A stretch of DNA of 64,000 nt from Streptomyces sp. RFCAC02. GTDB taxonomy: Bacteria; Actinomycetota; Actinomycetes; Streptomycetales; Streptomycetaceae. The translations under genes were made by a program, and so were the position numbers. The DNA lies in contig NZ_SAUH01000001.1 in assembly GCF_004193175.1 (NCBI RefSeq), forward strand, positions 1,901,501 to 1,965,500, in the 5' to 3' direction. Below the pieces are notes generated by a model. It ran no database searches. It was given only the letters and a program-made list of their open reading frames with translations, and was not told where the DNA came from. The stretch's first letter is position 1. Every line of letters begins with the position of its first letter. This document shows, piece by piece, positions 1-64,000 of this stretch.

Positions 1-122
1 CGGATCTGCAGATACCACAGCCGGCCGCCGAGCGTCAGCAGCAGCGACAGGACCAGTATCTGGATGACGACGAGCCGGATCGTGATCCGCGATGTGCGGC
101 CGGTCTCCGGGATGTTGCTCAC
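1..122 (-). CDS. mrdA: Penicillin-binding protein 2, N-terminal fragment
   Basis: Only the first about 40 residues lie in the window. Read on the minus strand from a GTG at 122-120 they give a short basic cytoplasmic start (SNIPETGRTSRITIR) followed by a hydrophobic membrane anchor (LVVIQILVLSLLL) and GRLWYLQI, which is the usual opening of PBP2-type transpeptidases. The GTG overlaps the mreD stop (GTGA), so the two genes are translationally coupled. Position last in mreB-mreC-mreD-pbp2 supports the call. The catalytic transpeptidase domain lies beyond the edge and cannot be checked. Confidence 0.8.
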   Translation of the reverse strand, partial: MSNIPETGRTSRITIRLVVIQILVLSLLLTLGGRLWYLQI

Positions 123-826
123 AGGCGCTTGACCCCCTTGATACGCCCGGCCCGGTTGCGCGCGGACCGGCTGAGCAGGGTGGAACGCGACCCGCCGGAG
201 CGGGCCGCCTTGCCGTAGCGGCTGCGGCGCGGCGCGCGCGTCCGCAGCCCGGTGCCGGTCCCGCCGAACCAGCTCACCGGCGCGTCCCCCGAGCCGCCGG
301 GCCCGCCGTCGCCGGCGAGCGGGTCGTTCGAGAGGCGCCGGGCTGCCGCCATGATCAGCGGCACGACGAACGGGGCCAGCAGCAGGTCGTAGATGGTGGC
401 GGTGATCAGCAGGTTCGTCATGCCGACATGGCGCGCGGCCGTGTCACCGACGAGGGCGCCGACACCGGCGTACAGCAGTGTGGAGGAGGCCGCGCCGGCC
501 GCGACGACGAGCATCGGCACGGTCGCCGACCGGTGGGATCCGCCCTCGGGCCTGGTCAGCCCCGCCGCGTAGCCGACGACGCAGAGCACCAGGGCGTACC
601 GGCCCACCGCATGGTCGGCGGGCGGGGCGAGGTCGGCCAGCAGGCCGGCGCCGAACCCGACGAGGCAGCCGCCCACGTGGCCGAAGACCAGGGCGAGGCC
701 GAGCACGGTGAGCAGCAGCAGGTCCGGTACGGCGCCGGGCAGGCCGAGCCGCGAGAGCACGCTGACCTGGACGACCAGGGCCACCGCGACGAGGATGATC
801 GCGAGGAGGGTGCGGGAGACGCGCAT
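119..826 (-). CDS. mreD: Rod shape-determining membrane protein MreD
   Basis: A 235-residue integral membrane protein with about five hydrophobic segments in the first 170 residues (for example LLAIILVAVALVVQVSVL and LLLLTVLGLALVFGHVGG). A basic, probably cytoplasmic tail of about 60 residues follows that is longer than in rod-shaped bacteria. MreD is a membrane component of the elongation machinery with MreC, PBP2 and RodA; in streptomycetes the mre genes mainly serve spore-wall synthesis. It starts 3 bases after the mreC stop and overlaps the pbp2 start. The call rests on membrane topology plus operon position, because MreD sequences diverge strongly. Confidence 0.88.
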   Translation of the reverse strand: MRVSRTLLAIILVAVALVVQVSVLSRLGLPGAVPDLLLLTVLGLALVFGHVGGCLVGFGAGLLADLAPPADHAVGRYALVLCVVGYAAGLTRPEGGSHRSATVPMLVVAAGAASSTLLYAGVGALVGDTAARHVGMTNLLITATIYDLLLAPFVVPLIMAAARRLSNDPLAGDGGPGGSGDAPVSWFGGTGTGLRTRAPRRSRYGKAARSGGSRSTLLSRSARNRAGRIKGVKRL

Positions 827-829
827 CGG

Positions 830-1948
830 TCACTCCGTGGGGGCTTCGTCGGCGGCGTCCTGGCCGGCCTGCGGCTGCTGCTCGGCGGGTGGTTCGCCCG
901 GCGGGAGGCCGGCGCCCGGCGGTGCGTCGGCGGGCTGCTCGCCGGCGGGGACGTCCTCGTCGTCCAGCGGCGGCACGCCCTCCTGCTGGTCCTGGCCGGC
1001 CTCCTGCCCGCCGTCCTCGCCCGCATCGGCGCCCGCGTCACCGGCGTCGCCCTCGGCGGGCGCGCTCCGGTTCTGCGGCTCGTCCTCGGGGCGCGGCGGG
1101 AGGACGGAGTCGCGCGGGTTGTCGCGCGGCGGCTCGACGACGACGCCCACCAGGTCGAGCTGGGTGAACGACACGTAGGGCTTGACGCGCACCGTGCGGG
1201 TGAGGTCGCCCGCCGTGCGGTCCACGCTCACGACCTCGCCGACCGGGACCCCGGGGACGAACGGCTTGTTGTCGTCCGAGCCGAAGGTGACCATCCGGTC
1301 GCCCTCCTCGACCCGCGCCTGCTGGTTGAGGAGCTGGACCTCCAGCTCGTTGTCGCCGCGTCCGGTGGCGAAGCCCAGCTCGTCGCTGCCCTCCAGGCGC
1401 GTGCCGACGGTGAAGCCGGGGTCGTTCGCGAGGAGCACGGTGGCGGTGCCGGCGGCGACGGTGGTGACCCGGCCGACGAGACCGTCGCCGTTCAGGACCG
1501 TCATGTCGCGGGTGATGCCGTCGTCGGTGCCGGCGTCGATCGTGACCGTCCAGGAGAAGCCCTGCGCGGCGCCGATCGCGATGACCTGCGCGCCGACGAT
1601 GCCGTACTGCCCGGCGCCGGCCGTCTGCAGGAGGTCGTCGAGCTGCTCCATGCGCGAATCGCGGTAGGCGTCGGACCCGAGCTGCTGGCGCAGCTCGGCG
1701 TTCTCGCGCTCCAGCTCGCTGATCCGGTCGTGCCGGTCACCGGATTCGCGGATGGCCTCGACGGCGTTGGCGACCGGGTCGACGGCGCCCGACACCGCCT
1801 CCTCGACGGGCCCGAACAGGGAGGCCGCTGCCTCCCTGGGGCCGTCGAGCGGGGAGTCGTCCCCGCCCCGGATGTCCACCGAGATCAGCGCGAACGCGAT
1901 GGCGACCAACAGGACGAGAAGCAGCCGGCTCTCTCGGGTGTCCCTCAC
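830..1948 (-). CDS. mreC: Rod shape-determining protein MreC
   Basis: 372 residues. A single N-terminal membrane anchor (LLLVLLVAIAFALISVDI, residues about 9-26) is followed by a coiled coil (ISELERENAELRQQL, about 75-90) and the beta-rich extracytoplasmic MreC core. The core contains VIAIGAAQGFSWTVTIDAG and ends near VGVVVEPPRDNPR. The last about 95 residues are a low-complexity Asp/Glu/Pro/Ala-rich tail (GDAGDAGADAGEDGG). MreC scaffolds PBP2 outside the membrane. The GTG start at 1948 places the anchor directly at the N-terminus; no good Shine-Dalgarno is visible, and a 123-base gap separates it from mreB. Confidence 0.92.
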   Translation of the reverse strand: MRDTRESRLLLVLLVAIAFALISVDIRGGDDSPLDGPREAAASLFGPVEEAVSGAVDPVANAVEAIRESGDRHDRISELERENAELRQQLGSDAYRDSRMEQLDDLLQTAGAGQYGIVGAQVIAIGAAQGFSWTVTIDAGTDDGITRDMTVLNGDGLVGRVTTVAAGTATVLLANDPGFTVGTRLEGSDELGFATGRGDNELEVQLLNQQARVEEGDRMVTFGSDDNKPFVPGVPVGEVVSVDRTAGDLTRTVRVKPYVSFTQLDLVGVVVEPPRDNPRDSVLPPRPEDEPQNRSAPAEGDAGDAGADAGEDGGQEAGQDQQEGVPPLDDEDVPAGEQPADAPPGAGLPPGEPPAEQQPQAGQDAADEAPTE

Positions 1949-2071
1949 TGGCGGCGGCCGTGCCTTTCTGCAGGGGTCGGGTTGTGCGTGGTCCGGCGGA
2001 CGGCGCCGGCTGGTCCGCCGCGCGGCCCGGCGCCGCCGCGCGCGCGGACGGGGCGCGCGCGGACGCCGGGG

Positions 2072-3103
<1,032 letters not shown>

Positions 3104-3443
3104 AGGGATGCATCTGGCCCTTCCAGGCTGGAGCGATGTGTGCGGGGAGATCGGCCGGGGTGCGATGAACGGAGCGCCGGGCGCGCCCTCCCGCACGCGG
3201 GGGGAGGATCGCGGTGCCGTCCATGGTATCCACCGCCGGTCGAACACGGAGCGCCGGAGCGCCGCTTTCGCCATTGTCGGCGGAACCCGGTCCGCCCTCC
3301 GTCATGGTGACGTGGTGTTCGGGTGACGGGTTCCGTCGTTCGACTCTACCGACCGGAATGGCCGACCGCTTTCAGGTGACCGGGCGTGGCGCACGGAAGT
3401 GCCTGATGCCGGGTCAGCCGCGATCAGGCGCGGTCAATCCCGC
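3104..3443. other. Intergenic region upstream of mreB
   Basis: A 340-base gap between mreB and ndk, both on the minus strand. It should hold the mreB promoter(s). I see no convincing -35/-10 pair; the best -10-like element on the minus strand reads TAGAGT near 3344-3349 but lacks a partner at the right distance. The short inverted elements just after the ndk stop are too weak to call a terminator. Confidence 0.4.
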
Positions 3444-3857
3444 TCAGCCCAGCTCGGGAAAGAAGATCTTCAGCTCGCGTTCGGCGGACTCCTCCGAATC
3501 CGACGCGTGAATGAGATTCTCCCGGACGATCGTCCCGTAATCCCCCCGAATGGAGCCGGGCCCGGCGGCGATCGGGTCCGTCGGACCGGCGAGCGCGCGG
3601 ACGCCCTCGATCACCCGCTCGCCCGCCACGACCAGCGCGACGCTGGGGCCCGAGGACATGAACTCGATCAGCGGCTCGTAGAACGGGCGCCCCACGTGCT
3701 CCGCGTAGTGGGTCTCCAGGGTGGCGCGGTCCAGTGTGCGCAGCTCCAGCGCGGTGATCCGCCACCCCGCCTTGCGCTCGATCCGGCCGATGATCTCGCC
3801 GACGAGTCCTCTGCCGACCGCGTCGGGCTTCAGCAGGACAAGGGTGCGCTGGCTCAT
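3444..3857 (-). CDS. ndk: Nucleoside diphosphate kinase
   Basis: 137 residues, standard length for Ndk. It moves the gamma-phosphate from ATP to other (d)NDPs through a phosphohistidine. Seen in the sequence: the N-terminal strand TLVLLKPDAV with the phosphate-contacting Lys, the RPFYEPLIEFMSSGP region, the GSIRGDYG loop and the active-site His in NLIHASDS. The ATG start at 3857 gives MSQRTLVLLKPD. It lies 112 bases downstream of the DUF4233 gene in the conserved actinobacterial order valS-folC-DUF4233-ndk-mreB. Confidence 0.97.
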   Translation of the reverse strand: MSQRTLVLLKPDAVGRGLVGEIIGRIERKAGWRITALELRTLDRATLETHYAEHVGRPFYEPLIEFMSSGPSVALVVAGERVIEGVRALAGPTDPIAAGPGSIRGDYGTIVRENLIHASDSEESAERELKIFFPELG

Positions 3858-3969
3858 TCGGACCGCTCCTGGATAAAGATGATCGTGGCGGAGGAGCCAG
3901 AGTACCCGCCCGGCGCGCGGGTGTTCGCACAGGGGCGGCGGGCGGCCCCGCCCGGGGGCCGCCCGGCGG

Positions 3970-4305
3970 TCAGACCGCGGCGGCCGCGCGGGCCGCCTTC
4001 AGGGCGTCCACGCGCCGCCCGAAGTGGATGGAGGCCCACCACAGCCCCGCGAAGACCGCGCCGAGGCCGAACATCACCGGCAGCACGAAGCCGGACGCGA
4101 TCAGGCCCACCTGGAGGACCCAGCCCAGCTCGACGCCGCCGCGCCGCGTGATCATGCCGCACAGCAGCAGCGACAGCGCCATCGCGACACCGCTGACGGT
4201 CCACAGCGTGGAGTCCGAGACGTCGGTCAGCCGGGAGGCGACGAGCCCCGCGAGACCGATGACGATGAACTCCCCGATGAGCGTACTGGCGCAGAGGGTG
4301 CGCAT
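3970..4305 (-). CDS. DUF4233-type integral membrane protein
   Basis: 111 residues with about four hydrophobic helices: LIGEFIVIGLAGLVASRL, LWTVSGVAMALSLLLCGMI, WVLQVGLIASGFVLPVMF and GLGAVFAGLWWASIHFG. A short basic and alanine-rich tail follows (RRVDALKAARAAAAV). The ATG overlaps the folC stop by four bases (ATGA), so the genes are coupled. The small membrane proteins found between folC and ndk in actinobacteria belong to DUF4233 and have no known function; the assignment rests on position, size and topology. Confidence 0.8.
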   Translation of the reverse strand: MRTLCASTLIGEFIVIGLAGLVASRLTDVSDSTLWTVSGVAMALSLLLCGMITRRGGVELGWVLQVGLIASGFVLPVMFGLGAVFAGLWWASIHFGRRVDALKAARAAAAV

Positions 4306-5828
4306 CAGCGGTTCCTTCCGAGCAGCAGCCGGGCCTCCCCGACCGTGATGATGGATCCGGTCACCAGGACTCCGGCGCCGGCGTACTCGCCCTCCTCCTC
4401 GGCGAGCGCGACGGCCGCCTCCAGGGCGTCGTCGAGACGGGGCTCGACCTGCACCCGCTCCTCGCCGAACACCTCGACGGCGACGGCGGCGAGCGCGTCG
4501 GCGTCCATGGCGCGGTGGGCGGAGTTCTCCGTGATGACGACCTCGGTCAGGACCGGCTCGAACGCTTCCAGCAGCCCGCGCACGTCCTTGCCGGCGCTGG
4601 CGCCGACCACGCCGACGAGCCGGCTGAAGCCGAACGCCTCGGTGACGGCCGCCGCGGCGGCCGTGGCGCCGCCCGGGTTGTGCGCGCCGTCGAGGATGAC
4701 GGTGGGGCTGGTGCGGACGACCTCGAGACGCCCCGGCGAGGTGACCGAGGCGAACGCCGACCGGACGATGTCGGCGTCCAGCGGCCCGGGCGCGCGGCCC
4801 TCGCCGACCCCGAAGAACGCCTCGACCGCCGCCAGGGCGACGGCGGCGTTGTGCGCCATGTGCTCGCCGTACAGGGGGAGGAAGACGTCCGTGTAGTCGC
4901 CGCCGAGGCCGCGCAGCGTCAGGAGCTGCCCGCCGACGGCGACCTCCCGCGCGACGACGCCGAACTCCAGGCCCTCGCGGGCCACGGTGGCGTCCACCTC
5001 CACGGCCCGCCGCAGCACCACGGACGCGGCCTCCACGGGCTGCTGGGCCAGGACCACGCGGGCGTCGGGCTTGATGATGCCGGACTTCTCGACGGCGATC
5101 TTCGCGGGCGTGTCGCCGAGCCGCTCGGTGTGGTCGAGCGAGATGGGGGTGATGACGGCGACCTGGGCGTCGATCACGTTGGTGGCGTCCCAGGTGCCGC
5201 CCATGCCGACCTCGACGATCGCGACGTCCACCGGCGCGTCGGCGAAGGCGGCGTACGCCATGCCGGTCATCACCTCGAAGAAGGACAGCCGGTAGTCCTG
5301 CCGGGCGTCGACCAGGTCGACATACGGCTTGATGTCCTCGTAGGCGGCGACGAACCGCTCCGCCGGGATCGGCGCCCCGTCCAGGCTGATCCGCTCGGTG
5401 ATGGACTGGACGTGCGGGCTGCTGTACCGGCCGGTGCGCAGGTCGAAGGCGGCGAGCAGCGCCTCGATCATCCGGCCGGTGCTGGTCTTGCCGTTCGTCC
5501 CGGTGATGTGGATCGACGGGTAGGAGCGCTGCGGCTCGCCGAGCACGTCCATCAGGGCCTGGATGCGGATCACGGACGGGTCGAGCTTGGTCTCCGGCCA
5601 GCGTGTGGCCAGCTCCGCCTCGACCTCGCGCAGCGCCCGGTCCACGGCGGGATCGGCCGGGCGGGCGGGCAGGTCGTCGACACGCTGCGCGCCCGACTGC
5701 GCGCGCAGCGTGCGACTGCCCGCCTCGATCACGGCCAGGTCCGGGTCGCGGTCGCGCTCGGCGGCCACGATCTCCTCGAACGGATCGCCCGGCGCCTGCT
5801 CCTCGTCCGGTTCGGGACTGTCACTCAC
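4305..5828 (-). CDS. folC: Folylpolyglutamate/dihydrofolate synthase
   Basis: Mur-ligase-type ATP-dependent enzyme that adds glutamate to folates (and may also act as dihydrofolate synthase). The P-loop is ITGTNGKTSTGRMI, followed by GRYSSPHVQSITERIS, FEVMTGMAYAAFAD, the Mur-type VEVGMGGTWDATNVI and ITPISLDHTERLG. The C-terminal domain begins near TVILDGAHNPGGA. The start is set at GTG 5828 (VSDSPEPDEEQ, 507 residues); a frame from 5858 would add ten basic residues. An acidic N-terminal extension of about 60 residues precedes the catalytic core. The stop overlaps the next start (ATGA). Confidence 0.94.
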   Translation of the reverse strand: MSDSPEPDEEQAPGDPFEEIVAAERDRDPDLAVIEAGSRTLRAQSGAQRVDDLPARPADPAVDRALREVEAELATRWPETKLDPSVIRIQALMDVLGEPQRSYPSIHITGTNGKTSTGRMIEALLAAFDLRTGRYSSPHVQSITERISLDGAPIPAERFVAAYEDIKPYVDLVDARQDYRLSFFEVMTGMAYAAFADAPVDVAIVEVGMGGTWDATNVIDAQVAVITPISLDHTERLGDTPAKIAVEKSGIIKPDARVVLAQQPVEAASVVLRRAVEVDATVAREGLEFGVVAREVAVGGQLLTLRGLGGDYTDVFLPLYGEHMAHNAAVALAAVEAFFGVGEGRAPGPLDADIVRSAFASVTSPGRLEVVRTSPTVILDGAHNPGGATAAAAAVTEAFGFSRLVGVVGASAGKDVRGLLEAFEPVLTEVVITENSAHRAMDADALAAVAVEVFGEERVQVEPRLDDALEAAVALAEEEGEYAGAGVLVTGSIITVGEARLLLGRNR

Positions 5829-5939
5829 TGGATCTTCCGTTCGCCTTCTGCCCTTCACGGAGCCGGCCGCCCCGTACGGGGTCAGTCTACGGAGGACCTC
5901 CGACAGTCCGCTTCGGCCGCCCCCGCACCGGCCGTCCCG

Positions 5940-8567
5940 CTATGGGAGCCGTGCGAGCTGTGCGCCGATTCGGGCGATGTCCTCCTCGGCCGCGGCGCGG
6001 CGGCCGCGGATCTTGTCCACCACGTGCTCGGGCGCCTTGGCGAGGAACGCCTCGTTGCCCAGCTTGGCGGACGTCTGCGCCAGCTCCTTCTCGGCGGCGG
6101 CCAGGTCCTTGGTGAGCCGCTTGCGCTCCGCCTCGAAGTCGATCGCGCCCGACAGGTCGAGGGTCACGGTGGCACCCGCCACGGGCAGGGTGGCCGTGGC
6201 CGAGAACCCCTCCCCCGGCTCCTGGAGGCGCAGCAGGGCGCGCACGGCCGGCTCGTGCGCCGCGAGGCCGGTGCCGGACAGGTCGAGCGCGGCGGGGACG
6301 CGCTGGCCGGGCTGGAGGCCCTGGTCCGCGCGGAACCTGCGGACCTCGGTGACGAGCTGCCGCACGGCGGCCAGCTCCTCCTCCGCGGCCCGGTCGCGGA
6401 ACCCCGTGTCGGCCGGCCAGGCGGCGACGACGACCGACTCGCCGCCGGTGAGTGTCGTCCACAGCTCGTCGGTGACGAACGGCATCAGCGGGTGCAGCAG
6501 CCGCAGCGTCACGTCGAGCACCTCGCCGAGGACACGGCGCGCGACCTCGGCGGACCGGCCGCCGGCGGCGAACGTCGTCTTGGACAGCTCGACGTACCAG
6601 TCGAAGACCTCGTCCCACGCGAAGTGGAACAGGGCGTCGCTCAGCTTGGCGAACTGGTAGTCGTCGTAGTGGGCGTCGGCCTCGGCGACGACCGCGTTCA
6701 GCCGGGACAGGATCCACCGGTCGGCCGCCGTCATCTCGCCCGGTTCCGGCAGGTCGCCCTCGACGGTGGCGCCGTTGATGAGGGCGAAGCGGGTGGCGTT
6801 CCACACCTTGTTGGCGAAGTTGCGGGACGCCTGGACCCAGTCCTCGCCGATCGGCACGTCCACGCCGGGGTTGGCGCCCCGGGCGAGGGTGAACCGGACG
6901 GCGTCCGATCCGTAGGTGTCCATCCAGTCGAGGGGATCGACCGCGTTCCCGAAGGACTTGGACATCTTCTTGCCGAACTGGTCGCGGACCATGCCGTGCA
7001 GCACGATCGTGCGGAAGGGCGGCGTGCCGTCCATCGCGTACAGGCCGAACATCATCATCCGGGCGACCCAGAAGAACAGGATGTCGTAGCCGGTGACGAG
7101 GACCGAGTTCGGATAGAACTTCTCGACGCTCGGTGTGCGGTCCGGCCAGCCGAGCGTGGAGAACGGCCACAGGCCGGACGAGAACCAGGTGTCGAGCACG
7201 TCGCCGTCCTGGTGCCAGCCCTCGCCCGCCGGCGGCTCCTCGTCCGGGCCGACGCAGCGCACCTCGCCGTCCGGCCCGTACCAGACGGGGATGCGGTGGC
7301 CCCACCACAACTGCCGGGAGATGCACCAGTCGTGGAGGTTGTCGACCCACTCGAAGTAGCGGGAGGACATCTCCTTCGGGTGGATGGTGACGCTGCCGTC
7401 GCGCACGGCGTCACCGGCGGCCTTCGCGAGCGGCGCGACCTTCACCCACCACTGCATCGACAGGCGCGGCTCGACCGTGGTGCGGCAGCGGGAGCAGTGC
7501 CCGACGGAGTGCTGGTAGGGCCGCTTCTCCGCGACGATCCTGCCCTCCGCGCGCAGCGCGGCGACGACGGCGCTCCTGGCCTCCAGCCGGTCCATGCCGA
7601 GGAACGGGCCGTGCACGGTGATGGCCGCGTTCTCGTCCATGACGGTGAGCTGCGGCAGGTCGTGCCGGCGGCCGATCTCGAAGTCGTTCGGGTCGTGGGC
7701 GGGGGTCACCTTGACCGCGCCGGTGCCGAACTCGGGGTCCACGTGCGCGTCGGCGACGACCGGGATGGTGCGGTCGGTCAGCGGCAGCTTGATCCGGCGC
7801 CCGACGAGGTGCTTGTACCGCTCGTCGTCGGGGTGGACGGCGACGGCGGTGTCGCCGAGCATCGTCTCGGCGCGGGTGGTGGCCACGACGAGCGAGTCCT
7901 CGCCGTCGCCGTAGCGGATGGAGACGAGTTCGCCGTCGTCGTCCTGGTACTCGACCTCGATGTCGGAGATCGCCGTCAGACAGCGCGGGCACCAGTTGAT
8001 GATGCGCTCGGCGCGGTAGATCAGGCCGTCGTCGTAGAGGCGCTTGAAGATCTCGCGGACCGCGCGGGAGAGGCCCTCGTCCATCGTGAAGCGCTCGCGC
8101 TCCCAGTCCACGCCGTCGCCGAGGCGCCGCATCTGCCCGGAGATCCGGCCGCCGGACTCGGCCTTCCACTGCCAGACGCGCTCGACGAACGCCGCACGGC
8201 CCAGGTCGTGGCGGGACAGGCCCTCCTTGGCCAGCTCGCGCTCGACGCGGTTCTGCGTGGCGATGCCCGCGTGGTCCATGCCCGGCTGCCACAGCGTCTC
8301 GAAGCCCTGCATGCGCTTGCGGCGGGTGAGGGCGTCGATCAGCGTGTGCTCGAAGGCGTGGCCCAGGTGCAGGCTGCCGGTGACGTTCGGCGGCGGGATG
8401 ACGATCGTGTACGGCGGCTTGTCGCTCGCGGCGTCGGCGCTGAAGTAACCGCGGTCCACCCAGCGCTCGTACAGCTTCCCCTCTACGTCGGCCGGCGTGT
8501 ACTGCGTCGGCAGATCGGCGGGACTGCTGCTGTGCCCGGAGGCGGGCGGCTGAGTGTTCTCGGTCAC
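5940..8567 (-). CDS. valS: Valyl-tRNA synthetase
   Basis: 875-residue class I synthetase charging tRNA-Val. Landmarks in order: the HIGH-type signature in [15 protein letters not shown]; the editing (CP1) domain with [19 protein letters not shown] and [33 protein letters not shown]; the KMSKS loop ([13 protein letters not shown]); the anticodon-binding helical domain; and the C-terminal ValS coiled-coil arm ([21 protein letters not shown]). All expected parts are present and in frame. It is the promoter-proximal gene of the valS-folC run; no T-box leader is recognisable upstream. Confidence 0.97.
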
Positions 8568-8743
8568 GGCCCCAGTCTACGAGGCGGTGTGTACCGGGTT
8601 CGAACCAGTTCTGACGCGACGGGTCGGCGGGGAAGCGGGTCGTGACCGAGGATGAACGGTGGGGCGGCGTCGCCGGCCCGCCTCCGGCACACGGCCGGAG
8701 CGGCGGGGTGGGGTGCCGCCGGGGCGCAGGTCAGATGTACATA

Positions 8744-8770
8744 CGCGCATCCTGTCCGACAGGATGTGCG
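8744..8770. promoter_or_regulatory. 27-bp near-perfect palindrome, candidate operator
   Basis: Arms CGCGCATCCTGTC and GACAGGATGTGCG flank one central base, with a single mismatch between 13-base arms. It sits 31 bases before the ATG at 8802 in the divergent gap with valS. The tight one-base centre favours a dimeric protein site over an RNA hairpin. The bound factor is unknown. Confidence 0.5.
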
Positions 8771-8801
8771 CAGCAGCCAGCAGGCTTGTGAGGGGAGACG
8801 C

Positions 8802-9854
8802 ATGAGTCACAACCAGCCGGGTCCCTACGGGCAGTACCCTCCGCAGGGTCCGCCGCCCGGGCAGCCCGGCCCGTACGGAGCGCCGCAGGGGGGCGGTTAC
8901 GGCCAGCCCGCCGGTCCCAACCCCTACAGCGGCGGCGGGGGCTCCCCCGCCTACGGCTACCCGCAGCAGCCGGCCCCGCCCGGACCGCCGTCCGGCGGGT
9001 ACCCGGGCCAGCCCGGTCAGCCGGGCCAGCCGGGCGCGTACGCGGCGCCGGGGCAGCCCGCGCCCTACGGGCAGCCGGGGCCGTACGGTCAGCCGCCGTA
9101 CGGCGGCGGGATGCCGCCCGCGGGCGGCGGCGGGCGCGGCGGCAGGAACGCCGGGCTCCTGATCGGCGCGGCCGTGGTCGTCGCCGCCCTGGTGGCCGGC
9201 GGCATCGTCCTGTTCGGCGGCTCGGACGACGAGGGCGGCGGTGGCGGCGTCGACTACAGCAGCGACGTCGCGTACCGGCTGGAGCTGCCGGAGACGCAGG
9301 GCGACTTCACGCTCACCGCCCCGGCGCAGAACACGAGCGACGCCGACCCGGAGCGACTCGCCGAGATGGGCCTGCAGAACGCCCAGGGCACGCAGGCGAC
9401 CTACATGGCCGGTATCAGCGTGGCGGAGGCCGAGGACCTGCAGGGTCCCGACCAGCTCGGCGACCAGGAGGTGACCGTCCTGTTCGTGGCCGGTCTGTGG
9501 GGCGCCGTGGACGATCCGGCGACGTCGGTGGACGCGCTGTTCGCCTACGGGGCGAGCCAGGGCGGGGACATCACGCTGCTCGGCGAGCCGCAGGAGGTCT
9601 CCCCCGACGGGGCGGACGGCGCGGTCATGAAGTGCCAGTACGCCGAGACGCAGGACCAGTTCCTCGAGGGCCAGACCGTGCAGGTGCCGGTGTGCGCGTG
9701 GGCGGACGACAGCACACTCGGCTTCATCGTGGCGCAGCGGATGAACGGCCAGGGCGACGTGGAGGTCTCCGTGGAGGAGGCGGCGCAGCTCTCGGCCGAC
9801 ATGCGGGCGGCCTCATTGGTGCCCGACGAGGGCGGCAGCGGCACCGACGCGTAG
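8802..9854 (+). CDS. Pro/Gly/Tyr-rich single-pass membrane protein with extracytoplasmic domain
   Basis: 350 residues. Residues 1 to about 115 are low complexity with repeated PYGQ, GQPGQPG and QPAPYGQP motifs. One transmembrane helix follows ([21 protein letters not shown], about 122-142), then a Gly/Asp hinge and an acidic globular extracytoplasmic domain of about 200 residues with two cysteines (MKCQYAE and VPVCAWADD) that could form a disulfide. The start is fixed by AGGGGAG eight bases before ATG 8802. Proteins of this layout are common and uncharacterised in streptomycetes. It is divergent from valS and convergent with clpX. Confidence 0.82.
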
Positions 9855-9868
9855 TAACGGCGGGGCGG

Positions 9869-9896
9869 CTTCCCGGGCCGGGGGGAGGCCCGGAAG
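9869..9896. terminator. Bidirectional hairpin between convergent genes
   Basis: CTTCCCGGGCC pairs with GGCCCGGAAG (one bulged C) around a G-rich loop. It lies between the converging ends of the membrane-protein gene and clpX. There is no U-run, which is typical of high-GC actinobacterial terminators. Confidence 0.65.
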
Positions 9897-9921
9897 TCTC
9901 CCCGTCCGGCCGGCGCCGGGG

Positions 9922-11229
<1,308 letters not shown>

Positions 11230-11414
11230 GAGGTGCTTCCCCTTCGCCTGCGCACCGCCGGGGAGACGGTGCACTGATGCTTTCCGAAGACGACGGTACC
11301 TTGTTGCCCCGGGGAGGTGGCCCCCCTTGACGGGAATACCCCTGTGTGGGGCCTTCTCCGCCAAAGGGGGCGGCAGTGGTACCGGTGGTGCTGGGTCGTG
11401 CTGTGGTGCGTCCC

Positions 11415-12065
11415 TCAGACCGCGACCGACGAACGCGTCGTGATGATCTGGTCGATCAGGCCGTACTCGACGGCCTCCTCCGCGGTGAGGATCTTGTCGC
11501 GCTCGATGTCGTCCCGGATCTGCTCGATCGGCTGGGTGGAGTGCTTCGCCAGCATCTGCTCGAGCTGCGTCCGCATGCGCTGGACCTCGCGTGCGGCGAT
11601 CTCCAGGTCCGACACCTGACCGCGTCCCGTCTCACTGTACGGCTGGTGGATGAGGACGCGGGCGTTCGGCAGCGCGGTGCGCTTGCCGCGGGTGCCGGCC
11701 GCGAGCAGGACGGCGGCGGCGGAGGCCGCCTGGCCCATGCACACGGTCTGCACGTCCGGCTTGACGAACTCCATCGTGTCGTAGATGGCCGTCAGGGCCG
11801 TGAAGGAGCCGCCGGGGCTGTTGATGTAGATCTGGATGTCGCGGTCCGGGTCCATCGACTCCAGGCACAGGAGCTGGGCCATCACGTCGTTGGCCGAGGC
11901 GTCGTCGATCTGGACGCCGAGGAAGATGATCCGTTCCTCGAAGAGCTTCGCGTACGGGTCGTACTCGCGCACACCCTGCGAGGTGCGCTCGATGAAGCGC
12001 GGCACGACGTAACGGGACTCGGCCGGGAGACGCTCGTAGAGGCCGGAGCCGGGGAAGGTGTTCAT
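11415..12065 (-). CDS. clpP2: ATP-dependent Clp protease proteolytic subunit ClpP2
   Basis: 216-residue serine peptidase. The catalytic triad is visible: Ser in [14 protein letters not shown], His in [11 protein letters not shown] and Asp in [18 protein letters not shown]. The N-terminal [25 protein letters not shown] is typical of the second ClpP of the actinobacterial clpP1P2 pair, which together form a mixed tetradecamer. ATG 12065 ([13 protein letters not shown]) is chosen, with AAGGCGG about ten bases upstream; the open frame continues to 12176 through sequence without coding character. 58 bases separate it from clpP1. Confidence 0.95.
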
Positions 12066-12123
12066 CTGGTGGGTACCGCCTTGGGTATGGGCTTCGGTGA
12101 CGACTGCGCTGAAGGGCGGGTGC

Positions 12124-12738
12124 TCAGGCGCCCGTGCCGCCGCCGCCCGCGATGTCCGCGGCACTGGTGATGACACGGTCGAGCAGGCCGTACTGCTGGG
12201 CCTCCTCGGCGCTGAACCAGCGGTCCCGGTCGGCGTCCCGCTCCCACTGCTCCTCGCTCACACCGGAGTGCAGCGCGGACAGCTTCGCCATCTTGCGCTT
12301 GGTGCGCAGGAGCTGCTCGGCGTGGATCTTGATGTCCGTGGCGGAACCGGCGAGTCCGGCGGAGGGCTGGTGGATCAGGATCTCCGCGTTCGGCAGCGCG
12401 TAGCGCTTGCCGGGGGCACCCGCCGTGAGCAGGAACTGGCCCATGGAGGCGGCGAGGCCCATGGCGATGGTGACCACGTCGTTCTTGACGTACTGCATGG
12501 TGTCGTAGATCGCCATGCCCGCCGAGATCGAGCCGCCGGGGCTGTTGATGTAGAGGAAGATGTCCTTGTCCGGGTCGGCCGCCAGCAGGAGGAGCTGGGC
12601 CGTGATCCGGTTGGCGATATCGTCGTCCACGGGCTGCCCCAGGAAGATGATGCGCTCGTCGAGCAGCCGGTTGTAGACCTGATCGCCGAGGCCACTGGTC
12701 ACGGGTTCCGCCATGGCGGAAGGCATCGAGAGCGTCAC
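12124..12738 (-). CDS. clpP1: ATP-dependent Clp protease proteolytic subunit ClpP1
   Basis: 204 residues with the triad Ser in [13 protein letters not shown], His in [11 protein letters not shown] and Asp in [14 protein letters not shown]. The hydrophobic-pocket strand [19 protein letters not shown] is intact. ATG 12738 gives [16 protein letters not shown] 12714 is an alternative close to the mature N-terminus after self-processing. It is the first gene of clpP1-clpP2, and a ClgR-type operator plus promoter lie upstream, so expression probably rises when misfolded protein accumulates. Confidence 0.95.
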
Positions 12739-12806
12739 GTGTCCACCTGCTCATTCTCGGACGGCCGGCGGATGTTCCACCCGGCCGTCTGTCGGCTTCT
12801 GGGTTG

Positions 12807-12835
12807 TATCTACGGACCCTAACGCGCGGTGCCGA
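12807..12835 (-). promoter_or_regulatory. Probable clpP1 promoter
   Basis: On the minus strand a -35-like TCGGCA (12835-12830) is separated by exactly 17 bases from a -10-like TAGATA (12812-12807). Both match the housekeeping consensus only partly (4/6 and 3/6). The weak promoter with an upstream operator fits activator-dependent transcription. Confidence 0.45.
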
Positions 12836-12859
12836 CAGACCCCTCCCGGCCAGGGAACT

Positions 12860-12873
12860 GTTCGCTGTCAGCG
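12860..12873 (-). promoter_or_regulatory. ClgR-type operator upstream of clpP1
   Basis: The sequence GTTCGCTGTCAGCG matches the published Streptomyces ClgR motif GTTCGC-N5-GCG exactly. It lies about 60-75 bases upstream of the predicted clpP1 transcription start, the expected place for an activator. ClgR is known to activate clpP1P2 in Streptomyces. The regulator gene itself is not in the window. Confidence 0.65.
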
Positions 12874-12909
12874 CAGGTACCGGCGGGGCCGCCCCCGCCC
12901 GGAACGCGC

Positions 12910-12940
12910 GGACGGGCCCGCGCGGGGCGCGGACCCGTCC
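12910..12940 (-). terminator. tig terminator hairpin
   Basis: GGACGGG-C-CCGCGC pairs with GCGCGG-A-CCCGTCC (one internal C/A mismatch) just after the tig stop codon. The stem is long and G/C-rich, without a U-run. Confidence 0.65.
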
Positions 12941-12958
12941 CAGCCGGTGCGTACCGGC

Positions 12959-14374
12959 TCAGTCCTTGTCGGCGCTCTCGCCGGCGCCGGCCTCCGCGGC
13001 CGTCTCGGCGGCGTCGGCGGTGGCGTCCGCCTCGGCGGTCTCGTCGGCCTGGGCGTCCTCCTCCTCGTCGTCGAGGCGGACCGGCTCACCGTTGCTGTCC
13101 TTGACGGTGGCGGACTCCACGACGACGGCGAGCGCCTTGCCGCGCCTGACCTCGTCCATGAGGACCGGGACCTGGCCGCCCTCGACGATCGCCTTCGCGA
13201 ACTGGTCGGGCGACATGCCGGACGCCTGGGCGCGGCGCACGAGGTGCTCGGTCAGCTCGGCCTGCTCGACGGTCAGCTCCTCGGAGCGGGCGATCTGGTC
13301 CAGGACGAACTGCGTCCTGATGCCCTTCTCGGCCTGCTCGCGCAGCTCGGCGTCGAACTCCTCGGCGGTCTTCTCCTGGAGCTTCAGGTAGGCGTCGAAG
13401 TCCATGCCGAGCTGGGGGAGCTGGTGGTGCTCCAGGTTGTGCTTGCGGGTCTCGATCTCGTCGGCGAGGAGCTTCTCGGGGATCGGGACCTCGGTCTGCT
13501 CCAGCAGGGCGTCGAGGACCTTCTCCTGCGCCTCGGTGGCCTGCTGGTACTTCTTGTCGTCGGCGAGCCGGCGGCGGCTGTCGGCGCGCAGCTCGTCCAG
13601 CGTGTCGAACTCGCTGGCGAGCTGGGCGAACTCGTCGTCCAGCTCGGGGAGCTCGCGGGCGGAGACGGTCTCCACGGAGACGGTCACCTCGGCGTCGCGG
13701 CCGGCCGCGGAGCCGCCCTTGAGGGCGCTCGTGAACGTGGCCTCGCCGCCGGCCTCCAGGCCGGTCACGGCCTCGTCGAGGCCGTCGAGCATCTGGCCGG
13801 AGCCGATGACGTAGGTGACGCCCTCGGCGACCCCGTCGGGCACGATCTCGCCGTCGACACGGGCCTGCAGGTCGATCTTGACGACATCGCCGTCGGCGGC
13901 GGCGCGCTCGACGGCGGTGGTGGTGGCGAAGCGGTCGCGCAGGCGGCCCAGGGCCTCCTCCACGTCCTCGTCGGCGACCTCGACCGCGTCGACCGTGACC
14001 TCGATGCCGCCGAAGTCCGGGATCGTCAGCTCGGGGCGGATGTCCACCTCTGCGGTGAAGGTGAGCAGCTCGTTGTCGCGCAGCTCGGTGATGTCGACCT
14101 CGGGCCGGCCCAGCGGCTGGATGTCACCCTCGGTGACGGCGTCGTTGTAGAACTTCGGGAGCGCCTCGCTGACCGCCTCCTCCAGCACCGCGCCGCGCCC
14201 GAAGCGCTGGTCGATGATGCGGGCGGGGATCTTCCCCTTGCGGAAGCCGGGGACCGACACCTGCTGGTTGATCTTCCGGTACGCCGCGTCGAGGCTGGGC
14301 TTGAGTTCCTCGAAGGGCACCTCGACAGTGAGCCGAACCCTGGTGGGGTTCAGGGTCTCCACGGCGCTCTTCAC
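12959..14374 (-). CDS. tig: Trigger factor chaperone
   Basis: 471-residue ribosome-bound chaperone and peptidyl-prolyl isomerase. The N-terminal ribosome-binding signature [17 protein letters not shown] is intact. The PPIase (FKBP-like) domain covers [20 protein letters not shown] and ends before LPELDDEFA, and the helical C-terminal arms follow. A very acidic and alanine-rich tail ([20 protein letters not shown]) closes the protein, as in other streptomycetes. GTG 14374 is the start, supported by AAGGAGA eight bases upstream; the frame upstream of it lies in the tRNA-Pro spacer. It is monocistronic with its own terminator. Confidence 0.96.
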
Positions 14375-14480
14375 GGTCGGTCTCCTTGGGGCTGACGGTT
14401 GCGGTTCCTGGTTGCGATTCCCTGGAGGCGCCCCGTATACGGACACACCACAGGCGCGCAGGCAGGCCACTCATACTACG

Positions 14481-14557
14481 TGGTCGGGGTGGCCGGATTC
14501 GAACCGACGACCTTCCGCTCCCAAAGCGGACGCGCTACCAAGCTGCGCCACACCCCG
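14481..14557 (-). tRNA. tRNA-Pro (anticodon TGG), CCA encoded
   Basis: Cloverleaf on the minus strand. The acceptor CGGGGTG pairs with CACCCCG, discriminator A and encoded CCA follow. The anticodon stem TCCGC/GCGGA encloses loop TTTGGGA (anticodon TGG), and the T-loop is GGTTCGAATCC. 107 bases separate it from tig in the same orientation. Confidence 0.95.
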
Positions 14558-14688
14558 TCCGGCTCACGATTGCGACACGTAGCGTACAGGCCCGGGCGCG
14601 GTGCGGTGGGCCCGGCCCCGGTGCGGGGGCGCTGGTAGAGTACGCACCGCGCGTCCGACCCCTGCGTGATGGGGACGACGGGCGCTCC

Positions 14689-14759
14689 GCGGGCGTAGCT
14701 CAATGGTAGAGCCCTGGTCTTCCAAACCAGCTACGCGGGTTCGATTCCCGTCGCCCGCT
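14689..14759 (+). tRNA. tRNA-Gly (anticodon TCC)
   Basis: The acceptor GCGGGCG pairs with CGCCCGC, discriminator T. The anticodon stem CTGGT/ACCAG holds loop CTTCCAA (anticodon TCC), and the T-arm is CGGGTTCGATTCCCG. The 3' end continues CCG, so CCA is not encoded. It is divergent from tRNA-Pro; a -10-like TAGAGT lies at 14636-14641. Confidence 0.95.
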
Positions 14760-14772
14760 CCGATCCGCCCTC

Positions 14773-14806
14773 CGTGGCCCGGCTCCCCTTCGGGGGCCGG
14801 GCCACG
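14773..14806 (+). terminator. tRNA-Gly terminator hairpin
   Basis: CGTGGCCCGGC(T)CCCC pairs with GGGGGCCGGGCCACG around a stable TTCG tetraloop, 14 bases after the tRNA. One bulged T. This is one of the strongest hairpins in the window. Confidence 0.8.
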
Positions 14807-14863
14807 TGCCGTTGCGGGCCGTGTGTGCAGGGAGCGGGCGGGTGGCGCGCCGGAGGGAGCGGG

Positions 14864-15073
14864 TCAGTCGCCGTTGAGGGAGTCGTCGACGGAGTTGACG
14901 CCCTCGGTGATGGACTCCAGGAAGTTGTTTATGGGGTCGGCGGCGCCCGTGGAGGCGAGGGAGAACCCGAAGAGGATGGCCACGATGGCGGGACCCCACT
15001 TGAGGCCGCCGCTCCTGATCATGAAGAACAGGATCACTCCGAACAGGAGCGCCAGAGAGAACTGGATAACCAC
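14864..15073 (-). CDS. Small two-helix membrane protein, unknown function
   Basis: 69 residues from GTG 15073. Two hydrophobic segments are visible, VIQFSLALLFGVILFFMI (about 2-19) and GPAIVAILFGFSLASTG (about 27-43), joined by a short basic loop RSGGLKW. An acidic tail follows (DPINNFLESITEGVNSVDD). Codon third positions are G/C-rich over the whole length, which supports coding. It sits alone between tRNA-Gly and the acyltransferase gene. It has some look of small plasmid or integrative-element membrane proteins, but no other element gene is nearby, so I make no functional claim. Confidence 0.7.
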   Translation of the reverse strand: MVIQFSLALLFGVILFFMIRSGGLKWGPAIVAILFGFSLASTGAADPINNFLESITEGVNSVDDSLNGD

Positions 15074-15511
15074 AACTGATCACACCTTACGGGAGGTTCG
15101 CCTCTGCTCCGTCAACCAGCTTGACCACGACCGCCGCAGCCCCGCAGGCACCATCGTGCCATCAACTACGCCTCCCGTGGAGAGCGGTGACGCTCCGTCC
15201 ACCACGCTCCGGCCAACCTCGGGCCGTCCGCGGGCACTTCTTTCCCGTTACCCCTCCGTTAACCACAGCGCGCGCCGCACCCGCCTTATCCGGGGCGCAC
15301 GCGGGGCGCGATCAATTCACCGCCAGACGGAACCGAAAGCGTATTCCCCGGGGAACCCGGTCGTACTCCCACCGGCTTCCGGGCCGTCCTTACGCCCCTT
15401 TTAACCCTGTCGAAACGCCACAAGACGGACAGCGGAGGCGGCCGAATCCATCAATCCGTCGCGCATCGCACCCGGGATCTCCATAAACCCGCCGCCTTTA
15501 CGGGGCGCTGA
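15074..15511. other. 438-base intergenic region
   Basis: Divergent spacer between the small membrane protein and the acyltransferase gene. Base composition is less G/C-rich than the flanking genes, with stretches such as CTTTTAACCC and GCGTATTCCCC. No open frame has coding character here. It should contain the promoter of the 69-residue protein; I could not identify it. Confidence 0.4.
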
Positions 15512-15540
15512 TTTACTGACGCCCATCGAGGCGCTATCGT
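15512..15540 (+). promoter_or_regulatory. Candidate promoter for a leaderless acyltransferase mRNA
   Basis: TTTACT (15512-15517) and TATCGT (15535-15540) are spaced by exactly 17 bases, each matching four of six housekeeping positions. Transcription would start at about 15547-15548, which is the A of the ATG at 15548, so the message would be leaderless. No Shine-Dalgarno precedes that ATG. Confidence 0.5.
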
Positions 15541-15547
15541 GCGGACA

Positions 15548-16696
15548 ATGTTGCACGTCCGTAATCAACACGCCGCGCCGTCCGGGACGAGTGTCACGAC
15601 GGCCGGGCCCCCACCTGCTGTCGCGGACGACGGAGCGCCGGCACCCCGGCGCGCGGAGCGCGCCCCCTTCTTCGACAACGCCAAATACCTGGCCATCGTG
15701 CTGGTCGCGATCGGCCATGTCTGGACGCCGCTGCGGGACGACTCCCGCACCGTCGCGGCCCTCTATGCCTTCGTCTTCACCTTCCACATGCCGGCGTTCA
15801 TCCTGATCGCCGGCTACTTCTCGCGGAACTTCACCGGCCGGCCCGACCAGTTGAAGCGGCTGGTCACCGGGGTGGCCGTGCCCTACCTGGTGTTCGAGGT
15901 GCTGTACATCCTCTTCGCCCGCGCCGGGTGGGGCGGGGACGATCCGGACCGGCCGATCAGCCTGCTGGAGCCGTACTACCTCACCTGGTTCCTGGTGGCG
16001 CTGTTCATCTGGCGGCTCACTTCGCCGATCTGGCGCCTCGTGCGCTGGCCGGTTCCCGTCTCCCTCGTCATCGCCGCCATCGCGTCGGTGTCGCCGCATT
16101 TCGGCAATGACCTCAACATTCAGCGGGTTCTGCAGTTTCTGCCGTTCTTCGTCCTCGGGCTGCGGATGCGGCCGGAACACTTCGCCCGTATGCGGCGCCC
16201 CGAGGTGCGCGCGGCGGCCGTGCCGGTGCTGCTCGCCGCGTTCGCGATCGCGTACTGGTCCGTGCCGCGGCTCGACCAGAGCTGGCTCTACCGCACCAAC
16301 GCCGCCCAGGAGATGGGCGAGCCGGGCTGGGTCGGCGTCGTGGCGACGTTCGCCCTCTTCGGCGCCGGCCTGCTGCTGACCGTGGCGTTCCTGTCGCTCG
16401 TCCCCACCGGGCACACCTGGTTCACGGCCCTCGGCGCCGGCACGATCTACGGCTACCTGCTGCACGGCTTCCTCATCAAGGGGTCGCGCTGGTGGGACTG
16501 GTACGCGCCGGCGTGGGTCACCTCCCCCGGCGGCCTGGTCGCGCTCACGGTGATCGGCGCGGTCGGGGTCACCCTGCTGTGCACCGCGCCGGTGCGCCGG
16601 GCGCTGCGGTTCCTCGTCGAGCCGCGGATGGACTGGGCGTTCCGGCACCAGCGGGGCGCGTCGCGCAGCGCGCGCCCGGTGAACGCCGGCGGCTGA
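15548..16696 (+). CDS. Membrane acyltransferase (acyltransferase 3 / fucose 4-O-acetylase-like)
   Basis: 382 residues with about ten hydrophobic helices. The signature begins after a polar N-terminus: FFDNAKYLAIVLVAIGHVW, with the conserved His, then FVFTFHMPAFILIAGYFSR, the usual acyltransferase-3 pattern. Members of this family O-acetylate extracellular glycans or other exported molecules. The C-terminal loop is basic (RHQRGASRSARP). ATG 15548 is preferred because a promoter places the transcript start there; GTG 15539 would add three residues. It converges on the M23 gene with only eight bases between stops. The substrate is unknown. Confidence 0.82.
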   Translation: MLHVRNQHAAPSGTSVTTAGPPPAVADDGAPAPRRAERAPFFDNAKYLAIVLVAIGHVWTPLRDDSRTVAALYAFVFTFHMPAFILIAGYFSRNFTGRPDQLKRLVTGVAVPYLVFEVLYILFARAGWGGDDPDRPISLLEPYYLTWFLVALFIWRLTSPIWRLVRWPVPVSLVIAAIASVSPHFGNDLNIQRVLQFLPFFVLGLRMRPEHFARMRRPEVRAAAVPVLLAAFAIAYWSVPRLDQSWLYRTNAAQEMGEPGWVGVVATFALFGAGLLLTVAFLSLVPTGHTWFTALGAGTIYGYLLHGFLIKGSRWWDWYAPAWVTSPGGLVALTVIGAVGVTLLCTAPVRRALRFLVEPRMDWAFRHQRGASRSARPVNAGG

Positions 16697-16704
16697 CCGG
16701 CCGG

Positions 16705-17472
16705 TCACACCGTGACGCCGTGTCCGGCGAGATAGGCCACGGGGTCCACGTCCGTCCCGTACGCGCGGCCGGCCCTCACCTCGAAGTGGAGGTGGGGGCC
16801 TGTCGTGTTGCCGGTGTTGCCGGACGCGCCGATCGTCGTGCCGCCGGTGACGCGGCGGCCGGTCGTGACGGCGATCTCCGACAGGTGCGCGTAGAGGGTG
16901 TAGTGGCCGTCGTCCATGGCGACCATGACGGCATTGCCGTAGTCGCCGGAGTACTCGGCGAGGATCACGGTGCCGGGGCCGACGGCGTGCACCGGGGTCC
17001 CCACGGGGGTGACGAAGTCCACGCCGGTGTGGTGGCCCGCGGCCCAGTCGCCCGGCGTCCCGTACGAGGCGGAGACGGCGTAGCCGGTGACCGGGGCCGC
17101 CCACTCCCCGGCCCCGCCGCCCGCCGGGCGGGCCGGCGCCGCCGGCGCGGGGGCGAGCGGCGGGAAGGGCGGGAAGAACGCGTGGCCGCCGGGCGGGGTC
17201 CCGGGGAAGCCGTGCACGGCGGGGCCGTTCGTCAGGGCGGGGGCCGTCAGGAAGGGGGACGCGAGGGGCGGGGCCGTGAGGGGCGCGGGCGGGCCGTGGG
17301 GCACGGTGCGCCGGACTGCGGCGTTGTCCTCGACCACGCCGGCCGCCCGCACGGTCCCGGAGTCGTCGGCCGTGGCCCACACCCCCGCGGTGACGAGGGC
17401 GGTCCCTGCGAGTGCGGCGCACAGGGCACGGCGGGACGGTGCGGTGCGACGGCGCGTCAGGCTGCGGCTCAT
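16705..17472 (-). CDS. Secreted M23-family peptidase (LytM-type)
   Basis: 255 residues. A basic N-terminus and hydrophobic segment (RRALCAALAGTALVTAGVWA) form a signal peptide or anchor. A Pro/Ala-rich linker of about 85 residues follows, then a complete M23 domain. Zinc ligands and catalytic residues are visible: HHTGVDF (His and Asp), YTLYAHLSEI (His) and GPHLHFEVR (HxH). Such enzymes cleave peptide bridges in peptidoglycan; an active enzyme is inferred because all motifs are intact. ATG 17472 is chosen over 17508 because it directly precedes the Arg-rich signal region. Confidence 0.88.
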   Translation of the reverse strand: MSRSLTRRRTAPSRRALCAALAGTALVTAGVWATADDSGTVRAAGVVEDNAAVRRTVPHGPPAPLTAPPLASPFLTAPALTNGPAVHGFPGTPPGGHAFFPPFPPLAPAPAAPARPAGGGAGEWAAPVTGYAVSASYGTPGDWAAGHHTGVDFVTPVGTPVHAVGPGTVILAEYSGDYGNAVMVAMDDGHYTLYAHLSEIAVTTGRRVTGGTTIGASGNTGNTTGPHLHFEVRAGRAYGTDVDPVAYLAGHGVTV

Positions 17473-17648
17473 GACTCCGAGCCAAGGCCAGTCGCGGGCG
17501 CGGCGCATCCGCCGGGCCGCCGTGGCGGGGGCCGTTCGGCGGACAGCGGCGGCACCGCAGCGCGGCGCCGCGGAGGCCGTCGGCCCTGTTCACGACGGGC
17601 GTGCCGGGCACCGGGGCGGGCGGTTCCCCGAACCGCCCCGCCGGGTGA

Positions 17649-18803
17649 TCACTCGCGGCAGATCAGCAGCAGGGCGCGGTCGTCGTTCACATCGCGGGCG
17701 ACGGCCTCGACGAGGTGCCAGGCGGTCCCCCGGAAGCCGGTCGTGACGTAGCGGTCGGCCTCGCCGGTGAGCCGGTCGATGCCCTCGGCGAGGTCGCTGC
17801 CCGGCCGCTCGACGAGGCCGTCGGTGTAGAGCATCAGCACGTCGCCCGGGCGCAGCGTGCCCTTGGCCGGGAGGAACTCGGCCTCGTCCCAGACGCCGAG
17901 CAGCGGCCCCTCGGCGGCTATCTCGTGCCAGCGGCCGGTGCCGGCGGAGAGCTGCACGCCCGGGAGGTGGCCGGCGGAGAGCAGTTCGTACGCGCCGCTG
18001 TCGAGGTCGAGGACGAGGTGGACGGCGGTCGCGAAGCCCTCGTCCCAGTTCTGGCGCAGCAGGTAGCCGTTGGCGGCGGGCAGGAAGGCGTGCGGGGTGA
18101 GGGAGCCGAGGAGGCCGCCGAAGGCGCTGGAGAGGAGCAGGGCGCGGGACGCGGCGTCCATGCCCTTGCCGGACACGTCCGCGAGGACGACCTCCAGCAC
18201 GCGCCCCTCGGGGCCGGTGCGGGCCGCCACGACGAAGTCGCCCGAGAACGACTGGCCGCCGGCGGGGCGCAGCGACAGGTCGGTGTACCAGCCCGCCGGG
18301 AGGGCGGGCAGCGCGCTCTGGGCGCTGATGCGTTCCCGCAGGTCGAAGAGCATGGTGCCGCCGCGCCGCCACGGGACGCCGACGCGGCTGCGGAACTGCG
18401 CCGTCAGCAGCCCGGTGAGAGCGACGGCGGCCACCACGAGGATGGTGCCGGGCGTGACGGAGCCGGGGTCGCGCGCACCGGGGTCGTCGGCGGCCGTGCC
18501 GAGCACGAGGACCCCGGCGGTGACGGCGTACAGGCCCAGCAGGCTCGCCGGGCGCAGCAGGAGGCCGCCCGCGACGAGCGGGAGGGCGAGGGACTCGGGC
18601 GGGCACCAGTCGGGCCAGGCGAGGGAGGTGCCGCCGAGGAGGGGGACGAGCAGCAGCAGCGCGGTGAGGGCGGGTACGTCGGAGCCGCTGCCGCGGAAGG
18701 AGTCGACGGCGGACCGGCGCAGTCGGACGCGGGCGCGGTGGAACGCCCTGCGCGCCCGGTGGGCGCCGCTCGCCCCGGGTCGGGTGTCGCTGCCGCGTGC
18801 CAT
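17649..18803 (-). CDS. Membrane-anchored SpoIIE-type PP2C serine phosphatase
   Basis: 384 residues. The N-terminal third has about four hydrophobic segments (ALTALLLLVPLLGG, LALPLVAGGLLL, LLGLYAVTAGVLVLG, TILVVAAVALTGLL). The cytoplasmic SpoIIE/RsbU-type domain has SFSGDFVVAA (metal-binding Asp), VVLADVSGKGMDAA and VLMLYTDGLVERPG. These motifs are typical of phosphatases that act on anti-sigma antagonists. No antagonist, anti-sigma or sensor gene is adjacent, so the target is unknown. ATG 18803 is chosen from the position of the membrane segments. It is divergent from the Eis-like gene, 114 bases away. Confidence 0.87.
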   Translation of the reverse strand: MARGSDTRPGASGAHRARRAFHRARVRLRRSAVDSFRGSGSDVPALTALLLLVPLLGGTSLAWPDWCPPESLALPLVAGGLLLRPASLLGLYAVTAGVLVLGTAADDPGARDPGSVTPGTILVVAAVALTGLLTAQFRSRVGVPWRRGGTMLFDLRERISAQSALPALPAGWYTDLSLRPAGGQSFSGDFVVAARTGPEGRVLEVVLADVSGKGMDAASRALLLSSAFGGLLGSLTPHAFLPAANGYLLRQNWDEGFATAVHLVLDLDSGAYELLSAGHLPGVQLSAGTGRWHEIAAEGPLLGVWDEAEFLPAKGTLRPGDVLMLYTDGLVERPGSDLAEGIDRLTGEADRYVTTGFRGTAWHLVEAVARDVNDDRALLLICRE

Positions 18804-18917
18804 GACCTGGGACCCTATCCAGCACCCGGGCGGCGCGTCGAACCCCTGTGGGGAACCGGCCGGCGGGCGCGGGAAAAGGGATCGCCGCAGGTACGGGCGT
18901 CTGTTAGGGATGCTCGT

Positions 18918-20147
18918 ATGACTATTGCGTTGCGGCGGGTTGCCGAGCACGAGTGGGACACCGTGTACGAGGCGGTGAGCTGGGCCTTCGGCGGCCTCTT
19001 CGAACCGGCGGCGGAGCGGGCGGCGTGGCGCGGCGTCACGGATCTGGAGCGCGCGTTCGCGCTGTGGGACGGGGACGCGGTCGTCGGCTCGTTCACCTCG
19101 CTGCCGTTCCGCCTGTCCGTACCGGGCGGCGCGCTCGTGCCGACGGCCGGGGTGAGCATGGTGCACGTGGCGTCCACGCACCGGCGGCAGGGGCTGCTGC
19201 GGCGCATGATGCGGCACGGCCTTGACCGCGCGCGGGAGGCGGGCGAGCCGCTCGCGGTGCTGACGGCGTCCGAGCCCGCGATCTACGGGCGGTTCGGCTT
19301 CGGCGTCGCGGCGTACGCGCTGCAGGCGGAGATCGACACGGCCCGGGTCGGGGTGCGGGTGCCACCGGGCGCCGACGACGTGCGGCTGAGCGTGACCTCG
19401 CCGCACGAGGCGGCGCCGCGGTGCGAGGAGCTGTACACGCGGCTCGTCCCGACGCGTCCCGGCATGCCGGCGCGGCAGCCGGGCTGGACGGAGAAGATCC
19501 TGCTCGACCCGCCGGAGAGCCGGGGCGGCGCGTCGGCGACCCGCTGCCTGCTCGCGGAGCGGGACGGCGAGCTGCTCGGGTACGCCCGCTACGCGCTGCG
19601 GCCCCGGTGGACCGCGACCGTGCCGGACGGGACGGTGATCGTGCGGGACCTGGACGCGGTGGAGCCGGCGGCGTACGCGGCGATGCTGCGGTTCCTCACG
19701 CGGATCGACCTGACGTCGCGCGTGCAGCTCGGGATGCGGCCGGTGGACGACCCGCTGGTGCACCTGCTGACGGACGTGCGGCGCTCGGAGCTGCGGACGC
19801 TCGACCGCCTGTACGCGCGCCCGGTGGACGTGGCGGCGGCGCTGGCGGCGCGGACGTACGCGGCGGATGTGGACGTGGTCCTCGATGTGACGGACGGGTT
19901 CTGCGGCTGGAACGAGGGCCGCTGGCGGCTGAGCGGCGGCCCGGGCGGCGCGCGGTGCGAGCGGACGTCGGATCCGGCCGACCTGGCCCTGCCGGCCGGT
20001 GCGCTGGGCGCGGCGTACCTGGGCGGCACGTCGCTGGCGGCGCTCGCGGCCGCCGGTCTGGTGCGGGAGGTACGGGCCGGGGCGCTGGCCGCGGCGGCGA
20101 CCGCGTTCGCCTGGCCGGTGGCGCCGTGGCTGCCGCACGGCTTCTGA
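18918..20147 (+). CDS. Eis-like GNAT family N-acetyltransferase
   Basis: 409 residues, typical of the Eis family (about 400): an N-terminal GNAT domain, a second degenerate GNAT domain and a sterol-carrier-like C-terminal domain. The acetyl-CoA loop reads VASTHRRQGLLRRMM. The conserved general-acid Tyr lies in SEPAIYGRFGFGVA, and the chain ends in Phe as in Eis, whose C-terminal carboxylate takes part in catalysis. Mycobacterial Eis acetylates aminoglycosides; many actinobacterial homologues have other or unknown amine substrates, so resistance is not implied. Confidence 0.88.
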   Translation: MTIALRRVAEHEWDTVYEAVSWAFGGLFEPAAERAAWRGVTDLERAFALWDGDAVVGSFTSLPFRLSVPGGALVPTAGVSMVHVASTHRRQGLLRRMMRHGLDRAREAGEPLAVLTASEPAIYGRFGFGVAAYALQAEIDTARVGVRVPPGADDVRLSVTSPHEAAPRCEELYTRLVPTRPGMPARQPGWTEKILLDPPESRGGASATRCLLAERDGELLGYARYALRPRWTATVPDGTVIVRDLDAVEPAAYAAMLRFLTRIDLTSRVQLGMRPVDDPLVHLLTDVRRSELRTLDRLYARPVDVAAALAARTYAADVDVVLDVTDGFCGWNEGRWRLSGGPGGARCERTSDPADLALPAGALGAAYLGGTSLAALAAAGLVREVRAGALAAAATAFAWPVAPWLPHGF

Positions 20148-20155
20148 CCGGGCGC

Positions 20156-20184
20156 CCCGGCCGGAGCGCGGTGCTCCGGCCGGG
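20156..20184. terminator. Perfect 12-bp hairpin between convergent genes
   Basis: CCCGGCCGGAGC pairs without mismatch with GCTCCGGCCGGG around a five-base loop. It lies midway between the ends of the Eis-like and ALF-repeat genes and probably terminates both. Confidence 0.8.
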
Positions 20185-20193
20185 CGGTGCCGG

Positions 20194-20931
20194 TCAGACC
20201 TCGTACTGACCGGTCTCCCAGAAGGCCCGCAGTGCCTCGGGGGAGCCGTCGTCCAGCGCCGCCTCGGCGGCCGCGCGCAGGGCGTCGCCGATGGTGGGGT
20301 CGGCGAGCAGCCGGAAGATGGCCACGCTGTCGTCCTCCGCCCGCGCAGGCACGAACTCCGTCTCCCAGAAGGCCCGCAGCGCCTCCGGTGAGCCGTCGTC
20401 CAGCGCCGCCTCCCCGGCCGCGCGCACCGCCCTGCCGGTGTCAGGATCGGCGAACAGCCGGAAAATGGCCACGCTGTCGTCCTCCGCCCGCGCAGGCACG
20501 AACTCCGTCTCCCAGAAGGCCCGCAGCGCCTCCGGTGAGCCGTCGTCCAGCGCCGCCTCCCCCGCCTCCCGGACCGCCCTGCCGGTGTCGGGATCGGCGA
20601 ACAGCCGGAAGATGGCCACGCTGTCGTCCTCCGCCTGAGCGGTCACGATTCCCGTCGCCAGGAAGTACCGCATGTCGTCGGGGGTGCCGTCCAGCGCCTC
20701 CGTCGCCTCGCGCCGCACGCCCGTGCCGGTGTCCGGGTCGTCGAGCACACGCTGGATCTCCGCCCGCAGTTCCTCCTCCGTCATCGAGTCGTAGGGGGAG
20801 TCCGTTGCTTCGGCCGCCGGCGCCGCGACCTGCGCGGTGGCCGCCTCGGCGGCGAGGGACGGCGTGGAGAGGATCAGGACGGGGGCCAGCGCGCCCACCG
20901 CGACCGTCAGCGCCGCGCGGGTCAGTGCCAT
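20194..20931 (-). CDS. Secreted ALF-repeat protein
   Basis: 245 residues. A signal peptide (MALTRAALTVAVGALAPVLILS, cleavage probably after SLAAEAA) precedes repeats of the ALF type: about 49 residues each with the pattern SVAIFRLFADPDTGRAVREA, AALDDGSPEALRAFWE. One divergent copy (MRYFLATGIVTAQA) is followed by three nearly identical ones. ALF repeats occur mostly in secreted streptomycete proteins and have no established function. ATG 20931 is used; the frame continues to 20967. It converges on the Eis-like gene. Confidence 0.85.
   Translation of the reverse strand: MALTRAALTVAVGALAPVLILSTPSLAAEAATAQVAAPAAEATDSPYDSMTEEELRAEIQRVLDDPDTGTGVRREATEALDGTPDDMRYFLATGIVTAQAEDDSVAIFRLFADPDTGRAVREAGEAALDDGSPEALRAFWETEFVPARAEDDSVAIFRLFADPDTGRAVRAAGEAALDDGSPEALRAFWETEFVPARAEDDSVAIFRLLADPTIGDALRAAAEAALDDGSPEALRAFWETGQYEV
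20197..20634 (-). repeat. Three tandem 147-bp ALF repeat units
   Basis: Units at 20634-20488, 20487-20341 and 20340-20197. The first two differ at only a few bases over 147; the third diverges in its first third (LLADPTIGDAL) and at its end. Such DNA-level identity implies recent duplication or gene conversion, and copy number could vary between strains. Confidence 0.85.
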
Positions 20932-21107
20932 GCGGGAACCTGCCTTCTGTACGGGCCTTCCGGGCACCCCGTCCGGCCGGCTTGGCTGCCGGAATCAGGA
21001 GGTGCCCCCTTGCGGAGACCATCATCCGGCGGCGGCCGGCGGAGATCATTGCCTGTTCCCGGCAGAGTTCAGCGCCCGTTCACTTCCGTCGCGGCGTACC
21101 CGGTGCC

Positions 21108-21938
21108 TCAGGTGCGGGGCGGGTCCCGGCGGTGCTGGCAGGTGGGGCACCAGAAGAGGTTCCGCGCGGCGAGGGGGGCCGTCCGCACGGCGTCGCCGCA
21201 GACGAGGCACGGCATGGCGGTCCTGCGGTAGACGTACACCTCGCCGCCGTGGTCGTCCACGCGCGGCGGGCGGCCCATGGCCTCGGGGGTGTGCTCGGGG
21301 CGCACGGTGTCGATGCGGCCGAGCCGTACGCCCTCCCGCATCAGCGCGACCAGGTCGTGCCACAGGGCGTCCCACTCCCGCCGGGTCAGGTCGCGGCCGG
21401 GCCGGTACGGATCGATCCCGTTGCGGAAGAGGACCTCGGCGCGGTAGACGTTCCCCGCGCCCGCGACGACCTTCTGGTCCATCAGCAGGGCGGCGACCGG
21501 GGTGCGGGAGGCGCTGACGCGGCGCCAGGCCCGGTCGGGGTCGGCGTCGGGCCGCAGCGGGTCGGGGCCGAGCCGGTCCTCGACGGCGGCCTTCTCCGCG
21601 TCCGTGACGAGCGCGCAGGCGGTGGGGCCGCGCAGTTCGGCGTGGCGGGCGTCGTTCCACAGGCGCAGGCGGATCTGTCCCTCGGGCGGGGGCGGCGGCC
21701 CGGCGCCGAAGCGGACCTTGCCGTACAGGCCGAGGTGGATGTGCACCCAGCCGACGCCGTCCCAGCCGAGGAAGAGGTGCTTGCCGACCGCATCGGCCGA
21801 GGTCAGCGGCCGGCCGTCGACCAGGGCCGCGCCGCCGGCGAACCGGCCCTGCGGGCTGTCCGCCCGGACCGGCCGCCCGCCGCCGAAGGCGTGTCCGTAC
21901 TCGGCGGCGAGGCGGTGGATGGTGTGGCCCTCGGGCAT
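21108..21938 (-). CDS. Formamidopyrimidine/endonuclease VIII-type DNA glycosylase
   Basis: 276 residues, Fpg/Nei family. MPEGHTIHR carries the catalytic N-terminal Pro2 and Glu3; the conserved beta-elimination Lys lies in AVGKHLFLGW. The helix-two-turn-helix is DQKVVAGAGNVYRAEVLF, and the C-terminal zinc finger is CLVCGD...FWCPTCQ. The opening PEGHTIHR is typical of actinobacterial Nei-type enzymes rather than classical MutM. It excises oxidised bases and nicks the abasic site. The gene is seven bases downstream of rpiB and probably cotranscribed. Confidence 0.92.
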   Translation of the reverse strand: MPEGHTIHRLAAEYGHAFGGGRPVRADSPQGRFAGGAALVDGRPLTSADAVGKHLFLGWDGVGWVHIHLGLYGKVRFGAGPPPPPEGQIRLRLWNDARHAELRGPTACALVTDAEKAAVEDRLGPDPLRPDADPDRAWRRVSASRTPVAALLMDQKVVAGAGNVYRAEVLFRNGIDPYRPGRDLTRREWDALWHDLVALMREGVRLGRIDTVRPEHTPEAMGRPPRVDDHGGEVYVYRRTAMPCLVCGDAVRTAPLAARNLFWCPTCQHRRDPPRT

Positions 21939-21945
21939 GCCCGGG

Positions 21946-22425
21946 TCAGTCCCCCTCGCCGGGGAGGGCGGGCAGGGTGCCGTCCGTCTCGTAGGCGGTC
22001 AGCATGGCGATGCGCCGCGTGTGCCGGGCGGCACCCGAGTACGGGGTGGCGAGGAACGCGGCGACGAACGAGGTCGCCTCGTCCGCCGTGTGCATGCGGG
22101 AGCCGAGGGCGACGACGTTGGCGTTGTTGTGCTCGCGGCCGAGGCGGGCCGTCTCCTCGCTCCAGGCGAGGGCGCAGCGGACGCCGGCGACCTTGTTGGC
22201 CGCGATGGCCTCGCCGTTGCCCGAGCCGCCGATGACGATGCCAAGCGAGCCGGGCTCCTGGGCGGTCGCCTCGGCGGCACGCAGGCAGAACGGCGGGTAG
22301 TCGTCCTCGGGGTCGAAGACGAACGGACCGCAGTCCACGGGCTCGTGTCCGTGGCTCTTCAGCCACTCGACGAGGTGGGCCTTCAGCTCGTGGCCTGCGT
22401 GGTCGGAACCGAGATAGACGCGCAT
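21946..22425 (-). CDS. rpiB: Ribose-5-phosphate isomerase B
   Basis: 159 residues. The RpiB start MRVYLGSDHAGHELK is intact, as is the phosphate-binding GGSGNGEAIAANK. This actinobacterial form has Ser where E. coli RpiB has its catalytic Cys, and REHNNANVVALGSRM follows. It interconverts ribose-5-phosphate and ribulose-5-phosphate in the pentose phosphate pathway. 13 bases separate it from bioY upstream and seven from the glycosylase downstream, so bioY-rpiB-nei may be one transcript. Confidence 0.94.
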   Translation of the reverse strand: MRVYLGSDHAGHELKAHLVEWLKSHGHEPVDCGPFVFDPEDDYPPFCLRAAEATAQEPGSLGIVIGGSGNGEAIAANKVAGVRCALAWSEETARLGREHNNANVVALGSRMHTADEATSFVAAFLATPYSGAARHTRRIAMLTAYETDGTLPALPGEGD

Positions 22426-22438
22426 GGACCCGAGTCTG

Positions 22439-23014
22439 TCACGGCCGCCGGCCGGCCAGTCGCCAGGCCGCCGGAAGGGCGCCCATGGCCAGGGCCGCCT
22501 TGAGCGCGTCGCCGATGAGGAACGGCACCAGGCCCGTCGCCGCGGCCTCGGACAGGCTCATGCCGGTCTCCAGCGCGAGCCACGGGACGCCGCAGCCGTA
22601 GGTGACCGCCATGCCGACCACCATGGTGCCGGCGGTGCGCGGGACCGTGCGGTCGCCGCCCCTGCGGGCCAGCGCGCCGACGGCGGCCGCGGCCAGCGTC
22701 ATGCCGACGATGTAGCCGAACGTGGCGCCGCCCGCGCCGGAGGTGCCGCCCTGGAACCAGGGGACGCCGGCCATGCCCACGAGGGCGTACACCACCATCG
22801 ACAGCAGGCCGCGGCCCGCGCCGAGGGATGCGCCGACCAGCAGTGCGGCGAACGTCTGCCCGGTCACGGGGACGGGCGAGCCCGGTACGGGCAGGGTCAG
22901 CTGGGCGGCGATCCCGGTGAGGACCGCGCCGCCGACGACCAGCGCCGCGTCGCGCACGCGCGCACGGGGCGCGGTGGCCGCGGGGAGCAGATCGGCCAGG
23001 ACGGCTGTGCTCAT
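22439..23014 (-). CDS. bioY: Biotin ECF transporter S component BioY
   Basis: 191 residues with about six hydrophobic helices and the BioY signatures LTLPVPGSPVPVTGQTFAALLVG and GRGLLSMVVYALVGMAGVPWF, then GGATFGYIVG. BioY captures biotin in the membrane and normally works with the EcfT/EcfA module; neither is encoded here, so it either uses a shared module elsewhere or acts alone, as reported for some solitary BioY proteins. ATG 23014 is preceded by CTGGAG. Regulation by biotin is likely but no known biotin operator is clear. Confidence 0.92.
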   Translation of the reverse strand: MSTAVLADLLPAATAPRARVRDAALVVGGAVLTGIAAQLTLPVPGSPVPVTGQTFAALLVGASLGAGRGLLSMVVYALVGMAGVPWFQGGTSGAGGATFGYIVGMTLAAAAVGALARRGGDRTVPRTAGTMVVGMAVTYGCGVPWLALETGMSLSEAAATGLVPFLIGDALKAALAMGALPAAWRLAGRRP

Positions 23015-23338
23015 GGACGACTCCAGGGGGGACGGTGCGGACTTGGTGTCACCGTGACGCTATCCGAACGGGCGGGGGCTCCATACGTGCGGTTTGCGAC
23101 AAGACGAGGAGGTCCGCGCGGGAGGTTCACCACACCCGGCGCACGCCCGGCGCCCAGTGCCGCCGCCGCACGCCCCCGCGGGGACGGACCCGCCGCCCGC
23201 GGCCCGGCTGTGGCACGGATGCCCCGGCGCGTGGTGAACTTGCGGCGTCCCGGCGCCCGTTGGGGCACCCGGCCCCCGGCCGTCCGATCGTCTTCTCACC
23301 GGGCCGCCCGGCCCGGAAACCGGACGGAGGGGGAACGG
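23015..23338. other. Intergenic region upstream of bioY with a distant inverted repeat
   Basis: 324 bases without coding character. GTTCACCAC (23125-23133) and its exact complement GTGGTGAAC (23231-23239) face each other across 97 bases. On the minus strand, GCACGTATGGA (23090-23080) repeats 11 bases of the palindrome at 55949-55964. Either could be a regulator site for bioY. Confidence 0.35.
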
Positions 23339-23373
23339 CCGGTTCCCGCGCGGAGGCAGCGCGCGGGAACCGG
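23339..23373 (-). terminator. Terminator of the nitroreductase gene
   Basis: CCGGTTCCCGCGC pairs perfectly (13 bp) with GCGCGGGAACCGG around a nine-base loop, 17 bases downstream of the stop codon. Confidence 0.8.
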
Positions 23374-23390
23374 CGCGTCGCGGTGCCGTG

Positions 23391-24023
23391 TCAGTCGAAC
23401 CGCGGCCCGACGTCCCGGGTGCGCTTGATCTCGTAGAAGCCGGGCGTGGACGCCACCAGCAGCGTGCCGTCCCACAGCCGCGCCGCCGCCTCGCCCTTGG
23501 GGGCCGGGGTCACCACAGGGCCGAAGAACGCGATCTGCCCGCCGTCCGCCCCGGGTACGGCGATGACGGGCGTGCCCACGTCCTGGCCGACCAGGTCGAT
23601 GCCGGCCTTGTGCGAGGCGCGCAGCGGCGCGTCGTACGCGTCGGTGTCGGCGGCGTCGGCCAGTTCGGCGGGCAGGCCCACCTCGGTCAGCGCCTCCACG
23701 ATCGTGTCGCGGTTCTGCTCGCGCTTCTGCGGGTGGAAGCGGGTGCCGATCGCCGTGTAGAGGGGGCCGAGCACCTCGCTGCCGTGCTCCTGCTCGGCCG
23801 CCGCGCACACGCGCGCCGGCCCCCACGCCCGGGTGCGCAGCATCTCGGCGTACTGCTCGGGCAGCTCGTCGAGGCGGTTCTCGTTGAGCACGGCGAGGCT
23901 CATGATGTGCCAGCGGACCTCGACCGGGCGGACCTTCTCGACCTCCAGCATCCAGCGGGACGTCATCCACGCCCAGGGACACAGCGGGTCGAACCAGAAG
24001 TCGGCGGGCGTCCTGTCGGTCAT
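23391..24023 (-). CDS. Mycothiol-dependent nitroreductase / DsbA-like oxidoreductase (Rv2466c family)
   Basis: 210 residues with a thioredoxin-like fold carrying a helical insertion. The active site opens the protein: [23 protein letters not shown]. The motif is CPWA, so only the nucleophilic Cys is present, where a CPWC-type site would have a resolving Cys; reduction would then go straight through mycothiol. [13 protein letters not shown] and the cis-Pro loop GTPVIAVPG fit the family. The M. tuberculosis homologue is induced by thiol-oxidative stress. ATG 24023 is chosen; a SigR-type promoter lies 62 bases upstream. Confidence 0.88.
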
Positions 24024-24084
24024 CGCGGGGCTCCTCACTGCGGGCGGGTCAGGGGGACGGGGCGGCCCCGTCCGTCGAGTCCTC

Positions 24085-24110
24085 AACCGTGCCGCGCGCC
24101 GCCGCATTCC
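24085..24110 (-). promoter_or_regulatory. SigR (thiol-stress sigma factor) promoter
   Basis: On the minus strand GGAAT (24110-24106) and GTT (24087-24085) are separated by exactly 18 bases, the SigR consensus GGAAT-N18-GTT of Streptomyces. The expected start near 24078 leaves a leader of about 55 bases before the ATG at 24023. The downstream gene belongs to a mycothiol-dependent family, which fits the SigR disulfide-stress regulon. Confidence 0.8.
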
Positions 24111-24243
24111 GCGCCGTGCACGTGCACCGTCGCCGTGACATGCTGACACGCGCCGACAGGCCGCCGACCGTCCCCACCCGGGCTCCGTCCACCGGCGGCG
24201 ACGCCTGGCGACACGCGCGCCGAGCGAGGAGAGGAAGCGCCAC

Positions 24244-26838
24244 GTGCCCGGAGAGAACCTGACCCGCGACGAGGCCCGCGAGCGGGCACGGCTCCTGACC
24301 GTCCACGCCTACGACGTGGCGCTCGACCTCACCTCCGCCACCGGACCGGCGCCGGCGGACGGGCCGAGGACGTTCCGCTCCACGACGACCATCCGTTTCG
24401 CGTGCGCGCGCGAGGGCGCGGACAGCTTCGCCGACCTCATCGCGCCGCACGTCCACTCCGTCACGCTCAACGGCCGGTCCCTGCCGGTGGACCGCGTCTT
24501 CGACGGCGCGCGCGTGACGCTCACCGGCCTCGCCGCCGAGAACGAGCTGGTCGTGGACGCCGCCTGCGCGTACAGCCGGACGGGTGAGGGACTGCACCAC
24601 TTCACGGACCCCGAGGACGGCGAGGTCTACCTCTACACGCAGTACGAGCCGGCCGACGCGCGGCGCGTCCTCACCACCTTCGAGCAGCCCGACCTGAAGG
24701 CGCCCTTCACCTTCCACGTCACCGCGCCCGCGCACTGGACGGTGCTCGGGAACGGCGCCGAGACCGGGCGCGACGAGCTGCCCGCGACGGGCGCGGCGAC
24801 ATGGCACTTCGCGCCCACCCGGCCGATCTCGACGTACATCACCGCCGTCGTCGCGGGGCCGTACCACGTGCAGCACGACCACTGCACGCGGCGGCTGCCG
24901 GACGGCTCGGCGCTCGACATCCCGCTGGCGGCGCTGTGCCGCAGGAGCCTCGCGAAGCACTTCGACGCCGACGAGGTGTTCACGCTCACCAAGCAGGGCC
25001 TCGACTTCTTCCACGAGCACTTCGGCTTCCCCTACCCGTTCGGGAAGTACGACCAGGCGTTCGTGCCGGAGTACAACCTCGGCGCGATGGAGAACCCGGG
25101 CCTCGTCACCTTCCGCGAGGAGTACCTCTTCCGGGGCCGGACGACGCGGGCCTCCTACCAGGGCCGGGCCAACACCCTGCTGCACGAGATGGCGCACATG
25201 TGGTTCGGCGACCTGGTGACCATGGAGTGGTGGGACGACCTGTGGCTGAAGGAGTCGTTCGCGGACTACATGGGCGCCCTCGCGCTCGTGGAGGCGACCC
25301 GGTTCACCGAGGGCTGGATCTCGTTCGCGAACCGGCGCAAGGCGTGGGCGTACCGGGCGGACCAGCTCCCGTCCACGCACCCGGTGACCGCCGACATCCG
25401 CGACCTCCAGGACGCCAAGCTCAACTTCGACGGCATCACCTACGCGAAGGGCGCGAGCGTCCTCAAGCAGCTCGTCGCCTACGCCGGCCGTGACGCCTTC
25501 CTGGAGGGGGTGCGCCGCTACTTCCGGCGGCACGCCTACGGCAACACGCGCCTCGACGACCTCCTCGCCGTCCTCGCCGAGACATCGGGCCGCGACATGG
25601 GCGAGTGGGCGAGCGCCTGGCTCCGGACCGCGGGCGTCAACTCCCTGACGCCGCAGGCCACCTACGACGCGGACGGCCGCGTCGTGGAGCTCGCCGTCCT
25701 CCAGGAGGCGCCCGACAGCCACCCGACGCTGCGCCCGCACCGCGTCGCGATCGGCCTGTACCGGCGTGAGAACGGCACCGGCCCGCTGCTGCGCTACGCC
25801 CGCGCCGAGGCGGACGTCACAGGAGCGCGGACGGTCGTCCCCGGCCTGGCCGGTCAGGACCGTCCCGAGCTGATCCTCGTCAACGACGAGGACCTCACGT
25901 ACTGCAAGGCCAGGTTCGACGAGGACTCCCTCGACACGCTGCGCGCCCGGCTCGGGGAGATCGCCGACCCGCTGGCCCGCGCCCTGTGCTGGACGGCCCT
26001 GTGGAACCTCACCCGCGACGGCCTGCTGCCGGCGCGTGACTTCCTCGCGCTGGTGGCGGACTTCAGCGGCGCGGAGAGCGAGATCGGCGTCCTCCAGATG
26101 GTCCACGCGTGGGCGCTGACCGCCCGGGACCACTACACGGCGCCCGGGCGCCGCGCCGAGGCCGGGGCGCGCCTCGCGGGCGTGGCGCTGACCGAACTGC
26201 GGCGCTCGGCGCCGGGCAGCGACCACCAGCTCGCGTGGGCGCGGTTCCTCGCCGCGACCGCGGCGGGGGACGCCGACTTCCTGCTGCTGACGGGCCTGCT
26301 GGCCGGTACCGCCCGGATCGACGGGCTCGCGGTCGACCAGGAGCTGCGCTGGTCGTTCCTCCTGCCGCTGGCGGCTGCCGGGCGGGTCGGGGAGGCGGAG
26401 CTGGCCGCCGAGCTGGCGCGGGACGACACGGCGTCCGGCAGGCGCCACCAGGTGCGCTGCCTGGCCGCCCGGCCCGACGCGGCGGTGAAGGCCCGCGCCT
26501 GGGCGGACGTGGTCGAGTCGGACGCCCTGTCGAACGCGCTGGTCGAGGCGACGATCGACGGCTTCGCCCGGCCCGGCCAGGACGCGCTGCTCGCCCCGTA
26601 CACCGGCCGCTACTTCGAGGTGATCGAGCGGGTGTGGCGGACCCGCACGATCGAGATCGCGATGTCGGTCGTCCGGGGTCTCTTCCCCGCCCACCAGGGG
26701 GGCCGGGCGGCGCTCGGCGCGGCGGAGGCGTGGCTCGCGGCGCACGAGGACGCGCCGCCCGCGCTGCGGCGCCTCGTCCTGGAGGCGCAGGACGACCTGG
26801 CGCGGGCGCTGCGGGCGCAGGAACGGGACGGGCGCTGA
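24244..26838 (+). CDS. pepN: Aminopeptidase N (M1 family), copy 1
   Basis: 864-residue zinc aminopeptidase that removes N-terminal residues from peptides. The exopeptidase motif GAMEN is at residues 280-284. The zinc site is HEMAH at 314-318 with the third ligand Glu at 337 (WLKESFADY). The catalytic Tyr region is near [16 protein letters not shown]. The long helical C-terminal domain (ERAP1-like) is complete. GTG 24244 gives [20 protein letters not shown]; no signal peptide, so cytosolic. A paralogue with the same opening lies at 31570. No close promoter is apparent. Confidence 0.95.
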
Positions 26839-26846
26839 CGGGAGTT

Positions 26847-26866
26847 CCCGCCGGCCGTCCGGCGGG
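26847..26866 (+). terminator. Short hairpin after pepN copy 1
   Basis: CCCGCCGG pairs with CCGGCGGG around CCGT, nine bases after the stop. Moderate stem without a U-run, so a weak terminator at best. Confidence 0.45.
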
Positions 26867-26967
26867 GCCGCCCGGTGTGTCCCGGCCGTGTCCCGGCTTC
26901 CCCACCGGTTCGTAACGGCGCGGGAGCGGGGGTGGATGCCCGGGCGCGGGCGGGGAATCGGCGGAAC

Positions 26968-27927
26968 ATGAGCGATCTCCCGGACCTGGGTCCCGTCGTG
27001 ACGGCGCGCGAACTTCGGGCGCGGGGCGTACCGGCCGCCGTGGCGCACCGGCGGTGCCGGCCGGGCGGGCCGTGGCAGATGCCGCTGCCCGGTGTGTTCC
27101 TGCTGCACCCCGGGCCGCCCACGGGCGAGGAGACGCTGCGGGCCGCCCTGGCCTACGCGGGCGGCCGGCCCGGCGAGGTGGTGCTGAGCGGGCTGGCCGC
27201 GCTGGGGCTGCACGGGGTGGCGTCGGTGCCGGTGCCCGCGGCGCTGGAGCGGGTGGACGTGCTGGTGCCGAGGACGCGGCGGCTGCGGTCGGCGGGCCGG
27301 GTGCGGATCGTGCGGACGGCGGTGCTGCCGCGGCCGGTGCGGGTCGCCGGCTTCCCGCTGGCGCCGGTCGCGCGGGCGGTGGCGGACGCGGTGGCGGCCG
27401 GGGCCGAGGGTACCGACGGGGCCGACGGGGCCGACGCGCGGCTGCTGCGGGACGCGGTGCGCGGCGGGCACTGCGATCCGCGGGCGCTGGTCGGTGAGCT
27501 GGCGCGGGCGGGTGTGCTGCACCGCCCGGCGGTGGCGGACGTGGTGCGGACGCTGCCTGCGGAGGGGCGGCACCTCGCGGAGGAGCGGCTGTTCGACGCG
27601 GTGCGGCGCGGCGGGCTGCCCGATCCGTGCTGGAACGTGGGGCTGTGGCTGCCGGGCGGCCCGTACCTGGGCGCGGTGGACGCGTACTGGCCGCGGCCCG
27701 CCGTGGCCGCGCGGATCGACGCGTGGCGGCCCGGCGGCGACCCGGAGCGCGCCGCTCGTGAGCGGCGGCTGCACCAGACGCTGGTGGGGCTCGGGGTCGA
27801 GGTGGTCCGGCTGACGACGCGCGGGCTGCGGGAGGCGCCGGCGCGTCAGGCGGGCGTCCTCGCCGACGCGTTGCGCAGCGCTGCGGAGCGGCCGGGGGCG
27901 ACCCCGCTGGTGGTGCTGCCGCGGTGA
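26968..27927 (+). CDS. AbiEi-like winged-helix protein with degenerate DUF559/Vsr-like C-terminus
   Basis: 319 residues from ATG 26968 (MSDLPDLGP). The N-terminal about 60 residues (VVTARELRARGVPAAVAHRRC, then GPWQMPLPGVFLLHPG) resemble the winged helix of AbiEi-type antitoxins. The middle (LSGLAALGLHGV, VDVLVPRTRRLRSAGRVRIVRT) matches the second AbiEi segment. The C-terminal block GAVDAYWPRPAVAARIDAW plus LGVEVVRLTTRGLREAP follows the DUF559/very-short-patch-repair fold, but the usual acidic residue of the central strand (VEVDG) is Arg here, so nuclease activity is doubtful. Fusions like this are common and uncharacterised in actinobacteria; no partner toxin is adjacent. Confidence 0.68.
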   Translation: MSDLPDLGPVVTARELRARGVPAAVAHRRCRPGGPWQMPLPGVFLLHPGPPTGEETLRAALAYAGGRPGEVVLSGLAALGLHGVASVPVPAALERVDVLVPRTRRLRSAGRVRIVRTAVLPRPVRVAGFPLAPVARAVADAVAAGAEGTDGADGADARLLRDAVRGGHCDPRALVGELARAGVLHRPAVADVVRTLPAEGRHLAEERLFDAVRRGGLPDPCWNVGLWLPGGPYLGAVDAYWPRPAVAARIDAWRPGGDPERAARERRLHQTLVGLGVEVVRLTTRGLREAPARQAGVLADALRSAAERPGATPLVVLPR

Positions 27928-28106
27928 CCGGGTGCGCCCGTCGGAGCACCGTCCGTTCCGCCAAAAACTATCAACCGATTACTACCCCAAACGGTAAATA
28001 AGACTGAGCCGGAAACAATTATTTCTCCCTCAAGTCGCTCCATATTTTGATCACTTCCGTAAGATGGCCGGTCATCCTGCTCTGGTAATTCCGAACAAGG
28101 ATGCCC
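27928..28106 (+). promoter_or_regulatory. A/T-rich leader and promoter region of the subtilase gene
   Basis: From about 27960 to 28075 the DNA is markedly A/T-rich (AAAAACTATCAACCGATTAC, AATTATTTCTCC, CCATATTTTGATC), unlike all neighbours. It must contain the protease promoter. Several -10-like hexamers exist and I cannot choose one. AAGG six bases before ATG 28107 is the ribosome binding site. Confidence 0.55.
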
Positions 28107-31100
28107 ATGTCACTGAGACCATCCCATCGACACCTGTCGCGCGTGACCCTCGCGGCCGGCCTCGTGGCCGCGCTCGCCGTCACCGGAGCGGCACCTGCGC
28201 TGGCGACGGACAGCGACCCGCTGTCCGTACCGGACAAGCCGATCGACGAGAAGTTCTCCACCCAGGACGCCACGCTGCTGGCCGAGGCCAAGGACGCGGG
28301 CGACCCGTTCGTCACGCTGATGATCGCCGCCGAGCCGGGCGAGACCGAGGAGGTCGGCGACGCGCTCGACGCCGTCTCCGGAGCCTCCGTCGGCTACACC
28401 CAGGACGACATCGGCTATGTGCGGCTCACCGTCCGCACCGGCCAGGCCGACGCCGCGATCGAGGAGGCCACCGCCCTCTCCTCGGTCCACGCGATCGACA
28501 TGAACGACGAGATCCAGGTCCCCGACCCCGCACCCGACTCCGGCGAGGCGACCGGGCGCGGCGGCCACGGCAGCGGCCACGGCAGCGACTACGACGGCCC
28601 CGACGAGGACACCCCGGCAGACAACCCGTACCAGCCGGCCAACGACACCGGCGCCGTCGACTTCGTCGAGGACCACCCGGAGTACGACGGCCGCGGCGTC
28701 ACAGTCGGCATCCTCGACACCGGTGTCGACCTCGCCCACCCCGCCCTGCAGGAGACCACGACCGGCGAGCGGAAGATCGTGGACTGGGTCACCGCCACCG
28801 ACCCGATCCTCGACGGCGACGGCACCTGGCGCCCCATGCTCACCGCCGTGAGCGGCGGCTCATTCACGCTGAACGGCCGCTCCTACACCGCGCCCGAGGG
28901 CGAGTACCTGGTCAGCACGTTCAGCGAGTCCGTCGCCGTCGGCGAGATCGGCGGCGACGTGAACCGCGACGGCGACACCACCGACCGCTGGGCGCTGCTG
29001 TACGACCCCGAGGCCGGCACCGTCCGCGTGGACGTGAACGACAACGCCGACCTCACCGACGACGAGGCGATGACGCCCTACGGCGACGACCACCAGATCG
29101 GGTACTTCGGCACCGACGACCCGGACACCGCGATCGCCGAGGCCATGCCGTTCGTCGTGGAGATCCGCGAGGACGTCGCGATGGACCCGTACGGCGGCGA
29201 CTGGGTCGGCCAGGTCCGCGACTTCGTGAACATCGGCATCGTGGAGGGCATGCACGGCACCCACGTCGCCGGCATCACCGCGGCCAACGGCCTGTTCGGC
29301 GGCGACATGGACGGCGCCGCGCCCGGCGCGCAGATCGTCTCGGCGCGCGCCTGCGTCTTCACCGGCGGCTGCACGTACACCGCGCTGTTCGAGGGCATGA
29401 TCGACCTCGTCGTGAACCGGGACGTCGACCTCGTCAACGTCTCGATCGGCGGCCTGCCCGCCCTCAACGACGGCAACAACGCCCGCGCCCGGCTGTACAC
29501 CGAGCTGATCGACACCTACGACGTGCAGCTCTTCATCTCGGCGGGCAACGACGGCCCGGGCACCAACACCATCAGTGACCCGGCCGTGGCCGACAAGGTC
29601 GTGGCGGTCGGCGCCGGCATCTCCGACGAGACATGGGCCGCGAACTACGGCTCCGAGGTCCGCACCGCCTACAACCTCCTGCCGTTCTCCTCGGCCGGCC
29701 CCCGCGACGACGGCGGCTTCAAGCCCACGATCGTCGGCGCCGGCGCCTCGATCAACACCATCCCGACCTGGCAGCCCGGCAGCCCCGTCGCGGAGGCCGG
29801 CTACGACCTGCCGCCCGGCTACGGCATGCTCCAGGGCACGTCCATGGCGTCCCCGCAGGTCACCGGCTCGTCCGCGCTGCTGCTCTCCGCCGCGCGGCAG
29901 CGGGACATCGACCTCTCCCCCGCCGACCTGCGCACCGCGCTCACCAGCTCGGCCGACGAGATCCGCGGCGTGCAGGCGCACGAGCAGGGCGCCGGCCTGA
30001 TGGACACCGAGGGCGCCTGGCGGCTCATCCGGCAGGGCGCGACGGCGCGCGAGTACACCGTCTCCGCGCCCGTGGACCACGCCATGTCGGACTACCTGGC
30101 GACCCCCGGCACCGGCACCGGCGTGTACGACCGCGAGAGCGCCCCGGCCGTCGGCGAGAGCGAGGACTACGAGATCACGATCACCCGCACCACCGGTCCC
30201 GACCGCCCGGTCCGCCACCACCTGGCGCTGGAGAACAACGACGGCAGCACGTTCCGCATCGACGGCCGTTCGTCCGTCTCGCTGCCGCTGGACGAGCCGG
30301 TGACCGTCACGCTGCGGGCCAAGCCGCGCTCGGCCGGCGTCCACAGCGCGATCCTCACGGTGGACGACAGCTCGACCCGCGGCACCGACCAGCAGATCCT
30401 CGCCACGGTCGTCGTGCCCGAGGAGCTGTCCGGACCCGACTGGTCCACCAGCGACTCCGGCCGCGTCGAGCGCAACTCCACCGAGTCGTACTTCGTGACC
30501 GTCCCCGAGGGCACCCGCTCCCTGGAGGTCGCCCTGGACGGCCTGGCCGAGGACAGCCAGACCCGGTGGATCGCCATCACCCCGTACGGCACGCTGGCGG
30601 ACGACTCCACCACGTCGTTCTGCTACCCGAACTACGACAACCCCAACAACACCTGCCGCCCCGACCTGCGCAGCTACGACGACCCGATCCCGGGCGTGTG
30701 GGAGTTCGAGGTCGAGGCGCGCCGCACCTCCCCGGTGCGGAACAACCCGTACACCCTCACAAGCACCGTGCTGGGCACCACGTTCGACCCGGAGACGGTC
30801 GAGCTGGGCCACGCCGACGCGGGTGAGCCGCTGACCATCGGCTGGGGCCTCACCAACGACCTGGCGCCCGTCCGCGGCACCCTGGCCGCCGGCGAGATGG
30901 GCTCGGCGCACGACGAGACACCCACCATCGGCGGGGGCGAGACCCTCACCTGGGACGTCACCGTCGGCGAGGGCACCTCGCAGTTCGACGTGGTGATCGG
31001 CAGCCCGTCCGACCCCGGCTCCGACCTCGACCTGACGGTCTACCGGGACGGCACGCTCGTCGGCTCCTCCACGTCCTCCGGCTCCGAGGAGGCCGTGCGC

Positions 31101-31409
31101 CTGACCGACCCGGCGGCCGGCACGTACACGATCGAGGTGTACGGCTACGCCGTGCCGAGCGGCTCGACGACCTTCGCCTACCGCGACGCCTACCTCAGCT
31201 CCGAGCTGGGCACCGTCGAGGTCGACGAGGACACCGTCCTGGACCTGGACACCGGCGCGACCGCTACGGCCACCGCCACGGTCACCGTCACCGCCGCAGC
31301 GGCCGAGGCCGGCATGGACCGGCAGGTCTTCGGCGAGGTCAGGCTGCTCAACGAGAACGGCACCGTCACGGGATCCGGCGCGGTCACGATCGACCACGTG
31401 ACACCGTGA
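28107..31409 (+). CDS. Secreted subtilisin-family (S8) peptidase, TPPII-like
   Basis: 1100 residues. A signal peptide (LSRVTLAAGLVAALAVTGAAPALA) is followed by an inhibitor-I9-like propeptide. The catalytic triad is complete: Asp204 in VGILDTGVDLAHP, His383 in MHGTHVAGIT and Ser579 in QGTSMASPQVTGS. The Asp-His distance of 179 residues is far longer than in subtilisin and resembles tripeptidyl-peptidase-II-like enzymes. This insert carries calcium-loop-like DVNRDGDTTDRW. The C-terminal about 450 residues are beta-rich, with a PPC-like region (GSDLDLTVYRDGTLVGSS). ATG 28107 is preferred over 28101 because AAGG then has correct spacing. It lies between two pepN copies, suggesting joint peptide use. 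Confidence 0.92.
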   Translation: MSLRPSHRHLSRVTLAAGLVAALAVTGAAPALATDSDPLSVPDKPIDEKFSTQDATLLAEAKDAGDPFVTLMIAAEPGETEEVGDALDAVSGASVGYTQDDIGYVRLTVRTGQADAAIEEATALSSVHAIDMNDEIQVPDPAPDSGEATGRGGHGSGHGSDYDGPDEDTPADNPYQPANDTGAVDFVEDHPEYDGRGVTVGILDTGVDLAHPALQETTTGERKIVDWVTATDPILDGDGTWRPMLTAVSGGSFTLNGRSYTAPEGEYLVSTFSESVAVGEIGGDVNRDGDTTDRWALLYDPEAGTVRVDVNDNADLTDDEAMTPYGDDHQIGYFGTDDPDTAIAEAMPFVVEIREDVAMDPYGGDWVGQVRDFVNIGIVEGMHGTHVAGITAANGLFGGDMDGAAPGAQIVSARACVFTGGCTYTALFEGMIDLVVNRDVDLVNVSIGGLPALNDGNNARARLYTELIDTYDVQLFISAGNDGPGTNTISDPAVADKVVAVGAGISDETWAANYGSEVRTAYNLLPFSSAGPRDDGGFKPTIVGAGASINTIPTWQPGSPVAEAGYDLPPGYGMLQGTSMASPQVTGSSALLLSAARQRDIDLSPADLRTALTSSADEIRGVQAHEQGAGLMDTEGAWRLIRQGATAREYTVSAPVDHAMSDYLATPGTGTGVYDRESAPAVGESEDYEITITRTTGPDRPVRHHLALENNDGSTFRIDGRSSVSLPLDEPVTVTLRAKPRSAGVHSAILTVDDSSTRGTDQQILATVVVPEELSGPDWSTSDSGRVERNSTESYFVTVPEGTRSLEVALDGLAEDSQTRWIAITPYGTLADDSTTSFCYPNYDNPNNTCRPDLRSYDDPIPGVWEFEVEARRTSPVRNNPYTLTSTVLGTTFDPETVELGHADAGEPLTIGWGLTNDLAPVRGTLAAGEMGSAHDETPTIGGGETLTWDVTVGEGTSQFDVVIGSPSDPGSDLDLTVYRDGTLVGSSTSSGSEEAVRLTDPAAGTYTIEVYGYAVPSGSTTFAYRDAYLSSELGTVEVDEDTVLDLDTGATATATATVTVTAAAAEAGMDRQVFGEVRLLNENGTVTGSGAVTIDHVTP

Positions 31410-31451
31410 CCCGCTGACCCGCGCACCGCGGGACGGCACCACCGCACCGAC

Positions 31452-31492
31452 GCCGGGGCGGGTGGACGGCTCAGGCCGCCACCCGCCCCGGC
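31452..31492 (+). terminator. Terminator of the subtilase gene
   Basis: GCCGGGGCGGGTG pairs perfectly with CACCCGCCCCGGC (13 bp); the loop forms a smaller GGC/GCC helix. It is 43 bases after the stop and before pepN copy 2. Confidence 0.75.
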
Positions 31493-31569
31493 CGCGTTCC
31501 GCGTGGAAGGATGGCGGGAGCGACGCCGCACACCACGGCGAAGCCGCATTCCACGACGAAGGAGAACTG

Positions 31570-34134
31570 GTGCCAGGCACGAATCTCACCCGGGAAGAGG
31601 CGCGGGAGCGGGCACGGCTGCTCACCGTGGACGCCTACGACATCGCGCTCGACCTGTCCGGCGCGCAGGAGGGCGGCACCTTCCGCTCCGAGACCACCGT
31701 GCGGTTCACCGCGCGCGAGGCGGGCGCCACCTTCGTCGACCTGATCGCGCCCGCCGTCACCGGCATCACGCTCAACGGCACCCCGCTCGCGCCCGCCGAG
31801 GTGTTCGCCGACTCGCGGATCACCCTCGCGCACGTCGCCGAGGGCGAGAACGAGCTGCGTGTCGTCGCCGACTGCGCCTACACCAACACCGGCGAGGGCC
31901 TGCACCGCTCGCTCGACCCGGTGGACCAGCAGGCGTACCTCTACACCCAGTTCGAGGTCCCGGACGCCCGGCGCGTCTTCGCCTGCTTCGAGCAGCCCGA
32001 CCTCAAGGCGTCGTTCCGCTTCACCGTCACCGCCCCCGAGGGCTGGACCGTCATCTCGAACTCCCCGACGCCGAAGCCCGAGGGCACCGTCTGGTCGTTC
32101 GAGCCGACGCCGCGCATCTCCACGTACATCACGGCCATCGTCGCCGGCCCCTACCACGCGGTGCACAGCACCTGGGAGGGCGGCGGGCGGACCGTGCCGC
32201 TCGGCCTGTACTGCCGGCCCTCGCTGGCCGAGCACCTGGACGCCGACGCCGTCTTCGAGGTCACGCGGCAGGGCTTCGACTGGTTCCAGGAGAAGTTCGA
32301 CCACCCCTACCCGTTCGCCAAGTACGACCAGCTCTTCGTGCCGGAGTTCAACGCCGGCGCGATGGAGAACGCGGGCGCCGTCACCATCCGCGACCAGTAC
32401 GTCTTCCGCTCGAAGGTCACCGACGCCGCCTACGAGGCGCGCGCCGAGACGATCCTCCACGAGCTGGCCCACATGTGGTTCGGCGACCTCGTGACCATGG
32501 AGTGGTGGAACGACCTGTGGCTGAACGAGTCGTTCGCCACCTACACGTCGGTCGCCTGCCAGGCCCACGCGCCGGGCAGCCGCTGGCCGCACGCCTGGAC
32601 CAGCTTCGCCAACTCCATGAAGACCTGGGCGTACCGGCAGGACCAGCTCCCGTCGACCCACCCGATCATGGCGGAGATCCGCGACCTCGACGACGTCCTG
32701 GTCAACTTCGACGGCATCACCTACGCCAAGGGCGCGAGCGTCCTCAAGCAGCTCGTCGCCTACGTCGGCATGGACGAGTTCTTCCGCGGCGTGCAGACGT
32801 ACTTCAAGCGCCACGCCTGGTCCAACACCCGCCTCACCGACCTGCTGACGGCGCTGGAGGAGACCAGCGGCCGTGACCTGTCGGCCTGGTCCAAGGCGTG
32901 GCTGGAGACCGCAGGCATCAACGTCCTGCGGCCCGAGATCGCCGTGGACGACGCCGGGACGATCACCCGGTTCGCCGTCCGGCAGGAGGCGCCGGCGCTC
33001 CCGGCCGGCGCCAAGGGCGAGCCGACGCTGCGCCCGCACCGCATCGCGATCGGCCTGTACGAGCTGGTGGACGGCGCCCTGACCCGCACCGACCGGATCG
33101 AACTCGACGTGGACGGCGAGCTGACGGAGGTCCCCGGGCTGACGGGACGCGCCCGCCCCGCCGTCGTCCTGCTGAACGACGACGACCTCTCGTACGCCAA
33201 GGTCCGCCTCGACCCCGAGTCCACGGCGGCCGTCGCCCGGCACGTCGGCGACTTCACCGAGTCGCTGCCGCGCGCCCTGTGCTGGGCGTCCGCGTGGGAC
33301 ATGACGCGCGACGGCGAGATGGCCACCCGCGACTACCTCACGCTCGTCCTCGGCGGCATCGGCAAGGAGACCGACATCGGCGTGGTGCAGTCGCTGCACC
33401 GCCAGGTCAAGCTCGCCCTCGACCTGTACAGCGCGCCCGACCGGCGCGCGCAGGGGCTCGCCACCTGGTCGGCCGCGGCGCTCGACCACCTGCGGTCGGC
33501 CGCGCCCGGCAGCGACCACCAGCTCGCATGGGCGCGCGCGTTCGCGGCGGCGGCCCGCTCCGACGCCGAACTCGACGTCCTCGCCGGCCTGCTGGACGGC
33601 TCGGAGACGATTCCCGGCCTGACCGTCGACACCGACCTGCGGTGGGAGCTGCTGGAGCGGCTCGCCGCCACCGGCCGCGCCGACGAGCCGGAGATCGCGG
33701 CCGAGCTGGAGCGGGACGCCACCTCCGCCGGCGAGCGGCACGCCGCGGCGGCGCGCGCCGCGCGGCCGACGCCGGAGGCCAAGGCCGAGGCGTGGGCGCA
33801 GGTCGTCGAGGGCGACAGCCTGCCGAACGCCCTGCAGGAGGCCGTGATCGGCGGCTTCGTGCAGACCGACCAGCGGGAGCTGCTCGCGCCGTACACCGAG
33901 AAGTACTTCGCGGCGCTGAAGGACGTGTGGGCCTCCCGCAGCCACGAGATGGCGCAGCAGATCGCGGTCGGGCTGTACCCGGCCGCGCAGGCGGAGCGCG
34001 CCACTCTCGAGGTGACGGACGCGTGGCTGGCGACGGCCGAGCCGTCCGCGGCGCTGCGCCGGCTCGTCACCGAGTCGCGCGCGGGCGTGGAGCGGGCGCT
34101 GCGGGCGCAGGCGGCCGACGCGGCGGCGGAGTGA
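31570..34134 (+). CDS. pepN: Aminopeptidase N (M1 family), copy 2
   Basis: 854 residues. The GAMEN motif starts at residue 263, the zinc site is HELAHMWF (His297, Glu298, His301) and the third ligand is Glu320 in WLNESFATY. The C-terminal helical domain is complete. The start at GTG 31570 is preceded by AAGGAG. It shares its opening ([24 protein letters not shown]) and most conserved blocks with the copy at 24244 but lacks several insertions, giving a clear paralogous pair separated by a nuclease-like gene and a secreted protease. This copy is closer to the canonical actinobacterial PepN (GAMEN-AGAVTI). Confidence 0.95.
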   Translation: MPGTNLTREEARERARLLTVDAYDIALDLSGAQEGGTFRSETTVRFTAREAGATFVDLIAPAVTGITLNGTPLAPAEVFADSRITLAHVAEGENELRVVADCAYTNTGEGLHRSLDPVDQQAYLYTQFEVPDARRVFACFEQPDLKASFRFTVTAPEGWTVISNSPTPKPEGTVWSFEPTPRISTYITAIVAGPYHAVHSTWEGGGRTVPLGLYCRPSLAEHLDADAVFEVTRQGFDWFQEKFDHPYPFAKYDQLFVPEFNAGAMENAGAVTIRDQYVFRSKVTDAAYEARAETILHELAHMWFGDLVTMEWWNDLWLNESFATYTSVACQAHAPGSRWPHAWTSFANSMKTWAYRQDQLPSTHPIMAEIRDLDDVLVNFDGITYAKGASVLKQLVAYVGMDEFFRGVQTYFKRHAWSNTRLTDLLTALEETSGRDLSAWSKAWLETAGINVLRPEIAVDDAGTITRFAVRQEAPALPAGAKGEPTLRPHRIAIGLYELVDGALTRTDRIELDVDGELTEVPGLTGRARPAVVLLNDDDLSYAKVRLDPESTAAVARHVGDFTESLPRALCWASAWDMTRDGEMATRDYLTLVLGGIGKETDIGVVQSLHRQVKLALDLYSAPDRRAQGLATWSAAALDHLRSAAPGSDHQLAWARAFAAAARSDAELDVLAGLLDGSETIPGLTVDTDLRWELLERLAATGRADEPEIAAELERDATSAGERHAAAARAARPTPEAKAEAWAQVVEGDSLPNALQEAVIGGFVQTDQRELLAPYTEKYFAALKDVWASRSHEMAQQIAVGLYPAAQAERATLEVTDAWLATAEPSAALRRLVTESRAGVERALRAQAADAAAE

Positions 34135-34177
34135 CCGTGCGCGCGGTGGCACGCACCGCTGCGTGACCACGGAGGGT

Positions 34178-34210
34178 GAACGCCCGGGGCCGGTTCGGCC
34201 CCGGGCGTTC
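34178..34210 (+). terminator. Terminator of pepN copy 2
   Basis: A perfect 15-bp stem (GAACGCCCGGGGCCG and its complement) with a three-base loop, 43 bases after the stop. Confidence 0.85.
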
Positions 34211-34304
34211 ATCTGTTCCCGGGGCGGTGCGCGCGCGGCACGGCGCGTTCACCGGGACAAGAGGGACGGAAGGTGCCGTTCGTTCACCGATTTCGGAAGA
34301 ACTC

Positions 34305-34334
34305 TTGAGGTTCTGCTGAGTTTTGAGCTTAATT
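34305..34334 (+). promoter_or_regulatory. A/T-rich promoter of the 836-residue protein
   Basis: TTGAGG (34305-34310), an 18-base spacer and TTAATT (34329-34334) lie in an A/T-rich island (TTTTGAGCTTAATTTTAGAT) that is exceptional in this window. Predicted start near 34341, leaving a leader of about 140 bases to the ATG at 34481. Confidence 0.5.
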
Positions 34335-34350
34335 TTAGATTGAGACACCG

Positions 34351-34372
34351 TGTCAGCGGCTACCGTCTGACA
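34351..34372. promoter_or_regulatory. Inverted repeat TGTCAG-N10-CTGACA, candidate operator
   Basis: Six-base arms with a ten-base centre, just downstream of the predicted transcription start of the gene at 34481. The spacing puts both half-sites on one face of the helix, as for a dimeric repressor. Confidence 0.45.
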
Positions 34373-34480
34373 GGAGGCTGTACGGTCGGCGGCCGTCAGG
34401 TGACCGAGGGACCGCTCTCCCATCCACCCCGACGCGGGTGTGGTGTGTCATCAGGCGAGGCCCGTGCGAAGGGGGAAGTC

Positions 34481-36991
34481 ATGCCGATTCTGAGCTTCAC
34501 GCGGGATGAGGTGGAGGCCAAGGCCGGCGTCAAGCCGTGGAAGGACCAGGTCACGTTCCACGACGAGATCAATCCGGACGAGATGGCCGACACGGCCGCC
34601 GTCTACGCGCGGGCGGCCGGCGAGGCGTCCGACACCGGTGAACTCGCCACCGAGGCCAGCCACATCGGTGCCGACGCGGGCGGCATCAACGGCGAGGAGA
34701 TGGTGGACGACGAGGGCCGCATCGACCTTACGTCCCGCGGACTCCAGGGCAACGGCGAGGACATGGACACCGTCGTCGAGTACGTCGTGCGCGCGATGAA
34801 CCGCGCCCTCGACGCCGACGAGGAGGTCCACGACGTCATCTTCGAGCCGGCGAACGGCCTCGACAAGAAGTACACCGACCGTCTCCAGGACGCCATCGAC
34901 GAGTGGAACGGATGGCAGAGCGCGCTGGAGGCGAAGCTCGCCCCGACGCGAGACCTCCCGCTGCTGACCGCTCAATACCCGGTCTCCGTGGAGTACGGGG
35001 GCGAGACCCGCTGGGCCATTCCGATGGTGACGAACGGCAAGCATGTCTACAGCTTGCCCGCCGGCCTCGACACGGACATCCGCAACAAGCACCTCGCGCT
35101 CGCGGCCGGCGACGCGAAGACCGCTGCGGGTGACATCGACGAGGCGATCGAGGCCTACCGGAAGAAGCTCGGCGAGTACGGGCAGGAGCTGGGCACCCTC
35201 GGCTACGACCTGTCGGACGGCCCCCTCGGCCTGTGGACGACCGACGGCATGGCCGACTACGCCGCCGAGCAGGTCGAGTACCTCCTCGCGCACCGGCCGA
35301 CCGACCCGGCGGAGCTCGACGCCTGGATCGACCAGCTCGACATGTGGACCGAGGGCCTCGGCTCGATCGCCCTCGGCATCGAGAACCCGGACGACCCCGA
35401 CTCCCCGCTGCGTGACCTGACCGCGGCGGAGCGGGCGTACCTGGAGCAGTTCCTCGGCCACTTCGACAAGGACGAGATCGTCGCGCTCGGCGAGCTGGTG
35501 TCCGGCAAGGGGCTCGACCCGGGCGACGCCGGCCGGCAGTTCTCGTCGCTCCAGCGCATCGCCAACGGGTTCAACATGCTGTTCAACCCGGAGATCGGCG
35601 GTGTCGACATCTCGACGCAGGCCGGCCGCGACGCGCTGCCGCCCGGGCTCAAGCACTTCCTCGACGGCCCGAGCGAAGCCCTCATCGAGGGCATGGCGAA
35701 GAACATGGTGCCGAACGGCGGCGGTCCCGACGACAGCTACTGGGACGCCCTGAAGGAGTTCAACGCGTTCGGCGAGCTGATGGGCACCGCGTCCATCGCC
35801 CCGGGCCACAGCTTCGGCTCCGAGCTGGCCCACGAGGCCGTCACCATGCAGCACCTCACGCAGTACCAGTACGTGAACGGCGGCGGCGGCGACATCCCCA
35901 ACACCGGCAGCAACGCCCTCCTGCAGAACGTCGCCCTGAACAGCGACCTCTCCGCCGACCTCCTCAACGACAAGACGTTCCGCGAGGACGCGCTCACCGC
36001 GCACTGGGAGAACTCCGACGGCCTCGGCAACCTGATCAGGTCCGGCACCACCGTGCCCGAGGGCGTGGGCCACAACGACCCGGAGGCCAAGCAGTACGTC
36101 CAGGCCGCGTTCAACGTCCTGCACTACGCCGCCATGCACCCGGACACGATCCACGGCACGGACCACTGGGCGATCAACGAGTACGGGGACCTCGACCACT
36201 CCGGCCTGGAGGACTCGATCGGCGACACGATGCTGAACTACATGGACTTCATCGCCAAGGGCGGCAAGGAGTCCGAGTTCTCCGCCACCGAGAACGGCTT
36301 CACCGACGAGAACCTGCAGGGCTTGGACTACAAGTACTCGTTCGACCTCTCGGACGAGGACCGCAACACGCTCTTCAAGATGATGAACACCGCCGACAGC
36401 CAGGCCCGCGACGAGTTCTACGACGGCGTGAACGCGTGGTACACCGACACCGCCCTCGGCGCGTTCAACCGCCTGGAGAGCGGCGAGAGCCAGAGCGAGC
36501 GGAGCACCTTCGACCACATCGGCCGGGTCGCCGGCACCGCGCGCTGGGCACAGGACAACGCGCCCATCGAGGACGAGTCGAAGCGGAAGTTCACCACCTA
36601 CGGCGCCATCTCGACCGGCTCGGCCATGCTCAACACCGTGCTCGACTTCGGCAAGTGGAACGTGGCCAACCAGGTGGCCGCCTTCGGCATCACCGAGGCC
36701 ATGCGCTACGGGATGCCGGACGGCAACGAGGAGGTCACCGAGGCCCAGTGGGACACGGTGAACTGGGGTGACTCGGACGTGCGCGCGGCGGTGGCGCAGG
36801 TCGCGCAGCGCGCCGGCTACGAGGGCGCCGACCAGTTCGACGCCGTGCCCGACCCGGCGCACGACTCGCGGTACACCGACACCGACATGATCGACCGGAC
36901 CCGCGACATCGAGAAGGTCTACCTCGCGGAGGCCGAGTCCCTGATCACCGCCTACGACCGCGCCGTCCACGACGACCAGGTCGGTAACTGA
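34481..36991 (+). CDS. Large acidic soluble protein, unknown (DUF6571/TPR-repeat-region-like)
   Basis: 836 residues from ATG 34481 with GGGGGAA upstream. No signal peptide or membrane segment. Very acidic and Ala/Asn-rich, mostly helical. Residues 30-160 (AAGEASDTGELATEASHIGADAGGI and on to WNGWQSALEAKL) look like a long helical hairpin of the WXG100/LXG kind. The middle and end are rich in Asn/Asp/Gly helices (GFNMLFNPEIGG, FDLSDEDRNTLFKMMN). It resembles, from memory, streptomycete proteins annotated DUF6571 or TPR-repeat-region, which may be type VII secretion cargo. No secretion genes are nearby. Function unknown. Confidence 0.72.
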   Translation: MPILSFTRDEVEAKAGVKPWKDQVTFHDEINPDEMADTAAVYARAAGEASDTGELATEASHIGADAGGINGEEMVDDEGRIDLTSRGLQGNGEDMDTVVEYVVRAMNRALDADEEVHDVIFEPANGLDKKYTDRLQDAIDEWNGWQSALEAKLAPTRDLPLLTAQYPVSVEYGGETRWAIPMVTNGKHVYSLPAGLDTDIRNKHLALAAGDAKTAAGDIDEAIEAYRKKLGEYGQELGTLGYDLSDGPLGLWTTDGMADYAAEQVEYLLAHRPTDPAELDAWIDQLDMWTEGLGSIALGIENPDDPDSPLRDLTAAERAYLEQFLGHFDKDEIVALGELVSGKGLDPGDAGRQFSSLQRIANGFNMLFNPEIGGVDISTQAGRDALPPGLKHFLDGPSEALIEGMAKNMVPNGGGPDDSYWDALKEFNAFGELMGTASIAPGHSFGSELAHEAVTMQHLTQYQYVNGGGGDIPNTGSNALLQNVALNSDLSADLLNDKTFREDALTAHWENSDGLGNLIRSGTTVPEGVGHNDPEAKQYVQAAFNVLHYAAMHPDTIHGTDHWAINEYGDLDHSGLEDSIGDTMLNYMDFIAKGGKESEFSATENGFTDENLQGLDYKYSFDLSDEDRNTLFKMMNTADSQARDEFYDGVNAWYTDTALGAFNRLESGESQSERSTFDHIGRVAGTARWAQDNAPIEDESKRKFTTYGAISTGSAMLNTVLDFGKWNVANQVAAFGITEAMRYGMPDGNEEVTEAQWDTVNWGDSDVRAAVAQVAQRAGYEGADQFDAVPDPAHDSRYTDTDMIDRTRDIEKVYLAEAESLITAYDRAVHDDQVGN

Positions 36992-37008
36992 CCCGGGCCG
37001 CCGCCCGG

Positions 37009-37036
37009 CCGCGGTCCCCCGCGAGGGGGACCGCGG
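37009..37036. terminator. Perfect hairpin between convergent genes
   Basis: CCGCGGTCCCCC pairs with GGGGGACCGCGG (12 bp, no mismatch) around a stable GCGA tetraloop, between the ends of the 836-residue protein gene and the small membrane gene. Confidence 0.85.
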
Positions 37037-37051
37037 CGGGGCGCGGACGAA

Positions 37052-37318
37052 TCAGCGCTGCCGGCGCCCGCCGGTGCCCAGGATCACGAGGCCGGTGATC
37101 ACGGCGAACAGCGCGATCGGCGCGACCACGTACAGGCCGAGCGTCTCGAACACGCTGAGCCCCTGACCCGGGTCGTCGCCGTCGTCCCGGTACAGGGCGA
37201 GGGCGGACGGGGAGGACAGCAGCATCAGGAACGCCGTGCCGGCGGCGACGGCTCCGGCGCGTGTCGCGACGCGCGCACCGCGCCGCCCGGCCGCGCGCTT
37301 CTCGGGCATGAGCTTCAT
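37052..37318 (-). CDS. Small membrane protein with two hydrophobic helices
   Basis: 88 residues. A basic N-terminus (MKLMPEKRAAGRRGARVATR) precedes a first hydrophobic stretch (AVAAGTAFLMLLSSPSALA) that may be a signal sequence. An extracytoplasmic acidic loop (LYRDDGDDPGQG) and a C-terminal transmembrane helix (LYVVAPIALFAVITGLVIL) with basic stop-transfer tail GGRRQR follow. The layout implies a short outward-facing loop. ATG 37318 is chosen; ATG 37309 is possible. It sits 44 bases after malQ in transcription order reversed, so it is downstream of malQ and may be cotranscribed with it. Function unknown. Confidence 0.75.
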   Translation of the reverse strand: MKLMPEKRAAGRRGARVATRAGAVAAGTAFLMLLSSPSALALYRDDGDDPGQGLSVFETLGLYVVAPIALFAVITGLVILGTGGRRQR

Positions 37319-37362
37319 GTTGACCACCGGCCCACAGTAACGAACGCCGTCCCCCCGCCCGG

Positions 37363-39435
37363 TCAGGACCCCGCCATCTCCTCCCGCACCGCCCGGACGA
37401 GGGCGGTGACGCGCGCCGAGGTCGTCAGCTCCTCCAGGGTGACGGGCCGCCCCGCGCCGTCCGCGACGGGCAGCCGCCAGTTGGGGTACTCGCGCCAGGT
37501 GCCCGGCAGGTTCTGCGGGCGGCGGTCCCCCACCATGTCGGGCAGCCAGATCCCGATCATCCGCGCCGGCGTCCTGGCGAGGAACCGGTACGCGGCCGCG
37601 ATCTGGCCCTCCTCCGTCGCGCCCGGCGGCAGCAGCCCGAGCCGCGCGAACACCGCCTGCCACTCGGCGCTCTCGGCGAGCGCGGCGTTCAGCTCGCCGG
37701 TGCCGGGCGCGAGCAGACCGAGGCGCTCCCGCAGCCGCACGTGGTCCCCGGCGAGGCGGGCGGCGGTGGACGGCAGGTCGTGCGTGGTGACGGTGGCCAG
37801 GCAGTCGGCCCGCCACGCCTCCGGCGGCAGCGGCGGGCTGCCGGGGGCCGCCCAGTCCCGCTCGAACCACAGCACCGAGGTGCCGGCGACCCCGCGGTCC
37901 GCCAGCTCCTCGCGCACGCCGGGCTCGACCGTGCCGAGGTCCTCCCCGATGACGACGGCCCCCGCCCGCTCCGCCTCCAGTGCGAGGACGCCCAGCATCG
38001 CGTCGGCGTCGTAGGTCACATAGGTGCCCTCCGACGGCGCCGCGCCCTCCGGGATCCACCACAGCCGGAACTGGCCCATCACATGGTCGACGCGCAGTCC
38101 GCCCGCGTGCCGCAGCAGCCCGGCGAGCAGCTCGCGGTACGGGGCGTAGCCGTGCTCCGCCAGCGCGTCGGGCCGCCAGGGCGGCAGGCCCCAGTCCTGG
38201 CCGTCCGCGTTGAACGCGTCGGGGGGCGCCCCCGCCGACATGCCGGACGCCAGGATCCCCTGTTGCGCCCAGGCGTCGGAACCGTTCGGGTGAACGCCGA
38301 GGGCGAGGTCGTGGACGAGCCCGATCGTCATGCCGGACGCCTGCGCCGAGCGCTGGGCGCGCCGGAGCTGGATGTCGGTGAGCCAGGCGAGCCAGCTGTG
38401 GAAGTCGATGCGGTCCAGGTGGTCGCCGCGCGCGCGTGCCGTCTCCGGCGACCTGGGGTCGCGCAGCCCCGGCGACCAGGAGCGCCAGTCAGGGCCGTGC
38501 AGCTCGGCCAGCGCGCACCAGGTGGCGTGGTCCTCCAGCGCCTGGCCCTGCTCGGCGAGGAACGCCCAGTACGAGGCGTACCGGCCGGGGCTGAGCGGGA
38601 CGGCGCGGACGATCTCCAGCGCCTGCCGCTTCAGCGCCCACACGGCGTCCCGGTCGATCGGGGCGCCCTTCTCCAGGACGGCGGTCCGCAGCGCGGCGGC
38701 GCGGGCGATGAGCCGGTCGGTGCGGTGGCGGGCCTCGGGGCCGAGGTAGGCGTACTCGGGGATGTCCTCGATGCGCAGGTGCACCGGGTCGGCGTACCTG
38801 CGGGTGCCGGGCCGGTAGGGGGACGGGTCGGTGGCCTCGCCCGAGCCGCCGGGGACGGCGGCGTGGAGCGGGTTGAGCTGGATGAAGCCGGCGCCCAGGA
38901 CGTGTCCCGCCCAGGTGGCGAGGTCGGCGAGGTCCACCAGGTCGCCCATGCCCCAGGAGCGGGCGGACAGCAGCGAGTAGAGCTGGACGAGGAGCCCGAC
39001 GCTGCGGCCCGGCGCGCCCGGCAGCCGGGCGGGCGCGGCGATCAGGGTGGCGTCGGCGGCGCGGCCGTCGGGGGCGGTGGCGCGGAGCGTGTGGTAGCCG
39101 GGCGGCAGCGCGCCGGACGTGCCGGCGGGGAGGGTGCCGTCGTCGGCGAGGGCGAGCGTACGGCCGTCGCCGGTGGTGATCCGCAGGGCGGTGCCATGGG
39201 GCAGGCCCGCGAGGACGGCGGGCGGCAGGGCGTTCGTGCCGCGGACGGCGACGGTGGGCGGCAGGAGGCGGCCGGCCCCGGGGGCCGCCTCGTCGGGGTC
39301 GGCGCCGGGATCGACGCCGAGGGCGGTCAGGACGGCGGCGACGGTGTCCTCGGGGACGTTGACGCGCCGGCCGGGCGAGGGTTCGTAGGAGGTGGCGACG
39401 CCGTGCGCCGCGGCGAGCCGGGGCAGCCGGTCCAT
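37363..39435 (-). CDS. malQ: 4-alpha-glucanotransferase (amylomaltase)
   Basis: 690 residues, GH77. Conserved parts seen: SARSWGMGDLVDLADL, FIQLNPLHAA, SPYRPGTRRYADPVHLRIEDI, LVHDLALGVHPNGSDAW, GLRVDHVMGQFRLWWIP (catalytic Asp nucleophile), VVIGEDLGTVEPGV (general acid Glu) and TVTTHDLPS (third Asp). The N-terminal about 150 residues form the beta-rich extra domain common to bacterial MalQ. It disproportionates maltodextrins in glycogen/maltose metabolism. ATG 39435 overlaps the preceding stop (TGATG), so it is coupled to the small upstream frame; nothing in the extension to 39672 looks like MalQ. Confidence 0.95.
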   Translation of the reverse strand: MDRLPRLAAAHGVATSYEPSPGRRVNVPEDTVAAVLTALGVDPGADPDEAAPGAGRLLPPTVAVRGTNALPPAVLAGLPHGTALRITTGDGRTLALADDGTLPAGTSGALPPGYHTLRATAPDGRAADATLIAAPARLPGAPGRSVGLLVQLYSLLSARSWGMGDLVDLADLATWAGHVLGAGFIQLNPLHAAVPGGSGEATDPSPYRPGTRRYADPVHLRIEDIPEYAYLGPEARHRTDRLIARAAALRTAVLEKGAPIDRDAVWALKRQALEIVRAVPLSPGRYASYWAFLAEQGQALEDHATWCALAELHGPDWRSWSPGLRDPRSPETARARGDHLDRIDFHSWLAWLTDIQLRRAQRSAQASGMTIGLVHDLALGVHPNGSDAWAQQGILASGMSAGAPPDAFNADGQDWGLPPWRPDALAEHGYAPYRELLAGLLRHAGGLRVDHVMGQFRLWWIPEGAAPSEGTYVTYDADAMLGVLALEAERAGAVVIGEDLGTVEPGVREELADRGVAGTSVLWFERDWAAPGSPPLPPEAWRADCLATVTTHDLPSTAARLAGDHVRLRERLGLLAPGTGELNAALAESAEWQAVFARLGLLPPGATEEGQIAAAYRFLARTPARMIGIWLPDMVGDRRPQNLPGTWREYPNWRLPVADGAGRPVTLEELTTSARVTALVRAVREEMAGS

Positions 39436-39665
39436 CAGATCTCGACTGCCTCCGCGCCGGCGCCGGCGGTTCCGCCCGGTTCCGCCGTGAGCGGCGGTTC
39501 GGCGGTGAGGGGCACCTCCGAGGTGAGCGGCGCCGCGTCGCACAGCGGCGGCTCGCTCGTCAGCGGCGGGCAGAACGGGCACTCGGGTGCCGGCCCGAGC
39601 AGGAGATCCCTCAGGAGCTGGGCGTCTCTGTCGGGGGCGTCGGTCGTCCGGGCGGCTCCGGCCAC
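39435..39665 (-). CDS. 76-residue peptide with LTxEPPL repeats, coupled to malQ
   Basis: From GTG 39665, preceded by GGAG at six bases, to a stop that shares one base with the malQ ATG. The N-terminal half is a short helix (RDAQLLRDLLLGPAPECPFCPP) with a CPFC motif. The rest is repetitive: PLTSEPPL, PLTSEVPL, PLTAEPPL, TAEP. The ribosome binding site and coupling argue that it is translated. It may act as a leader that sets malQ translation, or be a small protein of its own. I recognise no family. Confidence 0.55.
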   Translation of the reverse strand: MAGAARTTDAPDRDAQLLRDLLLGPAPECPFCPPLTSEPPLCDAAPLTSEVPLTAEPPLTAEPGGTAGAGAEAVEI

Positions 39666-39778
39666 GGCTCACTCCGTTCGCTGGCGGGGGGGTGGCGTGC
39701 GGTCACGCTTGCTCTACCCAGTCAACGGCACGCCACCCCTCGACGCGACGGGAAAGCGACGCACCTCACGCCCCCCGC

Positions 39779-39826
39779 GCCGCAAGATCTGTCGCACAGA
39801 GGCCACGGCCTCTCGCTTCTTGCGGC
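39779..39826 (-). terminator. Compound stem-loop downstream of the HNH gene
   Basis: GCCGCAAG (39779-39786) pairs with CTTGCGGC (39819-39826) and encloses a perfect 7-bp hairpin AGAGGCC-AC-GGCCTCT (39798-39813). It lies 38 bases after the HNH stop and before the malQ transcription unit; a terminator is the simplest reading. Confidence 0.5.
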
Positions 39827-39863
39827 AGGGGGAACGCGCGGACGAAGGGTGGGGCGCGGCGGC

Positions 39864-40400
39864 TCAGCCGGACCGTCCGTCGATGCGGGCGAGGGCGTCG
39901 TCCGCGCCGTACGGCCGCAGGTACGGCAGCCAGCGCGGGTCGCGGTGGCCGGTGCCGATGATGCGCCAGGCGAGCCCGGACGGCGGCCCCGGTGTGTGCC
40001 GCAGGCGCCAGCCGAGCTCGGCGACGTGCCGGTCGGCCTTGATGTGGTTGCACGAGCGGCAGGCGGCGACGACGTTGTCCCAGGCGTGCCGGCCGCCCCG
40101 GCTGCGCGGGACGACGTGGTCGACGCTGGTGGCGACGCCGCCGCAGTAGGCGCACCGCCCGCCGTCCCGGGCGAACAGCGCCCTGCGGGTCAGCGGCACG
40201 GCCGTCCGGTACGGCACACGGACGAACCGTTTCAGCCTGACGACGCTCGGCGCGGGGACGGCTCGGGTGGCGCTGCGCAGCAGCGTGCCCGAGGTCTCGA
40301 GACTGACGGCCTTGTCGTTCAGCAGCAGGATGAGTGCGCGCCGGACCGGTACGACGCCCAGCGGCTCGTACGACGCGTTGAGGACCAAGACGTGGTGCAC
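39864..40400 (-). CDS. HNH endonuclease family protein
   Basis: 178 residues from GTG 40400 with GGAGGG six bases upstream. The N-terminus VLVLNASYEPLGVVPVRRALILLLNDKA is characteristic of the small HNH proteins widespread in actinobacteria. The nuclease motif is complete: CAYCGG (residues 83-86), VDHVVPRSRGG (Asp94, His95), Asn109 and CRSCNHIKADR. One zinc is expected from the two CxxC pairs. The role in the cell is unknown; no phage or restriction genes are close. It is divergent from mscS. Confidence 0.9.
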   Translation of the reverse strand: MHHVLVLNASYEPLGVVPVRRALILLLNDKAVSLETSGTLLRSATRAVPAPSVVRLKRFVRVPYRTAVPLTRRALFARDGGRCAYCGGVATSVDHVVPRSRGGRHAWDNVVAACRSCNHIKADRHVAELGWRLRHTPGPPSGLAWRIIGTGHRDPRWLPYLRPYGADDALARIDGRSG

Positions 40401-40637
40401 GGACGCCCTCCGTTTCCGTCGGCGGCGCGTGGCTCGCGCCGGGACGATCTCCCTCAGTGTGTCCCGGAGGCGGCCCGTGGCGCCACCACGAGCGGCAATT
40501 GCGCCGTTTGTGTCGTCCGGCGCGCGTGTGCCCGGCCGGGTCCCGTGTGCCGTTCCCCACATCCGTGCGGACCGTTCACCGGGCTGTCTACGGTGGGACA
40601 CCGTTCCAGGACGGCGGGAAGGACCGAGGGAAGGCCG

Positions 40638-41588
40638 ATGGGAGACAACTGGGAGGCGTGGCTGACGCACGGCCTGCGGATCGTGCTGATCCTCGCGGTG
40701 GCGTTCACCGTGCGGTTCGTGGTGCGGCGGGCCATCAGCCGGCTCGTCGGACGCCTGAACCGCGAGGAGGCCGCGCCCCGCAGGGCCGGCACCAGGACCG
40801 GTGCCGGGCACGGCGGGGGGCACACCGGATTCGCGGTGAACCCGGAGCGGCGCCGGCAGCGGTCGGAGACGATCGGCTCGGTCCTGCGCTCCACGGCGTC
40901 GGTCGTGATCCTCGGCACGGCGGCCCTGATGGTGCTGTCCGAGCTGGGCGTGCAGCTCGGTCCGCTCATGGCGAGCGCCGGGATCGCGGGCGTCGCGGTC
41001 GGTTTCGGGGCGCGCAGCCTGGTGGCCGACGTCCTCAACGGCATGTTCATGCTGCTGGAGGACCAGTACGGCGTGGGCGACACGATCGACGCCGGCGAGG
41101 CGAGCGGCACGGTCCTGGAGATCGGCCTGCGCGTGACGACGCTGCGCGGCGAGCAGGGCGAGATCTGGTACGTCCGCAACGGCGAGATCAAGCGCATCGG
41201 CAACCTGAGCCAGGGCTGGTCCACGGCCGCCGTCGACGTCGAGGTGACGGCGGACGCCGACCTGGACCACGTCCGCAAGGTGATCACGGCGGCCGGCGAT
41301 GAGATGTCGTCCACCGCCCCGTACGACGAGCTGCTGTGGGAGCCGGTCAAGGTCCTCGGCGTGGACTCGGTGACGCGCGACGCGATGGTGGTGCGGGTGA
41401 TGGCGAAGGCCCTGCCCGGCGCGGGTCCCGATGTGGAACGGGAGCTGCGCTGGCGGATCAGGCGCGCCCTGGCCGCGGCGGGCATCGCGTCGGACGCGCG
41501 GCCGACGGCCGAGCCGGTGACCGTGCCGCCGCCGTCCCCGGCTGCCCCGGAGGCCGCCGGGGACGGCGCCCCGAAGGAGCAGTCCTGA
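40638..41588 (+). CDS. MscS-family mechanosensitive ion channel
   Basis: 316 residues with three transmembrane helices: IVLILAVAFTVRFVVRRAI, TASVVILGTAALMVLSELG, and the pore helix AGIAGVAVGFGARSLVADVLNGMFMLLEDQYGVGDTID, which carries the Ala/Gly packing pattern of MscS TM3. The beta domain (GTVLEIGLRVTTLRGEQGEIWYVRNGEI) and C-terminal alpha/beta domain follow. It vents solutes on hypo-osmotic shock. The C-terminal tail is Pro/Ala-rich. ATG 40638 has GAGGGAAGG upstream. It is the first gene of the long plus-strand run. Confidence 0.92.
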   Translation: MGDNWEAWLTHGLRIVLILAVAFTVRFVVRRAISRLVGRLNREEAAPRRAGTRTGAGHGGGHTGFAVNPERRRQRSETIGSVLRSTASVVILGTAALMVLSELGVQLGPLMASAGIAGVAVGFGARSLVADVLNGMFMLLEDQYGVGDTIDAGEASGTVLEIGLRVTTLRGEQGEIWYVRNGEIKRIGNLSQGWSTAAVDVEVTADADLDHVRKVITAAGDEMSSTAPYDELLWEPVKVLGVDSVTRDAMVVRVMAKALPGAGPDVERELRWRIRRALAAAGIASDARPTAEPVTVPPPSPAAPEAAGDGAPKEQS

Positions 41589-41663
41589 CGCCGGGCGGCG
41601 CGGGCGGGAAGGCGGAGGAGATGGGGGGTGACGGGTGCCGCGCCGCTCGGTCAGAATGCCCCC

Positions 41664-42293
41664 GTGAGCGAAACCCGATCCTCCGTCATACGCCCCTACC
41701 GGCCGGGCGACCGTGACGCCCTGCACGACATCTGCATCCGCACCGGCCACCTGGGCGGCGACGCGCGGGGCCACTTCCGCGACCCCGACATCCTCCCCGC
41801 CCTCTTCGCGGCGCCCTACGCCGAGCTGGACCCCGGCCTGGTGTTCGTCGCCGACGAGGGCGACGGCGCGTTCGGCTACATCGTGGGGACCGCCGACAGC
41901 ACCGCCTTCTTCGCTGCGTTCAGGGAGCGGTGGCTGCCCACCGTCGCGGACCGCTTCCCCGAGCCGGAGGGCGAGCCGGCCGGCCCCGACGAGGACCTGC
42001 GCTCCCTGCTGCACCACGCCGAGCGGATGCTCGTCCCCGAGATCGCTGCCGAGTACCCCGCGCACCTGCACATCGATCTGCTCCCCCACGGCCAGGGCCG
42101 CGGCCTCGGGCGGAAGCTGATGGGGACGTACCTCGACGCCCTGCGGGAGCGCGGCGTGCCGGGCGTGCACCTCGGCATGAGCCCGGAGAACACACGTGCC
42201 CGCGCGTTCTACGACCGCATGGGCTTCGTCCTGCTGCCCGAGCCGGACGACGAGCCGGGGCCGACGATCCACCTGGGCATGCGTCTGTCCTGA
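41664..42293 (+). CDS. GNAT family N-acetyltransferase
   Basis: 209 residues from GTG 41664 (SETRSSVIRPYRPGDRDALHDIC). The GNAT core includes DPGLVFVADEGDGAFGYIVG (strand 4), the acetyl-CoA pyrophosphate loop in HIDLLPHGQGRGLGRKLMG and LGMSPENTRARAFYDRMGFV. The insertion with FRERWLPTVADRF and HHAERML is typical of the group related to the acetyltransferase-like domain of O-GlcNAcase. The substrate is unknown. ATG 41628 would add 12 residues. 75 bases separate it from mscS. Confidence 0.87.
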   Translation: MSETRSSVIRPYRPGDRDALHDICIRTGHLGGDARGHFRDPDILPALFAAPYAELDPGLVFVADEGDGAFGYIVGTADSTAFFAAFRERWLPTVADRFPEPEGEPAGPDEDLRSLLHHAERMLVPEIAAEYPAHLHIDLLPHGQGRGLGRKLMGTYLDALRERGVPGVHLGMSPENTRARAFYDRMGFVLLPEPDDEPGPTIHLGMRLS

Positions 42294-42310
42294 CGGCGCA
42301 CGCGCTCGCT

Positions 42311-42402
42311 GGGAACCGGCCGGCCGGGCCGCGCGTCCACCCGGGCGGGGACCGGTCGGGAACCGATGGGGAACCGGTGTGCGAACGGACGGGGAATCCG
42401 GA
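42311..42402 (+). repeat. Cluster of GGGAACCG-type repeats upstream of the glnX operon
   Basis: Five related elements: GGGAACCGG (42311), GGGGACCGG (42347), GGGAACCGA (42358), GGGGAACCGG (42368) and GGGGAATCCGG (42391). The core GGAACC resembles the -35 element of ECF sigma factors, but none has a clear -10 partner. They lie 120-210 bases before the GTG of the GlnX-like gene. Confidence 0.45.
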
Positions 42403-42522
42403 CGTACCGGAAGATCGCGATAGCGACAAGATCCGCGGCGGGGCCTGTGGGGGGACCCCGCCGGGCGGCATACTTCTCGCCGTGGCCCCGTGCCGGATTC
42501 CACGAGGGGGAGGGGCACCACC

Positions 42523-44025
42523 GTGACGCACCCGTCCACCACGCCGCCGGCGCACGCGCCGGGCGGCGCGCCGCCCGGGATTCCGGGCGCGCGGACACCC
42601 GGCCGCGAGCCGGCCGCGGGCGGGACAGCACCGCCCGCGGCGGTCCCGCCCCGCCGGGCCGCCGCGTGGCGCGAGGCCGCGGCCCGCCTGCGCCGTGCCG
42701 CGCGCACCGAGCCCGGCAGGCTGCGGGCCGTCGGCGCCCTGCTCGCCGGGCTGCTGCTGGCGTTCGGCGCGGTGACGGCGTACCAGGTCCAGGACCGCAG
42801 CGCGGCCGCCGACACCGTCCGGCGCACGAGCCAGCCGCTCAGCACCATCGCCGCCGAGATCTACCGCAGCCTCGCGGACGCCAACACGACGGCGGTGAAC
42901 GGCTTCCTGGCCGGCGACGGCGAGACGGCCGCCACGCGCACCGCGTACCGGCGCGACATCGCCGAGGCCGCGGGCGCCCTCGCGAGGGCGGCGTCCGACA
43001 CCTCGACGTCGGCCGAGTCCGAGCGGTACATCGCCTGCCTGAGCCGCGGACTGCCCGTCTACTCGGGCCTCGTGGAGGCCGCCCGCGCGAACAACCGCCA
43101 GCGCCTGCCCCTCGGCGGCGCGTACCTGCGGTACGCCGACGACCTGATGCAGCGCGGCGTCCCGACGGCCCTCGCCGCCGACACCGGAGCGGCCCCGGAC
43201 TGCGACGCCGACGGCGACGGCACCGACGACGGCCTGCTGCCGACGGCCGAGGCGCTGTACCGGCTGGAGACGGCCAGGTTCCGCGACGACCTCGCCGACG
43301 CGGGCAGCCGCCCGTGGGCCGCGCTCGCGGTGGGCGGCGCGGCCGTCGTCGTCCTGGTGTGGGCGCAGCGCCGCCATTACCTCCGCACGAACCGCGTGCT
43401 GAACCCCGGGCTGCTCGCCGCCACGGCGACCACCGCCGTGCTGCTGCTGTGGCTCGCCGGCGCGCAGACCCTCTCGCGGGCGGCGCACGACGACATACGG
43501 CAGGGTCCGGCGCTGTCCCTGCCCACGCTGAACGACGCGCGGATCGCGGCCCTCAAGGCGCACGGCGACGAGAGCCTCGCCCTGGTGGCGCGGGGCGGCA
43601 GCGACGTGTTCGAGGACAGCTACCGGGAGGCCGTCCGCGAACTCGGCGGCGCGGACAACGGGCTGCTGGCGCAGGCGGCGGGCCTCGCGGGCGACGAGGC
43701 CCGCGCGCACATCACGGCCGCCGCCGACGCCACGGAGACCTGGCGGACGCGGCACAACCTGTCGCAGGCGGCGGAGCGCGAGGGTGACTACGACGGCGCC
43801 GTCGCGTTCGTCATCGGTGCGGAGGAGTCCACGCAGGAGGCGTTCCACGCGGTGGACACGGCCCTCGGGGAGGCGGTGGCGGCCGAGCAGGACCGCTTCG
43901 ACGCGGCGGCCGACCGTGCCCGCCGTTCCCTGACGGGCCTGGCCGCGGGCGCCGGCGTGCTCGGCGTCCTCGGCACGGCGGCCGCGCTGAGCGGCATGGG
44001 CCGCCGTCTGTCGGAGTACCGGTGA
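42523..44025 (+). CDS. glnX: GlnX-like four-helix membrane sensor protein
   Basis: 500 residues from GTG 42523, preceded by a GAGGGGGAGGGG ribosome binding site. Four transmembrane helices at about 68-88, 264-281, 297-315 and 470-490 create two large extracytoplasmic helical domains (about 175 and 150 residues) that look like four-helix-bundle chemoreceptor sensors (VRRTSQPLSTIAAEIYRSLADANT). No HAMP or signalling domain follows. The first loop has an EF-hand-like acidic stretch DCDADGDGTDDG and two Cys. In mycobacteria GlnX passes the GlnH ligand state to PknG; identical gene order here supports the name. Confidence 0.8.
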   Translation: MTHPSTTPPAHAPGGAPPGIPGARTPGREPAAGGTAPPAAVPPRRAAAWREAAARLRRAARTEPGRLRAVGALLAGLLLAFGAVTAYQVQDRSAAADTVRRTSQPLSTIAAEIYRSLADANTTAVNGFLAGDGETAATRTAYRRDIAEAAGALARAASDTSTSAESERYIACLSRGLPVYSGLVEAARANNRQRLPLGGAYLRYADDLMQRGVPTALAADTGAAPDCDADGDGTDDGLLPTAEALYRLETARFRDDLADAGSRPWAALAVGGAAVVVLVWAQRRHYLRTNRVLNPGLLAATATTAVLLLWLAGAQTLSRAAHDDIRQGPALSLPTLNDARIAALKAHGDESLALVARGGSDVFEDSYREAVRELGGADNGLLAQAAGLAGDEARAHITAAADATETWRTRHNLSQAAEREGDYDGAVAFVIGAEESTQEAFHAVDTALGEAVAAEQDRFDAAADRARRSLTGLAAGAGVLGVLGTAAALSGMGRRLSEYR

Positions 44026-44038
44026 GGAGGGGGACCCC

Positions 44039-45211
44039 ATGCGCCGCTTGAACGCGGGCCGGACGGATCGCACGCACGGCACCGAGGGCACCGACCGTGG
44101 GGAGCGCGGCCGGCCGCGGTGGCGGACCGTCCTGCTGTCCGCCACGTGTCTCGGGCTGGCGTGCGCCGCCGTGCTGACGGCGCTGGTCGCCACGGACGGC
44201 GGGTCCGGCGGCACCGAGCCGCGGGCCGGCCGGCCGCAGGCCGCCGGGGGCACGGACACGGACGTCCTCGCCGCCGGGGACGGCTGCGGCGGCAACGACC
44301 CGGCCCACCCCGAGGCCAGTGAACCGGCGGCCGAGAACGCCGGGCTCGCCGTCCGCGAGATCCAGGAGCGGGGCAAGCTGATCGTCGGCATCGACGTCAA
44401 CAGCTACCTGTGGGGTTACCGCGACCCGTCGTCGGGCCGCATCATGGGCTTCGACATCGACCTGGTGCAGGCGATCGCCGCGAGCATCCTCGGGACCGAC
44501 GATCCGGCCGTCACCTATCTCGCGATCCCGACGAACCAGCGCGAGGAGGCCATCCTCGAGGGCACCGTCGACATGGTGGTGCGGACGATGTCCATCACCT
44601 GCACGCGCCGCGAGAACGGCATCGACTTCTCCACCGCCTACTTCAGCACGGGCCAGCAGATGCTGGTCCCCGCCGGCTCGCCCGTCACCGGCTTCGACGG
44701 GACGCTGCAGGGCCGGCGGGTGTGCGTCGCCGCCGGCTCGTCGGCGGCGGGGCTGTTCGGCGTCGCGGACGAGGGCGCCGGGATCGTGGACGTGCCCGAC
44801 GGCACCGCCGTCGAGGGCACGGACTTCGCGAGCGAGGACCTGTCCGCCCTGGTGGTGCCGAACCACCTCGACTGCCTCGTCCGCCTCCAGCTCGGCGAGG
44901 CCGACGCGCTGGTGACCGACCAGGCCCTGGCGCTCGGGCACATCGCGCAGGACCGCGGGATGCGGATGGTGGGCCAGCCGCTCGGCCGGGAGTACTACGG
45001 CGTGGCCATGGCGCGCGGCAAGAACGACCTCGTCGGGTGGGTCAACTCCGTGCTGGAGGAGTACCGGGCGGGCGGCTCGGCCAGTGACTGGCGCGCGGCC
45101 TACGACACCTGGCTCGCCGACGCGGTGGGGCAGGGCACGCGGCGCGACGGCGAGCGGGCCGAGGTCCCCGACTTCCCGTCCACGCCGCCCGACCCGCTCT
45201 ACCGCGAGTGA
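44039..45211 (+). CDS. glnH: GlnH-like glutamate/aspartate-binding protein
   Basis: 390 residues. An N-terminal membrane segment (TVLLSATCLGLACAAVLTALVA, about 30-51) lacks a proper lipobox (GLAC), so it may be a signal anchor. The substrate-binding domain from about 105 has LIVGIDVNSYLWGYRDPSSGRIMGFDIDLVQAIA, VDMVVRTMSITCTRRE and ADALVTDQALALGH, typical of family-3 amino-acid-binding proteins. No amino-acid permease or ATPase is present, so it probably acts as a sensor rather than a transporter part. It starts 13 bases after the GlnX stop. Confidence 0.88.
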   Translation: MRRLNAGRTDRTHGTEGTDRGERGRPRWRTVLLSATCLGLACAAVLTALVATDGGSGGTEPRAGRPQAAGGTDTDVLAAGDGCGGNDPAHPEASEPAAENAGLAVREIQERGKLIVGIDVNSYLWGYRDPSSGRIMGFDIDLVQAIAASILGTDDPAVTYLAIPTNQREEAILEGTVDMVVRTMSITCTRRENGIDFSTAYFSTGQQMLVPAGSPVTGFDGTLQGRRVCVAAGSSAAGLFGVADEGAGIVDVPDGTAVEGTDFASEDLSALVVPNHLDCLVRLQLGEADALVTDQALALGHIAQDRGMRMVGQPLGREYYGVAMARGKNDLVGWVNSVLEEYRAGGSASDWRAAYDTWLADAVGQGTRRDGERAEVPDFPSTPPDPLYRE

Positions 45212-45296
45212 CCGGCGCCCGGCCAGGGGAGGCACACGGCGAGCACCACCGCAGCACCGCACCACTGCGATCCGATGATGTGATGAGGGGAGAACC

Positions 45297-46586
45297 ATGG
45301 CCCCGGACTCCGGCGACGGCCACGTACTGAGCCGTGAGGAGGCCGACCGCGCCCTGGCGCGGCTGGGCGCCGAGCACGAGGCGATCGAGTCGTCCCTGCT
45401 CGCCCTCCAGGACCACGCCGGCCGCAGGCTGCTGGAGGGCGCCGACCTGGCGGGCGAGACGCGGGCGCGCTGGGCGGACGCCGAGGAGACGGTCACCCGG
45501 CTGTGGCAGTACTTCGACATCGCCAGCGCCGCGCTGCACGCCGCGCGCCGGATCCGGGCGCGGCGCAGGTCGCCGTCCCGCGACGACCTGCGCGAGCTGA
45601 CGGCGCTGCTGACCGGCGACTGCCACGCCGTCCCCGGCATGCCGGGGCGCCTGGTGGAACGCCTCGGCTGGCCCGACCTGGTCGCTCGCATGAACGACGG
45701 CTACGCCCGCGTCCTCGACATGGTGATCGCCGCCGACGCCGTGTGGTCGGCGCTGCCCGCCCGGATAGACCTCCTGGCCGCCGAGCAGCAACGGCTGCGC
45801 GCCCTGGCGCACTCGGTCGGCGTGCGCCCCGGCGCGCACCCGGCGGGCGACGAACTGGCCCGTGTCACCGACGACCTGACCGGGCTGCGCGCCGAGGTGA
45901 TCGCCGACCCGCTGGCGTTCTGGATCGCGGACGGCGGCAGCAGCGCGCCGGGCGGCGGGCGGCCCGACACCGCGCGCTACGACCGGGCGGCCCGCGCGCT
46001 GGACGACATCCGGCGCGAGGTGGACGCGGTCATCGGGGTCCGCAAGGACGCCGAGGAGCGGCTGATCCGGCTGCGTGACGTGCTGTCGCGGGCCGACCGC
46101 ACGCTCGCCGAGGCGCGGCTCGCGCGCGGCGAGGTGCTGGCCAAGATCGCGGCGTCCGAGGTGCCCGCGGTGTCGGGTCCCGCGACCGTGCTGCACGAAC
46201 AGCTCGCGGCGGCCGCCGACTACCGGCGCCGTTCGCTGTGGCACCGGCTGTCCCCGCTGCTGGACGCGCTGGAGGAGCGGGCCGACGAGGAGCTGGAGCG
46301 CGCCCGCGCCTCGCTCGCCGCGGTGACCGCGCCGCTCGCCGTCCGCGCCGAGCTGCGGGGCCGGCTGGACGCGTACCGGGCGAAGGCGGCGCGGTCCGGG
46401 AAGGCGGAGGAGCCGATCCTGATCGAGCGGTACGACGCGGCGCGCCGCCTGCTGTGGACGGCGCCGTGCGACCTGCGGGCCGCGGAGTACGCGGTGCTGC
46501 GGTACCAGGAGGCGACGGCCGAGGCACTGTTCCCCGGCCCGGTCGGCGGGGTCGGGAGCCGCGTCGAGGGAGGTGCGGGCGGATGA
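45297..46586 (+). CDS. Coiled-coil protein of unknown function in the pknG operon
   Basis: 429 residues, soluble, almost entirely helical and rich in Ala, Arg and Glu. Long heptad-like stretches include EEADRALARLGAEHEAIESSLLALQDH, ARALDDIRREVDAVIGVRKDAEERLIRLRDVL and LEERADEELERARASLAAV. No known catalytic motif. GAGGGGAGA precedes ATG 45297, and the stop overlaps the pknG start (ATGA), so its level is coupled to the kinase. A scaffold or adaptor between GlnX/GlnH and PknG is my inference from position only. Confidence 0.78.
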   Translation: MAPDSGDGHVLSREEADRALARLGAEHEAIESSLLALQDHAGRRLLEGADLAGETRARWADAEETVTRLWQYFDIASAALHAARRIRARRRSPSRDDLRELTALLTGDCHAVPGMPGRLVERLGWPDLVARMNDGYARVLDMVIAADAVWSALPARIDLLAAEQQRLRALAHSVGVRPGAHPAGDELARVTDDLTGLRAEVIADPLAFWIADGGSSAPGGGRPDTARYDRAARALDDIRREVDAVIGVRKDAEERLIRLRDVLSRADRTLAEARLARGEVLAKIAASEVPAVSGPATVLHEQLAAAADYRRRSLWHRLSPLLDALEERADEELERARASLAAVTAPLAVRAELRGRLDAYRAKAARSGKAEEPILIERYDAARRLLWTAPCDLRAAEYAVLRYQEATAEALFPGPVGGVGSRVEGGAGG

Positions 46587-49180
46587 ACGAGGGAACGGCG
46601 TGCCAGCGGCCCGGCTGCTCCGGGCAGTACGAGGACGTGGGCGGCGGCGCGCTCTACTGCGACGTGTGCGGCCTGGCCCCCGTGGTGTCGCCCGCGGGCA
46701 TGATCGGCCCGACGACGACCGGGACGACGGGCCGCGCCGGCGCGGGACGGGCGTCCGGCGGGGACTCCGGCGCTTCGGGCGGGGACTCCGGCGGGGCCTC
46801 GGGCCGGGACCCGGACTCCGGCGCCGGCTCGGGTCCCGGCTCCGGTTCGGGACCCGCCTCGGGTCCGACCTCCCGGTCGCAGTACTCGCGGCGTTCGGTG
46901 TCGGGGCGGCTGGCGCGTGCGCGGACCGGCGCCCTGCCCACGCGCTCGGTGCTGGTGCGCTCCCAGCGCTCGGCGAGCGGCGCGTCCGCGCGGTCGCGGC
47001 TCGGCGCCGGCCTGGTGACGGTGCCGCCGGTCCCCCGGCCCGAGCCGCTGACCGCCGTCCTGGAGAACCCGGAGGTGCCCGAGCGCAAGCGGTTCTGCGG
47101 CAACCCGGAGTGCGGCGCGCCCGTGGGCCGTTCGCGCGGATCGCGCCGCGGCCGCACCGAGGGGTTCTGCACCAAGTGCGGCCACCCCTACTCGTTCGTG
47201 CCGAAGCTCCAGCCGGGCGACGTCGTGAAGGACCAGTACGAGATCGCCGGGTGCATCGCGCACGGCGGCATGGGCTGGATCTACCTCGCGATCGACCTGG
47301 CCGTCTCCCGCCGCTGGGTGGTGCTCAAGGGCCTGCTGGACGCGGGCGACGAGGACGCGCGGCAGGCCGCGATCTCGGAGCGGCGCTTCCTCGCCGAGAT
47401 AGAGCACTCCAGCATCGTGCGCATCTACAACTTCGTGGAGCACCTGGACCAGCGCACCGGCAGCGTGGACGGGTACATCGTCATGGAGTACGTCGGCGGC
47501 CGCTCCCTCAAGGACCTGGCCAACGACCGCCGCACGCCGGACGGGCGCCGCGACCCGATGCCGGTGGAGCAGGCGTGCGCGTACGGCATCGAGGCGCTCG
47601 AAGCCCTCGGCTACCTGCACAGCCGCAAGCTGCTCTACTGCGACTTCAAGGTGGACAACGCCATCCAGCAGGGCGACCAGCTCAAGCTGATCGACATGGG
47701 CGCGGTGCGGCGCGAGGACGACCGGCTCAGCCCGGTGTACGGGACGCCCGGCTTCCAGGCGCCCGAGGTGATCGAGATCGGTCCCTCCGTGGCGTCGGAC
47801 CTCTACACGGTGGCGCGGACGCTCGCCGTCCTCACGTTCGACTTCCAGGGCTACACCACCTTCTACGCCGACAGCCTGCCGGACCCGGAGCACGTGGACG
47901 TCTTCCGGGAGTACGAGTCGTTCTACCGGCTGCTGGTGCGGGCGACGGACCCGGACCCGTGGCGGCGGTTCTCGTCGGCGCAGGAGATGGCGGAGCAGCT
48001 CACGGGGGTGCTGCGGGAGATCGTCGCCACGCGGACGGGGCAGCCGCAGCCGGCGCTGTCCGCGCTGTTCGGCCCCGAACCGCGGGTCGTGGACACCGAG
48101 CTGGTGCCGCGCGCGGCGGACGGCGTCTCCACGCTGGGGGAACGCGCCGCCGGCCGCTGGTGGCGCGCGCCGCGGCCGCGGACCGCGCCGCCCGCGGGTC
48201 CCCTGCCGGCCGGCGGCGGACCCGCCCCGCGCACGGTCGTGCCGGACATGCGGCAGACCGTCCTCGCGCTGCCCGCGCCCCGCGTGGACCCGGACGACCC
48301 GAACGCCGGCTTCCTCGCCGGTCTGCTCGCCACGACCGCGCCCGCCGACCTGCTGCACGCCCTGGCGGGCGCACCGGCCGACTCGGTCGAGGTGCGGCTG
48401 CGGGAGCTGCGCGCCCGGCTCGGCATCCCGGGGGACGAGGCGCTGGCGACGGCGGTGGAGCGGATGACGGCGCTCGACGAGTCGTACGGCACCGACTGGC
48501 GCGTGGTCTGGTACCGGGGCCTCGTGGCCCTCGCGACGGGCGACTGGGAGACGGCGGCGCTGTCGTTCGACGCGGTGTACGACGCGTTCCCCGGCGAGGT
48601 GGCGCCGAAGCTGGCGCTCGCCGTGTGCGCCGAGGTGCTGGGCCAGCTCGACAACGCGGCCGACTACTACGCCCTCGTGTGGACGACCGATCCGAGCCAT
48701 GTGAGCGCCGGCTTCGGCCTGGCGCGGGTGCGCCTGGCCACCGGCAACCGGGCCGGCGCGGTGCGCGCCCTCGAGTCCGTGCCCGAGACCTCGGCGCACT
48801 GGACGGCGGCACGCGTGGCGGCCGTACGGGCTCGGCTGCGGCAGCGGGATCCGCGCGAGGACCTGCTGCCGGACCTGCTGGCGGCCGGCGCCGAGGTGGA
48901 TGGTCTGCGGGCCGCCGGTCTGGAACCATGGCTGGGCGAACAACTGTCCTGTGAAGTGCTGGGGTCCGCGCTCGACTGGGTACTGGCCGGTTCGGGCGGC
49001 CCGTCCCGGCCGGGAAGTGATCCTCCACGACGCCTGCTGGGCGGCCCGCTGGACGAGACCGGGATCAGGCTCGGCCTGGAACGGTCCTACCGACGGCTCG
49101 CCCGGCTGGCGCCGACCAGTGACGAACGGACCGAACTGGTGGAGGCGGCCAACCGCTTCCGCCCGAAAACATGGGTGTGA
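46583..49180 (+). CDS. pknG: PknG-type serine/threonine protein kinase
   Basis: 865 residues. First zinc ribbon CQRPGCSG...YCDVCG (residues about 7-30), a Ser/Gly linker, then a rubredoxin-like ribbon CGNPECGAP...CTKCGHPY. The kinase domain has the Gly loop AHGGMGWIY, Lys249 (VVLKGL), catalytic Asp354 in YCDFKVDN (Lys356, Asn359) and metal Asp371 in LIDMGAV (DMG for DFG; M. tuberculosis PknG has DLG). TPR-like helices fill the C-terminus (YRGLVALATGDWETAALSF). In mycobacteria PknG phosphorylates the FHA protein GarA to control glutamate metabolism. Coupled to the genes on both sides. Confidence 0.94.
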   Translation: MNEGTACQRPGCSGQYEDVGGGALYCDVCGLAPVVSPAGMIGPTTTGTTGRAGAGRASGGDSGASGGDSGGASGRDPDSGAGSGPGSGSGPASGPTSRSQYSRRSVSGRLARARTGALPTRSVLVRSQRSASGASARSRLGAGLVTVPPVPRPEPLTAVLENPEVPERKRFCGNPECGAPVGRSRGSRRGRTEGFCTKCGHPYSFVPKLQPGDVVKDQYEIAGCIAHGGMGWIYLAIDLAVSRRWVVLKGLLDAGDEDARQAAISERRFLAEIEHSSIVRIYNFVEHLDQRTGSVDGYIVMEYVGGRSLKDLANDRRTPDGRRDPMPVEQACAYGIEALEALGYLHSRKLLYCDFKVDNAIQQGDQLKLIDMGAVRREDDRLSPVYGTPGFQAPEVIEIGPSVASDLYTVARTLAVLTFDFQGYTTFYADSLPDPEHVDVFREYESFYRLLVRATDPDPWRRFSSAQEMAEQLTGVLREIVATRTGQPQPALSALFGPEPRVVDTELVPRAADGVSTLGERAAGRWWRAPRPRTAPPAGPLPAGGGPAPRTVVPDMRQTVLALPAPRVDPDDPNAGFLAGLLATTAPADLLHALAGAPADSVEVRLRELRARLGIPGDEALATAVERMTALDESYGTDWRVVWYRGLVALATGDWETAALSFDAVYDAFPGEVAPKLALAVCAEVLGQLDNAADYYALVWTTDPSHVSAGFGLARVRLATGNRAGAVRALESVPETSAHWTAARVAAVRARLRQRDPREDLLPDLLAAGAEVDGLRAAGLEPWLGEQLSCEVLGSALDWVLAGSGGPSRPGSDPPRRLLGGPLDETGIRLGLERSYRRLARLAPTSDERTELVEAANRFRPKTWV

Positions 49181-50834
49181 CGATGCCGCAGCTCGACCAA
49201 CTCTCCGCCTGCCCCGGCTGCGGGGAACCCCTGGAGGACGACGACCGCTTCTGCGGTGTCTGCGGCACGGACCTGCGGGTGACGCCCCCGACGGCGTACA
49301 CGCCCACCGAGCACGACTTCCGTATCCGGCCTCCCGCGCCGGCGGACGGCGGTCCGGGGTACGGCGCTCCGCCGCCACCGGCTGCCCCGCAGCCGCCCGC
49401 GCCTCCGGGCCCCGGGCAGCAGGCACCGCCCGCGCCCGCCTTCGGGACGGCCCCCCGGCACCCGGACCAGGGCCACGCCGCCCCCGGCCACCCGCAGGCC
49501 CCCGGCTACGGCGCCCCCGGCTCCGGACAGCAGCCGCCCGTGCCACCGGCGCCCGGCTACGGCGCCGCGCCCCCGGCACCCGGCCACGCGCCGGAGCCGC
49601 AGGCACCGGGCTACGGCGCGCCCGCCGCCGAACAGCGCCCGCCCGCGCCCCACCCGCCGGCACCGCCCGCCGGCACGGGACACCAGCCACCCCACCCCGC
49701 CACGCACAGGAACCGCAGGCGCCGGGCTACGGCGCGCCCGTCGCCGAACAGCGCCCGCCCGCGCCCCACCCGCCGGCCGCTCCCGACCCCGGCACCGCGC
49801 CCCCGGCGGCACCCCCCGCGCCGCCGCGCTGGGCCGACCCGCGGACCGGCCCCGTACCGCCGCCCGATCCGCGCGCCGCCCAGGCCTCGCCGCCGCCCCG
49901 CGAGGCACCGCGCCCGGCCTGCGTGCTCTGCGGCACCGGCCGGGTGGACGCCGACGGCTACTGCGCCGAGTGCGGCCGCGCCCAGCCCGCGGCCCGCGAC
50001 CACGTGGAGCGCGCCCTCGGCGGCGTCGCCGCCGTCAGCGACCTCGGCCGCAGGCACCACCGCAACGAGGACGCGTTCACCGTCTCCGCCACCGCCCTCC
50101 CGGACGGCTCGCCCGCCGTCATGGCGATCGTGTGCGACGGCGTGTCGTCCTCCACCCGGCCCGACGACGCCTCCGCCGCCGCGGCCGAGGCCGCCGTCGA
50201 AGCGCTGTCGTCCCTGCTGCCCCGGGGCGTCCCCGGGCCGCGCGCGATGAACGACGCGCTCGTGTCGGCCGCCGACGCGGTCAGCGCGCTCGCCGGGACG
50301 ACCGCGCCCGAGCCGGGCCGCAACTCCCCCGCCTGCACGATCGTCGGCGCCGTCGCGGCCGGCCGCCTGCTGACCGTGGGCTGGATCGGCGACAGCCGCG
50401 CCTACTGGGTGCCCGAGGAGCCCGGCGCGCCGGCCGCCCGCCTCACCGAGGACGACTCGTGGGCCGCCCAGATGGTGGCCGCCGGACTGCTGAGCGAGGC
50501 GGAGGCCATGAGCGACCACCGCGCCCACGCCATCACCGCCTGGCTCGGCGCCGACGCGGTCGAGATCGAGCCGCACACCGCCTCGTTCGAGCCGGACCGG
50601 CCGGGCGTCGTCATCGTCTGCACCGACGGCCTGTGGAACTACGCCGACGCCGCCGACGACATGGCGCGCCTGGTCCCCGCCGGCGCGCGGACCGCCCCGC
50701 TGGAGACGGCGCGCGGGCTCGTCAGGTACGCCCTGGAGTCCGGCGGCCACGACAACGTGACGGTGGCCGTCATCCCGTTCCCGACCCACCGGTCCGACGG
50801 CGCGGGCCCGCCCGGCGCCGCCGCGTCCGCCTGA
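49177..50834 (+). CDS. PP2C-type phosphatase with N-terminal zinc ribbon (apparent frameshift)
   Basis: The start GTG 49177 overlaps the pknG stop (GTGA). Frame one encodes CPGCGEP...RFCGVCG and a PG-rich linker with GYGAP and PAPHPP repeats. Near 49690-49702 the linker repeats continue in the -1 frame (HAQEPQAPGYGAPVAEQRPP), then a second ribbon CVLCGTG...YCAECG and a complete PP2C domain: RHHRNEDAF, VCDGVSSS, WIGDSRAYWV, CTDGLWNY and GGHDNVTV. Adding one base restores a single protein of about 550 residues. All metal-binding Asp residues are present, so the phosphatase was recently functional. It probably opposes PknG. Confidence 0.85.
49690..49702 (+). other. Apparent -1 frameshift site in the PP2C gene
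   Basis: Reading CACCCCGCCACGCACAGG, one G fewer than CACCCCGGCCACGCACAG would require. The upstream unit of the same linker (GHAPEPQAPGYGAPAAEQ) shows what the downstream copy should read. The single missing base lies in a GC-rich repeat prone to sequencing error. Confidence 0.75.
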
Positions 50835-50857
50835 CCGGCCGGGGGGGGAGCGATCGG

Positions 50858-52231
50858 ATGGCCGCGACCGGGCACGGACAGCCGTTCGGCGTCGAGGTGT
50901 TCCAGAACGAGTACCTGCCCGAGGGCGCGCACGAGGTGAACGCCGTGGTCACCGTCACGGCCACCGGCGGGGCCGCGGGCGCGGCGGCGGGCACGGGGCC
51001 GCCGGCGGCCGTCGTGATCCTGCTGGACACCTCGGGCTCCATGGCGTACCCGGAGACCAAGCTGCGGTACGCCCGCGAGGCGACGGCTGCGGCCATCGGG
51101 ACGCTGCCGGACGGCGTGGCGTTCGCCGTCGTCGCGGGCACCCACCGCGCCACCGAGATCTACCCGGGCGGCGGCGCCCTCGCCGTCGCCGGTGCCGGGA
51201 CCCGCGCCGGCGCCACCGCGGCGCTGCGGCGGCTGACCGCGGACGGCGGCACGGCCATCGGCACCTGGCTCACCCTCGCCGCCCGCCTCCTGGGCACGAC
51301 GACGGCGCCCGTCCGGCACGCGATCCTCCTCACCGACGGCCGCAACGAGCACGAGTCCCCGGACGACCTGAGCGCCGCGCTGACCGCCTGCGCCGGCCTC
51401 CTCACGTGCGACGCGCGCGGCGTCGGCACGGACTGGGAGGTCGCCGAGGTCACCGGGATCGCCGACGCCCTGCTCGGCACCGCCGACATCGTGGCGGGAC
51501 CCGAGGGCCTCGCGCGCGACTTCACCGCCATGATGACGGCCGCGACGGGCAAGGAGACCGGCGACGTCGCGCTGCGCGTGTGGACGCCGCGGGGCGCGTC
51601 CGTCCGGTTCCTGAAGCAGGTCGCGCCGTCCGTGTCCGACCTGACGGGCCGGCGCGCCGATGTGCCGCCCCGCGCCGGCGACTACCCCACCGGCTCGTGG
51701 GGTGCCGACGAGAGCCGCGACTACCACCTGTGCGTGGACGTCCCGGCGGCGGCGATCGGCGAGGAGATGCTCGCGGCGCGCGTCTCCCTGGTCCTGCGCG
51801 ACCCGGCGGCTCCCGCCGGGCCGCCCGCGACGGTGCTCGGCCAGGGCCTCGTCCGCGCCGTGTGGACGGACGACGTGACGGCCACCACGGGCATCAACCC
51901 GCATGTGGCGCACTACACGGGCCAGGCGGAGCTGGCCGAGCAGATCCGCGAGGGGCTGCGGCTGCGCGCGGCCGGTGACGTGTTCGGCGCGACCGCCCGC
52001 CTCGGCCGGGCCGTCCGCCTCGCCCACGCCTCGGGCAACGAGGCCACCGCGAAACTGCTGGCGGCGGTGGTGGACGTGGAGGACGCGGCGACGGGTACTG
52101 TTCGACTGAAGACCGCGGTCAGTCGAACCGATGAGATGACACTGGCCACACGCTCCACGCGGTCCGTCAGAGTGAAGAAGAAGTCGCACGACGCGAGAGA
52201 AGAAGCCGAGCCGAGCAGCGAAGCCGAGTGA
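50858..52231 (+). CDS. VWA-domain protein with Thr-rich basic tail
   Basis: 457 residues from ATG 50858 (GGGGGGGAG upstream). The von Willebrand A domain has an intact MIDAS: DTSGSM (Asp57, Ser59, Ser61), the Thr loop (TADGGTAIGTWL) and ILLTDGRNEH. No signal peptide, so cytoplasmic. A second beta-rich domain follows (DVALRVWTPRGASVRFLKQ), then helices LAEQIREGLRLRAAGDVFGATARLGRAV, and a tail DEMTLATRSTRSVRVKKKSH with several Thr/Ser in a basic setting. Placed between phosphatase and FHA genes it is a candidate phospho-scaffold. Confidence 0.88.
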   Translation: MAATGHGQPFGVEVFQNEYLPEGAHEVNAVVTVTATGGAAGAAAGTGPPAAVVILLDTSGSMAYPETKLRYAREATAAAIGTLPDGVAFAVVAGTHRATEIYPGGGALAVAGAGTRAGATAALRRLTADGGTAIGTWLTLAARLLGTTTAPVRHAILLTDGRNEHESPDDLSAALTACAGLLTCDARGVGTDWEVAEVTGIADALLGTADIVAGPEGLARDFTAMMTAATGKETGDVALRVWTPRGASVRFLKQVAPSVSDLTGRRADVPPRAGDYPTGSWGADESRDYHLCVDVPAAAIGEEMLAARVSLVLRDPAAPAGPPATVLGQGLVRAVWTDDVTATTGINPHVAHYTGQAELAEQIREGLRLRAAGDVFGATARLGRAVRLAHASGNEATAKLLAAVVDVEDAATGTVRLKTAVSRTDEMTLATRSTRSVRVKKKSHDAREEAEPSSEAE

Positions 52232-52261
52232 CGACGACGCGACGTAAGGGGAGGCAGTCAC

Positions 52262-53436
52262 ATGCCGACTTGCCCGAACGGCCACCAGTCGGCGGCCGAT
52301 GACTGGTGCGAGGTGTGCGGGCACCGCATCCTCGCCGCCTCCGGGGGAATGCCCGCGCCGCCACCGCCGCCCGGCGGCGGGTACGGCGGCCCGCCCGCGC
52401 CGCCGCCACCCCCGTGGCCCGGCGCGCCGGGCGGCGGACACCAGCCGCCGCCCTACCCGGGCCAGCCGCAGCACGGTCAGCAGCCCCCGGGTCCGCCCCC
52501 GCACGTCCCCGGCCAGCACGGCCAGCCGGGTCAGCACGGCCAGCCGGGTCAGCACGGCCAGCACGGCGCGCCGTCCCCGTGGGGTGACCCGGCTCCCGCC
52601 ACCGCGCCGATGCCGCACATACCGCAGCCGGGCCGGCCGGGGGACGGACACGGCCCGGCGGGTGAGCGCTGTCCGCAGTGCGGCACGCCCCGCGAGGGGC
52701 AGGCGCCGTTCTGCGAGGAGTGCCGCTTCAACTTCCTCACCAACGCGCCCACCGCCTACATGCCGCCGGTGCCCTCCGGCGGCCGGCCGCCCGCGCACGG
52801 CGACTTCGGCGGCGCCGCCCCGTCCGCCGCGCCGCCGGCCGCTCCCCCGGCGGCACCGCCCGCCGCCCCGGCGGTTACCGGCCGAGCGGCGACTGGCCCC
52901 TGCCGCCCCCCGCCGGGCCGCAGGGCGGCGGCCCGCACGGCGGCGCCCCCCAGCCCGGCCACCAGCCGCCCCCGTGGCCCGGCGCGCCCTCGGCGCCCGG
53001 CGGCCCCGGCGGCCCGCCCGACCAGCGGTCCGGCACCTGGCACGTCTCGATCGGCACCGACGCCCAGTACTTCGCCGCGATGATGCGCCGCTCCGGCCCC
53101 GAGGCCGCGCAGCTCAGCCTGCCCGCGTACGCGCCGGACCAGCAGATGCCGCTGACCGGACCGCAGGTCACCATCGGCCGGCGCCGCCAGTCCACCGGCG
53201 AGTCGCCCGACATCGACCTGTCGCGTCCGCCGGAGGACCCGGGCGTCTCCCACCAGCACGCCGTCCTCGTCCAGCAGAACGACGGCGGCTGGGCCGTCAT
53301 CGACCAGGACTCGACCAACGGCACCACCGTCAACATGGCCGAGGACCCCATCCAGCCGTTCGTCCCTGTGCCGCTGAACGAGGGCGACCGCGTCCACATC
53401 GGCGCCTGGACCACCCTGACGCTGTACCGCAACTGA
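52262..53436 (+). CDS. FHA-domain protein with zinc ribbons (apparent frameshift)
   Basis: ATG 52262 follows AGGGGAGG. Frame one encodes a zinc ribbon (CPNGHQSAADDWCEVCG), a long Pro/Gly linker with QPGQHG repeats, and a second ribbon (CPQCGTPREGQAPFCEECRFNF). Around 52861-52870 the coherent sequence moves to the -1 frame: GGYRPSGDWPLPPP, then the FHA domain with VTIGRRRQSTGESPDIDL, GVSHQHAVLVQ, WAVIDQDSTNGTTVN and LNEGDRVHIGAWTTLTL. The phosphothreonine-binding Arg/Ser/Asn pattern is intact. One extra C in the CCCC run would restore a single protein of about 391 residues. Likely reader of PknG-dependent phosphorylation. Confidence 0.83.
52861..52870 (+). other. Apparent -1 frameshift site in the FHA gene
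   Basis: In CGCCGCCCCGGCGG one more C gives GCC GCC CCC GGC GGT TAC and joins the zinc-ribbon/linker frame to the FHA frame. Same direction and same kind of setting (GC-rich Pro linker) as the PP2C frameshift 3.2 kb upstream. Confidence 0.75.
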
Positions 53437-53479
53437 CCCGACGCCCCCGGACACCCCGGCAGCGCATAGCATTCCGGAC

Positions 53480-54214
53480 GTGACAGACGACATACCCGCG
53501 ATCGCGGTCGAAGGACTGCGCAAGCGGTACGGGGACGTGCAAGCCGTCGACGGCGTGACGTTCGAGGTGGGCCGTGGCGAGTTCTACGGCATCCTCGGAC
53601 CGAACGGCGCCGGCAAGACCACCACACTGGAGATTGTCGAGGGGCTGCGCGAGCCCGACGAGGGGACCGCCCGGCTCCTCGGCGAACCCTCCTGGCCGCG
53701 CAACCCCGCGCTCCTGCGCCGGATCGGGGTGCAGCTCCAGGCGTCGGCCTTCTTCGACAAGCTGACCGCCCGCGAGCAGATCCACACGTTCGCCGCCCTC
53801 TACGGCGTCACGCCGGAGCGGGCCGACGCCATGCTTGCGAGCGTCGGCCTCACCGAGAAGCGCGACGTGCGGGACGACAAGCTGTCCGGCGGCCAGGCGC
53901 AGCGGCTGTCCATCGCCTGCGCGCTGGTGCACGACCCCGAACTCGTCTTCCTCGACGAGCCGACGACCGGCCTCGACCCGCAGGCCCGGCGCAACCTGTG
54001 GGACCTCCTGCGCGGCATCAACTCGGCCGGCCGCACCGTGGTGCTCACCACCCACTACCTCGACGAGGCCCAGATTCTCTGCGACCGCGTCGCCATCATG
54101 GACGCCGGCCGCGTCCTGACCGTGGGCCGCCCCGCCGACCTGATCGAGCAGTACGGCGTCGCCTCGCTGGAGGACGTCTTCCTGCAGCTCACCGGACGGG
54201 AGTACCGCGAGTGA
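53480..54214 (+). CDS. ABC-2 type exporter, ATP-binding protein
   Basis: 244 residues from GTG 53480. Walker A GPNGAGKTTTLE, Q-loop VQLQASAFF, signature LSGGQAQRLS, Walker B LVFLDEPTTGLD and switch His in LTTHYLDEA are all present. The C-terminal [18 protein letters not shown] is typical of drug/antibiotic exporter ATPases (DrrA/NodI-like). It is coupled by GTGA to the permease gene. It follows the FHA gene by 43 bases with no terminator between, so it may belong to the same transcript; its substrate is unknown. Confidence 0.93.
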   Translation: MTDDIPAIAVEGLRKRYGDVQAVDGVTFEVGRGEFYGILGPNGAGKTTTLEIVEGLREPDEGTARLLGEPSWPRNPALLRRIGVQLQASAFFDKLTAREQIHTFAALYGVTPERADAMLASVGLTEKRDVRDDKLSGGQAQRLSIACALVHDPELVFLDEPTTGLDPQARRNLWDLLRGINSAGRTVVLTTHYLDEAQILCDRVAIMDAGRVLTVGRPADLIEQYGVASLEDVFLQLTGREYRE

Positions 54215-55284
54215 ACGTCACAGCCTTCCGCGCCCTGTCCCGCGCGATGCTGCGGGGCATGCTGCGCGACCGGACGGCGCTGTTCTTCACCGTGCTGTTC
54301 CCCCTGATGTTCCTGGCGCTGTTCGGGCTGCTGTTCCAGAACGACACGGGCGCCAAGGTCACCGTCGTGCAGGTCGGCGACGTGTCCGTGCTGGACGACA
54401 TGTCCGACGAGGCACTCGGCGCCCTGGGCGACGCGCTCACCCTGGAGAAGTCGGGCGACCGCGACGAGGCACTGAAGGACGTGCGCGAGGGCGAGGCCGA
54501 CGCCGTCCTCTGGGAGGACGAGGACGGGCGGATCGAGCTTCGCTACTCGATGGCCGACGCCACCCGCGCCGGGACGGTGCAGGGCCTCGTCCAGTCCCTC
54601 GTGCAGAGCGCCAACGTCGCCGCCACCGGCCAGGAGCCCGCGTACTCGCTGGCCACCGACAACGTCGAGGACGAGTCGGTGAAGCCCATCCAGTTCCTGA
54701 CGCCCGGCCTCCTCGGCTGGGCGGTGGCGACGGGCGCTGCGTACTCGTCCGCGTTCACGCTCGTCACCTGGCGCAAGAAGCGCATCCTGCGGCGGCTGTG
54801 GCTCGCGCCCGTCAGCCCGGCGTCCGTCGTCGGCGCGCGCCTGGGCGTCAGCCTGGCGGTCGCGTTCGTCCAGTTCGGGATCTTCATCGCGATCGCCACG
54901 CTGCCCACCTACGGGCTCCAGCTCTCCGGGAACTGGTGGCTCGCGATACCCCTGGTGGCGTGCGGCACGCTCGCGTTCATGTCGATCGGTCTGCTCATCG
55001 GCGCCCTGGCCGGCTCCGAGGAGGCGGCCAACGGCGCGCTGCAGGTCGTCGTCCTGCCGATGGCGTTCCTGGCCGGCTCGTTCTTCCCGACCGACATGAT
55101 GCCGGGCTGGCTCGCGGCCGTCTCGCAGATCCTGCCGCTCAAGCACCTCAACGAGGCGATGATGGACGTCCTGTCGCGGGGCGGCGGCTGGGGCGACGCG
55201 CTCCCGACGATGGGCGGGCTGCTGCTCTTCACCGCCGTGCTGACGGCGATCGCCGCGCGGTTCTTCCGCTGGGACAACGCCTGA
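54211..55284 (+). CDS. ABC-2 type exporter, permease protein
   Basis: 357 residues from GTG 54211. An N-terminal helix ([20 protein letters not shown]) is followed by a large extracytoplasmic domain (about 45-165, acidic) and five C-terminal helices including [26 protein letters not shown], with the typical basic coupling loop, and [37 protein letters not shown]. This is the ABC2_membrane_3 topology of one-subunit-dimer exporters. A strong terminator follows at 55314. Cargo unknown. Confidence 0.92.
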
Positions 55285-55313
55285 CGCCCGGTGCCGGACA
55301 CCGGTGACCGGGT

Positions 55314-55347
55314 GCGCGGGGCGGCGGAACGATCCGCCGCCCCGCGC
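55314..55347. terminator. Perfect 15-bp hairpin between convergent genes
   Basis: GCGCGGGGCGGCGGA pairs with TCCGCCGCCCCGCGC around ACGA. It closes the plus-strand run from mscS to the ABC exporter and the minus-strand haemoglobin gene. Confidence 0.88.
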
Positions 55348-55357
55348 GCCGTCCGGC

Positions 55358-55741
55358 TCAGCCCGGTGTGTTCACCATGGAGGCGGCGGCGTAGACCAGG
55401 TAGTTCCACAGCTCGGTCTCGTGCTCGGGCGCCAGGTGCAGCTCGTCCACCGCGTCCCGCATGTGGCGGAGCCACGCGTCGTGCGCGGCGCGGTCCACGG
55501 CGAACGGGGCGTGCCGCATGCGCAGCCGGGGGTGGCCCCGGTTGTCGCTGTAGGTGCGCGGGCCGCCCCAGTACTGCATCAGGAAGAGGACGAGCCGCTC
55601 CTCGGCCGGGCCGAGGTCCTCCTCCGGGTACATCGGCCGGAGCAGCGGATCACCGGCCACCCCCTCGTAGAAGCGGTGGACGAGCCGGCGGAACGTCTCC
55701 TCGCCCCCGACCTGTTCGTAGAACGACTGCTGCTCGGTCAC
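55358..55741 (-). CDS. glbO: Group II truncated haemoglobin
   Basis: 127 residues, TrHbO type. Seen: [22 protein letters not shown] (B-helix Tyr), [26 protein letters not shown], the proximal His in RMRHAPFAV and the conserved Trp of helix G in HDAWLRHM. It binds O2/NO and is linked in mycobacteria to respiration or NO protection. GTG 55741 is used; the purine run next to it is too close to be an ideal ribosome binding site. A 16-bp palindrome lies 208 bases upstream. Confidence 0.94.
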
Positions 55742-56063
55742 TCCCCCATCGTCGCAGACGGGTCCCGCGGTCCCGGGACGGACCCGGGCGTGAACCGCCC
55801 CACCGCCCGGGGGGGGTGGGCGGAGGGACGGTCCCCCGATACGGCGCCATGGGCACCGGGCACCGGCTCGCCCCCTCGTCGCGGCCGGTGGCCGGTCCCC
55901 TGAAGAGGCACCGATGCATCTCCCGCACGCACAGGCGCGCGGAGTGAACATACGTGCACGTATGGATCATGGCAAGGTCGGCGGCGTGGCAGATTGTCGC
56001 CGCTTCACCGGCCGCGCCGGGGGCCTTCCTGTCCTGCGTACGCCAGCCTCCGGGCGGTGCCCG
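55742..56063. other. Intergenic region with a 16-bp perfect palindrome
   Basis: 322 bases upstream of the haemoglobin gene and downstream of the hypothetical gene, both on the minus strand. CATACGTGCACGTATG (55949-55964) is a perfect palindrome and extends imperfectly to TGA...TCA ends. No coding frame or clear terminator seen. The palindrome is a good candidate operator. Confidence 0.5.
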
Positions 56064-56738
56064 TCAGGCCCGGCCGCGCACCGGCGTCACACCGAGGCCG
56101 GGCAGGCCGCCCGCCAGGCGCACGGCGACGGAGCCGAGCCCGGTGCGCAGCCGGAGCCAGGACCCCGAGCCGAGCACGGTGAGCGGGGCGTCCGCGCGCA
56201 GGAACCCGAGGGCGTGGGCCGCGTGCACGGCGCGGAGGGGCAGCGTCGTGCCCGGCAGGCGGCGCGACCAGACCTCCTCGGCCAGCGCGTCGAGCGCGGC
56301 GCGGGTCCGCGCGGCCCCGAGGGCCTCGGTCCGCTCCCTGAACTCGGCGACGACCCCGGCCGCCGCCTCCCGCGCCCGCCCGGCGGGCAGCTCGGCGAGC
56401 GCCCGCCAGCCGCCGCGCGGCGGCAGCAGTCCCGTCCACGAAGGACCGGTCACCGGCGCGGGCAGGGCGCACACGCCGCGGTCCGGGTCGAGGCCGTCGA
56501 GCAGCTCCCCCGCCGACACCGTGGTGTCCACGGCGGCCGGTTCGCGCAGCGCGCACGTCCTGACCGCCAGCACGTCGAACCGCGCCGGCCGCGTGAACAC
56601 GGCGAGCACCCCGCCGTCCGCCCGCAGCCGCGCCGCGGCCGCGCGGTCCCAGCGCAACTGGCGGCCGAGGAACGCCACGAGGTCCCCGGCCGCCCCCGGA
56701 TCGGCCAGCGCGAGGTCGCGCCGCGGTGCGGAGGTCAT
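56064..56738 (-). CDS. Hypothetical protein coupled to a thioesterase gene
   Basis: 224 residues from ATG 56738, which overlaps the thioesterase stop (ATGA). Soluble, Ala/Arg/Leu-rich, two Cys, no membrane segment. N-terminal part LADPGAAGDLVAFLGRQLRWDRAAAARL and FDVLAVRTCALREP suggest an alpha/beta domain; the C-terminus GSGSWLRLRTGLGSVAVRLAGG is beta-like. I recognise no family. Coding is supported by coupling and by uniform G/C third positions. It may serve with the thioesterase. Confidence 0.75.
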   Translation of the reverse strand: MTSAPRRDLALADPGAAGDLVAFLGRQLRWDRAAAARLRADGGVLAVFTRPARFDVLAVRTCALREPAAVDTTVSAGELLDGLDPDRGVCALPAPVTGPSWTGLLPPRGGWRALAELPAGRAREAAAGVVAEFRERTEALGAARTRAALDALAEEVWSRRLPGTTLPLRAVHAAHALGFLRADAPLTVLGSGSWLRLRTGLGSVAVRLAGGLPGLGVTPVRGRA

Positions 56739-57163
56739 GCGGCGGGCGCCTCCCCGGCGGCGTCGTCCGCGTACCGCTGGAGGAAGGCACGCTCCTCCGG
56801 GGTGAGCCGGCGCGGCCTGGCCGCCTCCAGGTCGTAGGGCACGACCACGGTCGAGGCCCGCGCGTACACCGCGGTGTCGTCCTTGACGTCGTACGCCACG
56901 GTCACGGAGGCGCCGCCCAGCTTCGCCACCCACGTCTCGACGGTGACCGGGGTGTGCCGGTGGGTCAGCGGCTTCAGGTAGTCGATCTCGTGGTGCGCGA
57001 CGACGGAACCGCCCGTGAACGCCCCCGACGCGGCCTCCCGCGCCAGCCGGAACATGAAGTCGATCCGCGCCTCCTCCAGGTAGCGGAGGAAGACGACGTT
57101 GTTGACGTGCCCGAAGGCGTCCATGTCCGACCAGCGCAGGGGGCACTGGTATATGTGCCGCAC
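56735..57163 (-). CDS. Acyl-CoA thioesterase, hot-dog fold (4HBT/YbgC type)
   Basis: 142 residues from GTG 57163. The active-site loop is RWSDMDAFGHVNNVVFLRYLEEARIDF, in which the Asp acts in hydrolysis. VAHHEIDYLKPL and VTVAYDVKDD complete the single hot-dog domain. It hydrolyses an acyl-CoA of unknown chain length. It lies five bases after the ettA stop and overlaps the next gene, so ettA, thioesterase and hypothetical protein form one operon, as usual in streptomycetes. Confidence 0.92.
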   Translation of the reverse strand: MRHIYQCPLRWSDMDAFGHVNNVVFLRYLEEARIDFMFRLAREAASGAFTGGSVVAHHEIDYLKPLTHRHTPVTVETWVAKLGGASVTVAYDVKDDTAVYARASTVVVPYDLEAARPRRLTPEERAFLQRYADDAAGEAPAA

Positions 57164-57168
57164 GCGCC

Positions 57169-58833
57169 TCAGCCCCGGGTGAGCTTCTTGTACGAGGCGC
57201 GGTGCGGGCGGGCCGCCTCCGGGCCGAGCCGCTCGATCTTGTTCTTCTCGTACGAGGCGTAGTTGCCCTCGAACCAGAACCAGCGCGACTCGCCCTCGTA
57301 GGCGAGGATGTGCGTCGCGATGCGGTCGAGGAACCACCGGTCGTGCGACACGACGACGGCGCAGCCGGGGAACTCCAGCAGCGCGTTCTCCAGGGAGGAG
57401 AGCGTCTCGACGTCGAGGTCGTTCGTCGGCTCGTCGAGCAGCAGCAGGTTGCCGCCCTGCTTGAGGGTCAGGGCGAGGTTCAGGCGGTTGCGCTCGCCGC
57501 CGGACAGGACGCCGGCCGGCTTCTGCTGGTCCGGCCCCTTGAAGCCGAAGGCGCTGACGTACGCGCGCGACGGCATCTCGACCTGGCCGACATTGATGTG
57601 GTCCAGACCGTCGGAGACGACCTCCCACAGCGTCTTCTTCGGGTCGATGTTCGCCCGCGACTGGTCGACGTAGGAGATCTGCACGGTCTCGCCGACACGG
57701 ACGCTGCCGCCGTCCACCGACTCCAGGCCGAGGATCATCTTGAACAGCGTCGTCTTGCCGGCGCCGTTCGGGCCGATGACGCCGACGATGCCGTTGCGCG
57801 GCAGCGTGAACGACAGGCCGTCGACGAGCACCTTCTCGCCGAACGCCTTCTCCAGGCCGGCCACCTCGACCACGATGTTGCCCAGTCGCGGCCCCGGCGG
57901 GATCTGGATCTCCTCGAAGTCCAGCTTCCTGGTCTTCTCGGCCTCCGCCGCCATCTCCTCGTACCGGGCGAGGCGGGCGCGGGACTTGGCCTGGCGGCCC
58001 TTGGCGTTGGAGCGGACCCACTCCAGCTCTTCCTTGAGCCGCTTGGCGCGCTTGGCGTCCTTCTGGCCCTCGACCTTGAGCCGGGACTCCTTCGTCTCCA
58101 GGTACTTGGAGTAGTTGCCCTCGTAGACGTAGGCGCGGCCGCGGTCCAGCTCCAGGATCCACTCCGCCACGTTGTCGAGGAAGTAGCGGTCGTGGGTGAT
58201 GGCGACGACGGTGCCCGGGTACTTGGCGAGGTGCTGCTCCAGCCACTGCACGGACTCGGCGTCGAGGTGGTTCGTCGGCTCGTCCAGCAGCAGCAGGTCG
58301 GGCTGCTCCAGGAGCAGCCGGCACAGCGCGACACGGCGCTTCTCGCCGCCGGAGAGGTTGGTGACGGGCCAGTCGCCGGGCGGACAGCCGAGGGCGTCCA
58401 TGGCCTGTTCGAGCTGCGCGTCGAGGTCCCAGGCGCCCGCGTGGTCGAGCTGCTCCTGGAGCCGGCCCATCTCGTCCATCAGCTCGTCGGTGTAGTCGGT
58501 CGCCATCTGCTCGGCGATCTCGTTGAACCGGTCGAGCTTGCCCTTGAGCTCGGCGACGCCCTCCTGGACGTTCTCCAGGACGGTCTTCGACTCGTCCAGC
58601 GGGGGCTCCTGCAGGAGGATGCCGACGCTGTAGCCGGGGGTGAGGAACGCGTCACCGTTGGAGGGCTGTTCGAGCCCGGCCATGATCTTCAGCACCGTGG
58701 ACTTGCCGGCGCCGTTGGGACCCACGACACCGATCTTCGCCCCGGGCAGAAAGCTCAGGGTCACGTCGTCAAGGATGACCTTGTCGCCGTGGGCCTTGCG
58801 CGTCTTGCGCATGGTGTAGATGTACTCAGCCAA
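57169..58833 (-). CDS. ettA: Energy-dependent translational throttle protein EttA (ABC-F)
   Basis: 554 residues with two ABC domains and no membrane part. Walker A GPNGAGKST and GPNGAGKTT; signatures LSGGEKRRVAL and LSGGERNRLNL; Walker B LLLLDEPTNHLD and LLLLDEPTNDLD. The P-site tRNA interaction motif between domains is the basic helix around LKEELEWVRSNAKGRQAKS, and the EttA arm lies in the first domain (KLDRFNEIAEQM). EttA gates the first elongation steps according to ATP level. ATG 58833 gives AEYIYTMRKTRKAHGDK, the standard start. Confidence 0.95.
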   Translation of the reverse strand: MAEYIYTMRKTRKAHGDKVILDDVTLSFLPGAKIGVVGPNGAGKSTVLKIMAGLEQPSNGDAFLTPGYSVGILLQEPPLDESKTVLENVQEGVAELKGKLDRFNEIAEQMATDYTDELMDEMGRLQEQLDHAGAWDLDAQLEQAMDALGCPPGDWPVTNLSGGEKRRVALCRLLLEQPDLLLLDEPTNHLDAESVQWLEQHLAKYPGTVVAITHDRYFLDNVAEWILELDRGRAYVYEGNYSKYLETKESRLKVEGQKDAKRAKRLKEELEWVRSNAKGRQAKSRARLARYEEMAAEAEKTRKLDFEEIQIPPGPRLGNIVVEVAGLEKAFGEKVLVDGLSFTLPRNGIVGVIGPNGAGKTTLFKMILGLESVDGGSVRVGETVQISYVDQSRANIDPKKTLWEVVSDGLDHINVGQVEMPSRAYVSAFGFKGPDQQKPAGVLSGGERNRLNLALTLKQGGNLLLLDEPTNDLDVETLSSLENALLEFPGCAVVVSHDRWFLDRIATHILAYEGESRWFWFEGNYASYEKNKIERLGPEAARPHRASYKKLTRG

Positions 58834-58972
58834 GAGAAACCGTCCGGCAGATTCGGGTGGGTGGATCGTTCGCTGGTGGATCGGGAGCGGGTTCGCGGGG
58901 GTCGGACTCCATCCTGCCGCATGGCCCGGCCGCTGCGGAAACCGGTGGGCCGCCGGGCCGGGGCGAACGCGA

Positions 58973-59008
58973 GGGGGCGGGCCCGCGCTGCTGCGCGGAC
59001 CCGCCCCC
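58973..59008 (-). terminator. Terminator of the thioester surface protein gene
   Basis: GGGGGCGGG-C-CCGCGC pairs with GCGCGG-A-CCCGCCCCC around TGCT, about 65 bases after the stop, one internal mismatch. Confidence 0.75.
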
Positions 59009-59073
59009 GTGTGCGCCGGGTCACGCCGTTCCGGGTCGCCCCGGTGCGGCCGTGGTCCCGCGGGCTCGGCGTG

Positions 59074-60495
59074 TCAGTTGGTGCCGGCGCCGCGACGGCG
59101 GATGAAGAACACGACACCGCCGCCGACGACGAGCAGCGCGAGCGCGATGCCGCCGAACAGGGCCGGGTTGGTGCCGCTGCCGGTCTCGGCCAGGTCCTCG
59201 CTGTCACCCGCGGGGGCCGGGCCCTCGTCCTCGGGCTGCTCGTCGGCCGGCGGGGCGGCCGGGGTCTCGGTCTGGGCCGGGGCGCAGTCGATCGTCGCGG
59301 TGTGCGTGGCGATGACGGTGCCGGTCTCGTCCTTGACCTCGACGGTCACCTGCGTGTCCTCCTCGGCGGGGACGCGCACGGCCTCGGAGCTGGTGCCGGG
59401 CTGCACGGTGACCGTCTGGTCGCCGATGGTGTAGGTGCCGGGGGCGTCACCGTTGTTGGTGATGGTGACGTCGACGCCGCCGCCGTTCTCGGAGCACTTC
59501 TCCTCGAAGGTCACGTCGGGCGCCGGGGCGGCCGGGGCCTCGGGGGTGGTCCACGCGGCACCGGCGGTGGCCTCGGTGCGGGTGTTCTCGGTGCCGGCCA
59601 GGATCATCGTCTGGGTCTCGGCCTCGGCGCCGGTGAAGACACGGCCGATCGAGACGGCGGACTCCACGGAGGCGGTGAGGGTGGCGGTGCCGTCCTCGGT
59701 GCCCTCGGGCACGGAGAAGTAGACGTCGGTGCCGGCCGCGACGGCGCCCTCGTCCAGCGGGGTGCCCTGGGCGTCGGTCAGGGTGACGCCCTGGGCGGCG
59801 GCGGCCTCGTCGAGGGACACGGCCGCGCTCGCCGCGGTGGTGTCGACGGTGACCGGGCCGACCAGGCCGCCGGACTCACCGTTGACCTGGGAGGGCGACA
59901 GGCTCAGGGAGGCCGCGGGCTCCTCGGTGGTCTGGGCGTTCTCCGTCAGCCAGTCGGCGACCTCGGCCGCGACGTCGTTCTTCGGCTCGGTCTCCACGTC
60001 GTCCGACAGGCGCCAGATGGCGGCCTGGGTGGCGGCGGCGGCCTCGTCCTCGCTCAGCTCGCCCTCGACACCGGCCTGGGCGACGAGCTCGTCGGCCGAC
60101 AGGACGGGGTAGGAGTGCTGGAGCACCCAGAGGATCTTGCCGGCGTTCTCGTTGTCGTGCAGCTTCGAGGAGTCCCAGTCCACCTCCTTGTAGGGGGCGT
60201 GGGCCGCCGTCTCCGTGAACAGGTCGACGCAGTAGGTGAGGTACGTGCCGCCGTTGTCGTCCTTCAGCGTGAAGAGGCCGGCGGAGTACTCGTCGGTCTC
60301 GCCGTTGTGCGTGACGTTCACCTTGCCGAAGGTGGTCAGGCCGTCGAGGGTGGCGGTGGCGCCCTCGTTGTGCTGCGGCGGGTTCTCGTCCGCGACGGCG
60401 GCCGTCGCGGTGGCGATCGCACCGGTGGCGAGGAGACCGGTCACGACGGCGGAGGCCGCACGGCGGGCGGTGGTCCGCCTGCGCGCAGAAATCAT
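59074..60495 (-). CDS. LAETG-anchored surface protein with Cys-Gln thioester domain
   Basis: 473 residues. A signal peptide (basic RRRTTARRAAS then VVTGLLATGAIATATAAVA) is followed by a thioester (TQXA) domain with Cys89 in TYLTYCVDLF and Gln157 in ATQAAIWRLSDD, expected to form an internal thioester bond able to attach covalently to a partner surface. Two beta domains and an acidic Pro-rich stalk precede LAETG (435-439), a hydrophobic helix and a basic tail, i.e. a class E sortase signal. Sortase genes are not in the window. ATG 60495 has GGAGGGG upstream. Confidence 0.93.
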   Translation of the reverse strand: MISARRRTTARRAASAVVTGLLATGAIATATAAVADENPPQHNEGATATLDGLTTFGKVNVTHNGETDEYSAGLFTLKDDNGGTYLTYCVDLFTETAAHAPYKEVDWDSSKLHDNENAGKILWVLQHSYPVLSADELVAQAGVEGELSEDEAAAATQAAIWRLSDDVETEPKNDVAAEVADWLTENAQTTEEPAASLSLSPSQVNGESGGLVGPVTVDTTAASAAVSLDEAAAAQGVTLTDAQGTPLDEGAVAAGTDVYFSVPEGTEDGTATLTASVESAVSIGRVFTGAEAETQTMILAGTENTRTEATAGAAWTTPEAPAAPAPDVTFEEKCSENGGGVDVTITNNGDAPGTYTIGDQTVTVQPGTSSEAVRVPAEEDTQVTVEVKDETGTVIATHTATIDCAPAQTETPAAPPADEQPEDEGPAPAGDSEDLAETGSGTNPALFGGIALALLVVGGGVVFFIRRRGAGTN

Positions 60496-60814
60496 GGGTG
60501 TGCCCCTCCAGAGGTCCACGGATCACGGGCCGAGGACACGCGCCTTCCGGCGGTCCGTTCGAAAAGCGTCCCGTGCGTAGGCGATGGTAGGCAGGCGGCC
60601 CGGCAATGTCCCCAGGGGGGCCAGGAGTTACACATTCCGAGGTGGAATCGTTACGCCAGGCTGCCAGCGCGCTGCGGGACTTTGACCGTGAGTCACCACC
60701 GACCGGACGAGCGGCCTTTTCCGGTGGCCACCGGGGCCAAGGGGCATCAACGGTGCTGTCGGGACCAACCGCACGATGCCCGCCGCAACCGCCCGAACAC
60801 GCCCGCCGGACGGC
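60496..60814. other. Intergenic region between dynB and the surface-protein gene
   Basis: 319 bases. Contains a 14-base perfect palindrome CCGGTGGCCACCGG at 60721-60734, about 80 bases after the dynB stop, and the smaller CATTCCGAGGTGGAATG-like inverted repeat near 60631-60647. The surface-protein promoter must lie here; I could not fix it. Confidence 0.4.
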
Positions 60815-62464
60815 TCAGCGCAGCCTGCCGGACAGCTCGGACCCGCCCGTGGGGGACGCGGCGACGACGTAGCGCTCCCTGACCTCGTGGTAGCGCATCA
60901 GCTCGGCGGCGACGGGTTCGAGGACCTGCCGGTGGCCGCAGTCGGCGGCGATCCGCCGCAGGCGCCACTCCTCCTGCCGCCCGTGGGCGCGCGCCGGGCC
61001 GCGTGCCGCCATCCGGCAGCCCCAGGCGAGCAGCGGGCCGCCCAGCGAGCCGCCGGCGAGGAGCAGCGGCGGCAGCCAGTCGGCGACGACCGGGTGGCCG
61101 GCGAGGCCGATCAGCAGCCAGCAGACGCCGAGGAGCTGCGCGGCGAGGAGGACGGCCTGCGCGGCTGCCGCCGCCGTCCACCAGCGGGGCCGGGGCAGGC
61201 GTTCGGTGGGTGCCCCGGCGAGCGCCGCGTCCAGGGCGGCGGGCAGGTCCCGCGCGCCCCGGCGGGCGGCGTCCCGCACCGCCCTGGCCCAGGGGTCGGG
61301 CAGGCCGTCGGCGGCTTCGTCGGCGAGGTCGCGCACGGCCTGTTCGACGGCGGGGCGGGCGACGGCCGGGGGTCCCGCGCTCTGCCGCTTCGTGGCGAGC
61401 CCGGCGGGCTCGCCACGGCGTTCCGCCTGGCGGGCGGCGAGGCGGCGCAGGCCCTGCGCCCACGGTGTGCCGCAGGCGCGGTCGGCGCGGCGCAGCCAGC
61501 CGCGTTCGGCGGCGAGGCCGGCGGCGGGCGCGCCGACCGCGGCGGCGAGGCGGTCCTCGAAGTCCTCGCGGGACTGCGGGGTGAGGCCGGCGGGCGCCTC
61601 GGAGGCGTCCGCGATGTACAGCGGGCCGAGGTCGCGGGCCACGCCGTCCACGTCGGCCGCGAGGCGGCGGGCCGCGGCCGTTCTGGGGGCGACGAGTTCG
61701 GCGACGGCCTGGCGCAGTTCGGGGATGCCGTCGCCGGTGAGGGCGGAGACGGCGAGGACGCCCGCGCCGGGCTCGCCGTGCTCGCCGAGCGCGACGCCGT
61801 GCTCGTCGAGGAGACGCCGCAGGTCGTCGAGGACCGCGTCGACGGCGTCGTCCGGCAGGCGGTCCGTCTGGTTGAGGACGACGATGCTGACGTCCGCGTG
61901 CCCGGCGAAGGCGCTCAGGTAGCGCTCGTGGAACAGCGCGTCGGCGTACTTCTCCGGGTCGACGACCCAGATGACGGCGTCCACGAGCGTCAGCAGCCGG
62001 TCCACCTGGTCGCGGTGCGCGGTGTCGACGGAGTCGTGGTCGGGCAGGTCGAGGAGGACGAGGCCGCGCAGCCCCGGGTCGAGGACGTGGGCGCGGCGGC
62101 GGGCGCGGGCGGGGACGCCGAGGCGTTCCAGCAGCCCGTCGGCGGGCAGGTCGCGGCCGGCCTCCCAGGTGCAGGAGACGGCGGTCGCGGTGGTGGGGCG
62201 GCGGACGCCGGCCTCGGAGAGCTGGGCGCCGGCCAGCGCGTTGAAGAGCGTCGACTTGCCGCAGCCGGTGGCGCCGGCGATGGCGACGGCGGTGTAGGCG
62301 CGGGGCAGGCGGTCCCGTGCGGCGGCCTCGTCGAGGACGCGTCCCGCGGCGGTGAGCCGGTCGTCGGGGAGTCGGGTGCGGGAGAGGCCGACGAGTTCGC
62401 GCAGTGCGCCGAGGCGGACGCCGAGGGCGCCGGCCTGGGCGGCGCCGGTGGTGGTGTCGGTCAC
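60815..62464 (-). CDS. dynB: Dynamin-like GTPase with C-terminal membrane helices (DynB-like)
   Basis: 549 residues. The GTPase domain has P-loop [16 protein letters not shown], switch [13 protein letters not shown]3 [11 protein letters not shown] and G4 VVLNQTD. The C-terminal part contains two membrane helices ([24 protein letters not shown] and [20 protein letters not shown], about 420-475). In Streptomyces a tandem pair, DynA and DynB, stabilises FtsZ rings at sporulation septa, and DynB is the membrane-bound member; the present pair fits in order, size and topology. GTG 62464 overlaps the upstream stop (GTGA). The name rests on context. Confidence 0.78.
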
Positions 62465-64000
62465 CTGGTCCCTCCGGGGGTGGGGGCGGGGGTGGTGCGG
62501 GCGGCGTGCACGGTGGACAGGGCCGCGACGAGTTCGACCTGCGGGTCGGGCGTGATGGCGAGGCCGCGCAGCGGCGCGGCGCGGCGTTCGCGTTCGGCCC
62601 GCAGGGCGCGCTCGACGCAGCGGGTGAGTTCCTGGCGGCCCTGGTCGCGCAGGCGGGCGGCGGCGCGGGTGCCGAGCGCCCCGGTGAGCGTCTGGTGGGC
62701 GACGGTGCCGCCGGCCCGGCCGCCGAGCAGGGCGGCGGCGAGCAGGGCCGCGGCCTCGCCGTCCTCGGCGGCCGGGGAGCGGCGGCGGCGCCCGGTCGTC
62801 TCGCCGCGCAGCCCGGCGGCGGTGCGGGCCTCCTCGGTCAGCTCCTCGACGCAGCGGCGCAGACGGCGCACGAGGACGGCGACGCGCTCCCTGACGGCGT
62901 CGGCCGGGTCGGTGCCGCCCTCGGGGGCGCCCGGCTCGTCGGCCCAGGCGGTGGCGATCCGCTCGTCGGCGGCGGCGACGGTCTCGGTGAGCAGGCCGGT
63001 GAGGGCGGCGGTGAGGGCGTCGAGCAGCTCATCGGCGCTGGTGTCGTCGGGGAAGGCGAGCCAGTGGGCGCGGGCCTCGCCGGTGAGCAGGCCGCCGTCG
63101 GCGAGCGCTGTGCGGACGGCCGCGGCGGCGTCGGCGTACGCCTCGTCCACGCGCTGCCCGAGGCGCACGGCGGTCGCGTACTGGGCGGCGCTCTCCCCGG
63201 CGAGCGCGGCGACGCGGGGGCGCAGCGAGGCGAGCGTGCCGTGCGCCGTGCGGGCGACGACGGACGCGCGGGTGGCGGGGTCCTGGGCGCAGCGGGCCAG
63301 CCACTGGCGGAGCCCGGCGACGGCGGTGCCCGGCAGGAGGCCGGAGCCGCCGCGGGCGGACTCGGGGAGTTCGGGGACGGTGAAGCGGGGGACGCCGCCG
63401 AGGCCCGCCCGTTCCAGGAGGGCCGCGTAGTGGCGGGCGACCTCCCCCGCGATCTGGTGGGGGACGCGGTCGAGGACGGTGGCGAGGGTCACGTCGTACT
63501 CGCGGGCGCTGCGCAGGAGGTGCCAGGGGAGGGCATCGGCGTAGCGGGACGCGGTGGTGACGAGGACCCAGATGTCGGCGGAGCAGATCAGGTCGGCGGC
63601 GAGGTCGCGTCCCGCGGCGACGAGGGAGTCGACGTCGGGCGCGTCGAGGAGGGCGAGTCCCGGCGGGACGGACCTCGTGGTCTGCACGGCGAGCGCGCCG
63701 TGCCCGTCGCGGGACGCCGCCGGCTGGTCGGCGTCCTGCCGGGGCATGGTGACGCGCCGGAGCTGGGGCAGGACGCGCCGTTCGGCGAACCACGGCCCGT
63801 CGTCGGGGTGGCAGACGAGCACGGGCACGCGGGTGGTGGGGCGCAGGACGCCGGCCTCGGTGACGCGGCGGCCGACGAGGGAGTTGACGAGGGTGGACTT
63901 GCCGGCGCCCGTGGAGCCGCCGATCACGGCGAGGAGCGGGGCGGCCGGGTCGCGCAGGCGCGGCAGGAGGTAGCCGTCGAGCTGGGCGAGCAGCTCGGCC
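62461..64000 (-). CDS. dynA: Dynamin-like GTPase (DynA-like), N-terminus beyond the window
   Basis: The visible C-terminal 513 residues, open to the edge. The GTPase P-loop is [20 protein letters not shown], then [16 protein letters not shown]3 [13 protein letters not shown] and a helical C-terminal half without membrane segments. A GTG at 63927 falls within the P-loop strand and is not the start; upstream codons ([16 protein letters not shown]) are clearly coding. Coupled to dynB by GTGA. Expected partner of DynB and FtsZ at sporulation septa (inference from the known pair). Confidence 0.78.

Follow-up and report, generated by a model that had tools for sequence, protein, structure and literature searches.

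The Streptomyces sp. RFCAC02 window (the whole stretch of 64,000 nucleotides that was analyzed) contains seven plus-strand genes, from 42523 to 53436, that attach a helical coiled-coil protein (CC), a PP2C phosphatase, a VWA protein, and an FHA reader to the GlnX-GlnH-PknG sensor. The cluster is conserved, its domain make-up and catalytic motifs recur among relatives, and its genes are lost in modular fashion. Because kinase-less Streptomyces loci keep CC, PP2C, and FHA, and loci of another family (f4) show the reverse, these sequence patterns suggest two modules, namely a sensor-kinase module and a CC-PP2C-FHA module in which VWA is optional. A linked two-module explanation, with sensor input into a phosphatase-reader module, is one that we favor with modest confidence. 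What is new is the helical, phosphatase, and phospho-reader module attached to the known GlnH-GlnX-PknG sensor, the mechanism of which we infer below. The features, in their true order, are as follows:

GlnX: 42523..44025, + strand, membrane signal transducer (NF058618, hydropathy)
GlnH: 44039..45211, + strand, membrane-anchored solute-binding protein (SBP_bac_3, N-terminal hydrophobic segment, 6h1u, pocket residues)
CC: 45297..46586, + strand, helical protein, spectrin-repeat-like and not assigned to any named family (AlphaFold2)
PknG: 46583..49180, + strand, kinase (PknG_rubred, Pkinase, and PknG_TPR of Pfam; 2pzi)
Extra N-terminal zinc ribbon of PknG: 46601..46669, + strand (pattern)
PP2C: 49171..50834, + strand, phosphatase, frame broken (PF13672, PF00481)
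VWA protein: 50858..52231, + strand (VWA_3, VWA_3_C, MIDAS motif)
FHA reader: 52262..53436, + strand, frame broken (FHA domain)

Gene order and conservation

An earlier note on this DNA had claimed seven consecutive plus-strand genes, with four junctions overlapping or 13 bases or less apart. All seven proteins were found, and the types that it had assigned to GlnX, GlnH, PknG, PP2C, VWA, and FHA agree with profile or domain matches. As for the six junctions, the distances of which come from our own reading of the frames, three are as close as had been claimed (GlnX-GlnH, 13 bases; CC-PknG, −4 bases; and PknG-PP2C, −10 bases, or +2 bases if a later ATG is used), but a fourth is not, the wider ones being GlnH-CC (85 bases), PP2C-VWA (23 bases), and VWA-FHA (30 bases). 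A scan for promoters and terminators had no useful outcome.

The gene-order comparison that the earlier note had proposed found all seven genes complete and collinear in 60 of the 80 PknG loci examined (18 of the rest are cut by contig ends, and 2 lack VWA), which places the cluster beyond chance. All seven were also detected in 23 of 26 further genus neighborhoods, and the cluster recurs, with its order partly changed, in other actinomycete families; the coupling of GlnX-GlnH-PknG with a phosphatase, a VWA protein, an FHA reader, and a helical protein is thus conserved well beyond Streptomyces. After profile iteration, CC was seen near PknG in 60/80 sampled neighborhoods, and it was found in 69 of 296 genomes of the class, 68 of which (counted by hand) also match PknG_TPR. 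GlnH-GlnX-PknG has been described as a three-gene operon. Among the loci examined, this form belongs mainly to family f4, probably the Mycobacteriaceae, where PknG is accompanied by GlnX and/or GlnH, yet the CC-PP2C-FHA module is lacking. PknG and PP2C occur with no profile-detected CC in several loci of families f17, f18, and f27 (L148, L168, L174, L178, L182, and L189), which weighs against the two-module explanation.

Sensor, kinase, and partner proteins

GlnX matches the NCBIfam model NF058618 at 403 bits (cut-off, 250) and has four hydrophobic segments by hydropathy. GlnH combines a Pfam SBP_bac_3 match with a single hydrophobic segment at its N-terminus, and the nearest solved structure is GlnH 6h1u. 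Relative to the M. tuberculosis protein, its pocket keeps R147, T162, S164, R169, and D250, with K161 replaced by R and W232 by H; judging from sequence, the amino-acid clamp is retained. Trp232 in M. tuberculosis GlnH is the residue that contacts the ligand side chain, and this position, His here, is Gln in most Streptomyces rows of the alignment. No transporter gene for GlnH lies inside the seven-gene cluster. A downstream ABC transporter was considered as a part of the system and dropped: its ATPase is 83-87% identical only in L003, L004, and L006, and ≤35% identical in the remaining loci among the matches listed, and its permease is present in the same three loci and 2 further ones.

PknG, which matches structure 2pzi with an E value of 2e-167, comprises an N-terminal zinc ribbon, a Ser/Arg-rich segment, a rubredoxin domain, a kinase domain, and a C-terminal TPR domain (Pfam and pattern). 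A pattern search placed the extra N-terminal ribbon in 79 of the 80 related loci, versus none of 12 loci tagged minimal, and it is not universal with the extended cluster, since our pattern found it in 10/18 loci of f17 and 6/16 of f18.

CC matches no Pfam or NCBIfam family above cut-off. Its AlphaFold2 model (pLDDT, 89.8; pTM, 0.73) gave no Foldseek match at E ≤ 0.001; the spectrin-like repeats of EzrA (4uy3 and 4uxv) came first in a second look at the fold matches, at E 0.2, but this likeness may be no more than a common way of arranging helices, and that other families are missing from the matches carries no weight. CC is possibly a scaffold. PP2C contains two zinc ribbons, a Pro-rich linker, and a catalytic domain that matches PF13672 and PF00481; it scores 104.7 bits with the Stp1 model, under the cut-off of 230. 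The VWA protein, with VWA_3 and VWA_3_C domains, is the sole VWA_3 match in the genome; of 70 VWA frames from related loci, 69 have the DxSxS of its MIDAS motif (the T and D were read by eye in the window). The FHA reader likewise has two zinc ribbons and a Pro-rich linker, followed by a C-terminal FHA domain (58.4 bits), and at 34 bits with the TagH model TIGR03354 (cut-off, 120) it falls outside the TagH/Fha family. Its tail motif TATSYTP was rejected as a PknG phosphosite, because it is retained (S replaced by T) in the kinase-less loci L144 and L267 and so is not tied to PknG.

In this assembly, −1 shifts within the Pro-rich linkers split PP2C (near 49.67-49.72 kb) and FHA (near 52.86-52.88 kb) over two frames each. 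Because most related loci have whole frames, both breaks are probably assembly errors or strain-specific lesions: the two PP2C ribbons are in frame with the catalytic domain in 66/73 relatives by a strict pattern (69/73 by a looser one), and the two FHA ribbons are in frame with the FHA domain in 59 of 62 related loci.

GarA, kinase-less loci, and the two modules

Because a GarA orthologue with an ETTS motif and an FHA domain is encoded elsewhere in the genome (188 bits with the OdhI model NF041660, slightly under its cut-off of 200), we say only that the output may be other than GarA. This orthologue also speaks for an ordinary GlnX-GlnH-PknG-GarA pathway, in which signaling would end mainly in GarA, its phosphorylation being only tuned by the extra genes, as does a zinc ribbon of the same kind on GarA, PknG, PP2C, and FHA. 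Among the genomes surveyed for GarA (36 searched, loci in 30, all 30 read), the ribbon is on GarA in 23/23 from families with the extended cluster as a rule and in 0/7 from f4 and f46. However, in a control set selected for the lack of an intact PknG, ribboned GarA was likewise present in 16 of the 19 genomes that could be read, so that the ribbon was rejected as a mark of PknG-GarA pairing; 29 of the 30 genomes in this control had a match, 9 of the best loci being unreadable and 1 cut, and a second match (L258) was left out. Moreover, the sole genome of f4 in which the cluster is extended (G282, locus L163) has ribbons on PknG, PP2C, and FHA but a GarA without one, which indicates that the extra PknG ribbon follows the cluster and not GarA. 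We consider this pathway, as a full account of the cluster, somewhat unlikely.

In five Streptomyces loci (L144, L259, L267, L268, and L270), which represent four independent losses on the tree, GlnX, GlnH, and PknG are missing or persist only as relics, whereas the CC, PP2C, and FHA frames are whole. The PP2C NED and DNxT motifs and the FHA core motif are each retained in 5/5 of these loci, and CC survives although it is placed between the lost GlnH and PknG. The single self-contained relay inferred in the earlier note is not supported by this joint loss of GlnX, GlnH, and PknG, since some of the remaining genes seem to function in the absence of the sensor. In loci that have lost the kinase, the dN/dS values of CC, PP2C, and FHA (0.18-0.41, by the NG86 method, which is rough on very GC-rich codons) speak for the two-module explanation, although they lie mostly above those of the same genes in intact pairs (0.04-0.38), and some relaxation is therefore possible. 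In the L259-L270 lineage, the ribbons are partly eroded: one of those on PP2C could not be detected in L270, nor one of those on FHA in L259. Such raised values and eroded ribbons, together with strict co-conservation within Streptomyces, are consistent with a closed relay, whereby PP2C and FHA would only reset or read PknG substrates and the kinase-less loci would be half-decayed pseudo-operons before death. Against this, the same three genes outlast all four losses, CC sitting between two lost genes, and the sister decayed loci L270 and L259 have diverged (CC, 83% identical) at dN/dS 0.31-0.41; we regard a closed relay as improbable.

For the two-module explanation, we infer complex formation, signaling direction, and substrates as follows. 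An amino acid, possibly Asp or Glu as in the known system, would be bound outside the cell by GlnH, and the signal would be passed across the membrane by GlnX to activate cytoplasmic PknG, in line with experiments in mycobacteria and Corynebacterium. CC would probably act as a scaffold that joins the PP2C phosphatase to the FHA adaptor, VWA being an optional partner; the FHA domain would bind phospho-threonine carried by PknG or by shared substrates, and PP2C would remove it, with GarA as the first candidate substrate. The phosphatase-reader complex would thus be an independent one that receives nutrient-dependent input from PknG. The persistence of CC-PP2C-FHA in loci without PknG makes it probable that the module serves other kinases too, acting on their substrates. 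We put forward, tentatively and as a possibility, that CC-PP2C-FHA forms an ancient, so far undescribed phosphatase complex of actinomycetes, with a spectrin-like scaffold and zinc-ribbon tags, that receives the GlnH-GlnX-PknG sensor; the mycobacterial three-gene operon would then be a stripped-down remnant, and PknG in most actinomycetes that have it would use a dedicated phosphatase and adaptor that are absent from the model organisms.

Current models of PknG signaling rest on mycobacteria and Corynebacterium, with their three-gene operon. Should the larger conserved form prove usual among actinomycetes, these models would leave out a phosphatase, a reader, and a possible scaffold. The natural losses reveal which genes are able to work apart. 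Streptomycetes are tractable producers of antibiotics, and a nutrient-to-phosphatase switch could bear on their central metabolism and production.

Comparison with known systems

TerY-P triads, as described in PMC11090510, likewise unite a Ser/Thr kinase, a PP2C, and a MIDAS VWA, along with zinc ribbons, within a single operon, and actinobacterial GAP1-N2 sets, as described in PMC7159879, contain a kinase (often with a zinc ribbon), a linked PP2C, and a stand-alone vWA. In the TerY-P descriptions, however, the kinase carries a zinc ribbon or OB fold as a C-terminal fusion, whereas PknG ends in TPR and its ribbons precede the kinase domain, and the membrane sensor, FHA, and CC are additions here relative to the triad described; the cluster differs from the GAP1-N2 sets in its sensor module, and there is, incidentally, no GAP1 gene among the window proteins run against Pfam. 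A TerY-P-like conflict or metal-stress switch that gained an amino-acid sensor would account for the kinase, PP2C, VWA, and ribbons common to these systems but is very unlikely, given the TPR end, the ribbon placement, and an occurrence almost throughout the genus (PknG_TPR in 364/392). The PADLOC matches listed (25 of 29), being only kinase-domain ones and one weak PP2C, also speak against such a switch, and an anti-phage reading was rejected on them.

The threonine-phosphorylation pathway of type VI secretion, PpkA-PppA-Fha, also has kinase, PP2C, FHA, and vWA parts. Its PpkA combines kinase and vWA in one chain (PMC1262709), whereas VWA is separate here and the FHA reader scores far below the TagH cut-off. 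The GlnH-GlnX-PknG-GarA/OdhI pathway, as described in PMC6069109, PMC9769921, and PMC8546545, has the same GlnX, GlnH, and PknG domains, including rubredoxin and TPR, and a GarA orthologue; relative to it, the cluster described here adds CC, PP2C, VWA, and FHA, carries an extra N-terminal ribbon on PknG, and replaces Trp232 of GlnH.

Gene content and linker frame breaks

The cluster comprises seven plus-strand genes, as the earlier note had it, whereas its count of four overlapping or closely spaced (≤13 bases) junctions falls to three of six.

42523-53436, + strand: GlnX, GlnH, CC (a helical coiled-coil protein of no named family), PknG, PP2C (a phosphatase), VWA (a MIDAS-motif protein), and FHA (a phospho-reader), the seven genes occupying the span
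49660-49720: one-base frame break (-1) in the Pro-rich linker of PP2C
52860-52880: one-base frame break (-1) in the Pro-rich linker of FHA

GlnX, in which four hydrophobic segments were seen, scores above its NCBIfam cut-off, and PknG combines rubredoxin, kinase, and TPR domains. In genome searches, the cluster PknG and VWA were the sole matches to PknG_TPR and VWA_3, respectively. A Ser/Arg-rich segment of PknG, N-terminal to the rubredoxin (46870-46925), is of the RRSVSGRLSR type in 74/80 relatives (the window copy ends in RLAR) and is a possible candidate for an autophosphorylation or docking site. An ARAGORN tRNA-Leu call at 42570-42663, within the GlnX coding start, is probably false. An ABC-2 exporter lies immediately 3' of FHA (53480-55284), with high identity only among the nearest relatives listed.

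The assembly with both linker breaks is 6.1 Mb in two contigs. PP2C and FHA carry two zinc ribbons each, and in related Streptomyces both ribbons share the catalytic frame of PP2C in 66 of 73 cases by a strict pattern (69 of 73 by a looser one) and the FHA frame of FHA in 59 of 62. The breaks are therefore probably assembly errors or strain lesions, homopolymer errors being possible.

Conservation within Streptomyces and beyond

A comparison of gene order across relatives bore out conservation of the cluster. Among the 80 best named PknG loci, picked by PknG similarity and labeled Streptomyces except for one MAG and one Microtetraspora, 60 carry the full seven-gene set in one shared order and 18 are cut by contig ends; in two sister Streptomyces loci (L003 and L006), FHA stands close behind PP2C and no VWA was found, the six other genes being kept.

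Because these loci were picked by PknG similarity, a wider sample of 296 genomes of the class was drawn, with at most six candidates scored per genome. PknG_TPR (E ≤ 1e-3) was found in 101 and CC (E ≤ 1e-5) in 69, of which 68 also have PknG_TPR (hand count from two lists). By hand count, 33 genomes have PknG_TPR without CC, 23 of them from the family-level group f4, which, given how closely it matches the PknG_TPR model, we infer to be Mycobacteriaceae. Eighty neighborhoods were fetched, every one selected by a PknG_TPR match; CC lies near PknG in 60 after profile iteration (49 already at the first pass). All seven genes were detected in 23 of the 26 from Streptomyces, CC in L119 and PknG in L127 each being split between two frames; of the other three, L133 and L142 are truncated and L144 is decayed. 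CC relatives, by name, also occur in Nocardiopsis, Actinomadura, and Streptacidiphilus.

In the group f17, the order is CC-PknG-PP2C-VWA-FHA where the genes are present, with GlnH downstream in 16/18; GlnH and CC are upstream in f26, f11, f42, and most f18 loci. In two f18 loci (L261 and L262), CC, PP2C, VWA, and FHA flank a diverged kinase at the PknG position, which the PknG profile matched only in part. Extra PknG copies in f18 genomes (L194, L195, L196, and L197), beside reversed GlnH/GlnX matches and in two cases with VWA, are paralogous sensors.

Loss of the sensor-kinase genes

PknG_TPR (E ≤ 1e-40) was present in 364 of 392 sampled Streptomyces genomes. We searched 20 of the 28 without it, plus the genome G277, for CC, which was found in 19 of these 21. 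In the eight neighborhoods examined, PknG is reached at a contig end in three (L269, L271, and L272), and the sequence runs past its position in five (L144, L259, L267, L268, and L270). None of these five has more than relics, if anything, of GlnX, GlnH, and PknG; the CC, PP2C, and FHA frames are whole in each, with the PP2C NED and DNxT motifs and the FHA core kept, and VWA is intact in L268 only. One PP2C ribbon was not found in L270, nor one FHA ribbon in L259. Since CC sits between GlnH and PknG, a single deletion cannot explain these loci, and a quick-search tree of 102 rows requires four separate losses, with L259 and L270 as sisters. Four losses of GlnX, GlnH, and PknG beside whole CC, PP2C, and FHA frames speak against the single self-contained relay that had been proposed and suggest two modules, one formed by the sensor-kinase genes and one by CC, PP2C, and FHA.

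The dN/dS ratios of CC, PP2C, and FHA were 0.18-0.41 in decayed-locus pairs (against 0.38-0.86 for the relic genes) and 0.04-0.38 in six intact pairs, a seventh being identical and hence without a value. GlnH gave 0.23-0.56 even in intact pairs, so that its ratio is uninformative. Three further f18 loci (L263, L264, and L265, the last a short contig), in which PknG was not found by profile, carry PP2C and VWA together with CC, whose frame is broken in L263, and two of the three carry FHA.

Ligand, output, and the three-gene operon

With residue numbering and roles from PMC6069109, the window GlnH keeps R147, T162, S164, R169, and D250, with K161 replaced by R and W232 by H. Position 232 is Q in 23 of 25 Streptomyces rows (one H, one gap) and Y in 16/16 from f17; W occurs only in f4 (7/8) and the group f46 (1/1). 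Judging from these residues, the ligand is likely an amino acid, possibly Asp or Glu.

The genome encodes an orthologue of GarA, the known PknG substrate, with the ETTS motif, which makes the textbook output available. GarA and the cluster FHA are different proteins (27% identity over 95 residues), and 59 of 62 relatives of the latter keep the FHA phosphate-binding pattern. In the GarA-type substrate OdhI, the FHA domain is a phosphorylation-dependent kinase docking site, according to PMC8546545; by analogy, the cluster FHA may dock the kinase likewise.

The operon described in the part of the PknG literature consulted has three genes, and titles and abstract openings on PknG, vWA, PP2C, and FHA yielded no description of the seven-gene cluster. 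Our f4 sample held nine loci, from 8 of 24 f4 genomes with PknG_TPR. In eight, CC, PP2C, VWA, and FHA were not found by profile search, and GlnX and/or GlnH adjoins PknG in seven of these; in L160, Streptomyces profiles found neither, perhaps missing divergent copies. L145 (f46) is of the same minimal type. In an unrooted PknG tree (64 rows, Streptomyces thinned, two short rows and the relic L144 omitted), the f4 minimal copies form a single group (SH-aLRT 100) adjoined by L163, an extended copy from the f4 genome G282 (SH-aLRT 98); most remaining rows are extended loci, and the minimal loci L180, L194, and L195 are placed elsewhere. The simplest reading of this unrooted tree is that the three-gene operon is a reduced form.
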